From Thiemannella venezuelensis (GTDB lineage: Bacteria > Actinomycetota > Actinomycetes > Streptosporangiales > Streptosporangiaceae): DNA of 64,000 bases. The notes beneath the pieces are model-generated. The model ran no database searches, was not told where the DNA came from, and worked only from the letters and a program-made list of their open reading frames with translations. The translations under genes and the position numbers were made by a program. The DNA lies in NCBI RefSeq assembly GCF_014203605.1, contig NZ_JACHJJ010000031.1, positions 1 through 64,000 on the forward strand. The letters are read 5' to 3'. Positions 1-64,000 of the stretch are shown piece after piece; the stretch's first letter is position 1; every line of letters starts with the position of its first letter.

Positions 1-761
1 TCGCGGCGGTTCATGGCCAGGCGCACGGTCAGGTCGCCGCGGGCCAGCCGGCCCAGCGCGGCCACCACGGTGCCCAGCGGACGCACCACCGACCGGGTGC
101 CCAGGACGCTGAGGACGGCCGCGACCAGCAGCGCGACGACCAGCGTGCCGAGCAGGACCGACTCACTGGCGGACTCGACGTCGGCGATCTCCTGCTCCAG
201 GGCGGCGATGCGCTTGTCGATGGACGCCCGCAGCTCGGCGCTGACCTCGACGCCCAGGGCCCACGCCTCGCTGGACGGGCCGCCGTTGATGTTCTCCAGG
301 GCCGCGGTCCGGGCCTGGAGGGTGTCCTGGGCGAGCAGCTCCATGATCTTCTCGTCCTCGACGAAGAAGCCCTCCCAGGCGGGCCTGAGCTTGTCGAAGC
401 GCGCCCGCTCGGCCTCGGTCAGGTACTCGACGTGGGTGGCGTCGATCGCCTCGAAGAGCGCCTTCTTGCTCTCCAGCTCGCCCTCGCGGTTCATCGAGTC
501 CGGTGCGGTGGCCGCCTTGCCTCCGTACACTCCGGCGTCGGCCACCACCAGGCCCTGCCAGCCCGTGACGTCGGCGACGTGGTAGGCGAACGTCTGGATG
601 TCGTCCTTGACCTGCTCCAGCTGGTCCATCCGGGCGTTGATGTCGCTCTGGCGCGCCAGGCCCCAGTAGCCGACGCCGACGGCGGCGACGATGAGCAGGG
701 AGACCAGCAGGAAGGACAGGCCCAGTCGCTTCCCGACTGCCAGGTTGCGCAAACTGTGCAT
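1..761 (-). CDS. Methyl-accepting chemotaxis protein, N-terminal part (cut by window edge)
   Basis: This is the start of a chemoreceptor whose C-terminal signalling domain lies beyond the left edge. The ATG ending at 761 is preceded by GAGGAA about 5 nt upstream. The visible 250 or so residues hold a short cytoplasmic N-terminus, a first membrane helix (about residues 13-33), an extracellular helical sensor region and a second membrane helix. A HAMP-like stretch follows (RPLGTVVAALGRLARGDLTV). It lies 160 nt downstream of the RsbW-like gene on the same strand and may be cotranscribed. The ligand is unknown. A histidine kinase with the same N-terminal architecture cannot be excluded because the output domain is not visible. 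Confidence 0.75.
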   Translation of the reverse strand, partial: MHSLRNLAVGKRLGLSFLLVSLLIVAAVGVGYWGLARQSDINARMDQLEQVKDDIQTFAYHVADVTGWQGLVVADAGVYGGKAATAPDSMNREGELESKKALFEAIDATHVEYLTEAERARFDKLRPAWEGFFVEDEKIMELLAQDTLQARTAALENINGGPSSEAWALGVEVSAELRASIDKRIAALEQEIADVESASESVLLGTLVVALLVAAVLSVLGTRSVVRPLGTVVAALGRLARGDLTVRLAMNRR

Positions 762-920
762 AACGGTTCCTCAGATCGAGTGAGTGGCCCCCGCGGGGGG
801 CGTGTGAAACAGGTCGGCGTGGAAGGGGAGGATCCGGGGCGGAGGGGCGTCCGGGTCCGGAAGGGGGTCGCCGCGGTCGCGGTACGGCGGCGACCCCGGG
901 GCCGGGTCGGGAGGGTCGGG

Positions 921-1445
921 TCAGGCCCTTCTCCGCAGGCTGAGGCCGTCGGCTCCGGCCATCGCACGGCCGTCGTAGGGCAGCTCGAACCAGACGATCC
1001 GCCCCGATGCGTCGCCGGACTGGCCCCAGCGCGCCGCGCACAGCTCCACGATCGCCAGACCCCGGCCGCCGGGCAGCTGCTCGGCGTCGAGGTCGATCAG
1101 GCGCACCCGGGGGGCTCCGAGCAGGGTGCCCTCGTCGGTCACCTCGACCCGCAGGAACGAGGCGGCGCAGTACACGCTGACCTCGAAGGATCCGCCGTTG
1201 CCGCTCTCGGTGTGCCGTACGGCGTTGCCGGCGAGCTCCGAGGTCAGCAGGACCGCGGACTCCGTCGTCGCGCACTCGCCCACGGCCAGCGCCACGAAGC
1301 TCCTGGCATGCCGTACCTGCTCGGGCAGGCCGGCGAAGCGGCGGCGGGCCAGGAGCGTCAGCGGCGTCGGGGGCACCGGCGTTCCGCCGGCACCCTGGCC
1401 CGGGCGCTGAGGCGCGGTCCGGACGTGATTCTTGTCATCGGGCAT
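921..1445 (-). CDS. RsbW/SpoIIAB-like ATP-binding regulatory protein (HATPase_c)
   Basis: 174 aa. A single GHKL ATPase domain of the anti-sigma-factor/serine kinase type. The N-box is ELAGNAVRHTE (about residue 70) and the G1 box is VEVTDEG. A GGRGLAIVE segment acts as the glycine-rich lid. Members of this family are very numerous in actinomycetes and bind or phosphorylate anti-sigma antagonists. There is no DNA-binding or membrane segment. It lies 14 nt downstream of the 64-aa gene and upstream of the partial chemoreceptor, suggesting one operon. No sigma factor or antagonist gene is adjacent, so its partner is unknown. Confidence 0.85.
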   Translation of the reverse strand: MPDDKNHVRTAPQRPGQGAGGTPVPPTPLTLLARRRFAGLPEQVRHARSFVALAVGECATTESAVLLTSELAGNAVRHTESGNGGSFEVSVYCAASFLRVEVTDEGTLLGAPRVRLIDLDAEQLPGGRGLAIVELCAARWGQSGDASGRIVWFELPYDGRAMAGADGLSLRRRA

Positions 1446-1459
1446 GGTTCGTCACACGT

Positions 1460-1654
1460 TCAGATGAGCGCGATGTCCTGCTCGACGGCGGTGGCCATCA
1501 AGTAGAGCTCGAACCACGTCTCGTCGTCGACGGAATCGGGGATCCAGGACGAGCGCACCTTGTGGCGCTCCTCCTCGTACTGCAGGGCGTACATGCGTAG
1601 CTCACGAGCCCAGCGAGAGTCGATCCTTCGTACGATCGAATCGAAATCCGGCAT
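1460..1654 (-). CDS. Small hypothetical protein, 64 aa
   Basis: I do not recognise this family. The ATG is preceded by GAGGAG with good spacing, and codon use is typical of the genome, so it is probably real. The protein is charged and soluble, with no membrane segment or cysteines and several Trp, Tyr and Arg residues (motif RWARELRMYALQYEEE). It is the first gene of a unit that continues into the RsbW-like ATPase. That position suggests a small partner or regulator of the ATPase, which is inference only. Confidence 0.6.
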   Translation of the reverse strand: MPDFDSIVRRIDSRWARELRMYALQYEEERHKVRSSWIPDSVDDETWFELYLMATAVEQDIALI

Positions 1655-1766
1655 CGCTTCATCTCCTCAATCCGTTGAGAAATCCGGCTGTCAATCCCTT
1701 GACATCAGCGATCCCGTTCGCGGTCCGGTTCCGTCCGGACGCCGGGTATGGGTCGCCACTCCGACA

Positions 1767-1791
1767 TTCGGCAAGGGCGGCGACGACTGAA
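1767..1791 (-). promoter_or_regulatory. Weak candidate flagellar-sigma promoter
   Basis: Read on the minus strand this is TTCA, 15 nt, GCCGAA. It resembles the CTCA-N16-NCCGAT sites elsewhere in the window but differs in the -35 element, the spacing and the last -10 base. It lies about 110 nt upstream of the 64-aa gene that heads the ATPase/chemoreceptor unit. Confidence 0.3.
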
Positions 1792-1951
1792 GTTGTCGTT
1801 GGGGTGCTTTTCGGGAGCGATCTCCCGTGCGTGCCGGTCCGTCACCTTCCGAATTCGGTTGGTAGCATGCTGAAACGGAGTGTCCGGATGGGGGATCCGG
1901 TTCCCACTCCCCAGGCGATCCCGATCAGGGGCGGAGATCGGATGGTGGACG

Positions 1952-2314
1952 GTGGCGCAGCCTCGCGTACTCGTGATCGACGATGAGCAGGACGTCCTGG
2001 ACCTCATGACCCGTCACCTCGGCGGGCTGGGCTGCGAGGTCCGGACGGCCGGGACCGGCGAACTCGGGCTGTCCCTCGCCATCAGGGATCCGCCGGACCT
2101 CATCGTCCTCGACGTCCGCCTGCCCGGCGTCGACGGCCGGGAGGTGGCGCGGGCGCTGCGGGCCGATTCCCGGACCCGGGGCTGCAGGATCCTCGTCATG
2201 TCGGTCCTCGACGCCGAGGACCTGGTCGACATCGATGCCGACGCCGTGCTGCCCAAGCCGTTCCGGCGTGCCGACATCAAGAAAGCCGTGGACTCACTGT
2301 GGGGGGTGGAGTGA
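1952..2314 (+). CDS. Stand-alone response regulator receiver protein
   Basis: 120 aa from GTG 1952. The open frame extends upstream to 1880, but similarity to receivers begins at this GTG. The domain has the acidic pair (VIDDEQD), a phosphoacceptor Asp in VLDVRLPG, Ser in LVMSVLD and the conserved Lys in LPKPF. No output domain follows, so it acts as a single-domain CheY/Spo0F-like relay. It is the first gene of a tight operon of a second receiver, a HEAT protein, a glycosyltransferase and a kinase. The likely phosphodonor is that kinase. The start is uncertain because no strong Shine-Dalgarno is visible. Confidence 0.8.
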   Translation: MAQPRVLVIDDEQDVLDLMTRHLGGLGCEVRTAGTGELGLSLAIRDPPDLIVLDVRLPGVDGREVARALRADSRTRGCRILVMSVLDAEDLVDIDADAVLPKPFRRADIKKAVDSLWGVE

Positions 2315-2317
2315 CCG

Positions 2318-2692
2318 GTGGCCATCGTTCTCGTCGCGGAAGACGACGCCGACATCCGAGACCTGATCATCTTCAAGCTGGAGCAGACGGGGCACGCCGT
2401 CACGGCGGTGGGAGATGGGTTGTCGGCGCTGAAGGCGGCGCGCGAGCAGACCCCCGACATCATCCTCCTGGACGTCATGATGCCCGGCATGTCCGGCATT
2501 GACGTCTGCCGGGAGCTGCGGCGGATCCCTGAGACGGCGGGCCTGCCGATCATCCTGCTCACCGCGCGCGCCCAGGAGAGCGACGTCGCGACCGGGCTGA
2601 CCGCCGGGGCCGACGACTACATCGTCAAACCGTTCAGCCCCAGGGTGCTGGCCGACCGGGTGCACTCCGTGCTGACCAGGACGCGGGCTTGA
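2318..2692 (+). CDS. Response regulator receiver protein
   Basis: 124 aa from a GTG preceded by GGTGGAG, 3 nt after the previous stop. Complete receiver: acidic residues in VAEDDADIR, phosphoacceptor Asp in ILLDVMMPGMSG, Thr in LLTARAQ and Lys in YIVKPF. There is no output domain. It is a typical CheY-like relay protein and more canonical than the upstream receiver. Its stop codon overlaps the TTG start of the HEAT-repeat gene, so translation is coupled. It probably transmits the signal of the operon's sensor kinase to the polysaccharide synthase module; the actual target is inference. Confidence 0.88.
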   Translation: MAIVLVAEDDADIRDLIIFKLEQTGHAVTAVGDGLSALKAAREQTPDIILLDVMMPGMSGIDVCRELRRIPETAGLPIILLTARAQESDVATGLTAGADDYIVKPFSPRVLADRVHSVLTRTRA

Positions 2693-3792
2693 GCACAGCC
2701 CAGCTGGTCTCCCTCACGCTGGCCATGCTGGCCGGCGCGGTGACCCTGCTCGGCCTGGTGATCGTCACCGGACGGGCCCTGCACCGCAGGCGGACCAGGA
2801 GGGACGCCCGCCTGGCCGCGGACTTCCGCCCCCTGCTGCTGGAACTCACCGGCGGCGACGACGACATCGACGAGCCGCTCCGGCGGCTGGCGGCCCTGGA
2901 CCGGCGCCGCTGGCGGGCGGTCGAGCCCAGCGCGATCTCCCTGCTCACCAAGGTCAGCGGGCACGCCCACGCGGCGCTGGTGAGCCTGTTCGCGCAGCGC
3001 GGGCTCGCCCGTGCCGCGCTGCGCGACCTGGATCGCTTCGGGGCGGTACGGCGGGCCACCGCGGCCCACGTGCTGGGGCTCATGGGCCATACCGAGGCCG
3101 CCCCCGCCCTGGCCGGGCTGCTGTCCGACCGCAGCCCCGAGGTCCGGGCCGTCGCCGCGCGGGCCCTGGGCCAGATCGGGGCGGCCGAGGCCGCCGATCC
3201 GCTCCTCGCCTCGCTGGCCGCCGGCGGAGGAGTCCCCTTCCACCTGGTCGCCCAGTCGCTGATCCGGCTCGGCCCCGGCGCCCGTCCCGCCCTGGCGAAG
3301 GCGCTGTACCATCCCGAGGCCGCGGTCCGGGCCGTCGCGGCGGAGGTGCTCGGGCTCACCGGTGCCGTCGAGACCGCCCGGGTCCTGATCGGGGTGCTGG
3401 CCGGGGACCCCTCCGGAGAGGTCCGGGTGCGGACGGCGCGGTCGCTCGGCCGGCTGGGCACGCCGGTCTGCCTGGAGGCTCTCATCCACGCCACCGGGCC
3501 CGCCCACCCGCACGCCGTACGGGTCGAGGCGGCGACCGCGCTCGGGGACCTCGGCTCCCCCCGGGCGGTGCCGGCGCTGTGCGACCTGCTGGGCGACCCG
3601 CAGTACCACGTCGCGCACAACGCCGCGCGCTCCCTGGCCCGCCTGGGCAGCGGGCCGGCCATGGCGGTGCTGGCCGAGACGGTCGCCGAGCGGCCGGGCA
3701 CGACGGCGGCCGGGCACGCCTGGGAGGCCCTCGCCGTCCTGGACCTCCAGGCCGGACAGCTCCGGAGGCCGCCGACGGCCCCGGTGTCGTGA
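2689..3792 (+). CDS. Membrane-anchored HEAT-repeat protein
   Basis: 367 aa from TTG 2689, overlapping the upstream stop. Residues 5-27 form one membrane helix, followed by a basic stretch (HRRRTRRDARL). The rest is a cytoplasmic array of about seven HEAT/PBS-lyase-type helical repeats, with recurring units such as VRAVAARALGQIGAAEAADPLL and VRVRTARSLGRLGTPVCLEAL. Such repeats are protein-binding scaffolds. The gene sits between two receivers and a processive glycosyltransferase, so a regulatory scaffold linking phosphorylated receivers to the synthase is plausible but unproven. Confidence 0.85.
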   Translation: MSTAQLVSLTLAMLAGAVTLLGLVIVTGRALHRRRTRRDARLAADFRPLLLELTGGDDDIDEPLRRLAALDRRRWRAVEPSAISLLTKVSGHAHAALVSLFAQRGLARAALRDLDRFGAVRRATAAHVLGLMGHTEAAPALAGLLSDRSPEVRAVAARALGQIGAAEAADPLLASLAAGGGVPFHLVAQSLIRLGPGARPALAKALYHPEAAVRAVAAEVLGLTGAVETARVLIGVLAGDPSGEVRVRTARSLGRLGTPVCLEALIHATGPAHPHAVRVEAATALGDLGSPRAVPALCDLLGDPQYHVAHNAARSLARLGSGPAMAVLAETVAERPGTTAAGHAWEALAVLDLQAGQLRRPPTAPVS

Positions 3793-5373
3793 GTGCGTGC
3801 CTTGAGCGCGGCCGTGAACGTCCTCACCGCTCTGGGCACGCTGCCGGGCGGGCCCGCTGTCCAGGCGCTGCCGGAGGGGCTCGGCGTGCTGGCGTCGCCG
3901 GGCGGGTCCGGCGCCGTGGAGGCGGTCACGTCGGGCGTGCGGTGGGTGCTGGCCCTGATCAGCGCGATCGTGCTGGTCTACTCGGTGGCGATCAACACCA
4001 GCTACCTGGTCCTCATCTTCCTGGCGACCTGGGACGCGGTGCACTTCCACCGCCGCATGGCCTTCTCCGGCCAGGAGGACGTCTACGCCAACCCGCTCAC
4101 CCCGCCGGTCAGCGTGATCATGCCCGCCTACAACGAGGAGGCGGGCATCGCCGAGGCCGTGCGCTCGATGCTCTCGATGCGCTACCCGAGCGTCGAGGTG
4201 ATCGTCGTGGACGACGGCTCCAAGGACGGCACGTTCGAGCAGCTGCGCAAGGCGCACGACCTGGTGGAGATCCCTCGCGTCGTCCCCGACGACCTGCCGA
4301 TACGGGGCACGGTGCTCTCCACCCACGTGCCCGCCGACGGCTCCACCCCGCTGCTGGTGATCCGCAAGACCAACAGCGGCCGCGCCGACGCGCTCAACGT
4401 GGGCGTCAACTTCGCCCGCAACCCCCTGGTGTGCATGGTGGACGCCGACTCCCTGCTGGACCCCTCGGCGCTGCTCTCGGTGGCCAAGCCGTTCGCGGAC
4501 GACCCGCTGACCACGGTGGCCACCGGCGGGGTGGTGCGGATCGTCAACGACTGCGAGGTCGTCGGCGGGCGGGTGGCGCGGGTGCGGATGCCGCGCCGCT
4601 GGCTGGTCCGCATCCAGGTGATCGAGTATCTCCGGGCCTTCCTGCTGGGTCGTACCGGCTGGTCGCGCATCGGAGGCCTGCTCATCATCTCCGGGGCGTT
4701 CGGACTGTTCCGGCGCGATGCGCTGGTCGAGGTCGGCGGGCTGGACCCGGACTCCATCGGCGAGGACGCCGAGCTGGTGACGCGGCTCCACCGGCACCTG
4801 CGCGACCGGGGCCGCGCCTACCGGATCGTGTTCGTCTCCGAGCCGGTCTCCTGGACCGAGGCGCCCTCAACGACCGCCGTGCTGGCCCGGCAGCGGCGCC
4901 GCTGGTCGCGCGGGCTGGCCGAGCTGGTGTGGAAGCACCGCGGGATGGTGGGCAACCCCCGGTACGGGCGGGTCGGGCTGCTGGTCATGCCGTACTACGT
5001 ACTGTTCGAGCTGCTCGCGCCGGTGGTGAACCTGGGCGGGCTGGTGCTGGTCCCGTTCGCGCTGTGGACCGGCTCCATCAACGTCGACTTCGCCCTGGCG
5101 CTGCTGGTGGCCTCCTTCGGCTACGCGATCCTGGTCGCGTTCGTGGCGCTGGCCGTGGAGGAGTACGCCTTCCGCCGCTACAACCGCTGGCGGGATCTGG
5201 GCATCGCGGCGCTGGCGTCGGTCGCCGAGAATTTCGGGTATCGCCAGTTCAACGCCTGGTGGGGATTGCAGGGGATCTTTGCGGCGGTGCGCCGTACGAA
5301 GCAGGTCTGGGGGGTAATGACGCGGGAGGGGTTCTCGACTCCGGGCAAGTCCACGGGAGGAAAGACAGGATGA
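3793..5373 (+). CDS. Processive family 2 glycosyltransferase (PgaC/cellulose synthase-like)
   Basis: 526 aa, starting at GTG directly after the preceding stop. One membrane helix (about residues 50-75) precedes the catalytic domain. The domain has the GT-A motifs of processive synthases: IMPAYNEE, VDDGSKDG, the DxD-like VDADS, GEDAEL and the Q-x-x-R-W motif (QRRRW). Three or four membrane helices follow at the C-terminus. The family makes beta-linked polysaccharides such as poly-N-acetylglucosamine; the product here is unknown. No deacetylase is in this operon. The kinase start overlaps its stop (ATGA), so polymer synthesis is genetically tied to the two-component module. Confidence 0.88.
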   Translation: MRALSAAVNVLTALGTLPGGPAVQALPEGLGVLASPGGSGAVEAVTSGVRWVLALISAIVLVYSVAINTSYLVLIFLATWDAVHFHRRMAFSGQEDVYANPLTPPVSVIMPAYNEEAGIAEAVRSMLSMRYPSVEVIVVDDGSKDGTFEQLRKAHDLVEIPRVVPDDLPIRGTVLSTHVPADGSTPLLVIRKTNSGRADALNVGVNFARNPLVCMVDADSLLDPSALLSVAKPFADDPLTTVATGGVVRIVNDCEVVGGRVARVRMPRRWLVRIQVIEYLRAFLLGRTGWSRIGGLLIISGAFGLFRRDALVEVGGLDPDSIGEDAELVTRLHRHLRDRGRAYRIVFVSEPVSWTEAPSTTAVLARQRRRWSRGLAELVWKHRGMVGNPRYGRVGLLVMPYYVLFELLAPVVNLGGLVLVPFALWTGSINVDFALALLVASFGYAILVAFVALAVEEYAFRRYNRWRDLGIAALASVAENFGYRQFNAWWGLQGIFAAVRRTKQVWGVMTREGFSTPGKSTGGKTG

Positions 5374-7409
5374 AGTGGCTGAACCGCAGCGTCGGAAGGG
5401 CCCTGCGCGGCACTTTCGGGCTGCTCGTCGCACTCGTCCTGCTGTCCGGAGCCGTCGCGACGATCGAGTCGACCCGGCAGAGCGCCGCGCTGCAGCAGCT
5501 CTTCGACCACAACCTCCCCCTGCGGCTGAACAATCTCAAGCTGCGCTCGACGATGGGCGACGCCACCCGGGGGCTGCGCAACTACCTGCTCTACGAGCAA
5601 CCCAAGACCACCTACCTGGAGGCGCGCAACACCTACCCGCCGTACCTGGAGGCCCTGGTCCGGCGGGCCGACCGGCCCCAGGAGCGCCCGCTGATCGAGG
5701 ACCTCCGCCAGAAGGTCCTCGACTGGTTCGACTACGCCTCCCAGGCCGAGCGGGTGCGGCCGGGCGAGCCGCAGGTCCCGCAGTTCGCCGAGGGCAGCCG
5801 GTTGCGCTACGAGGAGATCCTGCGCTCCAGCGACGCCCTGGAGGCCCAGCTGACGCGCAGGACCGCGGAGCTCGACGAGCAGAGCGCCAGCAACCGGTTC
5901 TGGGGCACCGTCACGACCATCGTCTTCGCCGTGATCGCCGGCGCCATCGCACTGATCACCGCGATCCGGGCCTACCGGGTGCTGGTGCCCCCGCTCGCGG
6001 CCATGGGCGGCACCCTGGGACGGCTCACCGCGGGGGACCACGCGGCGCGTGCACCCTGCGGGGAGGGGCCGACCGAGATCCGGCAGCTGGGTACCGCCAT
6101 CAACATGCTGGCCGACGAGAGCGACCGGCTGCGCGCCGCCGAACGGGAGCGCGCCCGCCTGGCCCAGGTGGCGCACGAGGCGGCCGCGCGCATCCGCCGG
6201 ACCCTCGACGCCGAGGACGTCGTCCGCGAGGCGGCGGCGGCCCTCGGCGCCAAGCTCCCCGCCGACCGGGTGTTCGTCCAGCTCATCCGCGAAGGCATGA
6301 TCGGTGCGGCGGAGGTGGAGTGGTCGGGCGGGCGGCTGGTCGAGGACGTCGTCCAGCTCCCGTCCGTCCCCGCCCGGGAGGCCGAGGAGGTCTACCACCG
6401 GGGCGTCACCCCGACCGGATCCACCGCCGACCCGCCCGGCTACATCCCCGAGGCCTCCGCCCGCGCGCTCCGCGAGCTGGGCGACAAGCAGTTCCTCTTC
6501 GTCCCGTTCGGTGTGGGCGACAAGCTGCTCGGCAGCATCCTGCTCACCCGGTCCACCTCCAAGGGGCTCTGGAGCACCGACGAGATGGAGGCGGTCAAGG
6601 TCGTCGGCACCGACCTGGGGCGAGGGCTGGAGCAGGCCAGCCTGTACAGCCGGGAGCGGGAGCTGGTCAAGGAGCTGCGGGCCCTGGACTCGGCCAAGAC
6701 CGACTTCATGTCCACCGTCTCCCACGAGCTGCGCTCCCCGCTGACCAGCATCGCCGGCTACCTGGAGATCCTGCGCGACGAGGAGGCGGGCGAGATCAAC
6801 CCCGCGCAGGACCGCATGCTCGACGCCATCGACCGCAACACCACGCGCCTGCGGCTGCTCATCGAGGACCTCCTGACGCTCTCGCGCATCGAGGCGGGCG
6901 CCTTCCGCAGCCTGAAGCAGCGGACGAACCTGTGCGAGGTCGTGGAGGGAGCCGTCGCCACCATGCGGCCCACCGCGGACAAGGCCCAGGTCGGCCTGGA
7001 GGTCGACTGCGCCGACGGCTCGATCGCCGTCGACGGGGATCCCAACCAGCTCGACCGCGCCATGGTCAACCTGCTGTCCAACGCCGTCAAGTTCACCCGG
7101 GCGGGCGGGAGCGTGAGCGTCCGCGTCGCCGTGGAGGGCGACCAGGCCGTGGTGGCCGTCGCCGACACCGGCATCGGCATCCCGGAGGAGGAGATGCCGC
7201 GGTTGTCCACCCGCTTCTTCCGCGCCTCCAACGCCACCGAGCTGTCGATCCCCGGAACCGGCCTCGGCCTGTCCATCGTGCGCAGCATCGTCGCCAACCA
7301 CTCGGGCGCCTTCGACCTGAAGTCCGAGGAGGGCCGGGGGACGACGGCGACGATACGGATCCCGGTGCGCACGAGCGAGCCGGCCGTTCCGGGGGCCGGC
7401 GCCGCCTGA
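5370..7409 (+). CDS. Sensor histidine kinase (TM-HAMP-GAF-HisKA-HATPase)
   Basis: 679 aa. ATG 5370 overlaps the glycosyltransferase stop and has GGGAGGAAAG upstream. Two membrane helices (about 13-32 and 177-197) bracket a helical CHASE3-like extracellular region. A HAMP domain, a GAF-like domain (about 270-425) and HisKA with the phospho-His near residue 452 (STVSHELRSPL) follow. The HATPase is complete: N-box NLLSNAVKFT, G1 VADTGIGIP, G2 GTGLGLSIV. It is probably the phosphodonor for the two receivers that open the operon. Confidence 0.92.
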   Translation: MKWLNRSVGRALRGTFGLLVALVLLSGAVATIESTRQSAALQQLFDHNLPLRLNNLKLRSTMGDATRGLRNYLLYEQPKTTYLEARNTYPPYLEALVRRADRPQERPLIEDLRQKVLDWFDYASQAERVRPGEPQVPQFAEGSRLRYEEILRSSDALEAQLTRRTAELDEQSASNRFWGTVTTIVFAVIAGAIALITAIRAYRVLVPPLAAMGGTLGRLTAGDHAARAPCGEGPTEIRQLGTAINMLADESDRLRAAERERARLAQVAHEAAARIRRTLDAEDVVREAAAALGAKLPADRVFVQLIREGMIGAAEVEWSGGRLVEDVVQLPSVPAREAEEVYHRGVTPTGSTADPPGYIPEASARALRELGDKQFLFVPFGVGDKLLGSILLTRSTSKGLWSTDEMEAVKVVGTDLGRGLEQASLYSRERELVKELRALDSAKTDFMSTVSHELRSPLTSIAGYLEILRDEEAGEINPAQDRMLDAIDRNTTRLRLLIEDLLTLSRIEAGAFRSLKQRTNLCEVVEGAVATMRPTADKAQVGLEVDCADGSIAVDGDPNQLDRAMVNLLSNAVKFTRAGGSVSVRVAVEGDQAVVAVADTGIGIPEEEMPRLSTRFFRASNATELSIPGTGLGLSIVRSIVANHSGAFDLKSEEGRGTTATIRIPVRTSEPAVPGAGAA

Positions 7410-7416
7410 GGGGCGG

Positions 7417-8298
7417 TCAGCGCACGCCGTACAGCTTCTTCATGGCGGTGTGGTCGCCGGCGCCGAGGGTGTGGGCCACGGAGCACGCGGGGATCGTCGA
7501 GGCCATGACCTGGGTGCCGTGCCGGGCGGGCGAGACGTGGTTCAGCCCGAAGGCGTGGCCCCACTCGTGGGTCAGCACGGACCGGACGTCGAAGGCGGAG
7601 GAGCACCGGGACGGCTTCGCGGTGAACCACTTGTACCGGGTGTTGACCGCGATGTCGGCGGAGACCACCTGCCCCGAGCGGGTCCACCAGGTGCAGGTGA
7701 CCGCGAGCGCGCTCGAACCGAGCCGCTTCCAGGAGACCACGCTGTAGCCGTCCTCCCTGCCGCAGGCCGCGGTGGAGGCGGCCGAGATGCCGGCCACGCG
7801 CTTCGTGGCGCCGCCGTACTTCTGGGTCACCTTGAACGGTCCGGGCAGACCGCACCCGTTCTGACCGCCGACCAGGGACTGGGCCGCCGCCCTGATCGAG
7901 GTGAGCGCCGAGCGCGAGACGGCGGAGGGGGCGCCGGAGGCGTTGTAGTACCACCTGAGGCCGCTCTTCACACGCCAGCCGGAGAGGGTGTGGGCGCCGT
8001 CGCGGCACTGGGCGCGGGCGGCGGCGGCGCCCAGGGCGCGTGAGCGCTCGGCCTTCGCCGAGCCCTTCGCTGCGGGCTCGACCGCCGAGGCGGTCCGGCC
8101 GTCCGGGTACACCGCGTCCATCTCGACCAGCAGTTCCTCTCCGGCGGGGACCTGCCCGCTTCCGGAGGGGAGGGCCGAGGCCGGAGCGGACCCGGGGCGC
8201 AGTTCGCCCACGGTCGTCGTCACCGACGCCACGAGAGTGGCGGCCACCGCGCACCCCGCGAGAACCACCGGCAGCACCCTGCCGACACGACTCCGCAC
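7417..8298 (-). CDS. Secreted zinc metalloprotease (HExxHxxxxxH type)
   Basis: 293 aa. I chose GTG at 8298 because AGGAG lies 7 nt upstream and the N-terminus then forms a clean signal peptide (about residues 5-28); the longer frame to 8355 starts at TTG with no ribosome site. Near residues 241-252 is HEWGHAFGLNH, the extended zinc site of metzincins, followed by a Met-turn-like VMAST. Paired cysteines fit an extracytoplasmic enzyme. A CTCA-N16-GCCGAT site lies about 90 nt upstream, suggesting expression with flagellar genes. The substrate is unknown; processing of spore-surface or flagellar proteins is a guess. Confidence 0.85.
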   Translation of the reverse strand: MRSRVGRVLPVVLAGCAVAATLVASVTTTVGELRPGSAPASALPSGSGQVPAGEELLVEMDAVYPDGRTASAVEPAAKGSAKAERSRALGAAAARAQCRDGAHTLSGWRVKSGLRWYYNASGAPSAVSRSALTSIRAAAQSLVGGQNGCGLPGPFKVTQKYGGATKRVAGISAASTAACGREDGYSVVSWKRLGSSALAVTCTWWTRSGQVVSADIAVNTRYKWFTAKPSRCSSAFDVRSVLTHEWGHAFGLNHVSPARHGTQVMASTIPACSVAHTLGAGDHTAMKKLYGVR

Positions 8299-8388
8299 CC
8301 CGGAACTCCTGACTCGCCTGGCCTGCCTGGCGAGAGAGGGTCGCCGGTCCGGCAAGAAGCGGCCGCAGCGGCACTTCTCGGCCGAACA

Positions 8389-8414
8389 ATCGGCAGGAAG
8401 CGGTCAGAACTGAG
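8389..8414 (-). promoter_or_regulatory. Flagellar-sigma-type promoter of the metalloprotease gene
   Basis: Read on the minus strand: CTCA, 16 nt, GCCGAT. It is identical in layout to the sites upstream of flhA and of two chemoreceptor genes. It lies about 90 nt upstream of the preferred GTG start at 8298. Confidence 0.65.
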
Positions 8415-8498
8415 GTGGAACGCCGGTTCCGGGACCTCGGGCGGCCGGCGGGTCCGCCGCGGTGGTCCCGCGGCCGTCGGCGCGGCGGGCAGGATTCC

Positions 8499-9218
8499 TC
8501 AGCGCCGGGCGGACAGGGCGTCACGCCCGCCCTGGCGCTGGGCCGGGGGGCGGTAGCGGTATCCCACGCCGCGGACCGCCTCGATGGGCGAGTTGGCCGC
8601 ATCGGCGCCGATGCGCCGGCGCAGGCGCAGGATCGCGAACTTCACCCGCTCCGGGCTGAGGCCCGTCGGATCGTCCCACACCAGGGAGAGCAGCTGGGAG
8701 GAGCTCAGGACGTTGCCGGCATGCCGTACGAGTGTGTTGAGCAGGCGGAACTCGGTGGGCGTCAGGTGGACGTCGGTGCCCTCGACGAAGACCGTGCGGG
8801 TCGACGGCTCGACCCGCACGACCCCGTCGTCGTAGACGTCCTCGGCCCACGTCGCCGCGCCGGAGCGGCGCAGCAGCGCCTCCACGCGCGCGGTGAGCTC
8901 GGCGCGGGAGAACGGCTTGACGAGGTAGTCGTCGGCTCCGGCGCGCAGGCCGCGCACCTTCTCCCGCTCCTGTCCGCGGCCGGTGAGGATCATGATCGGC
9001 AGGTCGCTGATGTCCCGGACCCGCTCGAGCACCTGCCAGCCGTCCATGATGGGCAGGCCGATGTCGAGGATCAGCACGTCCGGCTTGTGCTGGTGCAGCA
9101 GGCGCAGGCCGCTGCGGCCGTCCGTCGCGGGGATCACCTCGTGCCCGCTGTGGCTGAGGAGAACCTGGATGGCGGTGAGAGTGTCGGAGTCGTCTTCGAT
9201 GACCAGCAGCTTGCTCAA
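8499..9218 (-). CDS. OmpR/PhoB-family response regulator
   Basis: 239 aa. TTG 9218 overlaps the kinase stop (TTGA) and has GGAGGGAA upstream. The receiver has acidic residues in VIEDDSD, phosphoacceptor Asp in LILDIGLP and Lys in YLVKPFS. A C-terminal winged helix follows (LTPTEFRLLNTLVRHAG through GVGYRYRPP), so it is a DNA-binding transcription factor. It is translationally coupled to the upstream sensor kinase, its evident partner. Target genes are unknown. Confidence 0.92.
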   Translation of the reverse strand: MSKLLVIEDDSDTLTAIQVLLSHSGHEVIPATDGRSGLRLLHQHKPDVLILDIGLPIMDGWQVLERVRDISDLPIMILTGRGQEREKVRGLRAGADDYLVKPFSRAELTARVEALLRRSGAATWAEDVYDDGVVRVEPSTRTVFVEGTDVHLTPTEFRLLNTLVRHAGNVLSSSQLLSLVWDDPTGLSPERVKFAILRLRRRIGADAANSPIEAVRGVGYRYRPPAQRQGGRDALSARR

Positions 9219-10360
9219 GGTGCTTCCCTCCGGTCGCGGACCGGTTCCCAGGGCAGTTCCACTCTGATCACCGACCCCTTCGTCTCCTGCTCGGTGATGT
9301 GGATCGTGCCGCCGTGCATGCCGGCGATGGCCCTGGCCATGCCGATCCGGGGCCAGCCGTCCTCTCCCGTGGACTGCTCGCGCCGGCCGGCCGCATCGTC
9401 GGAGCCCGTCTCGGAGGCGGGAGACAGACAGGTGATCTCGATGCACCAGCCGTCGACCGTGGGGCGGGCCTCGACCTCGACGGTCCCGCCCGGATAGGAG
9501 CGGGTGATCGCCGTGGTCAGCAGGATGTCGACCATCCGGCGGACCCGGATCGCGTTGCAGTTCAGCGCCGGGCCGGGGCGGGCGTGGTACCGGAGGGCGA
9601 TGCCGGCGTGCATGGCTCCGGGCCGGAACTGGGAGGTGATGTCGCGCAGCAGCTCCATCGGGTCCACCCGCTCCCGGTGCGGCTCCTGCTCGGGAGAGGC
9701 GGGGTCGGCCAGCAGCGGCAGGTCGTTGAGCAGCTCGGACAGGCGCAGGGCGTTGCGCTCGATCACCTTCACGAACTCGCGCTGGTCGGCGGTGAGCGGG
9801 CCGGTGTCCGGGTCGGACAGCAGACCGGCGTAGGCCAGGATCGGCGTTATGGGAGTGGCCAGGTCGTGCACGACGGTGCCGATGAACTCCGTCTTCGCCT
9901 TGGCCAGCGTGGCGTCGTAGGACGGAGAGCCGGTGCGGGACTCCTCCTCCCGGCGCCAGACGGTGTCCAGGGCCGCCGCCAGGCAGGCGAGGGCCTCGGG
10001 GACGCCCTGGTCGTCGTAGCCCTCCTCCAGCGCCACGGCCAGCAGCCTGCCGGGTCCGGCGGGCCAGAACCGCTCTCCGTCCGCCGGTGGGGTGGCGTCC
10101 GCCGGCCTCAGCTCCGCGGTGGTGATACCGGGCACGCTGCGCAGGCCGGACAGCAGCATCGTGTCCGTGCCCGCCCCGCCGGAGTCGTCGAAGCTGCGCA
10201 GCCGTTCGTTGAGCAGGCCGAGGATCGCCCGGGTCGCGTGCGACGCGTCGGGCAGATACGAGGCGGTGTGACCGATGCGATCACCGCTGTTCAGCATGCT
10301 GCCCCCCACAGGCTCCCCCGGCGCCTCGTGGTCCTCCCCAGAACCTCGAAGCCTCATCAC
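9215..10360 (-). CDS. Soluble sensor histidine kinase with degenerate ATP-binding domain
   Basis: 381 aa from GTG 10360; an alternative ATG encodes MLNSGDR, 21 residues in. No membrane helix is visible. A GAF-like N-terminal region leads into HisKA with H-box VVHDLATPITPI. The HATPase region is divergent: the place of the N-box reads DILLTTAITRS, lacking the usual Asn that binds Mg-ATP, while a glycine-rich IGMARAIAGMHGG segment remains. It may be a weak kinase or mainly a phosphatase for the regulator encoded next. The 300-nt region upstream is shared with the divergent GGDEF-EAL gene. Confidence 0.8.
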   Translation of the reverse strand: MMRLRGSGEDHEAPGEPVGGSMLNSGDRIGHTASYLPDASHATRAILGLLNERLRSFDDSGGAGTDTMLLSGLRSVPGITTAELRPADATPPADGERFWPAGPGRLLAVALEEGYDDQGVPEALACLAAALDTVWRREEESRTGSPSYDATLAKAKTEFIGTVVHDLATPITPILAYAGLLSDPDTGPLTADQREFVKVIERNALRLSELLNDLPLLADPASPEQEPHRERVDPMELLRDITSQFRPGAMHAGIALRYHARPGPALNCNAIRVRRMVDILLTTAITRSYPGGTVEVEARPTVDGWCIEITCLSPASETGSDDAAGRREQSTGEDGWPRIGMARAIAGMHGGTIHITEQETKGSVIRVELPWEPVRDRREAP

Positions 10361-10663
10361 ATATAGCGATTCACCTCAAACAGAACGTTATCAACCCTGT
10401 TCATGTGGTTGTGACCGAGGCTTTGAGCTCGCATGGCCTCTCCGGCAACGGATTTGCACCTGTGGGGCAACCGGGGGCGCATCCCGCGCGGCCGAACGTC
10501 GTTTCGATGCCCGAGCCGGTCCCGGCACGCGCCGAACCACTCCCCCCGGCCCTCCCCTCCTGGTCGCGCCCGAAAACCCCGGCCGCTCCGACGAGCCCTC
10601 CCGGCTCCCGCACCCCTACGACCTGTGCCGCGCCGGCCGATGACCACAAGCCAGGAGAAGACG
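10361..10663 (+). other. Divergent intergenic region between kinase and GGDEF-EAL genes
   Basis: 303 nt with no convincing gene. The kinase-proximal 60 nt are relatively AT-rich and probably hold the minus-strand promoter. An in-frame upstream ATG at 10640 could extend the GGDEF-EAL protein by eight residues. I found no CTCA-N16-NCCGAT site here. Confidence 0.4.
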
Positions 10664-13111
10664 ATGCAGCCAGACGCCTCTCCACGCGGGCGCATCACGG
10701 GCTCCCGCCGGGGACGGGGCTCCCTCCGGTCCCGCCTCTGGCTCTGCTTCCTCCTGCTCGGCCTCGCGGTGAGCGCCGCCGGGCTGCTCCTGCCGGGCGA
10801 CGCCGGAATGATCACCAGGGTCGCCGTCCAGGTCGCCGCGGTGATCGGAATGGCCGCTGCGGTCGGCGTGCGGCGGCCGGCCGCCGCCGCGGCGTGGTGG
10901 CTGCTGACCGCGGGCGTGGCGGCGTGGGTCGCCGCCGACCTGCTCTGGACCGGCTGGTACTTCTCGGAGGACGGCGGCCGGATCCCCGCCTGGGTCGACA
11001 TGGCGTACCTGGCGGCGTATCCGCCGCTGCTGACCGGACTGAACAGGCTGCCGGGCAACTCGATCCGCTCCAGGAACGTCGGCGTGATGCTGGACGCCAT
11101 GGTCATCCTGCTGGGCACGGTCTTCGTGTACTGGACGTTCACCTTCAACCCCTACAACCCCTACGGTGACTTCCGGGCGCTGACCGGCCGCGAGCTGCTG
11201 ATGGCCTCGACCTACCCGATCGCCGACCTGGCCGTGCAGTTCATGGTCCTCCGGCTCTGGTTCACCCACGGCACCCGCAACCCGTCCTACGCCATGCTCA
11301 GCCTGGGTCTCGCCGGGATGTTCTTCGGGGACGTGGCGTACGCCCTGATGCTCCAGCGCGGGGAGAGCTGGGAGTACGGGCTCCTCGGCAACGCCGGCTG
11401 GCTGGCCTGGTTCGTCCTGGCCGGGGCCGCGGCGCTCCACCCGTCCGCGGGCGGCACGAGGAAGGTCCCCTCCGGCGCCCGCCTCACCACCGCGCGCAGC
11501 CTCACCTTCCTGGTGGCGGCCTGCGCGGGGCCGTTCTCCCTCATGCTCAACTTCGAGGCGGGCACGGCGGTGCGGCCGACCGACTTCCTGGTGCCGCTGG
11601 CCATCTTCGCCGTCCTGATGGCGTTCCTGGTCATCCGCCTGATCACCAACACCAACGTGGCGCAGCGCCGCGCCGAGCTGCTCGACGAGCAGGCCGCCGA
11701 GCTCTCCCGCGCCCTGGACGAGCAGCAGGCCCTGCAGCAGCTGCTCAGCCACCGGGCGATGCACGACCACCTGACCGGCCTGGCCAACCGGGCGCTCTTC
11801 CACGACCGGCTGGAGCAGGCCACAGCCCGGCGCGCGCCCGAGGCCAGGCACGCCCTGCTCATGCTCGACCTCGACGGCTTCAAGCACGTCAACGACACCT
11901 ACGGCCACCCGGCCGGCGACCAGCTCCTCGTCCAGGCCGGCCACCGGCTGGGCGAGATCCTGCGCGAGGCCGACACGCTGGCCCGGCTCGGCGGTGACGA
12001 GTTCGCCATCCTGCTGGAGGACGTGACCGCCGAGGAGGCGGGGCACGTGGCCGGGCGGGTCGTCGACGTGATGGGCAGGCCCTTCGCCGTGGGCGAGCAC
12101 GCCTTCCACGTCACCGCCAGCGTGGGCCTGTACATGATCGCCGAGGCGGCCGAGGCGCAGGACGTCGTGCGCGACGCCGACCTCGCCCTGTACGCGGCCA
12201 AGGCCGCGGGAAAGAACCAGATCAGCGTCTTCCACCCGGGGCTGCGCGTCGAGCAGCTCGGCCAGGCCCGCCTCACCGAGGGCCTGCGCCGCGCGCTGGA
12301 ACGGGAGGAGTTCGTGGTGAACTACCAGCCCGTGGTGGACCTGGCGACCGGGAAGGTCCAGGCCGTGGAGGCGCTGCTGCGCTGGCACTCCCCCGACGGG
12401 CTCGTCTCGCCGGACGAGTTCATCCCCGCCGCCGAGGAGACCGGCCTGGTCGTGCCGATCGGCGCCCACGTGCTCCGCCGCGCCTGCCTCGACGCGGTCG
12501 GCTGGTACGAGCGGTACGGCATCGCCGTCAACGTCAACGTCTCCGGCCGCCAGCTCCGCCGCAAGGAGTTCGTCTCCGCGGTGCTGGCGGCGCTCCGGGA
12601 GAGCGGACTGCCCGGGGAGGCGCTCATCCTGGAGATCACCGAGACCGCGCTGCTGGCCACCGGCCGGGAGGAGACCGCCCGCGTCATCGGCTACCTGTCC
12701 GAGCTCCGCCGGCACGGCGTGCGGATCGCCATCGACGACTTCGGGACCGGGTACTCCTCCCTGGCCTACCTGCAGCACCTGCCGGTGGACGTGGTCAAGA
12801 TCGACGGAGCCTTCACCACCCTCGAACGCGGGACCGACTCCGCCTCCCGCCAGCGGCACGCCTTCACCAAGGCGATCCTCAGCCTCTGCGAGAGCCTGGA
12901 CCTGCCGGCCATCGCGGAGAAGGTGGAGACCAGCGAGCAGGAGGAGTTCCTGCGGGACATGCACTGCCCGCTGGGCCAGGGATACCTCTTCAGCCGGCCG
13001 GTGCCCGCCGCCGAGCTGGGCCGACTGCTGGCCGAGGGGGAGATCGAGGGCGCCTCCGAGATCCGGCCCGCACGCGGGGAGCCGGGCGGGCACGAGCGCC
13101 TGGCCGGCTGA
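10664..13111 (+). CDS. Membrane-bound diguanylate cyclase/phosphodiesterase (GGDEF-EAL)
   Basis: 815 aa. ATG 10664 has AGGAG upstream. The N-terminal 330 residues contain about eight to ten membrane helices (a MASE-like sensor) and a short coiled coil (EQAAELSRALDEQQAL). The GGDEF domain is intact (RLGGDEFAILLED, near 442) with an RxxD inhibitory site (READ) five residues before it. The EAL domain has EALLRW near 567, NVNVSGRQL, ILEITETALL and IDDFGTGYSSL; the usual AEGVET reads AEKVET. It could both make and degrade c-di-GMP. The PilZ gene at 41.6 kb is a possible effector. Confidence 0.92.
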   Translation: MQPDASPRGRITGSRRGRGSLRSRLWLCFLLLGLAVSAAGLLLPGDAGMITRVAVQVAAVIGMAAAVGVRRPAAAAAWWLLTAGVAAWVAADLLWTGWYFSEDGGRIPAWVDMAYLAAYPPLLTGLNRLPGNSIRSRNVGVMLDAMVILLGTVFVYWTFTFNPYNPYGDFRALTGRELLMASTYPIADLAVQFMVLRLWFTHGTRNPSYAMLSLGLAGMFFGDVAYALMLQRGESWEYGLLGNAGWLAWFVLAGAAALHPSAGGTRKVPSGARLTTARSLTFLVAACAGPFSLMLNFEAGTAVRPTDFLVPLAIFAVLMAFLVIRLITNTNVAQRRAELLDEQAAELSRALDEQQALQQLLSHRAMHDHLTGLANRALFHDRLEQATARRAPEARHALLMLDLDGFKHVNDTYGHPAGDQLLVQAGHRLGEILREADTLARLGGDEFAILLEDVTAEEAGHVAGRVVDVMGRPFAVGEHAFHVTASVGLYMIAEAAEAQDVVRDADLALYAAKAAGKNQISVFHPGLRVEQLGQARLTEGLRRALEREEFVVNYQPVVDLATGKVQAVEALLRWHSPDGLVSPDEFIPAAEETGLVVPIGAHVLRRACLDAVGWYERYGIAVNVNVSGRQLRRKEFVSAVLAALRESGLPGEALILEITETALLATGREETARVIGYLSELRRHGVRIAIDDFGTGYSSLAYLQHLPVDVVKIDGAFTTLERGTDSASRQRHAFTKAILSLCESLDLPAIAEKVETSEQEEFLRDMHCPLGQGYLFSRPVPAAELGRLLAEGEIEGASEIRPARGEPGGHERLAG

Positions 13112-13220
13112 CGGACCGGCCGGCGGGACCGCGCCGGTGCGGATCCGCGGCGGATGCCTCCGCGCCGGGGCGGCGCCGTACGGAAATCCCGGGAGAGCGG
13201 CTGGGAAATGGTTCCCCCGT

Positions 13221-13248
13221 CTCATATCCCCTTTCCCCGGGCCGATAA
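13221..13248 (+). promoter_or_regulatory. Flagellar-sigma-type promoter of chemoreceptor gene
   Basis: CTCA at 13221, 16 nt, then GCCGATAA at 13241. The -10 is the full FliA/WhiG-class octamer. It lies about 57 nt upstream of the chemoreceptor start at 13305. Confidence 0.75.
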
Positions 13249-13304
13249 GGGGTTGGGAACTCATGACGAGAATGCCGCCCCGGATGGCGGTCTGAGGAGC
13301 GACA

Positions 13305-14894
13305 GTGGAAGTGAAGGGCCCCTGGAGGCTGGTGGCGGACCGCCGCATCGGCACCAAGATCGTGATCGCGGTGGCGATCCTCGCCCTGACCGCCGTGGTG
13401 ACCGGCGTGACCGGTCTGATGAAGATCGGTTCTCTGGAGGACGTGCACGATCAGCAGGTGAACAAGGCGTTCCCCCTTCTCGCCACCCTGCAGCACGTCG
13501 CGCTGACCGCCAAGGCCGCCGCCAACGACGAGCGCGGGTTCCTGCTCACCGGTGACGCGGAGTTCCGCGACGAGTCACTGGGCCGGTTCGCCGAGATCGA
13601 CGCCACCCTCGGACAAGCGCGTACGTTCGCCGGCTCCCCCGGTGAGGTCGCACGGGTGGACGAGCTCGCCGACGACCTCGACGCCTGGAAGGACGCGCTG
13701 AGCGCCGAGTACGCCCTCTACGCCACCGACAAGGCGGCCGCGGTCGAGGAGTCCACGCACGGCCGCACCCGGGAACTGCGCAAGGCCTACGAGGAGAAGA
13801 TGCAGGCCACGCTGACGGAGATCGGCGAGAAGATCGGCGCCAGCGCCGAGTTCAACGAGACCGTGGACTCCGCCCGCTTCCTCGTCATCCTCGTCCTGGT
13901 CATCGGCATGATCTGGGGCGTCATCAGCGCCCTGCTCATCTCCCGGGCGATCGTCGGCCCGGTCCGCTCGGTGGCCGCCCTGCTCAAGCGGGTGTCCGAG
14001 GGCGATCTCACGGGCCGGGTGACGGTCCGCAGCCGCGACGAGATCGGCGAGATGGCCGGTGCGCTGAACCGGGCGGTCGAGTCGATGCGGGGCGCGGTGC
14101 GTACCATCGACGGGTCGTCCACCTCCCTGGCCTCCGCGTCGGAGGGTCTGACCGCCACCAGCACCCAGATCGCCGCCAGCGCCGAGGAGACGAGCGTGCA
14201 GGCCGGTGTGGTCACCGCCGCCGCCGACGAGGTCTCGCGCAACGTGGAGACGGTGGCCGCCGGGGCCGAGGAGATGGGATCGGCGATCCGGGAGATCGCG
14301 CACAGCGCGAGCGAGGCGGCGAAGGTCGCCGCGCAGGCGGTGTCGGCGGCGGAGTCGACCAACGAGATCGTGGGCAAGCTGGGCGCCTCCAGCGCCGAGA
14401 TCGGCTCGGTCATCAAGACGATCACGAGCATCGCCGAGCAGACCAACCTGCTGGCGCTGAACGCCACCATCGAGGCCGCCCGCGCCGGCGACGCCGGCAA
14501 GGGCTTCGCGGTGGTCGCCGGGGAGGTCAAGGACCTGGCCCAGGAGACCGCCAAGGCCACCGAGGACATCGCCAGGCGGGTCGAGGCCATCCAGGCCGAC
14601 ACCGGGGGCGCGGTGGCGGCGATCGCCGAGATCAGCGAGATCATCGCGCGGATCAGCGACTACCAGACGACGATCGCCTCGGCGGTGGAGGAGCAGAGCG
14701 CCACCACCAACGAGATGAACCGCAGCGTCGCCGAGGCCGCCTCGGGGTCCGGCCAGATCGCCGGGAACATCTCGGCGGTGGCCCAGGCCGCCCAGATGAC
14801 CAGCGCGAGCGTGGGCGACACCCGGCGGGCCGCCGAGGACCTCGCCCGCATGTCCGCCGAGCTGCGCGCCGTCGTCGGCCGCTTCTCCGTCTGA
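13305..14894 (+). CDS. Methyl-accepting chemotaxis protein
   Basis: 529 aa from GTG 13305 (GAGGAG upstream). Membrane helices at about 18-38 and 190-212 bracket a roughly 150-residue four-helix-bundle sensor domain with the [10 protein letters not shown] signature. HAMP ([22 protein letters not shown]) and a long cytoplasmic MA domain follow. The hairpin tip is intact ([20 protein letters not shown]). Glu-rich adaptation segments should be substrates of the nearby CheR and CheB. There is no C-terminal CheR-docking pentapeptide. The tip region is nearly identical in DNA to the receptor at 42.7 kb. Confidence 0.95.
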
Positions 14895-14902
14895 CGGCCC
14901 TG

Positions 14903-14933
14903 CCCGCCCGGCGGTCCCGAACCGCCGGGCGGG
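14903..14933 (+). terminator. Hairpin downstream of chemoreceptor gene
   Basis: A 13-bp perfect GC-rich stem (14903-14915 with 14921-14933) around a 5-nt loop, beginning 8 nt after the stop codon. There is no T-run, as is common in actinomycetes. Confidence 0.6.
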
Positions 14934-15071
14934 GGCACCGCCGGCCGCCCGGAGCGGCCGGTCGGAAGGCCCCGCCTCCCCCGCAGACCGCCGCTCTCCG
15001 TTCCCCCGGCGGTCCACCGACGGCTCCGGCCTCCCCGGCCGGAGCCGTCGGCGTGTCCGCGCCCGCGAATA

Positions 15072-15097
15072 CTCAGGCCCCGCCGGCGGGTGCCGAT
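15072..15097 (+). promoter_or_regulatory. Flagellar-sigma-type promoter upstream of MFS gene
   Basis: CTCA at 15072, 16 nt, GCCGAT at 15092. The first downstream gene is the MFS transporter at 15250. That would give a leader of about 145 nt, which includes the hairpin at 15213-15239. No better small ORF is evident in between. Confidence 0.6.
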
Positions 15098-15212
15098 GGA
15101 GCTGCGGAGGACGGAGCGCCCGGGGCCCGGAGGACCCCGCGCGCCGTACGAACCGCCCTCCTGCGGCGCCGGCACGTCCTGGCGCGATCTCGGCGGGGCG
15201 GGCACAGCAGGA

Positions 15213-15239
15213 CCTCTCGGCCGTGAGGATCCCGAGAGG
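15213..15239 (+). promoter_or_regulatory. Hairpin overlapping the MFS ribosome-binding site
   Basis: CCTCTCGG (15213-15220) pairs perfectly with CCGAGAGG (15232-15239). The 3' arm contains the GAGAGG that serves as Shine-Dalgarno for the TTG start at 15250, so folding would block initiation. Confidence 0.45.
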
Positions 15240-15249
15240 AAGAACCACC

Positions 15250-16641
15250 TTGTCGCCACGGCCCGACATGCTGCGCGCCCTGCGCAACCGCAACTACCGC
15301 CTGTGGGCGGGGGCGGACTTCCTGTCCGTGGGCGGCACGTGGATGCAGGTGCTGGGGGTCAACTGGCTCCTGCTGTCGATCTCGCACTCGGCCACCAGCC
15401 TGGGCTTCGGCCTGTTCCTCCAGTCGGCGCCGACCCTGCTGCTGGCCTTCGTCGGCGGCTCCCTCGCCGACCGGCTGCCCGCCCGCCCGCTGCTGCTGAC
15501 CGGCCAGGCGCTGCACGGCCTGCTCGCCGCGGCCCTGGCGGTGATCGCCTTCTCCGGCGCGCAGAGCGTCTGGCCCATCTACGCCGTCGCCCTCCTCGGC
15601 GGGGTGGTCTCCGCACTGGACGGCCCCACCCTCGGCCGGTTCGGGGCGGAGGTCGTCGGCCCCGCCGACCTGTCCAACGCCCTGGCCCTCGGCTCGGTGA
15701 TCAGCTCCGCGGGGCGCATCGTCGGCATGGGACTGGCGGGCGTCCTCATCCCCCTCACCGGCGCCGGGACGCTCTTCCTGATCAACTCGCTGAGCTTCGT
15801 CCTGGTCATGGCCGCCGTGCTGTGCATGCGCAGCGGCGAGATGCACCCCCTGCCGCGCGCCGGGAGCGACGAGACCGGCGTCGCGGCCGGGCTGCGCTAC
15901 ATCGGCCGGACCCGGTGGCTGCTCGTCCTGCTCGGCCTGGCCTTCGTCCTCGGCGCGCTGGGCCGCAACTACCAGGTGACGATGGCCTCGATGAGCGAGG
16001 GACCGCTGGCGGCCGGCGCCGCCGGCTACGGGATCCTGTCCGTCGTCTTCGCCGTCGGCGCCGTCCTCGGCGGCCTGTACGCGGCCTCCCGGCCGGGACT
16101 GACCTTCCGGATCCTGTTCGCCGCCGCGCTGCTCACCAGCGTGGGACAGGCGGTCAGCGGGGTCGTCCCCGGGCTGCTCGGCTTCGCCGTCATGCTGCTG
16201 CCGATCGCCGCCGGCGCGGTGGTCCTCGACACGACGGTCAGCACCCGGGCGCAGCTCGGCACCGAGCCGAAGATGCGGGGGCGCGTGCTGGCCGCGCAGT
16301 CGATGGTCGGGGCGGCCTCGGGAGCCGTCGGAGGCCCGCTGCTCGGCATGCTCTGCGACACCCTGGGCCCCCGTGAGGCCCTCGTCCTGGCGGGTCTGGT
16401 CACCACCGCGGTGACGTGCGCCGCCGCCGTGCTGCTGGCGCGCGCCCTCGGCCGCAGGCTCCCGGTCGCCGCCACGGTCAGCGCCACGGTCAGCGCGTTC
16501 CGCGGCGACCGGCGGATCCGCCGCCGCGCCCCGCTCCGCCGGTCGCCGTCGCCCGGGACCGCCCGGACGGCGTCGCCGTCCCGGCGCGGCCCCGCCTCCG
16601 CCCGCGGCCTGCGCCGCCGCGCACGCCGTACCCGCGCCTGA
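15250..16641 (+). CDS. MFS transporter (EntS/MFS_3-like)
   Basis: 463 aa from TTG 15250; GTG 15223 is an alternative start nine residues upstream. The protein shows the start typical of this family (MLRALRNRNYRLWAGADFLSVGG), about twelve membrane helices and conserved loops (GGSLADRLPARPLLL; DTTVSTRAQLGTEPKMRGRVLA). The last 50 residues are an Arg/Ser/Pro-rich cytoplasmic tail. MFS_3 members export siderophores and small molecules; no substrate can be assigned. It stands alone, preceded by a flagellar-type promoter and a hairpin over its ribosome site. Confidence 0.88.
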   Translation: MSPRPDMLRALRNRNYRLWAGADFLSVGGTWMQVLGVNWLLLSISHSATSLGFGLFLQSAPTLLLAFVGGSLADRLPARPLLLTGQALHGLLAAALAVIAFSGAQSVWPIYAVALLGGVVSALDGPTLGRFGAEVVGPADLSNALALGSVISSAGRIVGMGLAGVLIPLTGAGTLFLINSLSFVLVMAAVLCMRSGEMHPLPRAGSDETGVAAGLRYIGRTRWLLVLLGLAFVLGALGRNYQVTMASMSEGPLAAGAAGYGILSVVFAVGAVLGGLYAASRPGLTFRILFAAALLTSVGQAVSGVVPGLLGFAVMLLPIAAGAVVLDTTVSTRAQLGTEPKMRGRVLAAQSMVGAASGAVGGPLLGMLCDTLGPREALVLAGLVTTAVTCAAAVLLARALGRRLPVAATVSATVSAFRGDRRIRRRAPLRRSPSPGTARTASPSRRGPASARGLRRRARRTRA

Positions 16642-16828
16642 CGGCCCGGCACCCGGCGGCCTGGCGAAACCAGGGCATTCTCCCGGCAAGGAGTCCGTCT
16701 CCGACGCCATGTCCGGTCCTTTTCCGGCGGTCCCGGATGGTAGCCCCTTGTACTGGTCCGATATCGCACTGTTGTCACGGGGGGATATCGAACCAGCCAT
16801 ATCCGTCGTCGTGGAAGTCCGGCGAATC

Positions 16829-16856
16829 CTTATCCCCGCGCCCGGTCTGTCGATAA
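16829..16856 (+). promoter_or_regulatory. Candidate flagellar-type promoter of the che operon
   Basis: CTTA at 16829, 16 nt, then GTCGATAA at 16849. It has one mismatch in each element compared with the window consensus and lies about 58 nt before the cheB start. It is the best candidate in the 270-nt region between the MFS gene and cheB. Confidence 0.45.
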
Positions 16857-16913
16857 GAAGCGCGACGGACGGGCGGTGATGCATATCCCGCTTCTCTCAC
16901 AGGAGGCACTCGC

Positions 16914-17999
16914 GTGGTATCAGTTCTGGTGGTCGACGACTCGGTCGTCGTCCGGCGTCTGATTGTCGACGCGCTGAGTGCGGATCCCGGCATCCAGGTG
17001 GTCGGCACCGCGCCCAACGGCAAGGTCGCCCTCTCCAAGATCGACATGTTGAAGCCCGACATCGTCACGCTCGACATCGAGATGCCGGTCATGGACGGGC
17101 TGACCACGATCAAGGAGATCCGGAAGGTCCACCCGCGCCTGCCGGTCATCATGTTCAGCACGCTGACCTCGGTCGGCGCGTCGGCGACCCTGGAGGCCCT
17201 CTCCTCGGGCGCCAGCGACTACGTGACCAAGCCCGCCAACGTGGGCAGCGTCGCCGAGTCGATCAAGAGTGTCCGCGAGCAGATCATCCCGCGCATCCAC
17301 GCGCTGTGCCGGACCGGGGGCCCGCCGCGGCCGCCGGTCCGCCTCGCCCCCCGGCCCGCTCCCGCCGGCCCGTCGGGGCCGCGCCCGGCGGGCGGGACGG
17401 GAACCCCCCAGGTGGTGGCGGTGGGATGTTCCACCGGCGGACCGGACGCCCTGACCAAGGTGGTCAGCGCACTGCCCGCCTCGTTCCCGCTGCCGATCGT
17501 CGTGGTGCAGCACATGCCGCAGGTCTTCACCAAGATGTTCGCCGAGCGGCTCGACCGCTCCGCGCCGCTGAAGGTCGTCGAGGCCGGTTCCGGAATGGCG
17601 GTGCAGCCGGGAACGGTGTACATCGCACCCGGCGACTACCACATGGAGGTCGTGCGGCGCGGCGGCGGCGTCTTCACCCACCTGCAGCAGGGCCCGCCCG
17701 AGAACTTCTGCCGTCCCGCCGTGGACGTGCTGTTCCGATCGGTCGCCGATGTGTACGGCGGGGCGACCCTGGGCGTCATCCTGACCGGAATGGGCCAGGA
17801 CGGCAAGCGGGGAAGCGAGGGCCTGGTCGCCAAGGGCGCGGAGATCGTCGCCCAGGACGAGGCCACCTCGGTCGTCTGGGGGATGCCCGGAGCGGTGGCA
17901 GGTGCGGGCCTGGCTCACTCCATCCTCCCGCTGAACGAGATTTCCCATCATTTGATCAACCGTGTGGCCGGCGGCCGCACGGCCAGGCCCCGAGGATGA
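16914..17999 (+). CDS. cheB: Chemotaxis response regulator protein-glutamate methylesterase CheB
   Basis: 361 aa from GTG 16914 with GGAGG upstream. The receiver domain (1-125) has phosphoacceptor Asp54 (VTLDIEMPVMDG) and Lys106 in VTKPANV. A Pro-rich linker leads to the methylesterase domain with the catalytic triad visible: Ser173 (GCSTGGPDAL), His200 (VVQHMPQ) and Asp296 (MGQDGKRG). It removes methyl groups from receptor glutamates during adaptation. It is the first gene of the che operon, 4 nt upstream of cheR. CheA and CheW are not in this window. Confidence 0.96.
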   Translation: MVSVLVVDDSVVVRRLIVDALSADPGIQVVGTAPNGKVALSKIDMLKPDIVTLDIEMPVMDGLTTIKEIRKVHPRLPVIMFSTLTSVGASATLEALSSGASDYVTKPANVGSVAESIKSVREQIIPRIHALCRTGGPPRPPVRLAPRPAPAGPSGPRPAGGTGTPQVVAVGCSTGGPDALTKVVSALPASFPLPIVVVQHMPQVFTKMFAERLDRSAPLKVVEAGSGMAVQPGTVYIAPGDYHMEVVRRGGGVFTHLQQGPPENFCRPAVDVLFRSVADVYGGATLGVILTGMGQDGKRGSEGLVAKGAEIVAQDEATSVVWGMPGAVAGAGLAHSILPLNEISHHLINRVAGGRTARPRG

Positions 18000-18003
18000 C
18001 CCG

Positions 18004-18849
18004 ATGGCTCTGACCCAACAGGAGTTCGCCTTCGTAAGCGGGCTCGTCCGGCGCGAGGCGGCGATCGTCCTCGAGACGGGCAAGGAATATCTGGTGGAGG
18101 CGCGGCTGCTGCCGCTCGCCAGACGGACCGGCACCCCCTCGGTGTCGGAGTTCGTCGCGCGGGCCCAGCGGGAGCGCGCGCTCGCCGACCAGATCGTCGA
18201 CGCCCTGACCACCAACGAGACGTCGTGGCTACGCGACCGCGAACCGTTCAGCGCGTTCACCGACTCCGTGCTGCCCGACCTCGCGGAGCGGCGCACCCCC
18301 GTGCAGAAGCTGCGCATCTGGTCGGCGGCCTGCTCCAGCGGGCAGGAGCCGTACGGCCTGGCCATGCTCCTGGAGGAGTCGCTGAAGAGCAGCCGGCAGT
18401 ACGAGATCCTCGCGACCGACATCTCGGCCGAGATGCTCGAACGCGCGAAGACCGGCCGCTACAGCCAGCTCGAGGTGAACCGCGGCCTGCCCGTCCCGAT
18501 GCTGGTGAAGTACTTCCAGCGGGCGGGCACGGAGTGGCAGGTGAGCGAGTCCCTGCGCCGCAACATCACGTTCCAGAAGGTGAACCTGGCGGCTCCCCTG
18601 CCGCCGGTGCAGCCCTTCGACGTGGTGTTCCTGCGCAACGTCCTCATCTACTTCGACCTTGAGACCAAGCGCTCGGTCCTGCGGCGTATCCGCAGTCTGA
18701 TGCGTCCCGACGGCTGGCTCTTCCTCGGTGCAGCCGAAACCACTATCGGCATCGACGACGGGTTCGAACGCGTCGTCGCCGGACGGGCGTCGGCATACCG
18801 GCCACGCGCCGCGACCACTGCGCCGGTCGGCGCAACGAGAAAGGGGTGA
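18004..18849 (+). CDS. cheR: Chemotaxis protein methyltransferase CheR
   Basis: 281 aa from ATG 18004, 4 nt after cheB; GAGG upstream. It contains the CheR N-terminal helical domain, then NETSWLRD (the family's NETxFFRD), the SAM-binding WSAACSSGQEPYGLA (106-120), ATDIS and FLRNVLIYFD. There is no TPR tail. It methylates receptor glutamates using S-adenosylmethionine. The pairing with CheB provides the adaptation system for the five chemoreceptors seen in this window. Confidence 0.96.
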   Translation: MALTQQEFAFVSGLVRREAAIVLETGKEYLVEARLLPLARRTGTPSVSEFVARAQRERALADQIVDALTTNETSWLRDREPFSAFTDSVLPDLAERRTPVQKLRIWSAACSSGQEPYGLAMLLEESLKSSRQYEILATDISAEMLERAKTGRYSQLEVNRGLPVPMLVKYFQRAGTEWQVSESLRRNITFQKVNLAAPLPPVQPFDVVFLRNVLIYFDLETKRSVLRRIRSLMRPDGWLFLGAAETTIGIDDGFERVVAGRASAYRPRAATTAPVGATRKG

Positions 18850-18856
18850 CACCGCG

Positions 18857-19243
18857 GTGCACGCCATGGTGATCGACGACTCGCGGGCGATGCGCCTCAT
18901 CCTGCGCCGCATCGTCACGCAGCTCGGCTTCGAAGTAGTCGAAGCCGGAAACGGCCGGGAGGCCCTGGACCTGCTGGAGTCGATGGACCAGCCGCCGCAG
19001 GTGGCCCTCATCGACTGGAACATGCCGGAGATGAACGGGCTGGAGTTCGTCACGGCGGTCCGCTCCCAGGAGCGGTTCCGGCAGATAACGCTGATGATGG
19101 TGACCACGGAGAGCGAGCACGGGCAGATCGTCCGCGCGCTCGCCGCCGGGGCGCACGAGTACGTCATCAAGCCGTTCACTCCCGAAGCCATCACGGAGAA
19201 GCTGGCCCTCCTGGGCCTCGTACCGAGCGGAACCATGTCATGA
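18857..19243 (+). CDS. cheY: CheY-like response regulator
   Basis: 128 aa from GTG 18857; ATG 18866 is an alternative. Single receiver domain with the acidic pair in VIDDSRAMR, Asp53 (LIDWNMPEMNG), Thr83 and Lys105 (YVIKPF). The DWNMPEMxG signature is typical of CheY. No output domain, so it probably diffuses to the flagellar switch or acts as a phosphate sink. Its stop overlaps the start of cheX, implying coupled translation with a CheY-P phosphatase. Confidence 0.9.
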   Translation: MHAMVIDDSRAMRLILRRIVTQLGFEVVEAGNGREALDLLESMDQPPQVALIDWNMPEMNGLEFVTAVRSQERFRQITLMMVTTESEHGQIVRALAAGAHEYVIKPFTPEAITEKLALLGLVPSGTMS

Positions 19244-19701
19244 CCTCTCCCACCACCGACGACCTGCAGGCCATCACCGAGCAGGTCTGGCTCTCCTACC
19301 TCGACCCCGAGGGGACCAACCCCTTCCTCCCCTCGGAGCAGGCCCCGACCATGCCGTGCGTGATCGCCGCGGTGTCCGTCACGGGCGCCTGGGAGGGGCA
19401 CGTCGTCATGTCCTTCTCTACGGAGGCCTCCAAGAAGGCCTCCTCGGCTCTGCTGGGCATGGAGGACGAGGAGGTCACCACCGACGACATCGCCGACGCC
19501 GTCGGCGAGCTCGTCAACGTGATCGGCGGCAACGTCAAGAGCCTTTTGCCCGACGGCTCCCTGCTCTCCCTCCCGCACGTGGCGACAATCGACGAAGGCG
19601 TCAACAAGTGGCCGGCGGCGGTGGAAGTGTGCCGTCTGCAGGGTAGCTGGCAGAACGAGCCGATCGCGATCAGTGTGTGGACCAGCAAGAGCACTGGGTA
19701 A
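19240..19701 (+). CDS. cheX: CheX-like CheY-P phosphatase
   Basis: 153 aa; ATG overlaps the cheY stop (ATGA). The CheC/CheX/FliY-type active-site helix is present once: AVGELVNVIGGNVKSLL, with Glu90 and Asn93 of the ExxN motif. A single motif and a length near 150 residues fit CheX rather than CheC. The product would dephosphorylate CheY-P to end the signal. No CheZ or CheC is seen. Confidence 0.85.
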   Translation: MTSPTTDDLQAITEQVWLSYLDPEGTNPFLPSEQAPTMPCVIAAVSVTGAWEGHVVMSFSTEASKKASSALLGMEDEEVTTDDIADAVGELVNVIGGNVKSLLPDGSLLSLPHVATIDEGVNKWPAAVEVCRLQGSWQNEPIAISVWTSKSTG

Positions 19702-19715
19702 GGAAACCTCACATC

Positions 19716-20078
19716 ATGAAGATTCTCATCGCCGACGACAGCAGGGTCATGCGCCAGATCGTCACGAGGACCTTGCGCCAGGCCGGTTTCGGCGGGCACG
19801 AGCTCGTCGAGGCGGCCGACGGCCGCCAGGCCCATGACCTCGCCATCTCCGAGAAGCCCGACCTGGTCCTCTCGGACTGGAACATGCCAGAAATGACCGG
19901 CATCGAGGTTCTGCGGGCGTTGCGCGCCGGTGGAGTGGACGTGCCGTTCGGGTTCGTCACCTCCGAAGGCACCGACGAGATGCGTCAGATGGCCGAGCAG
20001 GCCGGTGCGCTCTTCCTGATCACGAAGCCGTTCACCGCGGACAACTTCACCGACGTCCTCGGTCCGATCCTGGGGTAG
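19716..20078 (+). CDS. Second CheY-like response regulator
   Basis: 120 aa from ATG 19716 (AAGGAAA upstream). Receiver residues: acidic pair in IADDSRVMR, Asp54 (LSDWNMPEMTG), Thr82 and Lys104 (LITKPF). It is closely related to the first CheY, with the same DWNMPEM motif. Two CheYs in one operon usually divide between motor binding and phosphate-sink roles; which is which cannot be read from sequence. It is followed directly by a CheX-like protein. Confidence 0.9.
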   Translation: MKILIADDSRVMRQIVTRTLRQAGFGGHELVEAADGRQAHDLAISEKPDLVLSDWNMPEMTGIEVLRALRAGGVDVPFGFVTSEGTDEMRQMAEQAGALFLITKPFTADNFTDVLGPILG

Positions 20079-20567
20079 ATGCCTGCAATGTCGACACTTC
20101 CGGTCCCCAAAGACATCAAGGACCTGTTCGAGGACCTGCTCGGCCGTCCCGTCACCGTGGGCGTGACCGACCCTGCGGTCGCCGCCGACCTCAACAAGGC
20201 GGTCGTCGCCCTCTACGTCGACAGCTCGCGGAAACTCACGGCGGTGGCGGGCATGGACCTCAAGCTCGCCTCCTACGCCGGGGCGGCCATCGGCCTGATC
20301 CCTCAGGGCGGCGCCGAGGCGTCCATCGAGGACGGTGAACTGACCCCGATGCTGGCGGACAACGTGCGCGAGGTCTGCAACATCATCACGGGGCTGCTCA
20401 ACCAGCTGGACCTGCCTCACCTGAAGCTGTACGAGTCGTACATGCCCGGCGAGAGCGCGCCCACGGACGCCACCGCCCGCCTGCTCGCGCTCGGCGCCCG
20501 CCTCGACCTGATGGTCGAGATCGGCGGGTACGGCAAGGGCAAGTTCTGGCTCTCCCTGGCCGGCTGA
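20079..20567 (+). CDS. CheX/CheC-like protein with ExxN motif
   Basis: 162 aa from ATG 20079; ATG 20088 (MSTLPVP) is an equally possible start. Not annotated by eye at first, but it carries MLADNVREVCNIITGLLN, with Glu98 and Asn101 in the ExxN spacing of CheC/CheX phosphatases. A C-terminal beta-rich segment (LDLMVEIGGYGKGKFWLSLAG) fits the same fold. It is the last gene of the che operon, directly after the second cheY, and may be that protein's phosphatase. A strong terminator follows. Confidence 0.6.
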   Translation: MPAMSTLPVPKDIKDLFEDLLGRPVTVGVTDPAVAADLNKAVVALYVDSSRKLTAVAGMDLKLASYAGAAIGLIPQGGAEASIEDGELTPMLADNVREVCNIITGLLNQLDLPHLKLYESYMPGESAPTDATARLLALGARLDLMVEIGGYGKGKFWLSLAG

Positions 20568-20604
20568 CGGCCCGCAGCCCGGCCGGACAGGGAGCCGAAC
20601 CCGC

Positions 20605-20642
20605 AAGGCGCCGTCCTCCTCCCCGGAGGAGGACGGCGCCTT
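20605..20642 (+). terminator. Terminator of the che operon
   Basis: A 16-bp perfect stem (20605-20620 with 20627-20642) and 6-nt loop, starting 37 nt after the last che gene. The stem ends in CCTT. Confidence 0.8.
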
Positions 20643-20807
20643 CGGCGTTCCCCGAGGATCCGGCTCCGAACGATCCGCCGCGGCCCCGGCGCGGCCCGCC
20701 GGTACCGCTCGGCCGTCGGGGCGGGCGATCTCCACCAGGACGCCGGTACCGGGCATGAGCGGGCCGGCATGTCCGCCCGTGAGCCCGTGCCGAGGCGGTC
20801 CTGCCCG

Positions 20808-21206
20808 TCAGACCTGGACGAGTTCCAGGTGTTCGTAGCCGGTCCAGCGGGCCGGGTCGGCGGTCAGGACCGGCCAGCCGCGCATCATCGCCAGGTAGGC
20901 GGTCTGCGCGTCGTGCTCGGTCACCTCATCCGGCCTGGACGCGAACCGGGACTGGGCCATGACCCGGAAGCCTTCCTGCCGGGAGAGGTCGGCGACCTGC
21001 GTGGCGCGGAAGCCGTACAGCCACATGAGCTGTTCGGGGTGCGGCTCGGCGATGATGCCCGCGCGGACCAGGGTGGTGACGGGCAGCAGGAGCGTGTGCC
21101 CGTCTTCGGCGATGGTCTCCAGGGCCACCCGGATGCGGCCGTCCTTCCGGTCGTCGGCGAGGATGCGCAGGACGGCGGTGAGGTCGGCGACGTACCCGCC
21201 GATCAC
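20808..21206 (-). CDS. PIN-domain toxin (VapC-like)
   Basis: 132 aa. GTG 21206 overlaps the antitoxin stop (GTGA). Acidic residues expected of a PIN ribonuclease are present: Asp8 (YVADLTAVL), a mid-protein TEHDAQTAYLA and a C-terminal LTADPARW. The order antitoxin then toxin with overlap is the usual type II arrangement. It should cleave RNA when the antitoxin is lost. It lies in the accessory stretch after the che operon. Confidence 0.8.
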   Translation of the reverse strand: MIGGYVADLTAVLRILADDRKDGRIRVALETIAEDGHTLLLPVTTLVRAGIIAEPHPEQLMWLYGFRATQVADLSRQEGFRVMAQSRFASRPDEVTEHDAQTAYLAMMRGWPVLTADPARWTGYEHLELVQV

Positions 21207-21496
21207 GCGACGACGCCGGTCGCCCGCGCCTTGTCGGCCTTGTGCCGGGCGGCCACTTGAGCCTCGCGCATCCGGCGACGCAGCTCGTCCGCCATCCTGG
21301 CGTGCCCGTCCGGGTCGGCGGCACGGTCATGCTCGATCCTCTCGGCGAGGAGGGCGCGCGAGCGGTGGTCGGCGTCGAGGCGCTGCCGGGCGAGGTCGGC
21401 GAACCAGCCGGAGACGGTCGTGCCCTGCTGCTCGGCCAGAGTCTTGACCTCCTCGTACATCTCGTCGGGGAGGCTGATCGAGAACTTCGCGGTCAT
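21203..21496 (-). CDS. Ribbon-helix-helix antitoxin
   Basis: 97 aa from ATG 21496; the frame extends further upstream, but MTAKFSISLPDEMYEEVK is the natural start of an RHH (CopG/Arc) domain. The first 50 residues should bind DNA as a dimer; the charged, Arg/Ala-rich C-terminal half should bind the toxin. It is translationally coupled to the PIN toxin and probably autoregulates the pair. Confidence 0.8.
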   Translation of the reverse strand: MTAKFSISLPDEMYEEVKTLAEQQGTTVSGWFADLARQRLDADHRSRALLAERIEHDRAADPDGHARMADELRRRMREAQVAARHKADKARATGVVA

Positions 21497-21676
21497 ACCG
21501 CCACCATACTCAGTGTTCTCCCTCGTGTCCCGGATCCGCGCAAGCTCCGGCACGCGCTATCGCGCTCGGCCTCCTCGCCGCAGCCCCGGGTCCGGGCATC
21601 CCCGTAGTCGTCCTGCCGCCCGGCTGACCCTTCGGCAGAGCGATTCGGAAGTCGGGTCCGCTGACGGGCGCGGAGC

Positions 21677-22621
21677 TCAGGTCGCGTAGCGGCCGGTGAG
21701 CTCCGCGCCGAGGCGGGCGAGTTCGGCGCGGACCGGAGAGGGCGCCTCGACCTCGACGAGGGCGCCCCAGCCGGCCAGGTGGCGGGCGATGTCCAGCGGG
21801 GTGGGGGCCGCCAGCCGTACCCGGACGCGCCCGTCGGCGAGGGTGTCCTCGACGGCGCAGTGCCGTCCGAACTGGTCGCGCAGGATCCGCAGGTGCCCGG
21901 CCTGGGCGAGCACGGTCGCCGAGGCGAGCGAGCGCCGCTGCTCCACCTCGTCGACGACCCGCCGCCACGCCTCCGGCAGCTCGAAGTCGGCGGGCCGCTC
22001 GGCGGGCAGGTCCGTCACGGTGGCCTCGGCGATCCGGTCGACGCGGAAGGTCCGCTGCCCGTCCTCGGTCCCGGCCAGCAGGTACCAGACGTCGTCCTTG
22101 TCGACCAGGCCCCACGGGTCGACGAGCCGCCGCGTGCGCTCGCGGGTCCGGCCGTCGTAGACCAGGTCGACCTTGCGGCGGCGGACGACGGCGGTCTGCA
22201 GGGTCTCGACCGGCTCGGGCCGCTCCCGGTCGCGCTCGCCCCAGCGCGCCGGGTCGACCACGACGGCCTCGGCCGCCGCCTCGGCGTCGGCCCGGAAGGT
22301 GCCGGGGAGCGCCCGCAGGAGCTTGCGCAGCGCCGACCTGGCCTCCGGAGCCGCGGAGGCGGCCGGGCCGAGAAGCAGGAACAGCGCCCGGGCCTCGGGC
22401 GCGGTGAGCCCGGTGAGGTCGGTCCGGGCGCCGCCCAGCAGGGACCAGCCGCCGCCCCGCCCGGCCTGCGGGTAGACCGGGATCCCGGCGGACGAGAGCG
22501 CCTCCAGGTCACGGCGGGCGGTGGCCACGGAGACCTCCAGCTCTTCCGCCAGATCGGCGGCTGTCATCCGGCCGCGCGCCTGCATCAGCAGCAGGGCGGC
22601 CACGAGTCGGTCGGCACGCAT
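21677..22621 (-). CDS. WYL-domain transcriptional regulator (YafY/DeoR-like HTH)
   Basis: 314 aa. The N-terminal winged helix (residues 1-65; MTAADLAEELEVSVATARRDLEAL) is followed by GRGGGWSLLGG, a WYL ligand-binding domain (LVDPWGLVDKDDVWYLLAGTE) and a C-terminal WCX-like region. The family responds to nucleotides or other small ligands. It is divergent from the VOC protein gene. A perfect 12-bp inverted repeat in the shared region is the likely operator, so it probably controls both itself and the VOC gene. Confidence 0.9.
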   Translation of the reverse strand: MRADRLVAALLLMQARGRMTAADLAEELEVSVATARRDLEALSSAGIPVYPQAGRGGGWSLLGGARTDLTGLTAPEARALFLLLGPAASAAPEARSALRKLLRALPGTFRADAEAAAEAVVVDPARWGERDRERPEPVETLQTAVVRRRKVDLVYDGRTRERTRRLVDPWGLVDKDDVWYLLAGTEDGQRTFRVDRIAEATVTDLPAERPADFELPEAWRRVVDEVEQRRSLASATVLAQAGHLRILRDQFGRHCAVEDTLADGRVRVRLAAPTPLDIARHLAGWGALVEVEAPSPVRAELARLGAELTGRYAT

Positions 22622-22638
22622 GGATCCAATCTGCCAAA

Positions 22639-22665
22639 CAAAGTGCTCATTCGATGAGCACTTTG
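22639..22665. promoter_or_regulatory. Operator: perfect 12-3-12 inverted repeat
   Basis: CAAAGTGCTCAT, spacer TCG, ATGAGCACTTTG. It lies 18 nt upstream of the WYL regulator start and 63 nt upstream of the VOC gene, in a locally AT-rich divergent promoter region. Confidence 0.8.
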
Positions 22666-22727
22666 AAACGGAGAATGGTTCCTGTCAGCCACCACGGGGC
22701 ACTCCGCCCCGGCGAAAGGAGCACCCG

Positions 22728-23147
22728 ATGCTGCGAGGACTCACGACCGTCACGTACTACGCCGACGATCTCGAGGCGGCCAGGCGGTGGTACACCGAGC
22801 TGCTGGGCGCCGAGCCGTACTTCAACCGGGAGGGGCCGGACGGCCGTCCGGCGTACGTCGAGTTCCGCATCGGCGACTACCAGCACGAGCTCGGCCTCAT
22901 CAGCAGCCGCTACGCGCCCTGGCACACGCCGGAACGCCCGGCAGGCGTCATCGTGTACTGGCACGTCGACGACGTGCATGCGGCCTTCGAGAGGCTGCTG
23001 GCCATGGGGGCGAAGGAGCACGAGAAGCCCGTCGACCGCGGGGAGGGGTTCGTCACGGCCTCGGTGACCGACCCGTTCGGCAACCTCCTGGGCGTCATGG
23101 AAAACCCGCACTACCTGGACGTCCTCGGGTCGATCCGGCGGGCGTGA
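22728..23147 (+). CDS. VOC-family protein (glyoxalase/bleomycin-resistance fold)
   Basis: 139 aa from ATG 22728 with AAAGGAG upstream. Two beta-alpha-beta-beta-beta modules typical of VOC proteins are visible: VTYYADDLEAARRWYTELLG, YVEFRIGDYQHELGLI, and then VYWHVDDVHAAFERLLAMGAK with VTDPFGNLLGVMENP. His and Glu residues at metal-ligand positions are kept, but the reaction cannot be assigned. It is divergent from, and probably regulated by, the WYL regulator. Confidence 0.88.
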   Translation: MLRGLTTVTYYADDLEAARRWYTELLGAEPYFNREGPDGRPAYVEFRIGDYQHELGLISSRYAPWHTPERPAGVIVYWHVDDVHAAFERLLAMGAKEHEKPVDRGEGFVTASVTDPFGNLLGVMENPHYLDVLGSIRRA

Positions 23148-23194
23148 CCCGCGGGGGACGCCCGCCGCTTCCGCCCGGCGCCGGGCGGAAGCCC

Positions 23195-23968
23195 TCAGCC
23201 GCAGGCAGACTGATGGGCGGCGGCCAGGCGGGCGGTGCGGGCCAGGAGGGCGCGGACGGGGTGGCCCTCCGGGAGCGGGCCGGGAGCGAGGTCGGCCAGC
23301 AGGAGGCGGAGGCGGGCGGCCAGGTGGCGGGTCCTGGTCAGGTAGGCGGGGTCGCGGGGGTCGGCGGGGACGCGGGAGAGGGACTCGGCCAGGTCGTCGA
23401 AGGCCTCGGCCAGGTCGGGATCCGGGACGGGACCGGGGCCCGCGGCGGTGAGGAGCAGGCCGCGGTGCTCCAGCAGCCGGGCGGTGCAGGCGAGCAGGCC
23501 GCCGGCGTTCCGGTCCAGCCAGGCACGCTCCCGCGACTCGGTACGGCGGGCGGCCCGCTCGGCGACCTCGCTGCGCGGCCCGCCGCGCTCGGCGGCGGCG
23601 TGCCGGAGGATGCGGTGCTGTACGGCCTGGCGGGAGCGGAGCCCCAGCGCGGCCGCCAGCTCGCCCAGACTCAGCCCGGTCTCCACGCCCAGCGCGAGGA
23701 GCCTGGCCTCCAGCCGGTCCAGGCGGCCGGGCAGGGCGGGGACCGCGCGCCTGCCGTACTCCAGCAGGACCAGCGCGTCCAGCACGTCGCGCCGGAGCAC
23801 CTCTCCGGGCACGCGCCGGTGGGCGGCGACGTAGGCGGCGAGCTCCAGCGGTCCGTCGGGAAGGGCCTCCCGGTCGGGGTCGTCGCAGCGGGCGCGGCGG
23901 GCGGCGATCTCCTCGGCCCGGCGCAGGGCCTCGGACTCCGGCACGGGGCGGACGGTTCTCGTGGGCAC
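23195..23968 (-). CDS. HTH protein of unknown function
   Basis: 257 aa from GTG 23968; TTG 23974 is an alternative two codons upstream. No Shine-Dalgarno precedes either, so the mRNA may be leaderless. A central helix-turn-helix is clear (LSLGELAAALGLRSRQAVQHRIL, about residues 95-117). The rest is helical and rich in Arg, Ala and Leu. I do not recognise the family. A palindrome overlaps the start region, suggesting autoregulation. Confidence 0.65.
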   Translation of the reverse strand: MPTRTVRPVPESEALRRAEEIAARRARCDDPDREALPDGPLELAAYVAAHRRVPGEVLRRDVLDALVLLEYGRRAVPALPGRLDRLEARLLALGVETGLSLGELAAALGLRSRQAVQHRILRHAAAERGGPRSEVAERAARRTESRERAWLDRNAGGLLACTARLLEHRGLLLTAAGPGPVPDPDLAEAFDDLAESLSRVPADPRDPAYLTRTRHLAARLRLLLADLAPGPLPEGHPVRALLARTARLAAAHQSACG

Positions 23969-23969
23969 C

Positions 23970-23986
23970 GTCAATACTGTATTGAC
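23970..23986. promoter_or_regulatory. Palindrome at the start of the HTH gene
   Basis: GTCAATA, CTG, TATTGAC: 7-bp perfect arms. It overlaps the presumed promoter/start of the HTH gene and also contains TTGACA on the plus strand. Likely operator of that gene's own product. Confidence 0.55.
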
Positions 23987-24105
23987 AGGAGGTCCCCGGC
24001 GCCACGGCGGCGCCGCCCGGCGAGCCCTCCCGGACGGCGGGCTGTCCAACCCGGTCACGGGGTCACGGGGATCCCCGGCACCGTCTCCGAGGCGCCGGAG
24101 GCCGC

Positions 24106-24597
24106 CTACCCCGCGGCCCCGTCCGGGGGCCGCCGGCGGTCGTCGAGGACGTGGGCGTTGATCCGGCGGACCGAGGGGGCCAGATCGCCGATCTCGACGA
24201 CCTCCACCCCGCCCCGGCGCAGCGTCTCCACACCGTGGCAGTCGGCGAAGACGAGCGGCTCGCGCAGGGCCAGCACCACGCGCCGGATGCCCGCGGCCAG
24301 GATCAGGCCCGTGCAGGAGGCCAGCCGGGAGGCACGGGTGGTGCAGGGCTCCAGCGAGCTGTAGATCGTCGCGTGGGACAGGTCGGGACCGGACCGGCCG
24401 GCCAGTTTGGCCAGCGCGGCCTCCTCGGCGTGGTCGCGGGGATCGGCCTCGCCGGTGTAGCCGGTGGCCAGGACGGTGCCGTCGCCGCCGACGACGAGCG
24501 CGCCGACGGCGTAGCGGTCCGGGGCCGGCGGCGAGTGCCGGGACAGCTCGATCGCCGCGTTCAGCCACCGCCGGTCGGCTCCGGTGGGACCGCTCAT
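24106..24597 (-). CDS. Pyrimidine deaminase-like protein (RibD N-terminal domain type)
   Basis: 163 aa from ATG 24597, overlapping the reductase stop (ATGA). Zinc deaminase motifs: HAEEAAL (His ligand and catalytic Glu) and SLEPCTTRASRLASC (two Cys ligands). The spacing matches RibD deaminases rather than cytidine deaminases. Together with the coupled reductase it forms a two-gene equivalent of bifunctional RibD. Riboflavin or a related pyrimidine/pteridine-like metabolite pathway is possible; no other rib genes are near. Confidence 0.8.
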   Translation of the reverse strand: MSGPTGADRRWLNAAIELSRHSPPAPDRYAVGALVVGGDGTVLATGYTGEADPRDHAEEAALAKLAGRSGPDLSHATIYSSLEPCTTRASRLASCTGLILAAGIRRVVLALREPLVFADCHGVETLRRGGVEVVEIGDLAPSVRRINAHVLDDRRRPPDGAAG

Positions 24598-25286
24598 GCC
24601 GCGCCGTACCGCTCGGACAGCGCGTAACGCAGCAGCACGACGTCGCCGATCGGGGTCACGCCGGCCAGGCGGGCCCGGCGCTCGGAGGTCCACGGGAAGG
24701 AGCCGTCGCCCACGAAGCGGGGGGCCCGGGAGTCGCCCACGAAGAACGGCGCCACCACCAGGTGCAGCTCGTCGGCGAGGCCGCGGGAGAGGAACTGGGT
24801 GTGCACGCTGGATCCGCCCTCGACCATGAGCCTGGCGACGCCGCGGCCGGCCAGGTCGGCCAGCACCCGGGCCAGGTCGACCGGGTCGCCGGCGTCGACG
24901 ACGTCGGCCGCGCCGCCGACGCGTCGGCGTGCCCTGCCCAGGGCCGGCGACGCGGCGTAGACGATCTTCTCGGCGTCGCCGGAGGTGAAGAACCGCGCAC
25001 CGGCGTCGAGCTCGCCGCTGCCGGTCACGGTGACCTTCGCCGGGGTGGCGGGCAGCCCGCGCGCGAGGCGGGCGTCCCGGCGGGCCTGCGAGCGCACCGC
25101 CAGCCGGGGGTCGTCGGCGCGGATGGTGGCGGAGCCGACCAGGACGGCGTCGCAGGCGGCCCGCTCGGCGTCGACCCGGTCGAAGTCGGCGTCGTCGGAC
25201 AGCAGCAGCCGGTTCTCGCTCGCGTCGTCGATGTAGCCGTCGATCGATACGGCGCAGCTCAGCAGCACATACGGCCGCTCGCTCAT
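24594..25286 (-). CDS. RibD C-terminal-type reductase
   Basis: 230 aa from ATG 25286 with AGGAGG upstream. DHFR-like RibD_C fold: VLLSCAVSIDGYIDD at the N-terminus, LVGSATIRADDPRL, VEGGSSVHTQFL (the family's EGG motif) and the C-terminal DVVLLRY. It would reduce a ribosyl-aminopyrimidine using NADPH. It precedes and overlaps the deaminase gene, the reverse of the domain order in fused RibD. Confidence 0.85.
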   Translation of the reverse strand: MSERPYVLLSCAVSIDGYIDDASENRLLLSDDADFDRVDAERAACDAVLVGSATIRADDPRLAVRSQARRDARLARGLPATPAKVTVTGSGELDAGARFFTSGDAEKIVYAASPALGRARRRVGGAADVVDAGDPVDLARVLADLAGRGVARLMVEGGSSVHTQFLSRGLADELHLVVAPFFVGDSRAPRFVGDGSFPWTSERRARLAGVTPIGDVVLLRYALSERYGAA

Positions 25287-25462
25287 GGGCGGGGTCCTCC
25301 TGGAGGGAGACGTCCGGCCTCGGACGGGTGCGCGGCCGGCTCGGCCGCCGGCGGCCGAGTGATCCACCCTACGGCGCACGACCCGCGACCGGAGCGGGCC
25401 GGTACGGGCACGGAGCCGGGGACTCGCCGCCTCGGGCCATCACGCGCACGTGCGAAGAGACG

Positions 25463-25497
25463 GCCGGGGCCGCTCCCGGCAGAGGAGCGGCCCCGGC
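25463..25497 (-). terminator. Terminator after the PAS chemoreceptor gene
   Basis: A 14-bp perfect stem (25463-25476 with 25484-25497) around a 7-nt loop, 27 nt past the stop codon at 25524 on the minus strand. Confidence 0.7.
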
Positions 25498-25523
25498 GGT
25501 GCGCCCGGTTTCGGCGCCCGGGT

Positions 25524-26615
25524 TCAGCGGCCGGAAACGGCGCTGTCGGCGACCTCGCTGAGCTGCGTGGACTGGTCCTTCAGCCGTGCCGCGGCGGCGA
25601 GCACGGTCTGGGTCGCCCGGGACGCGGCCTGCCCGGAACCGGCGACCGCGGCCATCCCCCGCGACATCTCCGCGCTGGTCGCGCTCTGCTCCTCCACCGC
25701 GGCGGCGATCAGCGACTGCTGCTCGGCGACGGCGTCGATCAGGCTGGCGATGCCCGAGATCCCGGCGGAGGCCTGGACGCTCTCGGCCTGGATGCCCTCG
25801 ATCATGTCGGTGATCTGCGCGGTGGCCTCCGCCGTACGGGCGGCCAGGTCCTTGACCTCGCTGGCCACGACCGCGAATCCCTTGCCCATCTCGCCGGCGC
25901 GGGCGGACTCGATGGTGGCGTTCAGCGCCAGCAGCTTGGTCTGCTCGGCGATCTCGGTGATCAGCTTGGTGATGCTGCCGATCTGCCGGCTGGACTCCTG
26001 CAGCTGCCCCATCCGCTGGGTGGCGTCGCGCGCGGACTCCACGGCGGTCGCGGTGCTGGAGGAGGCGCTGCTGACCCCCTGGGAGATCTCCTGGATGCTC
26101 TGGGTCAGCTCCGTGGAGCTGTGCGAGACGGTCTCGGCCTGCCCCGCGCTCTCCCCGGCGGTGCGCGCCAGCTCCTCGCCGGCCTCGGCCAGGACCGCGC
26201 TGGTCTCGGCGAGCTCCTTGCTGAGCTCCCGCACGGCCTTGTCGGTGCGTACCCGATCCGTCGCGTTCTCCCAGGTCACGATGTATCCGCCGGGAATGCG
26301 GTCGAAGCCCATCGAGCCGTACATCGTCTCGCCGTCGAGCTCCAGGGTGGTGAGCGAGGTGTACGGGAAGGATGAGGCCCGGCGCAGGTGGGTCTTGAGG
26401 CTGTCGGCCAGCATCAGCAGCGCCTCGATCCCGTGGTCGGCGACCGTGTCCTGCATGAGCTTGTCGGCCGCCTGGTTGCGGTACAGGACCTCCCCGGCGT
26501 CGCTGGTGATCAGCAATACCGCGGGGGCCTTGTCGAGCGCGGCCATCAGCGCCTCGTGGGACTGCACCACCGGGTGGACGTCCGCACCGGTCCGGCGGGA
26601 CCGCCACAACTTCAT
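25524..26615 (-). CDS. Soluble PAS-containing chemoreceptor
   Basis: 363 aa from ATG 26615 (GAGGAG upstream). There is no membrane helix. A PAS-like domain (residues 20-120; [28 protein letters not shown]) leads into a shorter MA signalling domain with the tip [23 protein letters not shown]. It should sense an intracellular cue such as redox or metabolism and signal to CheA/CheW. The C-terminus lacks a docking pentapeptide. A CTCA-N16-ACCGAT promoter lies about 37 nt upstream. Confidence 0.92.
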
Positions 26616-26626
26616 CGTCTTCAGCT

Positions 26627-26678
26627 CCTCAGATTCGGGTCCGCACAACAGATCGGTTGCGCGGACCCGAATCTGAGG
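26627..26678. repeat. 18-bp perfect inverted repeat over chemoreceptor promoter and ribosome site
   Basis: 26627-26644 pairs perfectly with 26661-26678; after one mismatch, four more pairs follow around a 6-nt loop. On the minus strand the 5' arm contains the -35 CTCA and the 3' arm runs into the GAGGAG ribosome site. Confidence 0.85.
26652..26677 (-). promoter_or_regulatory. Flagellar-sigma-type promoter of PAS chemoreceptor
   Basis: Minus strand: CTCA (26677-26674), 16 nt, ACCGAT (26657-26652). The start codon is at 26615. The motif lies inside the 18-bp inverted repeat. Confidence 0.65.
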
Positions 26679-26756
26679 ACGACGGTCCGGGCCGCGGCAT
26701 TCACACGGCCGGCGCCGGTTCCCGGCCGCGGGCGTCCCGCCGGTCCCGGAGGGCTC

Positions 26757-28370
26757 TCAGCGGCGCCCGCCGAGCAGGGAGGCGGGCGAGACGAAGGTGT
26801 AGCCCAGGCCCTTGATCCCGTCGATGGTCTCCTCCAGCCACTTGGTGCCCAGGTAGGGGTGGTAGAAGAAGCTGGCCATGCCGTCGCGGACGACGAGGTT
26901 GGCCTTGGCGGCCTTGATCAGAGTGTCCGGGAGGACCACCGGGTGGTTGTTGAACGCCTCGGGTTCGATGTTGCCGATGTTCTCCGGCAGGACCGTGGAG
27001 CCGTAGACGTCGGTGACGGTGTAGGGGAAGAACTGCCCGGCCATGTGGTCGTACTGCGGTGCCGTACCGGACAGGGTCCCGGCGAAGTAGAGGCTGCGCT
27101 CGTAGCGGGCCTTGAACCCCAGGTTCTTGACCGCCTTGTAGTCCGCGGCCGAGGCGGCGTAGTGCGGGAACTCGAAGATCGTCGGAACCGGCAGGCCCGC
27201 GAGGCGGAACTCCGCGGCCGAGGCCAGCATCCGGGCCGCGGCCCAGGCGGTGGAGTCCTTGGCGACGGGGCCGTCGTAGATGACGGAGTCGTTGGCGTCG
27301 ACGTGGGCGGTGTAGAACTCGAAGTCGTCGCCGCTGGTGCCGTTGTAGGGGTTGGGCGCGTCGGTGTACTGGTGGGTGTACCCGTGCATGATCATCGTGC
27401 CGCCGTTGGCCAGCATGTACTTGATGGCCTTGACCACCTGGGGCCGCTGGCGGAGCCTGACGGTCGTGCCGGGGGCCTTGTGCACGGGGAAGACCCCGAA
27501 GGAGAAGGGCACCTTCTTGGCGACCAGCAGCCTGGCGACCGCCATGAGCTCGGCGGGCTCGGAGTTGGGGCCGATGTCCTCCAGGCGGACCATGGCCCGG
27601 TGGCGTTCGGCGGTCTGCGGTGCCAGCGCGTCGAACAGCAGGTCGGCGAAGACCAGGTAGCGGTCGGAGGCGGTGGTGTAGGCGAAGGGGATCTCGCCGA
27701 TGTAGGTCAGCTTGCCCGAGCGGATCGCCCACGGGATCTGCGTGCCGTTCTCGCGGACGGCGCCGGCCAGCACCTTGGCCTTGGTCTCGTCGACGGTGGC
27801 GTAGTCCATCACCCCGGAGGCGTTGACGGGGTCGCGCGAGAGCTCCTGGCCCTTGTAGACCACGCCCTCGACGGTGGTGTAGTCGAACTGCGACCACATC
27901 CAGCCGTAGTCGGCGGTGAAGGTGGGAATCGAGGAGGTGAGCTGCCAGATGTTGTGGTTCATCCAGATGACCGGGCGGTCGGCGGTGCGCACGTCGTCCA
28001 GGAAGGCCTTGGGCAGCGGCTCGTCGTAGGTGGAGCCGACGTAGACGACCGCGGTGAAGCCCTTCATCCTCCCGGCGGTGTAGGCCGAGACCGGCATCGT
28101 GGTGAACGTGCCGAAGTGACCGGTGAGGTTGGCGGTCTGGATCGCGTACAGCTCGCCGAGCCAGCCCCACTGGCCGGTCGTGTCGTACAGCACCAGGGTG
28201 GAGCGGCCGGTTCCGGCCAGGCCGCCGGTGAAGACCTTCTGGGCGGTGGCGTTGGCCTGGGCGGATGCGGCGGCGGCCTGCGGCACGAGGCCGGTGGTGA
28301 GCAGCAGCACGGCCGACAGCAACGCCGTCAGCGCCGGCAGGACGGCCCTGCGCCAGCGGGAAACGGGCAT
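26757..28370 (-). CDS. Secreted DUF2334 protein (polysaccharide deacetylase-like)
   Basis: 537 aa from ATG 28370. A signal peptide (about 8-35) ends near AAAASAQ. The body is a DUF2334 domain, a relative of polysaccharide deacetylases, with HGYTHQYTDAPNPYNG as the likely metal-site region, MVRLEDIGP and a C-terminal SFFYHPYLG. The start has no strong ribosome site. A 173-nt conserved leader (28441-28613) ends 71 nt upstream. It is about 75-80% similar to the downstream paralogue at 28680, including a 190-bp identical stretch. Role: probable modification of a secreted polysaccharide. Confidence 0.85.
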   Translation of the reverse strand: MPVSRWRRAVLPALTALLSAVLLLTTGLVPQAAAASAQANATAQKVFTGGLAGTGRSTLVLYDTTGQWGWLGELYAIQTANLTGHFGTFTTMPVSAYTAGRMKGFTAVVYVGSTYDEPLPKAFLDDVRTADRPVIWMNHNIWQLTSSIPTFTADYGWMWSQFDYTTVEGVVYKGQELSRDPVNASGVMDYATVDETKAKVLAGAVRENGTQIPWAIRSGKLTYIGEIPFAYTTASDRYLVFADLLFDALAPQTAERHRAMVRLEDIGPNSEPAELMAVARLLVAKKVPFSFGVFPVHKAPGTTVRLRQRPQVVKAIKYMLANGGTMIMHGYTHQYTDAPNPYNGTSGDDFEFYTAHVDANDSVIYDGPVAKDSTAWAAARMLASAAEFRLAGLPVPTIFEFPHYAASAADYKAVKNLGFKARYERSLYFAGTLSGTAPQYDHMAGQFFPYTVTDVYGSTVLPENIGNIEPEAFNNHPVVLPDTLIKAAKANLVVRDGMASFFYHPYLGTKWLEETIDGIKGLGYTFVSPASLLGGRR

Positions 28371-28440
28371 AGGAGAGAGACCCCCACGACGAAAGCGAGA
28401 ACGGCGCCGTTGGGAGCGCCGCATGACAGGGTGTGGGTTC

Positions 28441-28613
28441 GGTCTCGCCATTGGCTCCCCGAGGCGGCTAGGCGGCCGAATTCCTACGTGCGCGAGCAGG
28501 TTGCCGCATCGCGTCGTTGAGGCCGTCTCGGATCATCGCGTACCCGACGAACTACCGCGGTATATGCCCCTACCTGCGGGTTCGCCTTCAGGTTAACCTT
28601 GGGTCACCAAAAC
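28441..28613 (-). ncRNA. Conserved structured leader RNA, copy A (candidate riboswitch)
   Basis: Transcribed as the 5' leader of the DUF2334 gene at 26757. Predicted stems: P1 (28547-28585) capped by loop UAGGGGCAUAUA; P2, CCGAGACGGC (28531-28522) with GCCGCCUCGG (28468-28459); P3 (28513-28491) enclosed by P2. Copy B at 32119 keeps the loop, the GGGUACGC junction and the GUAGGAAUUCGGCCGCCUA segment, while P1 and P3 stems differ with pairing retained. I know of no matching riboswitch consensus. Confidence 0.65.
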
Positions 28614-28679
28614 AGGCAAACCCCCCATAAAGTCTTTACCGAGCGTGAGCCGGGGACGGGGCCGCGCCCGGGGAGGACG

Positions 28680-30311
28680 TCAGAGCGAGCCGGGGGCCAC
28701 GAAGGTGTAGCCCAGGCCCCTGATCCCGTCGATGGTCTCCACCAGCCGCTCCACCCCCAGGTAGGGGTGGTAGAAGAAGCTGGCCATGCCGTCGCGGACG
28801 ACGAGGTTGGCCTCGGCCGCCTTCACCAGGTCGGCGGAGAGCACCGACGGGTGGTTGTTGTAGCCCTTCGGGATCAGATTGCCGATGTTCTCCGGCAGGA
28901 CCGTGGAGCCGTAGACGTCGGTGACGGTGTAGGGGAAGAACTGCCCGGCCATGTGGTCGTACCGCGGTGCCGTACCGGACAGGGTCCCGGCGAAGTAGAG
29001 GCTGCGCTCGTAGCGTGTGCCGAAAAGCACCGTGGCCGCCTTGTAGTCCTCCACCGAGGCGGCGTAGTGCGGGAACTCGAAGATCGTCGGAACCGGTAGG
29101 CCCGCCGCCCTGAACTCCGCGGCCGAGGCGTCCATCCGGCCGCGCGCCCAGGCGGCGGAGTCCCCGGCGACGGGGCCGTCGTAGACGACGTAGTCCTTCT
29201 TGTCCACGTGGGCGGTGTAGAACTCGAAGTCGTCGCCGCTGGCGCCGTTGTAGGGGTTGGGCGCGTCGGTGTACTGGTGGGTGTACCCGTGCATGATCAT
29301 CGTGCCGCCGTTGGCCAGCATGTACCTGAGCGCCTCGACGACCTCGGGCCGTTCCCGCAACCTGATCTCGACGCCCTTCTCGGGCTCCTTGTGAAGCGGG
29401 TAGACGCCGAAGGAGTAGGGGATCTTCCGGCGGGCCAGCTCAGTGGCGATCTTCATCAGCTCGGCGGGGTCGGCGGCGGGGCCGATGTCCTCCAGGCGGA
29501 CCATGGCCCGGTGGCGTTCGGCGGTCTGCGGTGCCAGCGCGTCGAACAGCAGGTCGGCGAAGACCAGGTAGCGGTCGGAGGCGGTGGTGTGGGCGAAGGG
29601 GATCTCGCCGATGTAGGTCAGCTCGCCCGAGCGGATCGCCCACGGGATCTGCGTGCCGTTCTCGCGGACGGCGCCGGCCAGCACCTCGGCCTTGGTCCCG
29701 TCGACGGCGGTGTAGCCCATCAGGCCCGCCTCGTTGCGGACGTCCCGGCTGAGGGTGCGGCCCTTGTAGACCACCTTCTCGAAGGTGCCGCGGTCCAGCT
29801 CGGACGGCAGCCAGCCGTACCTGGCGGTGAAGTCCGGGGTGGTGGAGGCGAGCTGCCAGATGTTGTGGTTCATCCAGATGACCGGGCGGTCGGCGGTGCG
29901 CACGTCGTCCAGGAAGGCCTTGGGCAGCGGCTCGTCGTAGGTGGAGCCGACGTAGACGACCGCGGTGAAGCCCTTCATCCTCCCGGCGGTGTAGGCCGAG
30001 ACCGGCATCGTGGTGAACGTGCCGAAGTGACCGGTGAGGTTCGCGGTCTGGATCGCGTACAGCTCGCCCGCCTGCGGCCACTGGCCGGTCGTGTCGTACA
30101 GGACCAGGGCGGAGCGGCCGGTTCCGGCCAGGCCACCGGTGAAGACAGCGGGCTCGGACACAGCGCGCCCGGACACGGTGGGCGTGGCGGACGCCGCCGG
30201 AGACTGCGACTGTCCGAGGCCGGTGACGAGAAGCACGCCGGCGGTCAGGAACGCGGACGCCGCCAGGGCCGCCGTACGGCGGCGCCGCGGAGAGCGGGCG
30301 GAGGTGGTCAT
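28680..30311 (-). CDS. Secreted DUF2334 protein, paralogue 2
   Basis: 543 aa from ATG 30311 (AAGGAAG upstream); the long upstream frame overlaps the glycosyltransferase and is not coding. Signal peptide at about 12-35. The domain matches the 26757 paralogue throughout (HGYTHQYTDAPNPYNG, MVRLEDIGP, SFFYHPYLG). It lies 65 nt downstream of the GT2 gene as last gene of the small membrane protein-GT2-DUF2334 operon. It probably deacetylates or trims the polymer made by that synthase, by analogy with the PgaB-PgaC pairing. Confidence 0.85.
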   Translation of the reverse strand: MTTSARSPRRRRTAALAASAFLTAGVLLVTGLGQSQSPAASATPTVSGRAVSEPAVFTGGLAGTGRSALVLYDTTGQWPQAGELYAIQTANLTGHFGTFTTMPVSAYTAGRMKGFTAVVYVGSTYDEPLPKAFLDDVRTADRPVIWMNHNIWQLASTTPDFTARYGWLPSELDRGTFEKVVYKGRTLSRDVRNEAGLMGYTAVDGTKAEVLAGAVRENGTQIPWAIRSGELTYIGEIPFAHTTASDRYLVFADLLFDALAPQTAERHRAMVRLEDIGPAADPAELMKIATELARRKIPYSFGVYPLHKEPEKGVEIRLRERPEVVEALRYMLANGGTMIMHGYTHQYTDAPNPYNGASGDDFEFYTAHVDKKDYVVYDGPVAGDSAAWARGRMDASAAEFRAAGLPVPTIFEFPHYAASVEDYKAATVLFGTRYERSLYFAGTLSGTAPRYDHMAGQFFPYTVTDVYGSTVLPENIGNLIPKGYNNHPSVLSADLVKAAEANLVVRDGMASFFYHPYLGVERLVETIDGIRGLGYTFVAPGSL

Positions 30312-30376
30312 TGTTCTTCCTTGTCCGAGACCCGTCCCGGAGCGGACGGTGGATGGCCGTGGGGAGACGGGGCCGG

Positions 30377-31630
30377 TCAGGTGCGGGCGGTCTTGAGCCA
30401 GGTCTGGCGGCCGGAGAGGGCGCGGCCGACCGCCCACCAGCCCGCGGCGAACCACTGGTAGCCGTAGAGCACGAACAGGTGTCCCAGCAGCAGCGAGCGC
30501 AGCAGTCCCAGCTCGGAGTCGCGCCGCCAGTAGACGTAGCCGTAGACCAGGGCGATGCCGAAGGACAGGCCGTACCAGAGGGCGAACATGGCCGGTGAGA
30601 CCACGCTGTGGCCCGCCTGCAGCGAGGCCGCGACCAGCGCCAGGCCCGACGCGGCGAAGGCGAGCGGCAGCACCGAGGTCAGCAGCAGGAACCAGGGGCT
30701 CATCAGGTGGTAGACCAGGTCGGGGGCGGCGGCGGCCGGGGCGCGGCGGATGACGAGCGGCAGCAGCCTGCCGGCCTGCAGGTGCCCCTGGAACCAGCGC
30801 GAGCGCTGCCGCACCAGCCGCTTGGGCGAGAGCACGGCCTGCTGGTGCACGGCGGTGGTGTGGCAGAACCGGTTGCGCCAGCCGGCGGCGAGCAGCCGCA
30901 CGCCCAGGTCGAGGTCCTCGGTCAGGCAGTCGCTCCACGGGTCGGCGCCGAGGCCGGCCAGGGCGTCCAGGCGCATGAACTGGCCGTTGCCGCCCAGGCC
31001 GACGCTGCCCAGGTGGCGGCGGCCGTTCTGGAAGACGTCGGTGTAGACCACGAACTCCATGTCCTGCATCCGCGCCAGCAGGCCGGCGTGCCGGTTGTAC
31101 ATGCGCACGCCGATCTGGACGCCGCCGGTGGCGGGGTCGGCGAAGTACGGCGTGACCTCGTCCAGGGCGTCGGCGTCCAGGCGGCCGTCGGCGTCGAGCA
31201 CGCAGACGACGACCCGGGCGGGGTCGCGCCCGGCCAGCAGCCCGGAGCCGGTCAGGTGTGCCAGGCCCGCGTTGAGCGCCGCGCCCTTGCCGCGCCGGGC
31301 GTCGGGCAGGCTGCGCTGCAGCAGCCAGATCCGGTCGTCCTCGGCGGCGGCGGCGCGGACGATGTCGGCGGTGGCGTCGGAGGAGGCGTCGTCGACGACC
31401 AGGACCGCGAGCTCGCCGGGCAGGCTCCGCAGCCGCTGCAGGCTGGCGGCGAGCACCTTCTCCTCGTCCAGGCAGGCCATGAGGAAGACGTAGAAGGGCG
31501 CGGGCTCGGCCGGTGCGGCGGGGCGGCGCACGCCCCGCGAGAGCAGGAACATCAGCGCGGTGTAGCCGAGGCCGAGCACGATGACGGCGGAGCTCAGCCA
31601 GAGCAGGGCGGTCGTCACCGGGGTGGTCAT
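30377..31630 (-). CDS. Processive family 2 glycosyltransferase
   Basis: 417 aa; ATG 31630 overlaps the stop of the small membrane protein. An N-terminal membrane helix (about 8-30) precedes the GT-A domain with MACLDEEK, VDDASSD, DADGRLD, TEDLDLGVRL and Q-x-x-R-W (QRSRW). Three C-terminal helices follow (about 305-400). This is the synthase architecture of PgaC/IcaA-type enzymes. Flanked by a DUF2334 protein, it is the core of an exopolysaccharide locus. It is distinct in sequence from the GT2 at 3.8 kb. Confidence 0.9.
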   Translation of the reverse strand: MTTPVTTALLWLSSAVIVLGLGYTALMFLLSRGVRRPAAPAEPAPFYVFLMACLDEEKVLAASLQRLRSLPGELAVLVVDDASSDATADIVRAAAAEDDRIWLLQRSLPDARRGKGAALNAGLAHLTGSGLLAGRDPARVVVCVLDADGRLDADALDEVTPYFADPATGGVQIGVRMYNRHAGLLARMQDMEFVVYTDVFQNGRRHLGSVGLGGNGQFMRLDALAGLGADPWSDCLTEDLDLGVRLLAAGWRNRFCHTTAVHQQAVLSPKRLVRQRSRWFQGHLQAGRLLPLVIRRAPAAAAPDLVYHLMSPWFLLLTSVLPLAFAASGLALVAASLQAGHSVVSPAMFALWYGLSFGIALVYGYVYWRRDSELGLLRSLLLGHLFVLYGYQWFAAGWWAVGRALSGRQTWLKTART

Positions 31631-31977
31631 CGCGTCACCTGCGCGGTGAGGTCGTTCCCGCCGCCGGAGGAGGCGAGGACGCCCCGGGAGGCGGGGCCGA
31701 GGCCGGCGCGCCGGCCTCGGGGAGCGGACCGCCCGCTGACCGCGTCGGCGCCGCGGAGCACCGCCCCGGCGGCCAGCAGGACGGTCATGGCCAGCAGGAA
31801 GAGCCCGAACCCTGCGCCGGTGGCCATGAGCAGGACGCGGGCCGCGTCCACGGCGGTGGCGGTCAGGTCCGCGGCGGCCGTGCCGGAGGCGGACAGCTCG
31901 GAGGCGGACGGCAGGACGGCGGAGGCGCCCACGCTCATGCCGGTCCCGGTGAGCGCGAGGGCGCTGTTGGCGTACAT
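31627..31977 (-). CDS. Small membrane protein of the exopolysaccharide operon
   Basis: 116 aa from ATG 31977 (GGGGGTG upstream). The frame is open to GTG 32100, but no ribosome site supports that start. The sequence has a Ser/Ala/Thr-rich N-terminal half, one membrane helix (about residues 52-76; LLMATGAGFGLFLLAMTVLLAAGAV) and a basic C-terminus. I do not recognise the family. Stop and start overlap with the GT2 gene indicates coupled translation; an accessory subunit like PgaD is a reasonable guess by position only. Confidence 0.65.
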   Translation of the reverse strand: MYANSALALTGTGMSVGASAVLPSASELSASGTAAADLTATAVDAARVLLMATGAGFGLFLLAMTVLLAAGAVLRGADAVSGRSAPRGRRAGLGPASRGVLASSGGGNDLTAQVTR

Positions 31978-31978
31978 C

Positions 31979-32053
31979 TCAGGCACCCCCGTGGACGGGG
32001 AGGGCGAGAGCGGTGGAGCGGCCGGAAGACGGCAGCGCGGGGCGAGCGGGCAT
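31979..32053 (-). CDS. 24-codon upstream ORF in the exopolysaccharide leader
   Basis: ATG 32053 has GAGGG 4 nt upstream and ends in TGA one nucleotide before the ATG at 31977. The start region (GTCTC then ATGCCC) aligns with that of the DUF2334 gene at 28370, so it looks like a decayed copy of that gene's start. It may still be translated and couple ribosomes onto the next gene. Confidence 0.4.
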   Translation of the reverse strand: MPARPALPSSGRSTALALPVHGGA

Positions 32054-32118
32054 GAGACCCTCACGACGAGACGGACCCGGACATCCGGAAGGGATGTCAC
32101 CTGACAGGTGACGGGTGC

Positions 32119-32297
32119 GGTCTCGCCATTCGCTCCCCGAGTCGGCTAGGCGGCCGAATTCCTACGTGCGTGAGCGCGTCGCCGCGCCACGCCGTTGAGG
32201 CCGTCTCGGATCGTTGCGTACCCGTGAAGGCCGCAGGCATATGCCCCTACCTGCGGCTTCGTCATCACGTTAACCCTGGGTCACGAAAATGGCAAAC
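32119..32297 (-). ncRNA. Conserved structured leader RNA, copy B (candidate riboswitch)
   Basis: 5' leader of the small membrane protein-GT2-DUF2334 operon. P1 (32226-32260) has a 7-bp inner stem CCGCAGG/CCUGCGG and loop UAGGGGCAUAUG. P2 pairs CCGAGACGGC (32209-32200) with GCCGACUCGG (32146-32137). P3 (32192-32168) has GCGUG/CACGC plus GCGC/GCGC. Two further perfect 7-bp hairpins lie between the element and the upstream ORF (about 32060-32115) and could serve as an expression platform. Confidence 0.65.
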
Positions 32298-32346
32298 ACA
32301 GTCCCAAAAATATTACGTAGCGTGATTGTCACTTAGTGTTACGAAC

Positions 32347-33015
32347 GTGGATCTCCAGCGGATACGGCGGGTGCCCGCCCTCGCCCTCCTGATCTGTACG
32401 GCCCTCGCCGTCCTCGCGGGCTCCTGCGACGGCGGCGGGGCCGGCGGTGAACGCTGGGCCGAGGGCAGCGTCCACGGCGACTGGCGCGTGATATTCGACG
32501 GGGGCGGGTTCACCGGCCGCGCCCCCGGCGGGCAGATCCGGATCGACACCCCCGCCCCGGCCTCCGCCGCCGAGACCCACGCCGGCCTCATCGTCTCCAT
32601 CGGCAGCACCGGCGAGCCCGACCTCCGGCTGCGCCTGCGCACCCTGCGCCAGACCCGCGCCGTCCCCAACGTCTGGGAGGTCGCCTGGGTGGTGTGGCAC
32701 TACACCGGCCCGCAGAACTTCTACTACCTGCTGCTCAAGCCCAACGGCTGGGAGCTCGGCAAGGCCGACCCCGCCTTCCGCGGCGCCCAGCGCTTCCTGG
32801 CCACCGGCCCGGGCCCGTTCCCGGTGGGGCGCTGGTACGAGGTGCGGGTACGGCAGAGCGGTCCGCGCATGACCGCCTGGGTCGACGGCCGGCGGACGGT
32901 CGACTACACCGACACCGAGCAGCCCTACCGGCGGGGCGCGGTCGGCCTGTACGCCGAGGACGCCGTCGCCGACTTCACCGCCGTCACCCTCGGCGGCCAC
33001 GCCCTGCGCGACTGA
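32347..33015 (+). CDS. Putative secreted/lipoprotein with LamG/DUF1080-like fold
   Basis: 222 aa from GTG 32347; TTG 32326 is seven codons upstream. Neither start has a clear ribosome site. A signal peptide ends at LAGSC, which could be a lipobox though the -3 residue is atypical. The mature part is beta-rich with WEVAWVVWHYTGPQNFYYLLLKPNGWELGK and RWYEVRVRQSG, a pattern seen in DUF1080/GH16-like jelly-roll domains that bind or cleave sugars. It is divergent from the GT2 operon and upstream of wecB. Confidence 0.65.
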   Translation: MDLQRIRRVPALALLICTALAVLAGSCDGGGAGGERWAEGSVHGDWRVIFDGGGFTGRAPGGQIRIDTPAPASAAETHAGLIVSIGSTGEPDLRLRLRTLRQTRAVPNVWEVAWVVWHYTGPQNFYYLLLKPNGWELGKADPAFRGAQRFLATGPGPFPVGRWYEVRVRQSGPRMTAWVDGRRTVDYTDTEQPYRRGAVGLYAEDAVADFTAVTLGGHALRD

Positions 33016-33175
33016 CGGCGGCGGGTGACGGCGGCGGGTGACGTGGCTCTCAGCACGCGGCGACCGCTAAACAACGCCCGTCTCCCGCCGATCGGAAGGT
33101 CTGGGATCCGCGGTCCGCTGCTCGCGGAGTTCCGGCGCCCCCGCGACCCACCCAGAACGGTCAGGAGCTCCGGCG

Positions 33176-34345
33176 ATGCCCTCAATCCACCTTCCCCGGC
33201 GACGGAACCGCATCCGCGCCGCCCTCGTCCTCGGGACCCGGCCGGAGGCGATCAAACTCGCCCCGGTCCTGCGGGCGATGAGCGACTCCCCGCTCTTCGA
33301 GCCCATGGTCGTCTCGACCGGGCAGCACCGGGAGATGCTCGACCAGATGCTGAGCCGGCTGCACATGGACAGCAGCCGCGACCTCGCCGTCATGCGCGAC
33401 CGCCAGCAGCTCTCCGGGCTGACCGCCCGCCTGATCAGCGGCCTGGGCGAGGCCGTACGGGCCGACGAGCCCGACGTGGTGATCGTCCAGGGCGACACGA
33501 CGACGGCGATGACCGGGGCGCTGGCCGCGTTCTACGAGGGCGTGCCCGTCGCGCACGTGGAGGCGGGCCTGCGCACCGGCGTCATCGGCAACCCCTTCCC
33601 CGAGGAGCTCAACCGCCGCCTGGTGGCGCCCATGGTGCGCTGGCACTTCGCCCCCACCGAGGGCTCGGCCGCCAACCTGCTGGCCGAGGGCGTCGACCCC
33701 GGCCAGATCGACGTCACCGGCAACACGGTGATCGACAACCTGCTCTGGGTGCTGGAGCGCGGCGAGGGCCGCTCGGCGTTCACCGCCTCCGGCCTGCGGC
33801 GGGTGCTGGTGACCCTGCACCGCCGGGAGAACCAGGGCGAGACCATGCACGGCATCGCCACGGCCCTGGCCGACCTGGCCGGCCGGCCCGACGTGGAGAT
33901 CGTGCTGCCGCTGCACAAGAGTCCCGCCGTGCGGGACGCCCTGCTGCCGGTCCTGGGCGACCACCCCCGGATCCGGCTCGTCGAACCGCTGGACTACTTC
34001 GACTTCGCCGCCACGCTCGCCGCCTGCGACCTCGTGCTGACCGACTCGGGCGGCGTCCAGGAGGAGGCGCCCACGCTGGGCAAGCCCGTCCTGGTGCTGC
34101 GCACCACCACCGAGCGCCCCGAGGCCGTACAGGCCGGGGTCGCGCTCCTGGTGGGCACCGAGCCGGGCGAGGTCGCCGCCGCCGCCCACCGCCTGCTCGA
34201 CGACCGCGCCGCCTACGGGCGGATGGCGGCCGCGGTCAACCCCTTCGGGGACGGGCGGGCGGCCGAGCGCATCGTGCACAGGCTCGCCCTCGACCTGGCC
34301 GGCCGCACCACCGGGCACGGCGAGGGCGACCTGGCCGTCGCCTGA
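33176..34345 (+). CDS. wecB: UDP-N-acetylglucosamine 2-epimerase (non-hydrolysing)
   Basis: 389 aa from ATG 33176 (AGGAG 9 nt upstream). Family motifs: LGTRPEAIKLAPV at the N-terminus, VQGDTTTAM, HVEAGLRTG, FPEELNRRL, VTLHRRENQG and TDSGGVQEEAPTLGKPVLVLR with the catalytic acidic and His residues in place. It interconverts UDP-GlcNAc and UDP-ManNAc, supplying a precursor for surface polysaccharide. Its placement beside the GT2/DUF2334 genes suggests the polymer contains ManNAc or a derivative. Confidence 0.95.
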   Translation: MPSIHLPRRRNRIRAALVLGTRPEAIKLAPVLRAMSDSPLFEPMVVSTGQHREMLDQMLSRLHMDSSRDLAVMRDRQQLSGLTARLISGLGEAVRADEPDVVIVQGDTTTAMTGALAAFYEGVPVAHVEAGLRTGVIGNPFPEELNRRLVAPMVRWHFAPTEGSAANLLAEGVDPGQIDVTGNTVIDNLLWVLERGEGRSAFTASGLRRVLVTLHRRENQGETMHGIATALADLAGRPDVEIVLPLHKSPAVRDALLPVLGDHPRIRLVEPLDYFDFAATLAACDLVLTDSGGVQEEAPTLGKPVLVLRTTTERPEAVQAGVALLVGTEPGEVAAAAHRLLDDRAAYGRMAAAVNPFGDGRAAERIVHRLALDLAGRTTGHGEGDLAVA

Positions 34346-34357
34346 CCCGTTCCAGCC

Positions 34358-34392
34358 GGGAGCCCCGGCGCCTGCGCGGCGCCGGGGCTCCC
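34358..34392. terminator. Bidirectional terminator between wecB and sugar-binding protein
   Basis: A 15-bp perfect stem (34358-34372 with 34378-34392) and 5-nt loop between convergent genes, followed by TTCT on the plus strand. Confidence 0.85.
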
Positions 34393-34426
34393 TTCTGCGT
34401 GCCTGCCGGTGTACGGCCGGGCGGAG

Positions 34427-35527
34427 TCAGGCGATGCCCGCCGCCGAGCACGCCTCGGCGTACGCGCCGGCGCACAGCGCACCGGGCGTCACGTAGCCGT
34501 CCTTGATCACGGTCTCCTCGATGGTGTCCTTGGTGACCGTGACCGGGTCGAGCAGGAGGGACGGTACGGCGCCGGCGCCGTTGTCCACCGTGCTGTCCAT
34601 CTTCGGCCGCTCCCCGCCGAGCAGCTCGAACGCCAGCTCGGCGGTCTTCTCCGCCTCCAGGCGCACCGCCTTGTAGACGGTCATGTGCTGCTGCCCGGCG
34701 AGGATGCGCTGCAGCGCGGCGATCTCGGCGTCCTGGCCGGTGACCGGCACGTCCGGCAGCCCGGCCGCCTTCAGCGCCGCGATCGCGCCGCCCGCCGTAC
34801 CGTCGTTGGCCGCGTAGACGCCGATGAGGTCGCGCCCGCGCAGGGACGGCAGCGTGCGCGCGGTCCAGGCCTTGGCGTTGTCCGGGTTCCACTCGGGCGT
34901 GTCGAACTCCGCGGCGATGCGGACCTTGCCGTCGAGCGTCTCGTGCGCGCCCTTCTTGAAGAGGGTGGCGTTGTTGTCGGTCGGCGAGCCGTTGATCCAC
35001 AGGATCTCGCCGGAGCGGGCCTTGTCGCCCAGCGCGGCCAGCAGCGCCTCGGCCTGCAGGCGGCCGACCTTCGCGTTGTCGAAGGAGACGTAGTAGTCGA
35101 CGGGCGTGCCGAGGACCAGGCGGTCGTAGGAGATCACCGGCACGTCGCGCTCCCGGGCCCGCTCCACGATCTTCGCCGCGGCGGCGCTGTCGACCGGGGT
35201 GAGCACCAGCACCTTCGCGCCCTCCTCCAGGGCCTCCTCGGCCTGGGAGAGCTGCTCGTCGGCGTCCTGCCCGGCGTTGCGGTAGTCGATCTCGCAGGTG
35301 GAGCAGAGCTGCTTGAGCCGCTGGGAGAAGTACGGGGCGTCCGCCGCGTCGTAGCGGCTCGCGGCACGCTCGGGCAGCAGCAGCGCCACCCGCCCCGCGG
35401 CCTTGCCCGCGGTGGCATCGCCGGCCGCGCCGCCGTCGCCGGACGACGGCAGGAGGCCGCAGCCGGCCAGGACCGTCCCGGCGACCGCGGCGGTCACCGC
35501 GGCCAGCATCCGTCGGTATCTGCGCAT
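34427..35527 (-). CDS. Sugar-binding lipoprotein (XylF/RbsB-like periplasmic-type)
   Basis: 366 aa from ATG 35527 (GGAG upstream); ATG 35569, overlapping the chemoreceptor stop, is an alternative. Lipobox VLAGCG. The mature protein is a Peripla_BP_4 type I sugar-binding fold close to D-xylose-binding XylF: ISYDRLVLG, INGSPTDNNATLFKKGAHE, VYAANDGTAGGAIAAL and VTGQDAEIAALQRILAGQQ. No ABC permease or ATPase is adjacent. Its neighbour is a chemoreceptor, which suggests sugar sensing rather than uptake. Confidence 0.9.
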   Translation of the reverse strand: MRRYRRMLAAVTAAVAGTVLAGCGLLPSSGDGGAAGDATAGKAAGRVALLLPERAASRYDAADAPYFSQRLKQLCSTCEIDYRNAGQDADEQLSQAEEALEEGAKVLVLTPVDSAAAAKIVERARERDVPVISYDRLVLGTPVDYYVSFDNAKVGRLQAEALLAALGDKARSGEILWINGSPTDNNATLFKKGAHETLDGKVRIAAEFDTPEWNPDNAKAWTARTLPSLRGRDLIGVYAANDGTAGGAIAALKAAGLPDVPVTGQDAEIAALQRILAGQQHMTVYKAVRLEAEKTAELAFELLGGERPKMDSTVDNGAGAVPSLLLDPVTVTKDTIEETVIKDGYVTPGALCAGAYAEACSAAGIA

Positions 35528-35568
35528 GGTGTTCTCGTCTCCGTTCGGGGGGCCGCTCACGGGCCGCA

Positions 35569-37236
35569 TCAGTACGTGAAGCGGGAGACGAGCACGCGCA
35601 TCCGCGCCGCCATCCCCGCCAGCTCGTCGACGGCCTCGGTGGTGCTGGCCACGCCCTGCCTGGTCAGGTCGGTGGCGTCGGCGACACCGCCGACGTTGGC
35701 CGCGATGCCGCCGGACCCGGCGGCCGCGTCGGCGACGCTGCGGCTCATCGCCTGCGTCGTCGCCGCCTGCTCCTCGACCGCGGCGGCCACGGTCTCCTGG
35801 TACTCGCTGATCTGCGCGATCACGCCGGTGATCTCGCTGATCGCGCCGACCGCCGCCTCGGTGTCGGCCTGGATGGCCTGGACCCGGCGGCCGATGTCCT
35901 CGGTGGCCTGCGCCGTCTCCTGGGCCAGCTCCTTGACCTCCTGGGCCACGACCGCGAAGCCCTTGCCGAACTCGCCGGCACGGGCGGCCTCGATGGTGGC
36001 GTTGAGCGCCAGCAGGTTGGTCTGCTGGGCGATGGAGGTGATGGTCTTGACGACGTCGCCGATCTCCGCGCTGGAGGCGCCCAGCTTGCCGATGGTCTCG
36101 TTCGCCGACGCCGCGATGTCCACGGCCCGGTCGGCGACCCGGACCGCCTCGGTGGTGTTGCGGGAGATCTCCTGGATCGACGCGCCCATCTCCTCGGCGC
36201 CGGCGGCGACCGCCGCCACGTGCGAGCTGATCTCGGCCGCCGCGCCGGTGACCCCCTCGGCCCGGCCGGAGGCCTCCCGGGCGCTCGCTCCCATCTGCGC
36301 GCTGATCGCCGAGAGCTCCTCGGCGGCGGCGGCCAGCGACTCGGAGTTCTCGCCGAGCGTGCGGACGGCGTCGCGGGTACTGGCGGTCGCGACCGCCAGC
36401 GCCTCGGCCATCTCGCCCACCTCGTCGCGCTGTGCGGCCTCCACCTCGGCGGTGAGGTCGCCGGCGGCCACGGCCTGCAGGACGCGGCGCACCCGCCGGA
36501 TCGGCTTGACGATCAGGCCGGAGATGTAGCGGCTGAGCGCGAGCGCGACGACCAGGCCGGCCAGGAGGGTCGCGACCATGACGGTGCGCGCGGTGTCGTG
36601 CGCCGAGTGGGCCGAGGCCGCCGCGGCGGCGCCGCTGGTCTGCTCGTAGCGGAGCAGCTCGTCCAGCGCCGTCATCGCGTTGGTGCTGGTGATCTGCCCG
36701 TCACCGAGGTATGCCTGCTGGAAGGCGGCGGCGTCGCCGGACTCGGCGAGCGGGAGGAGCCGGTGCTCCAGGATGGTGCGGTAGGCCGTCCACCAGATGT
36801 CGAACCGGTCGACCAGCTCGCGCTGGGCGTCCTCGTCCACCGAGGTGCGGTAGGTCTCCAGGGCCTGCGCGAGCTGCTCGTCGGCCTCGCCGATCCCGTC
36901 GCGGAAGGACTTCACGGCGACCTCCCCGTCGGACAGGGCCAGGTTCGCGATGTTGTTCTGCACGCGCAGCGCCGCGGAGTTGATCGCCGAGAGCTGGGCG
37001 GAGGGCTCCAGGTTGCCGCGGTAGATGTCCTCGACCCGCTGGTCGACGCTGCCGAGGCCGGACAGTCCGACCGCGGCCACGACCGCCGCGGCCGCGCAGC
37101 CCAGGGCCACGAGCAGCAGCAGCTTCCGCGAGATCGGCAGGTCCGCCACGGCCCACCGGAAGCTTCTGCCGCCGCGGCTCGTGCCCGCGGACGACCCGGT
37201 CGTCCGCGGGTTGGCGTCGTCTGGCATGTCGTTCAT
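35569..37236 (-). CDS. Methyl-accepting chemotaxis protein paired with sugar-binding protein
   Basis: 555 aa from ATG 37236; the frame continues upstream but AAGGGG about 10 nt before this ATG supports it. Membrane helices at about 34-54 and 233-255 enclose a 175-residue extracellular helical domain. HAMP and MA domains follow with tip [23 protein letters not shown]. It is cotranscribed with the XylF-like lipoprotein, its probable ligand-loaded partner. A CTCA-N16-TCCGAT promoter lies about 54 nt upstream. Confidence 0.93.
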
Positions 37237-37289
37237 CGGCACCGTGCCCCTTCCATTCATGACCGGTGAAAACACACGGCCGTCGAAAA

Positions 37290-37315
37290 ATCGGATGCGC
37301 GGTGCGGCGGCTGAG
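37290..37315 (-). promoter_or_regulatory. Flagellar-sigma-type promoter of chemoreceptor/sugar-binding operon
   Basis: Minus strand: CTCA (37315-37312), 16 nt, TCCGAT (37295-37290). About 54 nt upstream of the ATG at 37236. Confidence 0.65.
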
Positions 37316-37360
37316 GATTTTCGGTAGTGGATCGGTAGCGGATCCGTCACATTCCGTTGA

Positions 37361-37390
37361 CGCGCTTCCCGGTCTGAAGGCCGGGATTCA
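37361..37390 (-). mobile_element. Right end of an IS200/IS605-type TnpB element
   Basis: An imperfect hairpin with arms TCCCGG (37367-37372) and CCGGGA (37381-37386), just past the tnpB remnant stop on the minus strand. It matches the typical GAATCCC-hairpin-GGGA right end of TnpB elements in actinomycetes, which also forms part of the guide-like omega RNA. A similar end without tnpB lies at 48461. Confidence 0.65.
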
Positions 37391-37402
37391 GTCCGTGCCG
37401 CG

Positions 37403-37855
37403 TCATGCGACACCTCTGCGGCTTCCTGCTTCGCCGACCTGCGCCACCGCGAGCGGTGGTCTTACCGGGTCTCCACAGGCGTTTAACCGGCCCGCCGCAT
37501 CCTTGATCACCGTGACCGATGAGGGTTCGGACGGCAGGCTACGCGACCAGCGGACCCGCACGTCGCCGATCTTCGGCAGGCGCAGCCTCCCGCCCGCCGT
37601 GACGGCGAACCGGGCGTTCTTGGTGAACCGGATCGCCTGCCGATTGTCCTTCTTGGATCGAAACCGGGGTGCGGCGGCCTTCGGCCCTCTGTGCGTGCCG
37701 GCGACCGAGGCGAAGAGGTTGCGGTAGGCGGTGTTGAGGTCGGCGAGCGCCTGCTGGAGGACGACCGCCGACACCTCGGCCAGCCATGCCCGGCCGGGCG
37801 TCTTCTTCGCCTCGGTGATCACCCGCTTGGACAGGTCGCCGTCCGAGATGTGCCG
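37403..37855 (-). pseudogene. Internally deleted TnpB (OrfB) gene remnant
   Basis: The translated remnant retains the N-terminal TnpB segment (AWLAEVSAVVLQQALADLNT, FRSKKDNRQAIRFTKNARF, LRLPKIGDVRVRWSRSLPS, SSVTVIKDAAG). It then jumps directly to the C-terminal tail ([15 protein letters not shown]). The RuvC nuclease core and zinc finger are missing, as is the extreme N-terminus, so it cannot cut DNA. The frame remains open across the deletion. Upstream codons to 38053 appear unrelated. It lies in the spacer before flhA and has not interrupted any visible gene. Confidence 0.75.
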
Positions 37856-38082
37856 GAGCACCGGCGCGCATTCCGGTAGCGGGGGGCCGGGGAGTCGTCC
37901 GCGGCCGGTGGTGCGCGGCGGGAGCCGGATCCGGCTCAGCAACGCCCCGGTTCTGCCGATCAGAGGGCGCGGGATCCCCAGGCGCGCCGCCTCCGCCGCC
38001 GCCCGGCCGCTCCCCCGCGGAGCCGCCGCACGCGCCGCGGCTCCCATCGGCATGCCTTTTTCCGCCGGGCCGTACGGAAAAC

Positions 38083-38108
38083 CTCAGGAGCGTACGGCGG
38101 CGGCCGAT
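38083..38108 (+). promoter_or_regulatory. Flagellar-sigma-type promoter of the flhA operon
   Basis: CTCA at 38083, 16 nt, GCCGAT at 38103. The flhA start is at 38190, giving a leader of about 75 nt. Confidence 0.75.
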
Positions 38109-38189
38109 GGGAGAAGTCGCCAGGACGGCATGCGTGGTCACGGAGCAGACCTGCGCCAAACGTTCCAAGCCAGAAGCGGAGGGGGCGCC

Positions 38190-40235
38190 TTGCCCAAGGG
38201 CCTGAGCCAGCTGGCGGTTCCGATCGGTGTCGTCCTGATCGTCGTGATGATGGTCATCCCGTTGCCGACGGTCCTGCTCGACATGCTCATCGCCGCCAAC
38301 ATCACGATCGCCCTGATCGTGGTCGTGGTCAGCATGAACGTGAAGCGGCCGCTGGAGTTCTCCTCCTTCCCCGCACTCCTGCTCGTCCTCACGCTGTTCC
38401 GGCTCGCGCTCAACATCAGCGCGACCCGCCTGGTGCTGCTCGACGGCTTCGCCGGCAAGGTGATCGAGGCCTTCGGCCACTTCGTCGTCGGCGGCTCGCT
38501 CATCGTCGGAATCGTGATCTTCACGATCCTGGTCATCATCCAGTTCATCGTCATCACCAAGGGCGCCGAGCGCGTCGCCGAGGTCGGCGCCCGCTTCACC
38601 CTCGACGCGATGCCCGGCAAGCAGATGGCCATCGACGCCGACCTCAACGCCGGTCTCATCGACGAGGCCGAGGCCCGCAAGCGCCGCCACGAGGTCACCG
38701 CCGAGGCCGACTTCTACGGCTCGATGGACGGTGGCTCGAAGTTCGTCAAGGGCGACGCCATCGCCGCCATCATCATCACCGTCATCAACCTCCTCGGCGG
38801 CTTCGCCGTGGGCGTGATCCAGAAGGGGATGCCGGCCGGCGAGGCGATCGAGACCTACAGCCTGCTGAGCATCGGCGACGGCCTGGTCTCCCAGATCCCG
38901 GCGCTGCTGCTCTCGGTCGCCACCGGCCTCATGGTGGCCCGCGCGAGCGGCGAGGGCGACATGGGCAGCACGGTCACCGGCCAGCTCGGCGCCCAGAAGC
39001 GCGCGCTGCAGGTCGGCGGCGGGGCCGCCCTGGCCCTGGTCCTCATCCCCGGCCTGCCCAAGTTTCCCTTCCTCCTCATCGGCGGCCTGGTCCTGTTCCT
39101 GGCCCAGCGGATCCCCTCCGCGCCGGCGGCGCAGGCCGAGGAGGCCGAGGCCGCCGCGATCGCGGGTCCGGCGCCGGACTCGCCCGAGTCCCTCATGGGG
39201 GAGATCCGGGTCGACCCGCTGGAGCTGGCGCTCGCCCCCGACCTCATCGACCTGGTCGACGCCGCCGGCGGCGACCTGCTCGACCGGGTGCGCTCGCTCC
39301 GCCGCAAGATCGCTCTGGAGACCGGCATCATCATGCCGCCGGTGCACACCCGCGACGACCTCGACCTGCCCCTGTCGACCTACGTGGTCCGCGTCAACGG
39401 CGTGGAGGTCGCCCGCGGCCAGGCACCGCCCGGCACCGTGCTGGCCATCGGCGACGGGCTGGAGAGCCTGCCGGGCCGGGCCGGCGTGGAGCCGGTGTTC
39501 GGCCTGGAGGGCAAGTGGGTCCCGGCCGAGCTGCGCCACCAGGCCGAGCTCACCGGCGCGACCGTCGTCGACCGGGCCTCGGTCATCATCACCCACCTGT
39601 CGGAGGTGGTGCGCGCCAACGCCAGCCGCCTGCTGGGCCGCGAGGACGTCCGCGCGCTGGTCGAGGCGGTACGGCGCACCCACCCGGTCGTGGTGGAGGA
39701 GCTCACCCCGGCGCTGCTGAGCCTGGGCCAGATCCAGATGGTGCTGCAGGCCCTGCTCGACGAGGGCGTGTCGATCCGGGACCTGGTCCGCATCTTCGAG
39801 GCGCTCTCGCTGGCCGGCAAGAACACCTCGGACCTGGACACGCTCTGCGAGGCCGTCCGCGGCGCCCTGGGCCCGGCCATCGCCGCCCAGCACGCCACTC
39901 CGGACGGCGGCCTGCCGGTCCTGACGCTGGACCCCCGGCTGGAGCACTCGCTGCTGGAGTCGCTGCGCCCCACCGAGCACGGCATCCAGCTGATCATCGA
40001 CGCGGCCCGGGCCGAGACGGTGATCATCCAGGCCCAGCGCCTCGTCGAAGCCGCCGAGCAGCAGGGCCTCGCCCCGGTCCTGGTCTGCTCGCCCCAGCTC
40101 CGGATGCCGCTGCGCCGCATGCTGAAGCTGTCCGCCCCCCGCCTGCCCCTGCTGTCCTACAACGAGATCTCGGAATCCACGTTCCGTATCGAGACCCTGG
40201 GAGTTGTGACCGATGCCGAAGCGCTTGCTGCTTGA
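38190..40235 (+). CDS. flhA: Flagellar export gate protein FlhA
   Basis: 681 aa from TTG 38190, with GGAGGGGG 7 nt upstream. Eight membrane helices in the first 310 residues and the FHIPEP loop (KGAERVAEVGARFTLDAMPGK, DADLNAGLIDEAEARKRR) are present. The C-terminal cytoplasmic domain forms the nonameric ring of the flagellar type III export gate. It heads an flhA-flhF-like-pilZ-small membrane protein operon. The other gate genes (flhB, fliP, fliQ, fliR) are not in this window. Confidence 0.96.
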   Translation: MPKGLSQLAVPIGVVLIVVMMVIPLPTVLLDMLIAANITIALIVVVVSMNVKRPLEFSSFPALLLVLTLFRLALNISATRLVLLDGFAGKVIEAFGHFVVGGSLIVGIVIFTILVIIQFIVITKGAERVAEVGARFTLDAMPGKQMAIDADLNAGLIDEAEARKRRHEVTAEADFYGSMDGGSKFVKGDAIAAIIITVINLLGGFAVGVIQKGMPAGEAIETYSLLSIGDGLVSQIPALLLSVATGLMVARASGEGDMGSTVTGQLGAQKRALQVGGGAALALVLIPGLPKFPFLLIGGLVLFLAQRIPSAPAAQAEEAEAAAIAGPAPDSPESLMGEIRVDPLELALAPDLIDLVDAAGGDLLDRVRSLRRKIALETGIIMPPVHTRDDLDLPLSTYVVRVNGVEVARGQAPPGTVLAIGDGLESLPGRAGVEPVFGLEGKWVPAELRHQAELTGATVVDRASVIITHLSEVVRANASRLLGREDVRALVEAVRRTHPVVVEELTPALLSLGQIQMVLQALLDEGVSIRDLVRIFEALSLAGKNTSDLDTLCEAVRGALGPAIAAQHATPDGGLPVLTLDPRLEHSLLESLRPTEHGIQLIIDAARAETVIIQAQRLVEAAEQQGLAPVLVCSPQLRMPLRRMLKLSAPRLPLLSYNEISESTFRIETLGVVTDAEALAA

Positions 40236-41577
40236 GGGAACCGACATCGAGGAGCTGCTGACCCAGGTCCGCGATGAGCACGGGCCGGACGTCTCCATCG
40301 TGTCGGCCGACCGCGTCCGCACCGGCGGGATCGCCGGGTTCTTCGCCCGTCAGCGCTACGAGCTGACCGTCGAGGTCAACGACGAGCCCGCCCGCCCGGC
40401 CGCGCGGCAGCAGGCCCCCGCCACCGGGACGACCGCCGCCGGGGCGCCCGCCGACCCGATGGCGGCGCTGCTGGCCCGGGCCGAGGAGCAGGAGCGCCGG
40501 CTGGGCGCCCCCGCCGCCGCCCGCCCCGCCGCGGAGGCCCCGCAGCGCCCCGCGGCCTCCGTGAGCCTCGCCACGGCGGCCCGGACGGCGCCCTTCGACC
40601 CGGCGCAGGCCGTTCCCGCGCAGGGGTCCGCCCCGCAGCTCCGGGCGCAGGCCGGGGCCGTTCCCGCCCAGCTCTTCACCGCCCCCGCCCCGCTGGTGGC
40701 GCCCGAGAACTTCGTCGTCGAGACCGGTACGGAGAACCAGGCCTTCGCCGACATGCTGGCCGCGCTCCAGCGCGGCACCACCGCGGAGGCCGCCGTCGCC
40801 GAGGCCGCCTCCGCCGCCCGCTCCGGCGCGATGGTGGCGCGGGCCTACCAGCCCCCGGCACCCGCGCAGGAGCAGCCCGGCGCCATGGCGGTGCGGGCCT
40901 ACCAGCCGCCCGCGGTCGAGCAGGACCGGCCGTACGCCGGCGCGCTCATGGAGCTCGGCATGCCCGAGCACATGGCCCGCCGGGCCACCGGGCCCGACAT
41001 GTACGGCGCGGTCAAGCAGGCGCTCGCGGGCCTGCCCGCCGCTCCCGCCGCCCCGAGCCGTCCCGGCGACGTGCTCGTCATCGTCGGCGAGACGCACGCC
41101 GCCCTGCGCGTGGCCGGGGAGGTCGTCCGGGCCCTGAACCTGGGGTCCGGCCAGCTCCTGCTGGCGGCGCGCTCCACCGCCGGGACCGAGATCCACGCGG
41201 CCCGGCGGCTGTCCGGCCCGGCCGCCGCCATCCGCAAGGCCCGCAAGATCCACCGGGACGACGTCCCGTACGTGGTCGTCGTCGCCTCCACCCCCGAGGA
41301 GGGCAACGGCGAGTGGGCGCGCTCGGTCGCCGACGGCCTCGGCGCGACCGCGGTGTGGGCCGTCGTCGACGCCACCCGCAAGACCGCCGACACCGCCCGC
41401 CACCTGCGCTCGCTCGGCAAGGTCGACGCGATCACCGTGAACGCGGTCGACGCCACCGGCGACCCGGCGAGCGTCCTCGCCCTGGACCTGCCCGTTTCCT
41501 ACCTGGCAGACCGTCCCTGCACGCCCCAGGCGTGGGTCGGGCTGCTGTGCGAGCGACTGGAGGAGATGCAGTCGTGA
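40213..41577 (+). CDS. Degenerate FlhF-like protein lacking the P-loop
   Basis: 454 aa; ATG lies 23 nt inside flhA. The N-terminus resembles the FlhF start (LLLEGTDIEELLTQVRDEHGPDVSIVSADRV). A 220-residue Ala/Pro/Gln-rich linker with two MAVRAYQPPA-like repeats follows. The C-terminal 170 residues match an SRP-type GTPase fold, but where FlhF has GPTGVGKTT this reads VGETHAALRV, with no Lys or Ser/Thr. GTP binding should be lost. Context right after flhA supports an FlhF origin. Confidence 0.7.
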   Translation: MPKRLLLEGTDIEELLTQVRDEHGPDVSIVSADRVRTGGIAGFFARQRYELTVEVNDEPARPAARQQAPATGTTAAGAPADPMAALLARAEEQERRLGAPAAARPAAEAPQRPAASVSLATAARTAPFDPAQAVPAQGSAPQLRAQAGAVPAQLFTAPAPLVAPENFVVETGTENQAFADMLAALQRGTTAEAAVAEAASAARSGAMVARAYQPPAPAQEQPGAMAVRAYQPPAVEQDRPYAGALMELGMPEHMARRATGPDMYGAVKQALAGLPAAPAAPSRPGDVLVIVGETHAALRVAGEVVRALNLGSGQLLLAARSTAGTEIHAARRLSGPAAAIRKARKIHRDDVPYVVVVASTPEEGNGEWARSVADGLGATAVWAVVDATRKTADTARHLRSLGKVDAITVNAVDATGDPASVLALDLPVSYLADRPCTPQAWVGLLCERLEEMQS

Positions 41578-42212
41578 CATTCATCGGCCTGCCCGACGTC
41601 AACGCCTTGGTGGAGATCGCCCTGCCGGACGGCAGGGTCTACCCCACCCGCGTGGAGGACGCCGACGGGCTTCTGCTCAAGGTCGCCGCGCCGCGCGGCG
41701 CCGGGGACATCGACGTGCCGGAGCTCGGCACGGAGGTGTCCGTGCGCTGGACCGGCCCCCGCGGCCTGTACACCGCGCCCGGCACGTTCACCGCTCTCGA
41801 GCGCTCCCGGGTGAGCGTCTGGACGATCGAGGCCGAGGGCAGCGTGGACTACTTCAGCCGGCGCATCGCCGTACGGGTGGCCGCGGGCGAGCCGGTCCGG
41901 CTGCTGGACCTCGACAGCGGCGAGGAGGTGTTCCACGGCCGGTTCATCAACATCTCCGAGCGAGGCGTCCGCTGCTACGGGCTCGCGGCGGGCGTCTTCG
42001 CCGAGCAGCCCGTCCGGGTCAAGATGGTGCTGGACGACAACCTCCTGGTGGTGGAGGGCAGCGTGCTCACCACGTCGGCGACGCACGGGGACGACGTCAC
42101 CGCGGTGGTCGTCTACGACCCGCCGGACATGCAGGCGCAACTGATCCGCCGCTACGTGATGAACGCGCAGATCCGGGCCAGGAAGGCGGCCGCCGATGGC
42201 ACTTCTCGCTAA
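41574..42212 (+). CDS. PilZ-domain c-di-GMP effector (YcgR-like)
   Basis: 212 aa; GTG overlaps the upstream stop (GTGA) and has GGAGGAG before it. An N-terminal YcgR-N-like beta domain (1-90) is followed by a PilZ domain with the arginine motif RRIAVR (96-101) and NISERG (126-131), close to the D/NxSxxG consensus. It should bind c-di-GMP and, by family precedent, slow the motor or act on export. A C-terminal helix RRYVMNAQIRARK is basic. It sits in the flhA operon. Confidence 0.88.
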   Translation: MTFIGLPDVNALVEIALPDGRVYPTRVEDADGLLLKVAAPRGAGDIDVPELGTEVSVRWTGPRGLYTAPGTFTALERSRVSVWTIEAEGSVDYFSRRIAVRVAAGEPVRLLDLDSGEEVFHGRFINISERGVRCYGLAAGVFAEQPVRVKMVLDDNLLVVEGSVLTTSATHGDDVTAVVVYDPPDMQAQLIRRYVMNAQIRARKAAADGTSR

Positions 42213-42585
42213 CCCGCTGACGTTGCTGATCGCCCTGGTCCTCGCCGGTCCGGCGCTCTGGCACGCGTTCATCCTGGAGGACCTCGACATCGCGACCGCC
42301 CTGATCAGGTATCTGGCGGCCGTCGTGGTGAGCGCCCTCATGCTCGGCGTGCTCCGCCGGATCACCTCCTCCTACGGGCCCCCGGACGAGCCGGAGGACG
42401 GCGCGAAGACCAATGGGGGACCCATGGTCACGACCGTGTCCGTGGACAGGATCCCGGCCGAGAGCAGGCGGGCGACCGACCGGGCCGACGCCCCGGCACC
42501 GGCCATCGCCGGGGAGCTCACCGCCGGGGAGCCTCCGGTGGGAGAGAACGCCGCGCTCCCCTCCGCGGCCGCTCCGGCCGGCTGA
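42196..42585 (+). CDS. Small membrane protein of the flhA operon
   Basis: 129 aa; ATG lies 17 nt inside the pilZ gene. Two membrane helices (about 5-27 and 33-52) are followed by a disordered Pro/Glu/Ala-rich cytoplasmic tail. I do not recognise it. Tight overlap with the pilZ gene and its position as last gene of the flhA operon imply a motility-related accessory role. Confidence 0.65.
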
Positions 42586-42633
42586 CGCGGCCGATCCGGC
42601 GGGCGGCGGGCGGGCCGCCGCCCGCCGGATCGC

Positions 42634-42659
42634 CTCAGATCAGGCCGCGGGCCGCCGAT
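42634..42659 (+). promoter_or_regulatory. Flagellar-sigma-type promoter of chemoreceptor gene
   Basis: CTCA at 42634, 16 nt, GCCGAT at 42654. The chemoreceptor starts at 42729, about 70 nt downstream. Confidence 0.75.
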
Positions 42660-42728
42660 GGACATTCCGGACATCCATCTTCCGTTGCTCAGCAGCGCCA
42701 CCGGTCTCGTACTGGAAAGGACCTGATC

Positions 42729-44387
42729 GTGACCGATCACCATGTTGACCCCGCACGGCCCGCGGTGACCGTTCACCGCAACGCGCTGCTGGGCTGGTTC
42801 GCCGACCGGCGGATCAACACCAAGATTCTGGCCTCCGTCGGCATCGTCGCCGTCCTGGGCGGCGGCATCAGCACCGTCGCGATGACCCGGATGGCCGGGC
42901 TCAACGACGACCTGCGCGCCATGGAGGAGACCAACCTGCACCGCATGTCGCACCTGGTCGACCTGCGCGGGCGGATCGGGGACATGTACAACGTCTCCAT
43001 CGGGGTCGTCGCCATTCCCGACCCCGCCTTGAAGGCGAACGCCGCCAAGCAGACGAAGGACTTCACCGACCTGGCGACCGAGGCGTTCGAGGAGTACAAG
43101 GCCGACGTCCCCGCCTCGGAGTCCTGGCAGAAGCAGGTCACCTCCTTCGAGGAGGCCTGGGCGGAGTACCAGGTCCTGCGCAACGTCGTGCTGCTCGGGG
43201 AGAAGGCGCCGGCCGGGGTCTCCGTCCCGACCACCACCCAGGAGATCCTCGGCAAGTTCAACACCGTCGCCGTGCAGCTCAACACCGCCATGGACGAGCT
43301 GGCCAAGGCGGAGACCGCCAACGCCAAGCAGGTCGCCACGGCGGCCAATGACGAGTACGAGGGCTCCCGGACGCTGCTGCTGACCCTGGTCATCGCGGGC
43401 CTGCTGCTGGCCCTGGGCGTCGCCATGCTCGTCTCTCGCCTGATCACCGGCCCGCTGAGCGCGGTCTCGCGCGCGCTGGGCGCGACGGCGAAGGGCGACC
43501 TGACGCATAAGGCCGAGGTGACCTCCCGCGACGAGGTCGGCCAGATGGCGGTGGCGGTCAACCAGGCCAACGACGCCATCCGTGAGGCGATCGCGGCGCT
43601 GGCCTCCAGCGCCGACACCCTGGCCGCCAGCTCCGGTGAGCTCTCGGCGGTGAGCGACCAGATCGCCGCCTCCGCCGACGAGGCCTCCACCCAGGCCAAC
43701 AACGTCGCCGCGGCCGCCGGGCAGGTCTCGCAGAACGTGCAGACCGTCGCCGCGGGCAGCGAGGAGATGGGCGCCTCCATCCGGGAGATCGCGCACAACG
43801 CCAACGAGGGCGCCAAGGTCGCCTCCCAGGCGGTGTCGGTGGCCACCTCCACCAACGAGACCGTCGCCAAGCTGGGCACCTCCAGCGCCGAGATCGGCTC
43901 GGTCATCAAGGTGATCACCTCGATCGCCGAGCAGACCAACCTGCTGGCGCTGAACGCCACCATCGAGGCCGCCCGCGCCGGCGACGCCGGCAAGGGCTTC
44001 GCGGTCGTCGCCGGCGAGGTCAAGGACCTGGCCCAGGAGACCGCCAAGGCCACCGAGGACATCTCCAAGCGGGTCGAGGCCATCCAGGCCGACACCGAGA
44101 GCGCCGTCGCCGCGATCGCCGAGATCTCCTCGATCATCGGGAAGATCAACGACTACCAGCTCACCATCGCCTCGGCGGTGGAGGAGCAGACCGCCACCAC
44201 CAACGAGATGAACCGCAACGTCGCCGACGCCGCCCAGGGCAGCGCCGACATCGCCACCAACATCTCGGTGCTGGCCAGCGCCGCGCACGTGACCGCCGAG
44301 GGTGTCACCGAGAGCCAGAAGGCCGCGGCCAACCTGGCCGAGCTGTCCACCCGCCTGCACGACCTGGTCTCCCGCTTCCGCTACTGA
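42729..44387 (+). CDS. Methyl-accepting chemotaxis protein
   Basis: 552 aa from GTG 42729 (AAAGGA upstream). Membrane helices at about 32-52 and 216-236 enclose a 165-residue helical sensor domain. HAMP ([24 protein letters not shown]) and a full MA domain follow, with tip [23 protein letters not shown]. About 200 nt around the tip are nearly identical to the receptor at 13.3 kb, but the sensor domains differ, so ligands probably differ too. Confidence 0.95.
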
Positions 44388-44461
44388 CGGATCCCGCGGG
44401 GGACTCCTCGCCGCCCGCTCCGCCGTACCGCGGCCGGGGCGGGCGCGCGACGCGGTATGAG

Positions 44462-44490
44462 GGCCGCCCACGGCACGACCGTGGGCGGCC
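44462..44490 (+). terminator. Terminator after chemoreceptor gene
   Basis: A 10-bp perfect stem (44462-44471 with 44481-44490) around a 9-nt loop, followed by a T-containing stretch. It lies 75 nt after the stop codon. Confidence 0.75.
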
Positions 44491-44620
44491 TGATCCATTT
44501 ATCAGGTAAAACGCGCATTTTTATCAACTAAATGTGTTGTATCCAGAACACACCGTGATAATTGGTAATAAAAACCGTGATCAGTTGGGTGTAAAGCCTT
44601 CCGGGTGTAACACTGCTTCC
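44491..44620 (+). promoter_or_regulatory. Unusually AT-rich promoter region
   Basis: 130 nt of about 60% AT in a 72% GC genome, running to the ATG at 44621. It contains several TAAA/ATTT tracts and a repeated GGGTGTAA (44588 and 44604 areas). No CTCA-N16-NCCGAT site is present. It probably holds the promoter of the downstream hypothetical gene and binding sites for an AT-preferring protein. Confidence 0.5.
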
Positions 44621-45490
44621 ATGTATTCCCTGGTCAGCGCCCCAGTCCTCGGTTTCGACCTGACGCGGCTGGACGGTGGAGCGGCAACAGCCTCCGTCCT
44701 TTCCCGCGCCCTCCGCCTCGAGCCCGGCGACCTCGTGGCGCTGGCCCGCAGGCTCCCCGAGGACGAGGTCCGCGCCCAGCTCTGGCAGGACATCCACGCC
44801 GCGACCGTCCTGCGCCCGACCGTCCGCGGACTGTCCCAGCAGGACCCCGACGGCGCGCTCGCCCTGCTGGAGCGCGCGCCCATCGGCACCCCCGACGCGC
44901 TGCTGCACTGCATCCGGCACGACGTGCTCGGCTGGACCTGGCAGGAGGAGGACGGCGTCCGCCGCCAGGACGACGTGGCGGCCCGCGCGACGGCGGTCGT
45001 CTGCGACGCGGTGATGGCCACCTACCTGCGCGAGCTCCTCCCGGCCGACAGCCGGCGCCGACTGGCCGTCGGCTGGCTCGCGGGCATCCGCGACCTGGCG
45101 GACCGCCCGGTCGACACCGGCCCCCAGCACGAGGCGGTCATGGGACTGTGCCGCCGGATCGAGACGCTGGGCGCCTCCGGCGTGGAGCGCCTGTCCGTCC
45201 TCGCCGACCAGGCCCGCCTCGAGACCAACGCGTGGTCGCAGGCGGTGCACGGGGCCTCGTGGGCGGTGCACACGTCCGACCGCGTCCGCGCCGCGGCGGC
45301 CGCCCAGTTCGAGCTCGTCCAGGCCGTCGACGCCGCGGGCATCCCGGTGGCCGAGCGCGCCGGCGGCGTCTGGAACCTGCTCAGCGGCGCCGTGCACGCC
45401 CTCACCGTCGCCGACCTGCTGGAGGCGGCCCTGCTGGAGCGGCTGCTCGACCCCTGCCTGTCCGTGCTCGGCCTGCCCGTCTCCTACTGA
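44621..45490 (+). CDS. Hypothetical protein, 289 aa
   Basis: ATG 44621 has no visible ribosome site. The protein is soluble and almost wholly helical, with no signal peptide and motifs such as GLSQQDPDGALALLERAPIG and GWLAGIRDLADRPVDTGPQ. I do not recognise the family. It stands between motility units but has no flagellar-type promoter; its upstream region is strikingly AT-rich. A hairpin terminator follows. Confidence 0.65.
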   Translation: MYSLVSAPVLGFDLTRLDGGAATASVLSRALRLEPGDLVALARRLPEDEVRAQLWQDIHAATVLRPTVRGLSQQDPDGALALLERAPIGTPDALLHCIRHDVLGWTWQEEDGVRRQDDVAARATAVVCDAVMATYLRELLPADSRRRLAVGWLAGIRDLADRPVDTGPQHEAVMGLCRRIETLGASGVERLSVLADQARLETNAWSQAVHGASWAVHTSDRVRAAAAAQFELVQAVDAAGIPVAERAGGVWNLLSGAVHALTVADLLEAALLERLLDPCLSVLGLPVSY

Positions 45491-45504
45491 CCCGCCGGTC
45501 TCCC

Positions 45505-45526
45505 GCCCCTGCCGTGCGGCAGGGGC
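45505..45526 (+). terminator. Terminator after the 289-aa hypothetical gene
   Basis: A 9-bp perfect stem (45505-45513 with 45518-45526) and 4-nt loop, 14 nt after the stop. Confidence 0.7.
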
Positions 45527-45584
45527 CCCGCGTGCCGTACGGGGTGCGGGCGGAGAGCGGTCGCAGTGTTTTTTCGGTTTTTCC

Positions 45585-45610
45585 CTCAAGCGGGCCCGCC
45601 ACCCGCCGAT
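45585..45610 (+). promoter_or_regulatory. Flagellar-sigma-type promoter of the Lys/Ala-repeat protein
   Basis: CTCA at 45585, 16 nt, GCCGAT at 45605. The GTG start is at 45652. Confidence 0.7.
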
Positions 45611-45651
45611 GGGCGGCATGTAGTCGCTGCCGGTAACCGAAAGAGGACGTT

Positions 45652-46206
45652 GTGTCGAATATCCGGAAGAGCTGGACCGCGCTGCTGCTGGCCGCCGCCG
45701 TGACCGCGAGCGTACCGATGGCCGCGGGCACCGCCAGCGCGGCTCCGAAGAGCAAGGCGGCGAAGGTCAAGGCGGCGAAGGTCAAGGCGGCCGCCGCCGC
45801 GAAGGCGAAGGCCGCCGCCGCCGCGAAGGCCAAAGCCGCCGCCGCCGCGAAGGCGAAGGCCGTGCAGCCCTTCGCCGCGGTCGGCACGGTCACCGTGGTG
45901 AACGCCACAGCCCGCACCGTCACCCTGCACGTGACCAGCGGCCCCAAGACGGCGCGCGGGGAGCTCGTGATCACCGTGACCACCGCCACCAAGGTCGTCA
46001 AGGACGACGTCAAGGGCGGCTTCGACCTCCTGGCCGTCGACGACGTGGTCACCGCGAACGGCACCAAGAGCGCGACCGGCTACACGGCCAAGCACGTCAA
46101 CGCCCACGACCCCGAGCCCGAGCCCGAGGAGCCCGCCGAGCCCGAGGAGCCGGCCGAGCCCACCGAGCCCACCGACCCGGCTGAGCCCACCGACCCCGCG
46201 GTCTGA
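45652..46206 (+). CDS. Secreted Lys/Ala-repeat protein with acidic Pro-rich tail
   Basis: 184 aa from GTG 45652 (AGAGGA upstream). A Sec signal peptide is predicted to be cut after ASA near residue 31. The mature protein has three parts: a basic KAAAAAKA-type repeat (about 33-70), a beta-rich middle domain (VGTVTVVNATARTVTLHVTSG, DUF5666-like in pattern) and an acidic tail of EPxEP/EPTDPA repeats. No LPxTG or lipobox. The flagellar-type promoter suggests a role in motile spores, for example binding a surface polymer; this is inference. Confidence 0.75.
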   Translation: MSNIRKSWTALLLAAAVTASVPMAAGTASAAPKSKAAKVKAAKVKAAAAAKAKAAAAAKAKAAAAAKAKAVQPFAAVGTVTVVNATARTVTLHVTSGPKTARGELVITVTTATKVVKDDVKGGFDLLAVDDVVTANGTKSATGYTAKHVNAHDPEPEPEEPAEPEEPAEPTEPTDPAEPTDPAV

Positions 46207-46293
46207 CCCCGTCCCGCAGGGCAACGGTGACCGTCCGGTGGGAGTCGCACATCCAGAGCGCGGCGACGCGGTGCGCCTCCCACCGGGCGGACT

Positions 46294-47388
46294 TCACTCT
46301 CCCGGCCGTCCGCCCAGGTAGCAGAAATCCGGGTGCGGATGCATCAGGAAGTCGTGGTGGGAGATGTTCCAGGCGTAGGCGCCGGCCATCGCGAACTCCA
46401 CCACGTCCCCGGGTTCCAGCGCGATCGGCACCCTTCTGGCCAGCAGGTCCTTCGGCGTGCAGAGCTGCCCGGCGATCGTGACCGGCTCCCCCGCCGCGCC
46501 CGGCACGACCGGCTGGTCGTGGCCCTTGGTCGCCGGGGTCCTGATGTGGTGGGTGCCGCCGGCGACGATCGCGAACAGCTCGCCGTGCACGCGCTTGACG
46601 TCGATCACCCGGGTCGCGTACCGCCCGCAGTACACCGTCAGGGACCGGCCCGGCTCGACCCGGAGCGTCTCCCCCTCGCGGCGCAGCTTCGCCAGGCCCT
46701 CGCCGTACGCCACCCAGTCGAACCGCTCGTCCGGGTCGGTGTAGGAGACGGCCATGCCCCCGCCGAGGTTGATCTCGGAGGCCCCGATCCCCCGCGCGTA
46801 GCCCAGTACGGCCTCCGCCAGCTCCAGGAGCTGCTGCGCCCGCAGCCCGCTGGCCAGGTGGGCGTGCACGCCGCGCAGCCGTATCCGGTCCTGTCCTTCC
46901 AGCAGGGCCAGGCACCCGGCGACCCCGTCCGGGTCCATGCCGAACGGCGTCGCCCCGCCCCCCATCGCCAGCGAGGCGCCCTCGACCGGGATCTCCAGGT
47001 TCACCCGGAGCAGGACGTCGGCCCGCCGGCCGGAGGCCAGCAGCCGCGCCAGCTCGCCGGGGCTCTCCACGTGCAGCCGGTGCACCGCCGAGGCCAGCTC
47101 CGCGTCGGTCTTGCCCGGCCCGCCCAGCGCGACCGGCACCTCCGGGAACAGCCCTTGTACGTGCGCCAGCTCCCCGCCCGAGGCCACCTCGAACCCGTCC
47201 ACGTGCCGGGCCAGGACCCGCAGCAGCTCAGGGTCGGGGTTGGCCTTGACCGCGTAGTACAGCTCGACGCCGCCCAGCGCCCGCCGCACGGCCGACACGT
47301 GCGCCTCCAGCCCGGCCAGGTCGTAGACGAACGCGGGCAGCCTCCCCGCCGCCGCGAGCTCGTGCGCCCGCTCGGTCATGGCATCCAT
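46294..47388 (-). CDS. Fold type III PLP-dependent decarboxylase (LysA/ornithine-decarboxylase-like)
   Basis: 364 aa from ATG 47388. Alanine racemase-type barrel with the PLP lysine in YYAVKANPDP, EVASGGELAHV, GGGMAV and a C-terminal beta domain with GQLCTPKDLLA, EPGDVVEFAMAGAYAWNISHHDFL. The short N-terminus and CTPKD motif resemble decarboxylases of siderophore or secondary pathways (SbnH-like) more than housekeeping LysA. No siderophore genes are adjacent, so the substrate (ornithine, lysine, DAP or a citryl-amine) is open. Confidence 0.85.
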   Translation of the reverse strand: MDAMTERAHELAAAGRLPAFVYDLAGLEAHVSAVRRALGGVELYYAVKANPDPELLRVLARHVDGFEVASGGELAHVQGLFPEVPVALGGPGKTDAELASAVHRLHVESPGELARLLASGRRADVLLRVNLEIPVEGASLAMGGGATPFGMDPDGVAGCLALLEGQDRIRLRGVHAHLASGLRAQQLLELAEAVLGYARGIGASEINLGGGMAVSYTDPDERFDWVAYGEGLAKLRREGETLRVEPGRSLTVYCGRYATRVIDVKRVHGELFAIVAGGTHHIRTPATKGHDQPVVPGAAGEPVTIAGQLCTPKDLLARRVPIALEPGDVVEFAMAGAYAWNISHHDFLMHPHPDFCYLGGRPGE

Positions 47389-47604
47389 GGCGTCTCTCCG
47401 CTTCTCGCGAGCCCCGCACGGGGAGCGTGATCATTCTCAGCATCACACCCAACCGCACCCGTGACGACCGGAAAACCGGGAACGATCCGGCCCGGCATGG
47501 ACGAGCAGCGCGAGGTGCACCTCATCCGCCTCGAACGGCCATGATCATCACATGCCCCTTGAAGCCGTACGGCACCGCATGACGGCCGCCGGGAGAACGG
47601 CGGA

Positions 47605-48432
47605 TCAGGGGCGCAGGGCGGTCCAGGCGGCGTAGTCGTGGACGGCGATGCCGGCGTAGGCGGGGTAGGCGGCGGCGGCCTCGTCGACCTGGTCCAGGGC
47701 CGTGGCCAGGGCCTCGCGGTCCTTGCCGTGGAAGCTGCAGTGGGGGCAGTCGGGGAGGTCGAGGGTCTCGGCGCCGAGCCGTACCGGGCGGCCGGCCCGC
47801 TCACCGCGGCGGAGCATGTCGGCGGAGATGTCCATGATCGATCCGGGTCCGGTTGCGGTGTCGCGGTAGGACATGACGGTGACCGCGTCGACGCGGGCCA
47901 GGACGTCGTCGGCCAGGGTCCGGCCGCCGGACGGGACGGTCTGGTACCAGAACGGCACGTCGGCTTCGAGCGGCCGGGGGTCGGCGTCGCGCAGCTCGGC
48001 CAGGAGCGAGGTGAAGGACGCGACGGTCTTCGCCCGGTCGGTCTTCCAGGCGGGCAGGTGGTACGGCTCCACGTCGACGTGGGCGGCGCGGAACAGGCCG
48101 GTGCCCATGGCGGTGCGCTGCCAGGCCAGCGCGGCGGCGTGGTCGAAGGTCCACTCGGGGGTGCCGCCGAGGGCGGCCAGCGCGATCCCGGCGGCGTCGG
48201 CGTTCCTCTTCAGCTCGGTCAGCCGGGTGCGCTCGCCCGCGGTGGGCTCCGGCGGCACGTAGGCGAAGATCTCGCCGACCTTCTGGGCTGCGGCCCACTC
48301 CACCACGGCGGCCGGGTCGGCCTTCTGCCACAGCCACATCGCCCGCTTCACGGTGGGGGCGGCGCAGGAGGGGACGAGCGCGGCCGCCACGGCCAGTACG
48401 GCGAGCGCCCCGGCCGGAAACCGTCGGCCCAT
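47605..48432 (-). CDS. Secreted putative TIM-barrel hydrolase-like lipoprotein
   Basis: 275 aa from ATG 48432, with GGAGGTGGAGC upstream. Signal peptide ending VPSCAAP, a possible lipoprotein site. The mature protein has an alternating beta/alpha pattern with MWLWQKADPAAVVEWAAAQKV, AHVDVEPYHLPAW and VTVMSYRDTATGPGSIMDI. Acidic residues at strand ends (DVEP, MSYRD) recall glycoside-hydrolase barrels, but I cannot assign a family. It is monocistronic; a TnpB-type end lies just upstream. Confidence 0.6.
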   Translation of the reverse strand: MGRRFPAGALAVLAVAAALVPSCAAPTVKRAMWLWQKADPAAVVEWAAAQKVGEIFAYVPPEPTAGERTRLTELKRNADAAGIALAALGGTPEWTFDHAAALAWQRTAMGTGLFRAAHVDVEPYHLPAWKTDRAKTVASFTSLLAELRDADPRPLEADVPFWYQTVPSGGRTLADDVLARVDAVTVMSYRDTATGPGSIMDISADMLRRGERAGRPVRLGAETLDLPDCPHCSFHGKDREALATALDQVDEAAAAYPAYAGIAVHDYAAWTALRP

Positions 48433-48460
48433 GCTCCACCTCCCCGTGCCGGCTGCCGTC

Positions 48461-48500
48461 CTTGACGTCCTCCCCGGTGGGAACGCCGGGGATTCCTGCC
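48461..48500 (-). mobile_element. Solo TnpB-type element end
   Basis: A hairpin with arms TCCCCGG (48471-48477) and CCGGGGA (48486-48492) in a TTGACGTCC...GATTCCTGC context. This is the usual right end of actinomycete IS200/IS605 TnpB elements. No tnpB is present beside it. Confidence 0.55.
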
Positions 48501-48553
48501 GCGCGGCACGGGCCGCGTTCCGGTGGGCTCCCGCTTCGCCGGGCGGGCGGTGC

Positions 48554-48605
48554 GGCCACCGGAAGCGGCCACCGGAAGCGGCCACCGGAAGCGGCCACCG
48601 GAAGC
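48554..48605. repeat. Tandem repeat, 4 x 13 bp
   Basis: Four perfect copies of GGCCACCGGAAGC between the lipoprotein and peptidase genes. Noncoding; origin probably replication slippage. Confidence 0.9.
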
Positions 48606-48664
48606 GGGGCCCGTGCGGGAAGAGCCGGCGGCGCGCGGCCGCCGTGCCGGACGGGACGCGCGGA

Positions 48665-49378
48665 CTACTTCTCGACGGAGATGTGCACGTGGTCGAAGTG
48701 GTTGGCGGTCACGCTGCCGCGGTTCTCCATCAGGCGCCATCCCTCGCCCGCGCGGGCGGGGCTCCAGATGTGCTGGGCGAAGATGATGTACTTGATGCCG
48801 AGCTTCTCGGCGTTCTCCTTGACGTAGTTGGCGACCTCCCAGCCCTCCTTGAGCTTGGCGGAGGAGGGCATCTTGCCGCCAGAGTTGATCATGAAGTCCG
48901 CGGCCTTGCCGTGGGGGTGGTCGCTGCCCGGCATGCCGCCGTCGGCACGCCAGGCGCCGATGGTGGGGAACGGGCCGAACGTCGCGTCGACGACGTCGAT
49001 CACCTTCTGCATGGTGGAGGTGATGCGGCTCCCGCCGCCCAGGAGTTTGGACGGTTCGTGGGCCTTCTCCGCGCCGGTGCCTCCCGAGGTTGCCGTGGTG
49101 CCCGAGGTTGCCGTGGTGCCCGAGGTTGCCGTGGTGCCCGAGGTTGCCGTGGTGCCCGAGGCGGCGGTGGAGGGGCCGGTGGCCGCCGTACCCGTCGTGC
49201 CCGCCGTGGGAGTGGACGGCGAGGTCGAGGTCGCTGCGGTCGTGCCGGCCTGCTGCCGTGCGGCGGTGAGCTGGGCCGCGAACTGCCGGCCGGAGGCGCC
49301 GGAACTCGCCGAGAGCTGGCCGAACTGGCTCTGCAGTTCGGCCACCCGGCCGTGGATGGCGGTGATGCCGTCGGTCAC
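48665..49378 (-). CDS. Peptidoglycan D,D-peptidase-like protein with flagellar-type promoter
   Basis: 237 aa from GTG 49378. There is no Sec signal peptide. The N-terminus ITAIHGRVAELQSQFGQL resembles that of the NlpC/P60 protein in the flagellar operon. A Ser/Thr/Gly-rich linker with four GTTATS repeats leads to a C-terminal domain with SDHPHGKAADFMI and NHFDHVHISVEK, the zinc-ligand pattern of M15/ARB_07466-type peptidases. It could open the cell wall for the flagellum. A divergent CTCA-N17-GCCGAT promoter lies upstream, beside the flgB promoter. Confidence 0.78.
   Translation of the reverse strand: MTDGITAIHGRVAELQSQFGQLSASSGASGRQFAAQLTAARQQAGTTAATSTSPSTPTAGTTGTAATGPSTAASGTTATSGTTATSGTTATSGTTATSGGTGAEKAHEPSKLLGGGSRITSTMQKVIDVVDATFGPFPTIGAWRADGGMPGSDHPHGKAADFMINSGGKMPSSAKLKEGWEVANYVKENAEKLGIKYIIFAQHIWSPARAGEGWRLMENRGSVTANHFDHVHISVEK
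49084..49155. repeat. Tandem repeat, 4 x 18 bp, coding
   Basis: Four perfect copies of CCGAGGTTGCCGTGGTGC inside the peptidase gene, each encoding the hexapeptide GTTATS on the minus strand. A slippage-prone linker that could vary in length. Confidence 0.9.
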
Positions 49379-49416
49379 TCGGGCTCCCCTCGCTGGGCAT
49401 GGTGGGCGTCTGCAGC

Positions 49417-49443
49417 ATCGGCAGGGCTCCGCCGTCACCTGAG
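49417..49443 (-). promoter_or_regulatory. Flagellar-sigma-type promoter of the peptidase gene
   Basis: Minus strand: CTCA (49443-49440), 17 nt, GCCGAT (49422-49417). It is back to back with the flgB promoter at 49482, and the gene starts at 49378. Confidence 0.6.
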
Positions 49444-49481
49444 GACTTGCGGGACAGCCGGCAGCGAAAAAAGGAAAAGTC

Positions 49482-49507
49482 CTCAGGACGGCTCCGGTCC
49501 GTCCGAT
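49482..49507 (+). promoter_or_regulatory. Flagellar-sigma-type promoter of the flgB operon
   Basis: CTCA at 49482, 16 nt, TCCGAT at 49502. The flgB start is at 49587. It is the only obvious promoter upstream of the twelve-gene flagellar run. Confidence 0.7.
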
Positions 49508-49586
49508 GGGGGGACCTGAGCAGGGAGTGCTCGCCCCGTTACGCCATGGATCGGCGGTCGTAGAGAAGAGCGAACGGAGTCTGTTC

Positions 49587-49937
49587 GTGCTCGAGGACGT
49601 CACCTCCAGCGTGGTACGCGCCGCGCTGAAGGGCCTGGCCCAGCGCCAGCGTGTCATCGCCGACAACATCGCCAATATCGAGACTCCCGGCTTTCTCGCC
49701 GGCCGCGTCCAGTTCGAGGAAGCCCTGCGGACCGCCGTCAAGAGCGGATCCGCCCCCGGCCAGGTGGAGCCGGAGACCGCCCGCTCCCTGGAGCCCACCC
49801 GGGAGAACGGCAACAACGTCAACCTCGACCACGAGACCTTGTCGCACATGGACACCGTGCTGCGCTACCAGACGATGCTGAAGGCCCTCGACGCCAAGCA
49901 CAACCTGCTCCGCACCGTCGCCAGGGGAGGCATGTGA
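49587..49937 (+). CDS. flgB: Flagellar basal-body rod protein FlgB
   Basis: 116 aa from GTG 49587 (GGAG 7 nt upstream); the upstream frame is not supported. Rod motif RVIADNIANIETPGFLAGRVQFEEAL, then NNVNLDHETLSHMDTVLRYQTMLKAL, as in FlgB. It is a proximal rod subunit exported by the flagellar type III system. First gene of the flagellar operon; 1 nt before flgC. Confidence 0.95.
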   Translation: MLEDVTSSVVRAALKGLAQRQRVIADNIANIETPGFLAGRVQFEEALRTAVKSGSAPGQVEPETARSLEPTRENGNNVNLDHETLSHMDTVLRYQTMLKALDAKHNLLRTVARGGM

Positions 49938-49938
49938 C

Positions 49939-50349
49939 ATGAGTGGCGGACCTTTCAGGGCGATCGGCATCGCCGGCACGGGCGTGACCGTCTACCGCAA
50001 GTGGCTGGACGCCGTGTCGGACAACATCGCCAACATCAACAACGTCAGTTCCACCACCGGCGAGGCGTTCCGCGAGCGCTTCGTGGTCGCCCAGGCGGTC
50101 GACTACGGGTCGGGCACCGGCGGCGTCCAGGTCGGCGGGATCCAGCTGGGCAGCGCCGAGGGCCGTCTGGTCCACGAGCCCGACAACCCCCTGGCCGACG
50201 AGAACGGCTACGTGCGCTACCCCGACATCGACCTGGGCGCGCAGATGGGGCAGCTGATGATGGCGCAGCGCTCCTACCAGGCGAACCTCTCCGTCGTCGA
50301 CCGCGCCTATGACGCCTACCAGGCCGCACTCCAGCTCGGGAGGAACTGA
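49939..50349 (+). CDS. flgC: Flagellar basal-body rod protein FlgC
   Basis: 136 aa from ATG 49939. N-terminal GIAGTGVTVYRKWLDAVSDNIANINN and C-terminal MAQRSYQANLSVVDRAYDAYQAALQLGR are the paired helices of FlgC. Proximal rod subunit. The stop overlaps the fliE start. Confidence 0.96.
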   Translation: MSGGPFRAIGIAGTGVTVYRKWLDAVSDNIANINNVSSTTGEAFRERFVVAQAVDYGSGTGGVQVGGIQLGSAEGRLVHEPDNPLADENGYVRYPDIDLGAQMGQLMMAQRSYQANLSVVDRAYDAYQAALQLGRN

Positions 50350-50669
50350 TGAGCATCGACCCGATCGGTCCGATCGCCGGACCGCTGCGCATCGCCGCCC
50401 CCACCGCCCCGACCGGCCCCACCGGTGTCGAGGCGGGCCGGAACGCCGCCGAGGTCTTCGGCGGGCTGGTCACCAAGAACATCGAGAACCTGCAGGCCAC
50501 CCAGGCCAAGGCCGACGACCTGGCCGTCAAGGCGGCCACCGGCGACCTGCAGGACGCCCACGACTACATGGCCGCCAGCATGGAGGCCGCGCTCGCCACC
50601 CAGCTCACCGTCGCCATCCGTGACAAGGCCGTCGCCGCCTTCACCGAGATCATGAGGATGCAGGCCTGA
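50349..50669 (+). CDS. fliE: Flagellar hook-basal body protein FliE
   Basis: 106 aa. The N-terminal third is Pro/Gly/Ala-rich; the conserved part is C-terminal (HDYMAASMEAALATQLTVAIRDKAVAAFTEIMRM). FliE links the MS ring to the rod. Its start and stop overlap flgC and fliF by one nucleotide each, typical of coupled translation. Confidence 0.93.
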   Translation: MSIDPIGPIAGPLRIAAPTAPTGPTGVEAGRNAAEVFGGLVTKNIENLQATQAKADDLAVKAATGDLQDAHDYMAASMEAALATQLTVAIRDKAVAAFTEIMRMQA

Positions 50670-52285
50670 TGCAGGAACGCGCGCTCGCCGCCCTCCGCAA
50701 GGCCCGCTCCACGTTCGGGTCGTTCTCCACCGGTCAGAAGGCCGTCACCATCTCCATGGTCCTGGCCCTCGCGGTCGGCGGATTCTTCTTCTCCCAGTGG
50801 GCCTCCCAGCCCTCCTACGCCACCCTCTACTCCAATCTCTCCGGCGCCGACGGCAACGCCATCGTCGAGAAGCTCACCGCCGACGGCGTGCCGTACCAGC
50901 TGACCGACGGCGGCAGCACCATCCAGGTCCCGCAGGCGCAGGTCTACGACCTGCGCCTGAAGATGAGCGGTGAGGGCCTGCCGAGCCAGGCCGACGGCGG
51001 CGGCTACTCCCTGCTGGACAAGCAGGGCATCACCACCTCCGACTTCATGCAGCACGTCGGCTACCAGCGCGCCCTGGAGGGCGAGCTGGCCAAGACCATC
51101 AAGTCGATCGAGGGCGTCACCTCCGCCAGCGTGCACCTCGCGATCCCGCAGAAGGACGTCTTCACCGACGACGCCGCCAAGCCGACCGCGTCGGTCCTGG
51201 TGAGCACCCAGGCCGACAAGCCGATGACGCACAGCCAGGTCAAGGCCGTGGTCAACCTGGTCGGCTCCAGCATCGAGGGCATGAACCCGGCCGACGTGAC
51301 CCTGGCCGACTCCACCGGCAAGGTGCTGTCGGCCGGCGGCGAGCAGGCGCTCGGCGCCTCCGGTGACGAGCGCGAGCAGCAGACGCAGGCGTTCGAGCAG
51401 CGGATGAGCGGCTCGATCCAGCAGATGCTGACCCAGGTCCTCGGCCCGGGCAAGGCCGTCGTGAAGGTCACCGCCGACCTCGACTACGACCAGACCGAGA
51501 CCAAGAGCCAGCGCTACGTCAACGACCCCAACCTGCCGCCGCTGTCGTCGACGACCAAGGAGGAGTCCTACAGCGGTGGGGGCACGCCGACCGGCGGTGT
51601 CCTGGGCCCGGACAACATCCAGGTGCCGTCCACCCAGGCGGGCAACGACTACAAGTCGACCACCGAGACCCGCGACAACGCGGTCGGCCTGGTCACCGAG
51701 ACCCGCAAGACCGCTCCGGGCAAGGTCCGCAAGCTCGACGTCGCCGTGATGGTCGACGGCCAGGCCGCCGTGGGGATGGACGTCGCGGAGATCCAGCGCA
51801 TCGTCACCTCCGCCGCGGGCGTGGACGCCCAGCGCGGCGACACCATCGCCGTCGCAGCGCTGCCGTTCGACAACAGCGCATCCGAGAAGGCCGCAGCCGA
51901 GCTCGCCGCCACGCAGCAGGCCGAGCAGGACGCGCGCACGATGGAACTGGTCAAGATCGGTGGCGCCGCCGCGATCATCGCCCTGCTGTTCGCGGTCGGG
52001 CTGCTGCGCGGCCGCCGCAAGCGCCGCTCGGCGCTGTCGAAGAAGGAGCAGGCGAAGCTGGCGGAGCTCCAGGCCGAACTGGAGCGCGTCAAGGTCGAGG
52101 CCGCCAAGGCCGCGATCGAGGCCGCCGAGCGCGAGGCGCTTCCGGCCGGCACGGGCGAGCAGCCCGCCGAGCCCGACGCGGACAAGCGCGAGGAACTGCG
52201 CGAGGAGATCTCCGGAATGGTCTCCCGCCAGCCCGAGGAAGTCGCCCAGGTGCTGCGCAGCTGGCTCGCTGACAGGAGGAGCTGA
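50669..52285 (+). CDS. fliF: Flagellar MS-ring protein FliF
   Basis: 538 aa from ATG 50669. Membrane helix near 24-42, the YscJ/FliF ring-building domain (YATLYSNLSGADGNAIVEKL; VHLAIPQKDVF), the FliF-C region with VLGPGKAVVKVTADLDYD and a second membrane helix near 430-448. A charged coiled tail ends in EVAQVLRSWLADRRS, the FliG-binding motif. It forms the membrane ring that houses the export gate and carries the C ring. Confidence 0.97.
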   Translation: MQERALAALRKARSTFGSFSTGQKAVTISMVLALAVGGFFFSQWASQPSYATLYSNLSGADGNAIVEKLTADGVPYQLTDGGSTIQVPQAQVYDLRLKMSGEGLPSQADGGGYSLLDKQGITTSDFMQHVGYQRALEGELAKTIKSIEGVTSASVHLAIPQKDVFTDDAAKPTASVLVSTQADKPMTHSQVKAVVNLVGSSIEGMNPADVTLADSTGKVLSAGGEQALGASGDEREQQTQAFEQRMSGSIQQMLTQVLGPGKAVVKVTADLDYDQTETKSQRYVNDPNLPPLSSTTKEESYSGGGTPTGGVLGPDNIQVPSTQAGNDYKSTTETRDNAVGLVTETRKTAPGKVRKLDVAVMVDGQAAVGMDVAEIQRIVTSAAGVDAQRGDTIAVAALPFDNSASEKAAAELAATQQAEQDARTMELVKIGGAAAIIALLFAVGLLRGRRKRRSALSKKEQAKLAELQAELERVKVEAAKAAIEAAEREALPAGTGEQPAEPDADKREELREEISGMVSRQPEEVAQVLRSWLADRRS

Positions 52286-52287
52286 CC

Positions 52288-53301
52288 ATGCCGATGACCG
52301 AGACTCTGTCCGGCCTGCGCAAGGCCGCCGTCCTGCTCGTGCAGATGGGCAAGGACGACTCCGCGAAGGTGCTCTCGCAGCTGCGCGAGGGCGAGGTCGA
52401 GGAGCTGACCGCCGAGATCGTACGGCTCGGCACCGTCGACCCCGGCGACGCCCTGGAGATCCTCACCGAGTTCCGCGACCTGACGACCGCCTACCGCTAC
52501 GCCGGTCAGGGCGGCATGGACTTCGCGCGCGAACTGCTGGAGGCGTCGCTGGGCCGGGAGCGGGCCAGCCAGATCGTCGAGCGGCTCTCGGCCTCGCTGG
52601 TCGACCTGCCGTTCAGCTTCCTGCAGCGGGCCGACCCCCGCCAGGTGCTCTCGTTCGTGCAGGACGAGCACCCGCAGCTCATCGCGCTGGTGCTCGCGCA
52701 CCTGCCGGCGCACCTGGGCGCGCAGATCCTGTCGGGTCTCAGCCCGGTCCTGCAGGCCGACGTGGCGCACCGCATCGCGGTGATGGACCGGACCTCGCCG
52801 GACATCATCCGCCAGGTGGAGTCGATGCTGGAGCGCAAGCTCTCCTCGGTGCTCCAGCCGTCGGACCTGTCGGCGGTGGGCGGCCTGCAGCCGCTGGTGG
52901 ACATCATCAACCGTGCGGACCGTGTCACCGAGCGCATGATCCTCGAGGGCCTGGAGGGGCGCAGCCCCGAGCTCGCCGAGGAGGTCCGCAGCCGGATGTT
53001 CATGTTCGAGGACGTCGTCCACCTCGACGACCGCGCCGTCCAGCTCGTGGTCCGGCAGGTCGAGACCGCCGACCTGGCCACCGCCCTCAAGGGCGTCGGC
53101 CAGGACGTGCTCAGCAAGATCACGCGCAACCTGTCCGAGCGGGCCGCCGAGAACCTCGTCGAGGAGATCGAGCTGCTCGGCCCGGTCCGGCTGCGCACGG
53201 TCGAGGAGGCCCAGGCCAAGATCGTTCACGCGATCCGGGCACTGGAGGAGTCGGGTCAGATCGTAATTCGCCGAGGGGACGAGGATGAGTTCGTCGCTTG
53301 A
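52288..53301 (+). CDS. fliG: Flagellar motor switch protein FliG
   Basis: 337 aa from ATG 52288 (AGGAGG upstream), 2 nt after fliF. All three FliG domains are present: N-terminal FliF-binding (LRKAAVLLVQMGKDDSAKVLSQL), middle (HPQLIALVLAHLPAHLGAQILSGL) and C-terminal torque domain (RSRMFMFEDVVHLDDRAVQLVVRQVE). Charged residues for stator interaction are retained. It should receive CheY-P or FliM signals at the switch. Confidence 0.97.
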   Translation: MPMTETLSGLRKAAVLLVQMGKDDSAKVLSQLREGEVEELTAEIVRLGTVDPGDALEILTEFRDLTTAYRYAGQGGMDFARELLEASLGRERASQIVERLSASLVDLPFSFLQRADPRQVLSFVQDEHPQLIALVLAHLPAHLGAQILSGLSPVLQADVAHRIAVMDRTSPDIIRQVESMLERKLSSVLQPSDLSAVGGLQPLVDIINRADRVTERMILEGLEGRSPELAEEVRSRMFMFEDVVHLDDRAVQLVVRQVETADLATALKGVGQDVLSKITRNLSERAAENLVEEIELLGPVRLRTVEEAQAKIVHAIRALEESGQIVIRRGDEDEFVA

Positions 53302-53962
53302 CGCTGTTGTACGTGGGGCGGACGCGCGGACGTTCACCGCCGCCCGCTTCGCGGCCGACTTCGGCCCCGGGAACAACCTGCCCACGGAGATCGTCGAGGA
53401 GGCCCGCGCCACCGCGCAGGCCGCCGGATACGCCGCGGGCTGGGCCCAGGGTCGCGAGGAGGCCCGTGCGGAGGCCCAGCGGATCGCCCAGGCCACCGCC
53501 AGAGCCGAGGCCGAGCGCACCGCCCGGGCCGAGGCCGAGCAGACCGCCCGGCTGGACAGCGCCCTGACCGCGCTCGCCGCGTCGGCCGGACAGCTGGAGC
53601 GGCAGACCGCCCCGGTGGCCACCGAGATCGAGGAGCTCATCCTGCAGACCGCCTTCACCATCGCCGAGGCCGTCCTCGGCCGGGAGATCGCGCACTCCCC
53701 CGAGCCCGGCCGCGAGGCCCTGGCCCGGGCACTGGAGCTGGCGCCCGCGGGCCGTCCCGTGCTCGTCCGGCTGAACCCCGGCGACCACGCCACCCTCGTC
53801 GGCGCGGGTGAGGCCCGCTTCGACTTCGACGGACGGGACGTGGCCCTGGTCGCCGACGCCGGCCTGGAGCCGGGGGACGCCGTCGCCGAGTGCGACGCGA
53901 CCTCCGTCGACGCCCGGCTGAGCACCGCCGTGCAGCGAGCCAAGGAGGCCCTGGGCCTGTGA
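53285..53962 (+). CDS. fliH: Flagellar export regulator FliH
   Basis: 225 aa from ATG 53285, 17 nt inside fliG. After a short variable N-terminus comes a long Ala/Glu/Arg coiled coil with AxxxG-like small-residue repeats (GYAAGWAQGREEARAEAQRIA). A FliH/V-ATPase E-like C-terminal domain follows (EELILQTAFTIAEAVLGREI). It regulates the FliI ATPase and brings substrates to the gate. The stop overlaps fliI. Confidence 0.9.
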   Translation: MSSSLDAVVRGADARTFTAARFAADFGPGNNLPTEIVEEARATAQAAGYAAGWAQGREEARAEAQRIAQATARAEAERTARAEAEQTARLDSALTALAASAGQLERQTAPVATEIEELILQTAFTIAEAVLGREIAHSPEPGREALARALELAPAGRPVLVRLNPGDHATLVGAGEARFDFDGRDVALVADAGLEPGDAVAECDATSVDARLSTAVQRAKEALGL

Positions 53963-55263
53963 TCTCCACCCTCGACGCACGCGTCAAGGCCGCCGCGGCG
54001 GCCGCACGGCCCCGCGTGACCGGCAAGGTCTCCGCCGTGATCGGCCTCTCGGTGGTCGTGGAGGGCGTGACCGGCAAAGTGGGCGACCTGGTCCACCTCG
54101 GCGGCGGCCCCGCCGCGGTCCCGGCCGAGGTGGTCGCCCTCGACGGCGGGCGGCTGAGCTGCCTGCCGCTGGGCCCGCTGACCGGCATCGGAGTGGGCAG
54201 CCCCGTCACCGCCACCGGAGACGCGCTGCGCATCCCGGTCGGCGAGGCGCTGCGCGGCCGCGTCCTGGACGGCCTCGGCCGCCCGCTCGACGGCGGCCCC
54301 TCCCTGGCCGGGCTGGAGATGGTCCCGGTGGAGAACGAGCCGCCGCCGGCCCTGCAGCGCCGCCGCATCAGCGAGCCCATGCCGCTGGGCGTGCGCGCCA
54401 TGGACACCATGATCACCGTCGGCAACGGGCAGCGGCTCGGCATCTTCGCGGGCTCCGGCGTCGGCAAGTCCAGCCTCATGTCCATGATCACCCGGGGCAC
54501 CGAGGCGGAGATCACCGTGGTGGCCCTGGTCGGCGAGCGCGGCCGCGAGGTCCGGGAGTTCCTGGAGAACGACCTGGGCCCCGAGGGCCTGGCCCGCTCC
54601 GTCGTGATCGTGGCCACCTCCGACCAGCCGCCCATGGTCCGCCTGCGCGCCTGCTTCACCGCCACCCGGATCGCCGAGTGGTTCCGCGACCAGGGCCGCG
54701 ACGCCCTGCTGCTGATGGACAGCCTCACCCGGGCCGCCATGGCCCAGCGCGAGGTCGGCCTCTCGGCCGGCGAGCCCCCGGCCACCCGCGGCTACCCGCC
54801 GTCGGTGTTCGCGATGCTCCCCCGCCTGCTGGAGCGGGCCGGGCCCGGCATCGACGGCAGCATCACCGGCCTGTACACGGTCCTCGTCGACGGCGACGAC
54901 CACAACGAGCCGATCGCCGACGCGGCCCGCTCCATCCTGGACGGCCACGTCGTGCTCGACCGCCGCCTGGCCACCGCCGGGCACTTCCCGACGATCGACG
55001 TGCTGGAGTCGGTCTCGCGCGTCGCCGGCGCGGTGACCAGCCGCGAGCAGCGCGCGGACGCGACCGCGCTGCGCCGCCTGATGGCCGCCCACCGCGACAT
55101 CCGCGAACTGGTGGAGATCGGCGCGTACGTACCCGGCACCAACCCCGACGCGGACCTGGCGCGTGCGCTCTGGCCGCGCGTCGAGGCCTTCCTGCGTCAG
55201 GACATGGACGACCAGACCCCGGCCGCGGAGGCCTGGGACTCGCTGCGGGCCCTGCTGAGCTGA
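53959..55263 (+). CDS. fliI: Flagellar export ATPase FliI
   Basis: 434 aa; GTG 53959 overlaps the fliH stop (GTGA). F1-beta-like ATPase: Walker A FAGSGVGKSSLM, VALVGERGREVREF, Walker B ALLLMDSLTRAAMAQREVGLSAGEPP and GSITGLYTVLVDGDDHNEPIAD. It energises flagellar type III export with FliH and FliJ. The last gene of the first tight block; a 108-nt gap with a GC-rich hairpin separates it from fliJ. Confidence 0.97.
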   Translation: MISTLDARVKAAAAAARPRVTGKVSAVIGLSVVVEGVTGKVGDLVHLGGGPAAVPAEVVALDGGRLSCLPLGPLTGIGVGSPVTATGDALRIPVGEALRGRVLDGLGRPLDGGPSLAGLEMVPVENEPPPALQRRRISEPMPLGVRAMDTMITVGNGQRLGIFAGSGVGKSSLMSMITRGTEAEITVVALVGERGREVREFLENDLGPEGLARSVVIVATSDQPPMVRLRACFTATRIAEWFRDQGRDALLLMDSLTRAAMAQREVGLSAGEPPATRGYPPSVFAMLPRLLERAGPGIDGSITGLYTVLVDGDDHNEPIADAARSILDGHVVLDRRLATAGHFPTIDVLESVSRVAGAVTSREQRADATALRRLMAAHRDIRELVEIGAYVPGTNPDADLARALWPRVEAFLRQDMDDQTPAAEAWDSLRALLS

Positions 55264-55371
55264 GCGACTCCCGCCGGCGGCCGCCCTGACGCGCGGCCGC
55301 CCCGATGAGCGAGCGACCGCTCACCTCCCTTCCCACCGGCCTTCCCACCGGTTCCACACTGAGGAGTCTCG

Positions 55372-55809
55372 ATGAGCCGATTCCGGTTGTCCTCGATCCT
55401 GCGGGCCCGCAAGGCCCAGGAGGACGCGGCCAAGGGAGGGGTGCTGCGGGCCCGCTCCGAGGCCAGGGCCGCAGCCCTCCAGGCCGAGAAGCACGAGATC
55501 GAGCTGCAGAACCGGATGATCGAGCCGAGCCCGTCCGACGCCGCGGCGTTCGTCGCGGCGATGGCCGCGCGGCGCGCGATCGCCGGCGAGCTGTCCATCC
55601 GCCGCCAGCAGGCCGAGGAGGCCGAGCGGCGGGTCGGCGCGAAGGTGGAGAACTGGAGCGCGGCCTCCCAGCGCCGCCGGATGGTGGAGAAGCTGGCCGA
55701 GCGGCACGAGACCGCCCGCCGCCAGGCCGACGCCGCGGCCGAGCAGCGCGCCGTCGACGACCTCTCGACCACCCGCAGGCCGCAGACCGGCAAGGAGACC
55801 CGCCGTTGA
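55372..55809 (+). CDS. fliJ: Flagellar export chaperone FliJ
   Basis: 145 aa from ATG 55372 with GAGGAG upstream. A coiled-coil protein with the FliJ start (FRLSSILRARKAQEDAAKGGVLRARSEARAAALQAEKHE). It links FliI to FlhA and escorts export substrates. Sequence conservation of FliJ is always low; placement after fliI supports the call. Stop overlaps the NlpC/P60 start (TTGA). Confidence 0.88.
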   Translation: MSRFRLSSILRARKAQEDAAKGGVLRARSEARAAALQAEKHEIELQNRMIEPSPSDAAAFVAAMAARRAIAGELSIRRQQAEEAERRVGAKVENWSAASQRRRMVEKLAERHETARRQADAAAEQRAVDDLSTTRRPQTGKETRR

Positions 55810-56840
55810 GCATCACGGAGACCCTGGCGAAGATCAGCCGGCTGCAGACCCAGTTCGCCGGGGCACCCGTCGCCGCGGCGGCCGTCTCCACCGGCTCCGG
55901 CGCCTCCGCCACCTCGGGCGCCTCGGGCACCGACTTCGCCGCGGCGCTGGAGAAGGCCAGGCAGGCCTCCGCGACCTCCACCCAGGGCACCCAGGGCACC
56001 CAGGGCACCCAGGGCACCCAGGCGGCCGGTTCGGCCACCTCCGGTTCCGCCGACGGGAAGGTCACCGGCCAGGACGTCGTCGACCAGGCCCGCCGCTACC
56101 TCGGCGTCCCCTACCTGTGGGGCGGCACGGACCCGGACAAGGGGCTGGACTGCTCCGGCCTGGTCCAGCTGGTCTACAAGAAGCTGGGCGTCTCGCTGCC
56201 GCGCGTCTCGCAGGACCAGCAGAACGAGGGCCGCAGCATTCCCAGCCTCAAGCAGGCGCAGCCGGGTGACCTGCTGACCTTCGGCTCCCCCGCGACGCAC
56301 ATCGGCATCTACGTCGGCGACGGCAAGATGCTGCACGCCCCGCGCACCGGCGACGTGGTCAAGATCGTCGACCTGGACGACTACTACCGCAAGCCGACCG
56401 ACATCCGCCGCATCCTGGGCGACGACGCGGCGAGCGCCACCGCCCAGGCCACCGCCGCCCAGGCCACCACCGCCGCGGCCCCGCAGGCCATCGGTGCCCG
56501 GAGCACCTCCCAGGCGACCGCCCTCCAGGCGACCTCGTCGGCGGTGGACCCGGCCGCGAGCGCGCAGACCACCGCGGCCGCGCTGGCGCGTCTGCTCGGC
56601 ACCGCCTCGCTCACCGGCACCGGCTCCTCCGTCGGCACCGGGTACGGCGTGAGCACCGAACTGCTGGCCGCGCTGGCCGGGATCCAGCCCGGGGGCGGCG
56701 CCGCCACGACCGGTTCCAACGGAACGGGCGTTTTGCCGCAGGTGCCGTCCGGTGCTGCCGATGGGCTGGGTACCGGCCTGTCCGCCCAGGCCCAGGCCTA
56801 CATCCGCAGCATCCAGTCGACCGTGAACGGCATCGGATAA
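55806..56840 (+). CDS. NlpC/P60 peptidoglycan hydrolase of the flagellar operon
   Basis: 344 aa from TTG 55806. There is no Sec signal; the N-terminus SITETLAKISRLQTQFAG resembles that of the peptidase at 48.7 kb. A TQG repeat linker (about 58-72) precedes the NlpC/P60 domain (85-205) with catalytic Cys116 (GLDCSGLVQ), His165 (ATHIGIYVG) and a third polar His177. An Ala/Thr/Gly-rich tail of 140 residues ends in QAYIRSIQSTVNGIG. It sits where other bacteria have FlgJ-type muramidases, so it probably clears peptidoglycan for the rod. Confidence 0.9.
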   Translation: MSITETLAKISRLQTQFAGAPVAAAAVSTGSGASATSGASGTDFAAALEKARQASATSTQGTQGTQGTQGTQAAGSATSGSADGKVTGQDVVDQARRYLGVPYLWGGTDPDKGLDCSGLVQLVYKKLGVSLPRVSQDQQNEGRSIPSLKQAQPGDLLTFGSPATHIGIYVGDGKMLHAPRTGDVVKIVDLDDYYRKPTDIRRILGDDAASATAQATAAQATTAAAPQAIGARSTSQATALQATSSAVDPAASAQTTAAALARLLGTASLTGTGSSVGTGYGVSTELLAALAGIQPGGGAATTGSNGTGVLPQVPSGAADGLGTGLSAQAQAYIRSIQSTVNGIG

Positions 56841-56854
56841 CAGGAGAGACGATC

Positions 56855-58096
56855 TTGACCGTGCCTTCGATCCCCCTCGCGGGGAGCCCGTCGCCGATGG
56901 CGGCGCCCTCCGGCGCCTCCGGCGAGGGGCAGACGGGTCAGAACGGGGCCGGAGAAGACTTCGCCGCCCTGCTCGCCCTCCTTGCGGGCGGCGGGCCGCT
57001 GCCGCAGGGAGTCCTCCCCGGCATCGATACCTCCTCCGCCGGACCCGCGGGCCAGGCCCAGACGGCGGCACCCGCCGCCGCGGCCGGCACGTTCCCGGCG
57101 CAGGCCCTGCTCGCCGCCCAGACCCCGGCGCAGGGCCAGCTCCCGCCCGTGGGCCAGGACCGGGGCGCCCCGCTCTTCCCGGCCCAGCTCGCCGGCCAGT
57201 TCCAGCTCGGGATCCCGGCCGGGCAGTCGCCGGCGCAGGGCATCGAGGGGATGCAGGCCGTACCCGCCGGGCCGCCGCCCGGAGCGGGCACCACGACGGC
57301 CGCCGACGCCGCGGCCCTCGCCGCGTTCGCGGCGACCGCCGACGCCACCTCCGCGAACACGGGCACAGGCGTGGACGGGCTCACCGCGCAGTCCGCCGTC
57401 TCCGCCGCGCCGTCCGCGGCCGGCACCGCCCCCGCAGACGCCCAGCAGCCGCAGACCATGACGGACCAGACCGTCACCGCCCCGGCTCCGGCCGCGGGGT
57501 CCGGCGCGGGCACCGCGACGGGCGGGGACGACTCCCGGCAGCCCGACGCCAAGTCCGGACCGGTGGCCGAGGTGACGGGCCCGGCGGCGCAGGCCGTACC
57601 CCAGTCGTTCGCCACCACGCAGGCCGCCGCGGTGGAGCGCGTCTCCACGCCCGCCCCCCAGCAGCCCGCCCCGCCCGCCTCGCAGGTCGCGGTCCACGTG
57701 CTGCCGCTGCGCCTGGACCCGGACGGGATCCAGCGCCTCACCGTCCACCTGCACCCGGCCGACCTCGGCCCGGTCAGCGTCGTCGCCGAGCTGCGCAACG
57801 GCGCGGTGCACCTGCAGCTCGCCGGGACCAGCGACGCCGCCTTCGAGGCGCTCCGCTCGGCCCTGCCGGACCTGAAGCAGGAACTGGAGGACGGCGGTTT
57901 CTCCTCCGCCACCCTGGACCTGCAGCGCGAGGCCCCGGGTGGCCAGCCCGGCCAGGACCGCCGGCCGCTCGGCCAGCAGGACCCGGCCGCCCGCGGGAAC
58001 GCCCCGGCCGGCCGTACCGGGGACGTCTACGCAGCCCCCGCCGACGAGCCTCCGCCCGTCCGGCCCGGCTCACGCCTGCTCAACGTCCGCCTCTGA
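56855..58096 (+). CDS. fliK: Flagellar hook-length control protein FliK
   Basis: 413 aa from TTG 56855 (GGAGAG upstream). The first 280 residues are a low-complexity Ala/Pro/Gln/Thr ruler-like region. The Flg_hook domain follows (about 285-365): LPLRLDPDGIQRLTVHLHPADLGPVSVVAELRNGAVHLQL. It measures hook length and switches export specificity through FlhB. Lies between the NlpC/P60 gene and flgD. Confidence 0.9.
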   Translation: MTVPSIPLAGSPSPMAAPSGASGEGQTGQNGAGEDFAALLALLAGGGPLPQGVLPGIDTSSAGPAGQAQTAAPAAAAGTFPAQALLAAQTPAQGQLPPVGQDRGAPLFPAQLAGQFQLGIPAGQSPAQGIEGMQAVPAGPPPGAGTTTAADAAALAAFAATADATSANTGTGVDGLTAQSAVSAAPSAAGTAPADAQQPQTMTDQTVTAPAPAAGSGAGTATGGDDSRQPDAKSGPVAEVTGPAAQAVPQSFATTQAAAVERVSTPAPQQPAPPASQVAVHVLPLRLDPDGIQRLTVHLHPADLGPVSVVAELRNGAVHLQLAGTSDAAFEALRSALPDLKQELEDGGFSSATLDLQREAPGGQPGQDRRPLGQQDPAARGNAPAGRTGDVYAAPADEPPPVRPGSRLLNVRL

Positions 58097-58121
58097 TCCG
58101 CCTCTCGCAAGGAACCGCAAC

Positions 58122-58583
58122 GTGACCAACACCGTGAGTGGGGCGGCGTCCCCGATCACCGCTGCCACGACCGCCGCGACCGCTTCGAGCGCTCCGGCGG
58201 CGAGCAACAGCCAGCTCGACAAGGACACCTTCCTCAAGCTGCTCGTGGCCCAGATGCGCTACCAGGACCCGAGCAAGCCTGCCGACACCTCCCAGTTCCT
58301 GTCGCAGACCGCGCAGTTCACCGAGGTGGAGCGGATGGAGCAGCTCGTCAAGCAGCAGGGCGAGCTCCTGGCGGCCCAGCTCCAGCTCTCGGCCAGCAAC
58401 CTCGTCGGCAAGACCATCAGCTACACCGGACCAGACGGCACGGACGCCGTCGGTGTGGTCACCTCCGCCTCGTTCGGCAGCGCCCCGACCCTGAAGGTCG
58501 GGAACACGGATGTCCCGCTGTCCTCGGTCAAGGAAGTCACCAGCGCCGCATCGACCGGCACCGAACCCACCGAAGGAAACTGA
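58122..58583 (+). CDS. flgD: Flagellar hook cap/scaffold protein FlgD
   Basis: 153 aa from GTG 58122 (AAGGAA upstream). The conserved N-terminal FlgD segment is clear: LDKDTFLKLLVAQMRYQDPSKPADTSQFLSQTAQFTEVERMEQL, then a short beta domain (NLVGKTISYTGPDGTDAVGVVTSASF). Only a truncated Tudor/FnIII part is present compared with enterobacterial FlgD (about 230 aa), as in many Gram-positives. It caps the growing hook. Confidence 0.95.
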   Translation: MTNTVSGAASPITAATTAATASSAPAASNSQLDKDTFLKLLVAQMRYQDPSKPADTSQFLSQTAQFTEVERMEQLVKQQGELLAAQLQLSASNLVGKTISYTGPDGTDAVGVVTSASFGSAPTLKVGNTDVPLSSVKEVTSAASTGTEPTEGN

Positions 58584-58584
58584 C

Positions 58585-59427
58585 ATGCTTCGTTCCCTGT
58601 ACTCCGGCATCAGCGGCCTGCGCGTCCACCAGACGATGATGGACGTGACCGGTAACAACATCGCCAACGTCAACACCACCGGCTTCAAGGGCTCCCAGAC
58701 CACGTTCCAGGACACCCTCAGCCAGATGATGAGCGCCGCCGGCGCCCCGCAGGCCGGCAACCCCGGCGCCGGCGGCTCCAACCCCGCCCAGGTCGGCCTG
58801 GGCGTGCGCCTGGCGGGCATCCAGACGAACTTCGGCCAGGGAGCGGCGCAGACCACCGGCCGCACGCTCGACCTGATGGTCCAGGGCGACGGCTTCTTCA
58901 CGGTGCAGAACGGCAACGAGCAGCTCTACACCCGCGCGGGCTCGTTCAACTTCGACGCCCTGGGCAACATGACCACCGTCGACGGCAACTTCGTGCTCGG
59001 CTGGAACCTCGCCGCCAACGAGACCATCGACCCCGCCAACCCTCCGGCCCTGGAGAAGATCCAGCTCGACCCCGCCGTGGAGTCCTACACGATCTCCCCC
59101 GACGGCCAGCTCGTCGGCGTCTACGCCAACGGCGACAAGCGGCCCTTCGCCCAGCTCGCCATGGCGAACTTCGTGAACCCGGGCGGTCTGGAGAAGGCCG
59201 GCGGCTCGACCTACCGCACCACCGTCAACTCCGGCGACGCCGAGGTCGGCCTGGCCGGCTCCGGCGGCCTGGGCAAGCTGCAGTCCGGCGCGCTGGAGAT
59301 GTCCAACGTGGACCTCGGCCAGGAGTTCACCAACCTGATCATCTCCCAGCGCGGCTTCCAGGCCAACACCAAGGTCATCAGCACCTCCGACGAGCTGCTG
59401 AACGACCTGGTCAACCTCAAGCGCTGA
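58585..59427 (+). CDS. flgE: Flagellar hook protein FlgE (short form)
   Basis: 280 aa from ATG 58585, 1 nt after flgD. N-terminal MLRSLYSGISGLRVHQTMMDVTGNNIANVNTTGFKG and C-terminal FTNLIISQRGFQANTKVISTSDELLNDLVNLKR are hook/rod helices; LMVQGDGFFTVQNG is the FlgE/F/G core. At 280 residues it is nearer FlgG in size than typical hooks of 400 or more, but the flgD neighbour argues for FlgE. Strong terminators follow. Confidence 0.88.
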   Translation: MLRSLYSGISGLRVHQTMMDVTGNNIANVNTTGFKGSQTTFQDTLSQMMSAAGAPQAGNPGAGGSNPAQVGLGVRLAGIQTNFGQGAAQTTGRTLDLMVQGDGFFTVQNGNEQLYTRAGSFNFDALGNMTTVDGNFVLGWNLAANETIDPANPPALEKIQLDPAVESYTISPDGQLVGVYANGDKRPFAQLAMANFVNPGGLEKAGGSTYRTTVNSGDAEVGLAGSGGLGKLQSGALEMSNVDLGQEFTNLIISQRGFQANTKVISTSDELLNDLVNLKR

Positions 59428-59435
59428 CGTTAGCC

Positions 59436-59500
59436 GCCGCCCCGCGCTCCGGGGCGGCACCCGAGGCCCCGGGCACGCGCCCCACGCGCGCCCGGGGCCT
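59436..59500 (+). terminator. Double terminator of the flagellar operon
   Basis: Two perfect hairpins in series: 9 bp (59436-59444 with 59450-59458) and 11 bp (59464-59474 with 59490-59500), the latter followed by TTT. Marks the end of the flagellar run. Confidence 0.9.
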
Positions 59501-59600
59501 TTCCGCGCTCCGGATGCGGCTCCCTGCGTTATGCCGCGAACACCTACCGCCCGGCTCCTCCGTGAGTCTTTTCCTTCAGTTGTTCCGAGATCGAGCTTCG

Positions 59601-60230
59601 TCAGCCCGCCGAGGGTGTCAGCGCGGTCAGGTGGGCCCGGAGTACGGCGAGCATGGTGCAGGCGTCCAGTCGGCCGGGGTGGAACGCGGCCTCCAGGGAC
59701 AGCCCGTCGAGCAGCGCGCACAGGCGGCGCGCTTCCAGGGCGATGTCGGCCTCCGGGTGGAGCCGTCCCGCCCGGCGCGCGCCCTCCAGGATCCGGGTGG
59801 TGAGCGCGAGCAGGCCGTCGTACAGCTCGTCGGCGTGTGCGCGCAGCTCGGGCCGGGTGCGGGCGGTGGCGGCGAAGGACAACCAGACGACGGCCTCGGT
59901 CCGGCGCTCTTCGTCGAGCGGCAGCATCTCGGCGAGCATGCGGACGGCGGTCTCGAGCCGCTCGGCCGAGGTGAGCGGCTCGGAGGGGTCCAGCAGGTGC
60001 TCGGCGTGGACGGTCAGCCGGGTGATCAGCCGCGCGGACATCTCCCGCATCGCGAACACCATCAGCTCGGTGTGCCCGGCGAAGTAGTGCCGCACCGAGC
60101 CGATGGCCAGCCCGGCCTCTGCGGCGACGTTGCGCAGCGAGGCGTGCTCCAGGCCGTCCCGGCAGACCACGCGGAACACCGCCTCGGCGACCGCCCGCCG
60201 CCGCTCCTCCGGGTCCACGATTTTCGGCAC
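59601..60230 (-). CDS. TetR-family transcriptional regulator
   Basis: 209 aa. N-terminal HTH (VFRVVCRDGLEHASLRNVAAEAGLAIGSVRHYFAGHTELM) typical of TetR proteins, then a helical ligand-binding domain of the TetR_C_6-like kind. Divergent from the membrane protein gene at 60296; the 65-nt gap contains two TAGCA-type palindromes. It most likely represses itself and that gene. Confidence 0.92.
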   Translation of the reverse strand: MPKIVDPEERRRAVAEAVFRVVCRDGLEHASLRNVAAEAGLAIGSVRHYFAGHTELMVFAMREMSARLITRLTVHAEHLLDPSEPLTSAERLETAVRMLAEMLPLDEERRTEAVVWLSFAATARTRPELRAHADELYDGLLALTTRILEGARRAGRLHPEADIALEARRLCALLDGLSLEAAFHPGRLDACTMLAVLRAHLTALTPSAG

Positions 60231-60240
60231 CCCTCTTTTA

Positions 60241-60281
60241 TAGCACGGCCATGCTATGTTTTATTTAGCATGCACGCGCTA
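60241..60281. promoter_or_regulatory. Two TetR-type operators
   Basis: Site 1 at 60241-60256 has TAGCA and TGCTA arms with one mismatch in a 16-nt palindrome. Site 2 at 60266-60281 begins TAGCA and ends GCTA, less perfect. They are spaced 25 bp apart in an AT-rich divergent promoter. Confidence 0.7.
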
Positions 60282-60295
60282 TTAACGGAGGTGTC

Positions 60296-60814
60296 ATGAG
60301 CGGACCCCTGCTCGTGCTGGTGGCGGTCGTCGTGGTCGCCGTCGTGGTGATCCGGCGGTTCCGAGGGGAGCCGCTGAACGCCCGCGACCTGTTCGTCCCA
60401 CCCGCCGTGCTCGTCGGCATCGGCGCGCACACCCTCGTCACGGAGGTACGGCCCGGCGGGGCCGACCTCGCCTGGGTGCTGGCCGGTGCGGCGGCGGGCC
60501 TGCTGCTGGGCGCGCTGCGGGGCCTGACCCCGCGCCTGTTCGTCCGGGACGGCCACCTCTGGCAGCGCTACACGGGCTGGACCCTGCTCGTGTGGGCCGC
60601 CTCGGCCGCGGTCAACGCCGGACTCGGCGCCCTGGCCGCGGCCGCGGACACCCCGGAGCAGATCCGCCCGATGACCCTGTCCATCGGCGTCAGCCTCCTC
60701 GGTGAGGCCATCACGCTCGGCCTGCGCGCCCGCACCACCGGCGCCCCCTTCGCCCCGGAACGGGACTCCCTCCTCGACCGCCTGCCCCGGCGCACCGGCG
60801 ACGAAGTCCTGTAG
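60296..60814 (+). CDS. DUF1453-like small integral membrane protein
   Basis: 172 aa from ATG 60296 (GGAGG upstream). Four membrane helices (about 4-20, 35-50, 58-78 and 96-118), one further weak helix and a soluble C-terminus. Probably a CcdC/DUF1453-like protein; function unknown. It is divergent from the TetR regulator, its probable repressor. Its TAG stop lies inside the left arm of the 28-bp inverted repeat. Confidence 0.8.
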   Translation: MSGPLLVLVAVVVVAVVVIRRFRGEPLNARDLFVPPAVLVGIGAHTLVTEVRPGGADLAWVLAGAAAGLLLGALRGLTPRLFVRDGHLWQRYTGWTLLVWAASAAVNAGLGALAAAADTPEQIRPMTLSIGVSLLGEAITLGLRARTTGAPFAPERDSLLDRLPRRTGDEVL

Positions 60815-60880
60815 ATCGTTTGTGCAGAAGTTGGCGTCGACAAGGGACCCGTGACGCCAACTTCTGCACAAACGATCTAC
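60811..60880. repeat. Perfect 28-bp inverted repeat
   Basis: 60811-60838 and 60853-60880 are exact reverse complements around a 14-nt loop. It overlaps the stop codon of the membrane protein gene and ends 50 nt before the DUF559 gene. Arms contain TTGTGCAGAAGTTGGCGTC. There is no T-run. It could be a terminator, but the unusual length suggests a repeated extragenic or mobile palindromic element. Confidence 0.9.
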
Positions 60881-60930
60881 GGCTTCCCGGTTTCCGCTTC
60901 CAGGGCGGAGTGGGATGGGAAGCTGCGGCA

Positions 60931-61821
60931 ATGCTTCCCGAAGCGCTGAGCAAGGGGCCCTTCCTAACCCGGGACGCGCTGGCCGCAGGCCTGACCTATC
61001 ACCAGCTCCGGAGCTCCCGATTTCGCCGGATATATCGCGACGTGTATGTGCTCGACGCAGTTCCCGACTCCCTCGACCTACGCTGCCGGGCGGCCCGGCT
61101 GCTCCTGCCCCGCAGCGCGGTCTTCTGCGGCCTGACCGCCGCCCGGCTGTACGGCGTCCCGGTCCCCGAGCACGACACCCTCCATGTGGCCCTGGCGCCG
61201 GTGCTCGGCACACGGCCCCGGATCCGGGGCGTGCAACCGCACGCCCATGCCCACTGGCGGCCGGCCGAACTCAGGTTCCTGAACGGCCTGCTCGTCCCCC
61301 GTCCCGAACCCCTGTTCGCCGAACTGGCGGGCCTGCTGTCCCGCATCGAGCTCATCATCGCCGGCGACCACCTCACCCGCTCCTGGACCACCCCGGTCGC
61401 GATCGGTGCCTGGCTCGCCGCCGCCCGCGGCTGCAAGGGCCTGCCCGCCGCCCGCGCCGCCCTCCCCCACCTGGAACCGGAGACCTACTCCCCCATGGAG
61501 ACCCGCCTGCGCATGCTCCTCGTCGACGGCGGCCTGCCCCGCCCCCTGGCCAACGCCCACGTCCTCGACGAGACCGGGCAGCGCATCGCCCAGCCCGACC
61601 TGTACTACCCGCAGGCCCGGCTGACCATCGACTACGACGGCGCCCACCACGACCGCGACCCCCGCCAGGTCCGCCAGGACCGCGACACCATGCGCCTGCT
61701 CGCCCTCAACGGCTACCTCGCCCTGCGCTACGACGCCCGCATGGTGCTCGGCTTCCCCCGCGAGATCGTCGCCGAGGTCCGCAACGCTCTGGCCGAACGA
61801 TCGAGGGAGGGGTGCCGTTAA
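60931..61821 (+). CDS. AbiEi-like/DUF559 endonuclease-fold protein
   Basis: 296 aa from ATG 60931. The N-terminus resembles AbiEi antitoxin-type winged helices (GPFLTRDALAAGLTYHQLRSSRFRRIYRDVYV). The C-terminal part is a DUF559/VSR-like nuclease fold with PDLYYPQARLTIDYDGAHHDRDPRQVRQDRDTMRLLALNGY: Asp, Glu/Asp and Gln-rich catalytic pattern. Such genes are scattered widely in actinomycete genomes, often in accessory regions. No AbiEii partner is present. Confidence 0.8.
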   Translation: MLPEALSKGPFLTRDALAAGLTYHQLRSSRFRRIYRDVYVLDAVPDSLDLRCRAARLLLPRSAVFCGLTAARLYGVPVPEHDTLHVALAPVLGTRPRIRGVQPHAHAHWRPAELRFLNGLLVPRPEPLFAELAGLLSRIELIIAGDHLTRSWTTPVAIGAWLAAARGCKGLPAARAALPHLEPETYSPMETRLRMLLVDGGLPRPLANAHVLDETGQRIAQPDLYYPQARLTIDYDGAHHDRDPRQVRQDRDTMRLLALNGYLALRYDARMVLGFPREIVAEVRNALAERSREGCR

Positions 61822-61910
61822 CGCTGCTGTCACCAAGTGCCAAATAGTTGATCATGCCCTTTGAATTGGGCCTATGCGGCGAAAACATGACTGCGGCATG
61901 CTAGGCGGCC

Positions 61911-62699
61911 ATGGAGCGTCCACCGGTAGGGATGGATGAGCTGGTCGAGCACTGGACCGTGCTCAGCGACGAACAGAACTTGATCGCCACCAAGCACGGC
62001 GCGACCCGGCTGGGGTTCGCGTTGCTGCTGAAGTTCTACACCCGCCATGGCCGTTTCCCCCGCGGCCCGGCTGACTTCCCCGATGAGGTCATCGACCACC
62101 TCGCCCGGCAGATGAAGGTGCCGGCTGCTGACGCGGGGGCCTATGAGTGGTCGGGCCGCACGGCCGCACGTCACCGCGTGGAGATCCGCGCGCATCTGGG
62201 GTTTCGGGAGTGCTCGGTGGCCGATGCCGACAAGCTGACCGACTGGCTAGCGGCGAACGTGGCCCATGCCGAGCGTGATGCCGATCGGGTGCGCGCCGAG
62301 CTGCTGAAGAAGATGCGCGCCGAGCGGATCGAGTCCTCCAGTGATGGGCGGATCGGGCGGATGGTGGCCTCGGCGTTGCGCACGGCTGAGGCCACCTGGT
62401 TTGTCACGATCGCCGCGCGGCTGGATGCCGTGGCCACGGCTCGGGTGCTGGCGCTGGTCGGCTGGGGTGAGCAGGAGGAGGGGATCGAGTCCGCCGGGAA
62501 CGCCGGGAACACGGAGGGCGCCGGGACCGATGATGGGGCGGAAGACCCCGACTCCCTGCTGGCGCTGATCAAGTCGATGCCGGGCAACGTCAGCCGCGAG
62601 TCGATGTTCACCGAGATCCGCAAGCTGCGCGCGGCCCGCGGCGTCGGCCTGCCGTCGGGTCTGTTCGCCGATGTGGCGCCCAAGGTGCTGGCGGCCTGA
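61911..62699 (+). pseudogene. Truncated Tn3-family transposase (N-terminal DUF4158 part)
   Basis: 262 codons, compared with about 1000 for a complete Tn3 TnpA. The DUF4158 domain is intact (VEHWTVLSDEQNLIATKHGATRLGFALLLKFYTRHGRFP) and the next segment continues to LFADVAPKVLAA. The protein then stops at the junction with an integrase fragment. The DDE catalytic domain is lost, so it is inactive. Typical of a deletion between two mobile elements. Confidence 0.85.
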
Positions 62700-63232
62700 T
62701 GGGCCGCCGCTCCGAACTCGTCGCCCTGAACATCGCCGACCTGGCCGTCACCGCCGACGGCCTGGAGGTGCACATCGCCACCAGCAAGACCGACCAAGAC
62801 GCCCGCGGCGAGACCGTCGCGGTGCCCTACGGCTCCCACCCGCAGACCTGCCCGGTGCGAGTACTGCAGGCCTGGCTGACCCTGCTCGCCGAGCGCGACA
62901 TCGGCTCCGGCGCGCTGCTGCGCCCCATCGACCGCCACGACCGCCTCGCCACCGCAGGCCGGGCCGGCCGCGGCACAGGAGAGCGGCTGACCGCCCAGAG
63001 CATCAACCTCATCGTCAAACGCGCCGCCGCCGCAGCGCAATTGCCCGACGCCGAGACCTACAGCGCCCACTCCCTGCGCGCCGGCGGCGCCACTGCCGCG
63101 GCCAAGGCCGGCGCCCCCATGTCGGCGATCACCGCCCACGGCCGCTGGGCCGAAGGCTCCCCCGTAGTTGCCGGCTACATCCGCCAGGCCGACAAATGGA
63201 ACGACAACCCCCTGCGCGGCGTAGGTCTGTAG
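62699..63232 (+). pseudogene. Truncated tyrosine recombinase/integrase (C-terminal catalytic part)
   Basis: 177 codons beginning at an ATG that overlaps the transposase stop. The catalytic domain survives from the first Arg (GRRSELVALNIADL) through SKTD, HSLRAGG (His-x-x-Arg) and HGRWAEGSPVVAGYI with the Tyr nucleophile. The N-terminal DNA-binding and core-binding domains are absent. Either an integrase brought in by another element or the resolvase of a Tn3 relative; no att site is visible. Confidence 0.85.
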
Positions 63233-63342
63233 CAAGGTTTGGCGTTGCCGTAGGTGATCTGAGGCAATTAGGGGCGGCCATGGCCGATCGCATCTTGTCC
63301 GTGCCCGCTATCTGATAGCACTACGAGGAACGGCTTACGCCC

Positions 63343-64000
63343 TCACGACTCCCCGTAGTCTTCCCACTGCCCTCTAACCACCCCGTCGGAATCCGGCACC
63401 ACGGCACACCACTTAGACAACTCCGATTCCCTAAGCATGAGTGAAAAACCCTCGGCAGTTACCTCGGAGAGATCATCGGCACCAAATGGATAGGCGCGAT
63501 AGGCCAGTTCCCCGGGTGACAGCGGAGCTTTGAAGGAGGTGAAGTCGTCATCCAGCAGAGCTGGTTCGATCCGCAGGTCCGGATCGGCAACAACGCAGAG
63601 GAGGGACCGGGGCCGGACGGCGTAGGCGATCTCCGCAGCGTTCTCCGGGGTCACCCGAAACCATCTGCAGCCGTAGGCCCCGTATGCCCAGCGTTCGCAC
63701 AACAGGATCACACTCTTGGTGGCAGCCTGCACCGTTGCCCAAAATCTGTCGTCCGCAGCAGCATCGACAAGTCTCGGCGCATCTACGGGCTCCGGCGCCG
63801 CAGTACACCAATCGAGACTCAATTCCCTGCCGTGGAGCCCAGTCAGATCATTAGCCAGCCTCGACGTCATATAGAGATGCATATTCCCATCCCATCCCGT
63901 CTCGACGCGAAGCCTTCCTTCCTTGGAGAGCCGACAATATGGCCCGTCTCCGACTGCCATACCTACGGCAAGGTCCACCGCTTCTGCTGTTTCGATTTCC
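63343..64000 (-). CDS. Hypothetical protein, possibly cut by the right edge
   Basis: A 211-codon frame starts at GTG 63978, but the frame stays open to the window end (EIETAEAVDLAVGM), so the true start may lie outside. ATG 63960 is another option. The protein is acidic and soluble with WCTAAPEP, WAYGAYGCRWFRVTPENA and SKWCAVVPDSDG. I do not recognise it. GC is lower than in the rest of the window, suggesting recent acquisition with the neighbouring mobile remnants. Immunity-like proteins look similar, but this is a guess. Confidence 0.5.
   Translation of the reverse strand, partial: EIETAEAVDLAVGMAVGDGPYCRLSKEGRLRVETGWDGNMHLYMTSRLANDLTGLHGRELSLDWCTAAPEPVDAPRLVDAAADDRFWATVQAATKSVILLCERWAYGAYGCRWFRVTPENAAEIAYAVRPRSLLCVVADPDLRIEPALLDDDFTSFKAPLSPGELAYRAYPFGADDLSEVTAEGFSLMLRESELSKWCAVVPDSDGVVRGQWEDYGES

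Follow-up and report, generated by a model that had tools for sequence, protein, structure and literature searches.

What do two homologous leader RNAs sense in front of a likely exopolysaccharide locus, and in which direction do they act on its genes? The question arises from a 64 kb stretch of the genome of the soil bacterium Thiemannella venezuelensis (contig NZ_JACHJJ010000031.1; hereafter the window; genome size 8.18 Mb). Our analysis suggests, with a probability of roughly 0.7, that both leaders are c-di-GMP-II-GAG riboswitches under promoters with BldD boxes, which would place the locus under two-layer control by c-di-GMP.

The two leaders and their RNA family

Both leaders lie on the minus strand, as do all features given below, at the places where an earlier note on this DNA had drawn them, with a mean column identity of 83% over the aligned stretch. 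The copies extend beyond that first drawing, upstream into a shared promoter and downstream past the closing strand of the aptamer and a conserved ribosome-binding stretch as far as the start codon. Leader A precedes a DUF2334 protein with a signal-peptide-like N-terminus (26757–28370), the AUGCCC start of which is complementary to the loop of a hairpin at the 5' end of the leader. Leader B precedes a short ORF of 24 amino acids (31979–32053), also with an AUGCCC start, for which the frame is open in 6/6 B leaders and the stop lies 1 nt ahead of the next ATG. This ORF is followed by a small membrane protein (MYANSALALTG...; 31627–31977) with no match in Pfam or NCBIfam, a family-2 glycosyltransferase (30377–31630) and, last in the operon, a second DUF2334 protein, likewise with a signal-peptide-like N-terminus (28680–30311). 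The best model for the glycosyltransferase was NF053846 (304 bits, under its cut-off of 520); it scored 63.6 bits against the PgaC/IcaA model (cut-off 422) and gave only a weak family-2 match to solved structures (E 0.00012). Comparison of a DUF2334 protein with solved structures returned chance-level matches only, and no terminator-like sites were found in 28300–32500. The product of the locus is likely an exopolysaccharide.

The earlier note knew of no RNA class matching these leaders; comparison with Rfam shows that such a class exists. Copy A (28429–28552) matched the c-di-GMP-II-GAG riboswitch family RF03169 over the whole model (1–86) at 44.1 bits (E 2.4e-05), above the gathering score of 40 bits. 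Copy B (32111–32225, ends set by its P1, ACGGGU/ACCCGU) scored 32.4 bits when searched alone, under the gathering score, with RF03169 as its best match in the clan; the Rfam match (32108–32190) puts its 5' half in the wrong place. By alignment, copy B is a paralogue of copy A, and three of its orthologues exceed 40 bits (L007, 53.0; L014, 48.4; L008, 49.9), with a fourth below it (L006, 29.8). The matches of the two copies thus point to a known Rfam family. Its features are recognizable in the leaders, namely P1, the long-range core stem, the apical variable insert and the pseudoknot strands CGGNCGCC/GGCGAGACCG, and alignment to the model identified the pocket and pseudoknot strand GGNGAGACCG. 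The GGCGAGACCG strand is present in 11/11 orthologous leaders, nine of which were found by a pattern containing it and two of which, the window copies, were found independently of that pattern.

RF03169 belongs to clan CL00127, which we take to include the canonical c-di-GMP-II family RF01786 as well. Although the GAG variant is related to RF01786 by name, the leaders differ from that family: the RF01786 model gave no match at either leader even at E 10, and its best score in the genome was 18 bits, at a site away from both. Several features set the window leaders apart from RF03169: their promoters carry BldD boxes, the aptamer is preceded by a 5' hairpin whose loop hardly varies, and this loop is complementary to the start codon. 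RF03169 passed its cut-off in 56 of 394 genomes of the class Actinomycetes, and further copies lie ahead of glycosyltransferase and surface-protein genes, as the earlier note had expected for polysaccharide genes. Weak matches that resembled coding DNA by eye (L003, L010, L011 and L012, in the genome and family) were excluded as leaders, and another (L004) was likewise left out of the leader count.

BldD boxes at both promoters

BldD is a repressor of actinomycetes that c-di-GMP activates; in Streptomyces it represses promoters through a defined box, to which it binds strongly only together with c-di-GMP (PMC4151990, PMC7374567). We used TNAC-N5-GTNA as the core box and nTnACnC(A/T)GnGTnAn as the long consensus. 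All five core boxes in the window (5/5) sit just upstream of the two leaders, and the box is kept in 11/11 orthologous leaders, a set drawn from five genomes plus Spirillospora albida. The box of leader B (TGACCCAGGGTTA, 32271–32283) is a full match to the long consensus, one of 18 such sites in the genome, and its right half overlaps the putative -10 element. A second core box (TNACNNNNNGTNA, 32313–32325) lies 42 bp upstream of the first and was seen by eye in the other four Planomonospora/Planobispora B leaders; a third (32329–32341) lies between leader B and a divergent plus-strand ORF. The box of leader A (TGACCCAAGGTTA, 28594–28606) differs from the long consensus by one base, and again a second core box is found 42 bp upstream (28636–28648; by eye in 2/5 A leaders). 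A consensus promoter scan called no promoter at the leaders, and the following elements come from reading by eye: a putative -35 (TTGCCA, 32290–32295) and -10 (TAACGT, 32267–32272) separated by a 17-nt spacer at leader B, and a putative -35 (TTGCCT, 28614–28619) and -10 (TAACCT, 28590–28595) at leader A. A TANNNT element was seen in 11/11 leaders.

The genome encodes one BldD equivalog (NF050110, 305.5 bits; cut-off 250), which carries the c-di-GMP signature RXD-X8-RXXD, here as RGD-X8-RQED. With the BldD boxes lying in the -35/-10 spacers, BldD bound to c-di-GMP would be expected to block both promoters. The aptamer in each transcript is predicted from its family to bind a cyclic dinucleotide, most likely c-di-GMP. 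The earlier view of these leaders as ligand-binding RNAs, for which a cyclic dinucleotide would be an attractive candidate, was in this respect right. With ligand, P1 and the pseudoknot would hold the 3' strand of the aptamer; in the ligand-free state, that strand would pair with the ribosome-binding region (GUGAGGGUC, 32056–32064 in leader B; GUGGGGGUC, 28379–28387 in leader A, which can base-pair with the GACC and CCCAC of the 3' strand). Since the ligand would keep the strand away from the ribosome-binding region, translation would be freed, making the aptamer a putative ON switch. A BldD-boxed promoter joined to an aptamer would give the likely exopolysaccharide locus two inputs. Should c-di-GMP be the signal at both, the output would be a band, with no translation at very low levels and no transcription at high levels. 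A single second messenger would then reach one gene by two routes, a repressor protein and an aptamer in the transcript, with a band-pass response.

The promoters share the TNAC-N5-GTNA box with those of the Streptomyces BldD regulon, and leader B also has the long consensus; the window transcripts differ in that they also start with a c-di-GMP-II-type aptamer. Among the titles and abstract openings listed in literature searches, none paired a BldD box with an aptamer of this type. Tandem and logic-gate riboswitches (reviewed in PMC9481103) likewise provide two signal readers per gene, whereas here a DNA-bound repressor would be combined with an aptamer, and the two may read the same molecule.

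Planomonospora, Planobispora and Spirillospora, the group to which the window belongs, form motile spores. A switch acting on matrix production would therefore fit a decision to swim or stick.

Direction of the switch and its ligand

The strongest challenge to an ON switch is an aptamer that occludes the ribosome site or the start codon on ligand binding; BldD and the RNA would then both repress at high c-di-GMP as a double lock. Holding the aptamer makes the AUG less accessible in 9/11 leaders of the window's group, and the loop of the 5' hairpin is able to pair with AUGCCC, both as expected of an OFF switch. In the same leaders, however, the ribosome site opens with the aptamer held, its mean unpaired probability rising modestly from 0.27 to 0.39 (up in 10/11, down in one). 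Across the class, the strand that follows GAGACC (or a close variant) also pairs more stably with the start region of its own leader than with those of other leaders (-13.9 versus -11.5, sd 0.38), and 0/5000 permutations were as good (55 of 106 leaders, picked by spacing and ribosome-site score). This preference speaks for the putative ON direction, and the double lock appears less likely, although it is the most serious of the alternatives. As a class-wide rule, a ribosome site of GGUCUC, the complement of GAGACC, was rejected: it ranked 281 of 4096 hexamers in 96 leaders. The version of the platform that uses the pocket strand is thus not general, though it is present in the window's leaders.

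A second possibility is that the aptamer reads a different molecule from BldD, such as 3',3'-cGAMP or another dinucleotide, and that the locus integrates two signals. RF03169 is kept in Rfam as a separate variant family, and the canonical RF01786 has no match here. The GAG variant was reportedly separated from c-di-GMP-II for its different pocket, with altered ligand specificity proposed in the original description, and we know of no settled ligand for it. The genome encodes 25 GGDEF domains, and all of them carry the canonical Asp at the guanine-reading position, where Hypr cGAMP synthases have Ser (PMC6456294); no Hypr cGAMP-synthase signature is therefore found among the 25. Moreover, the RF03169 aptamer precedes bldD itself in nine other genomes, each time with a BldD box (9/9), which ties the aptamer to c-di-GMP biology. 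A distinct ligand thus appears rather improbable. That the GAG aptamer repeatedly precedes bldD and lies downstream of BldD boxes suggests c-di-GMP as its ligand, in which case a c-di-GMP riboswitch would control the gene of the c-di-GMP master regulator.

Recurrence in Actinomycetes and the fold of the leaders

The combination of box and aptamer recurs in Actinomycetes, the nine bldD genes included. Within 150 nt upstream, 28/109 RF03169 leaders of the class carry the box, and after removal of similar leaders 27/107 remained, against a mean of 2.0 and a maximum of 7 in 200 shuffles. When 15 nt of the aptamer were included, the count was 31/109, against 1–3 for five permuted palindromes, and the other 78/109 leaders had no perfect box. 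These counts use the exact motif; with one mismatch allowed, which is less clean, 73/109 leaders were boxed, compared with 29–37 for three permuted motifs. In phylum genomes without a BldD-like domain, 1/58 leaders was boxed (2/58 with the longer window; Fisher p 2.6e-5 for 28/109 versus 1/58), although this control set is divergent, since a pattern search found a GAGACC-like strand in just 34/90 phylum aptamers. Genomes outside the class with BldD-like domains showed no enrichment (3/30 leaders; versus the class, p 0.084, not significant), and our claim is therefore confined to the class.

These data also bear on whether the upstream palindromes serve a regulator other than BldD. Assignment to BldD rests on the identity of the motif, but TNAC-N5-GTNA is the published BldD box and ranked first among 2112 gapped palindromes upstream of the class leaders in an unbiased scan; with its presence on every aptamer-led bldD gene and its scarcity where BldD-like domains are absent, another regulator seems very unlikely. 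More tentatively, we propose a circuit recurrent in Actinomycetes in which a BldD box and a GAG ON switch would confine matrix genes and bldD to a band of c-di-GMP, with a kissing contact between the hairpin loop and the start codon adding a third gate in Planomonospora/Planobispora; such a two-layer band circuit, if true, would supply the GAG variant class with its ligand.

The fold proposed in the earlier note, with stems that vary while pairing is kept and loops that stay constant, was upheld in outline across the 11 orthologues. RNAalifold recovered its P2 (CCGAG-A-CGGC with GCCG-N-CUCGG), in which both partners of one pair are replaced in 5/11 leaders (A-U to G-C) and a single partner of another pair in 4/11. 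The enclosed P3 is also present, but its length varies, and it corresponds to the variable insert of the aptamer. Three of the 51 predicted pairs show two-sided changes, one of them in promoter columns, as the run took in the promoter. Copies A and B resemble each other closely, and the genera compared are related, yet these compensatory changes and the spread of RF03169 through the class make conservation by recent duplication alone, with no working switch, a most improbable explanation.

The 5' hairpin that the note had called P1 was strong in both window copies (28546–28586 in leader A, with the loop AGGGGCAUAU at 28562–28571; 32226–32260 in leader B, with the same loop at 32239–32248), at -21.0 and -22.3 kcal/mol, compared with averages of -13.3 and -13.7 over 300 mononucleotide shuffles. 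The B orthologues have a hairpin of equal strength, but in the remaining four A leaders it is far weaker and exceeds shuffles by 0.2 to 2.6 kcal/mol. In the RNAalifold alignment, the arms of the hairpin in A are shifted relative to those in B, and the hairpin stem was not predicted in that run. The loop is complementary to the start codon in 10/11 leaders (Planomonospora/Planobispora); the Spirillospora albida leader has neither the loop nor AUGCCC (it has AUGCCU). This pairing hardly varies and so does not covary, and we regard a contact between loop and AUGCCC in the leaders as suggestive only. Mononucleotide-shuffled loops matched both observed loop-start energies in 0.2% of 20000 cases, and CCC is the second codon in 2/106 ORFs chosen behind class aptamers.

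Two leaders of a known riboswitch family

The two homologous leader RNAs that the earlier note placed on the minus strand were borne out (leader A at approximately 28350-28660, leader B at approximately 32050-32340; mean column identity 83%). Its statement that they matched no known class was overturned by an Rfam scan: copy A, the sole match over the gathering score in a cmscan of the whole window, falls in RF03169, the c-di-GMP-II-GAG riboswitch family (44.1 bits). The RNA is thus of an already known kind. Copy B scored 32.4 bits, under the cut-off of 40, with its 5′ half misplaced by the aligner, probably as a result of a long apical insert. Its orthologues in Planobispora siamensis (L007), Spirillospora albida (L008) and Planomonospora sp. 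ID82291 (L014) scored 53.0, 49.9 and 48.4 bits, and that of Planomonospora sp. ID67723 (L006), also with a long insert, 29.8 bits. The canonical c-di-GMP-II model gave no match at the leaders. The long-range stem was kept in the 11 orthologous leaders (A and B from Planomonospora and Planobispora, plus Spirillospora albida), and in five of them one of its pairs differs at both positions. In both window copies the 5′ hairpin had a folding energy well below that of shuffles; the hairpins of the remaining four A leaders were only slightly better than shuffles.

RF03169 matches over the cut-off occurred in 5 of 341 genomes of the window's family, its own genome included, and in 56 of 394 class genomes (65 at E 0.01); at E 2e-6, 114 of 396 phylum genomes had a match. 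An aptamer-pattern scan of named genomes yielded 22 stretches, from three Planomonospora genomes, Planobispora siamensis, Spirillospora albida and metagenome-assembled genomes (mostly Frankiaceae). Two aptamers, L153 and L042, lie in tandem on the same strand, 26 nt apart (G355:C66:71242-71364 and 71391-71509).

BldD boxes in front of the aptamer

Inspection of the leader alignment by eye revealed a conserved stretch 5′ of the RNA, TTGCNN and TANNNT separated by 17-18 nt; a promoter consensus scan of the leader region called none. The spacer contains TGACCCAGGGTTA in leader B and TGACCCAAGGTTA in leader A. According to sections of PMC4151990 and PMC7374567, the BldD box is TNAC-N5-GTNA, with a longer form nTnACnC(A/T)GnGTnAn, and its binding by BldD is strongly promoted by c-di-GMP. 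The longer form has 18 sites in the 8.18 Mb genome, one of them leader B, against four for the reversed pattern. The number of core boxes in the window is ordinary (5 observed, 3.6 expected); all five sit just upstream of the two leaders, each of which has two boxes 42 bp apart. The first box is present in all 11 orthologous leaders and keeps the same spacing, 58-62 nt, to the GATCC of the aptamer; the second, judged by eye, is present in 5/5 Planomonospora/Planobispora B leaders and only 2/5 A leaders.

Across the class, 110 over-cut-off aptamers from outside the window's family were sampled (30 from the class search and 80 fetched in addition); seven more, including L187, were left out of the count, and one with less than 100 nt upstream was dropped (n = 109). 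The core box lay within the last 150 nt upstream in 28/109 leaders, versus 0-3 for five permuted palindromes, and at 400-550 nt upstream in four. With similar sequences removed the count was 27/107 (200 shuffles gave a mean of 2.0 and a maximum of 7), with bldD leaders excluded 23/100, and with the search extended 15 nt into the aptamer 31/109, in 23 of 47 genomes. Among 2112 gapped palindromes the BldD core ranked first (P 1.6e-22; next 7e-9).

The outside-class comparison used 90 phylum loci, two of which were dropped for short upstream sequence. Where the genome lacks a BldD-like domain, boxes preceded 1/58 leaders (Fisher p 2.6e-5 versus 28/109; 2/58 with a longer window), and where it has one, 3/30 (p 0.084 versus 28/109; again 3/30 with the longer window); the latter goes against a simple rule of domain present, box present. 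The BldD-like proteins there reached at most 92 bits against the domain, versus 106-134 for class proteins. This control set is divergent, since a GAGACC-like strand was found by pattern in only 34/90 aptamers. Eight genomes outside the class (G705, G766, G875, G904, G961, G994, G1026, G1040) carry aptamers within approximately 2 kb of genes for BldD-like C-terminal domains, with few boxes, possibly an older partnership with another DNA site.

The BldD domain was detected in 43 of 55 class genomes over the cut-off (window's genome excluded). The aptamer lies directly upstream of bldD itself, on the same strand, in nine genomes (G350, G354, G355, G359, G377, G394, G399, G411, G414), with no intervening gene in any of the nine intervals. 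In every case a BldD box sits on or close to the 5′ edge of the aptamer (eight by script, L187 by eye). All three of the nine aptamer-led proteins that were checked are BldD equivalogs. No aptamer-led bldD was found in the five genomes of the window's family, where aptamer and bldD are on different contigs.

Switching, ligand and a possible expression band

No terminator-like site was found in 28300-32500. Among 55 usable leaders of the 106 from the class, the strand following GAGACC (or a near variant) paired with its own start region at -13.9 kcal/mol, versus -11.5 with those of other leaders (sd 0.38), a value unmatched in 5000 permutations (0/5000). Such pairing would be the arrangement expected of an ON switch. 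In the A leaders of the window's group, GACC and CCCAC can pair with GUGGG and GGUC (located by eye, energies computed). With the aptamer held, the ribosome site opened in 10/11 leaders, from a mean of 0.27 to 0.39 only, and the AUG closed in 9/11; because the opening is small and the AUG closes, the direction of the switch is one that we infer.

The loop of the 5′ hairpin, AGGGGCAUAU, is unchanged in 9/11 leaders, is AAGGGCAUAU in one and is lost in Spirillospora albida. RNAalifold, unprompted, paired GGGCAU with the start-codon AUGCCC in 10/11 leaders, in a prediction from which the hairpin stem itself was absent. In each of leaders A and B, no other site from the hairpin to 30 nt inside the ORF pairs with the loop as well as the start does; 0.2% of shuffled loops reached both loop-start energies. 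This predicted contact could be a third gate, in a loop that varies too little for proof by covariation.

All 25 GGDEF domains found in the genome have Asp nine residues after the substrate-site Asn, the position at which Hypr cGAMP synthases have Ser (Asn339/Ser348; part of PMC6456294). This signature and the bldD link favour c-di-GMP as the putative aptamer ligand. One GGDEF domain lies inside the window (11756-12220, plus strand), within an 894-codon open frame.

If both readers sense c-di-GMP, a high level would lead BldD to shut off transcription, the aptamer would permit translation above a lower level, and matrix genes would be expressed within a c-di-GMP band. This order of thresholds is assumed; on the BldD side, the Kd of the C-terminal domain is 2.5 uM (figure legend in PMC4151990). 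No description of BldD paired with a riboswitch was found in the titles and abstract openings searched; the original GAG-variant paper may name bldD.

Genes behind the aptamers

Along the minus strand, leader B is followed by a 24-codon ORF and by genes for a small membrane protein, a family-2 glycosyltransferase and a DUF2334 protein; leader A comes next, in front of the gene for another DUF2334 protein. The N-termini of the two DUF2334 proteins resemble signal peptides. An exopolysaccharide is only a putative product, because the glycosyltransferase scores under the cut-offs of named models. The short ORF (31979-32053, minus strand), which follows leader B and precedes the small membrane protein gene, ends 1 nt before the next ATG. 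Its frame is open in 6/6 B leaders, at 24-44 codons, and its stop abuts or overlaps the ATG that follows; the start codon beside the aptamer may therefore act through translational coupling. Divergent from leader B are a 3-keto-disaccharide-hydrolase-like protein (32326-33015, plus strand), with a BldD core box (32329-32341) at the start of its ORF as listed, and a WecB-type UDP-GlcNAc 2-epimerase (33176-34345, plus strand).

Behind class aptamers 106 ORFs were picked, and Pfam scanning of 88 identified SpaA domains (8), BldD (7), DUF11 (7), subtilases (4) and glycosyltransferase 2 (3). Many had no Pfam match; those recognised were mostly surface-type proteins and the c-di-GMP regulator. Five aptamers (L150, L154, L162, also L040 and L148) precede small exported proteins, possibly matrix-fibre proteins, with an AYW(T/S)(T/S)TG motif that resembles SipW-type signal peptides; the ribosome-site hairpins of L150, L154 and L162 are nearly identical.
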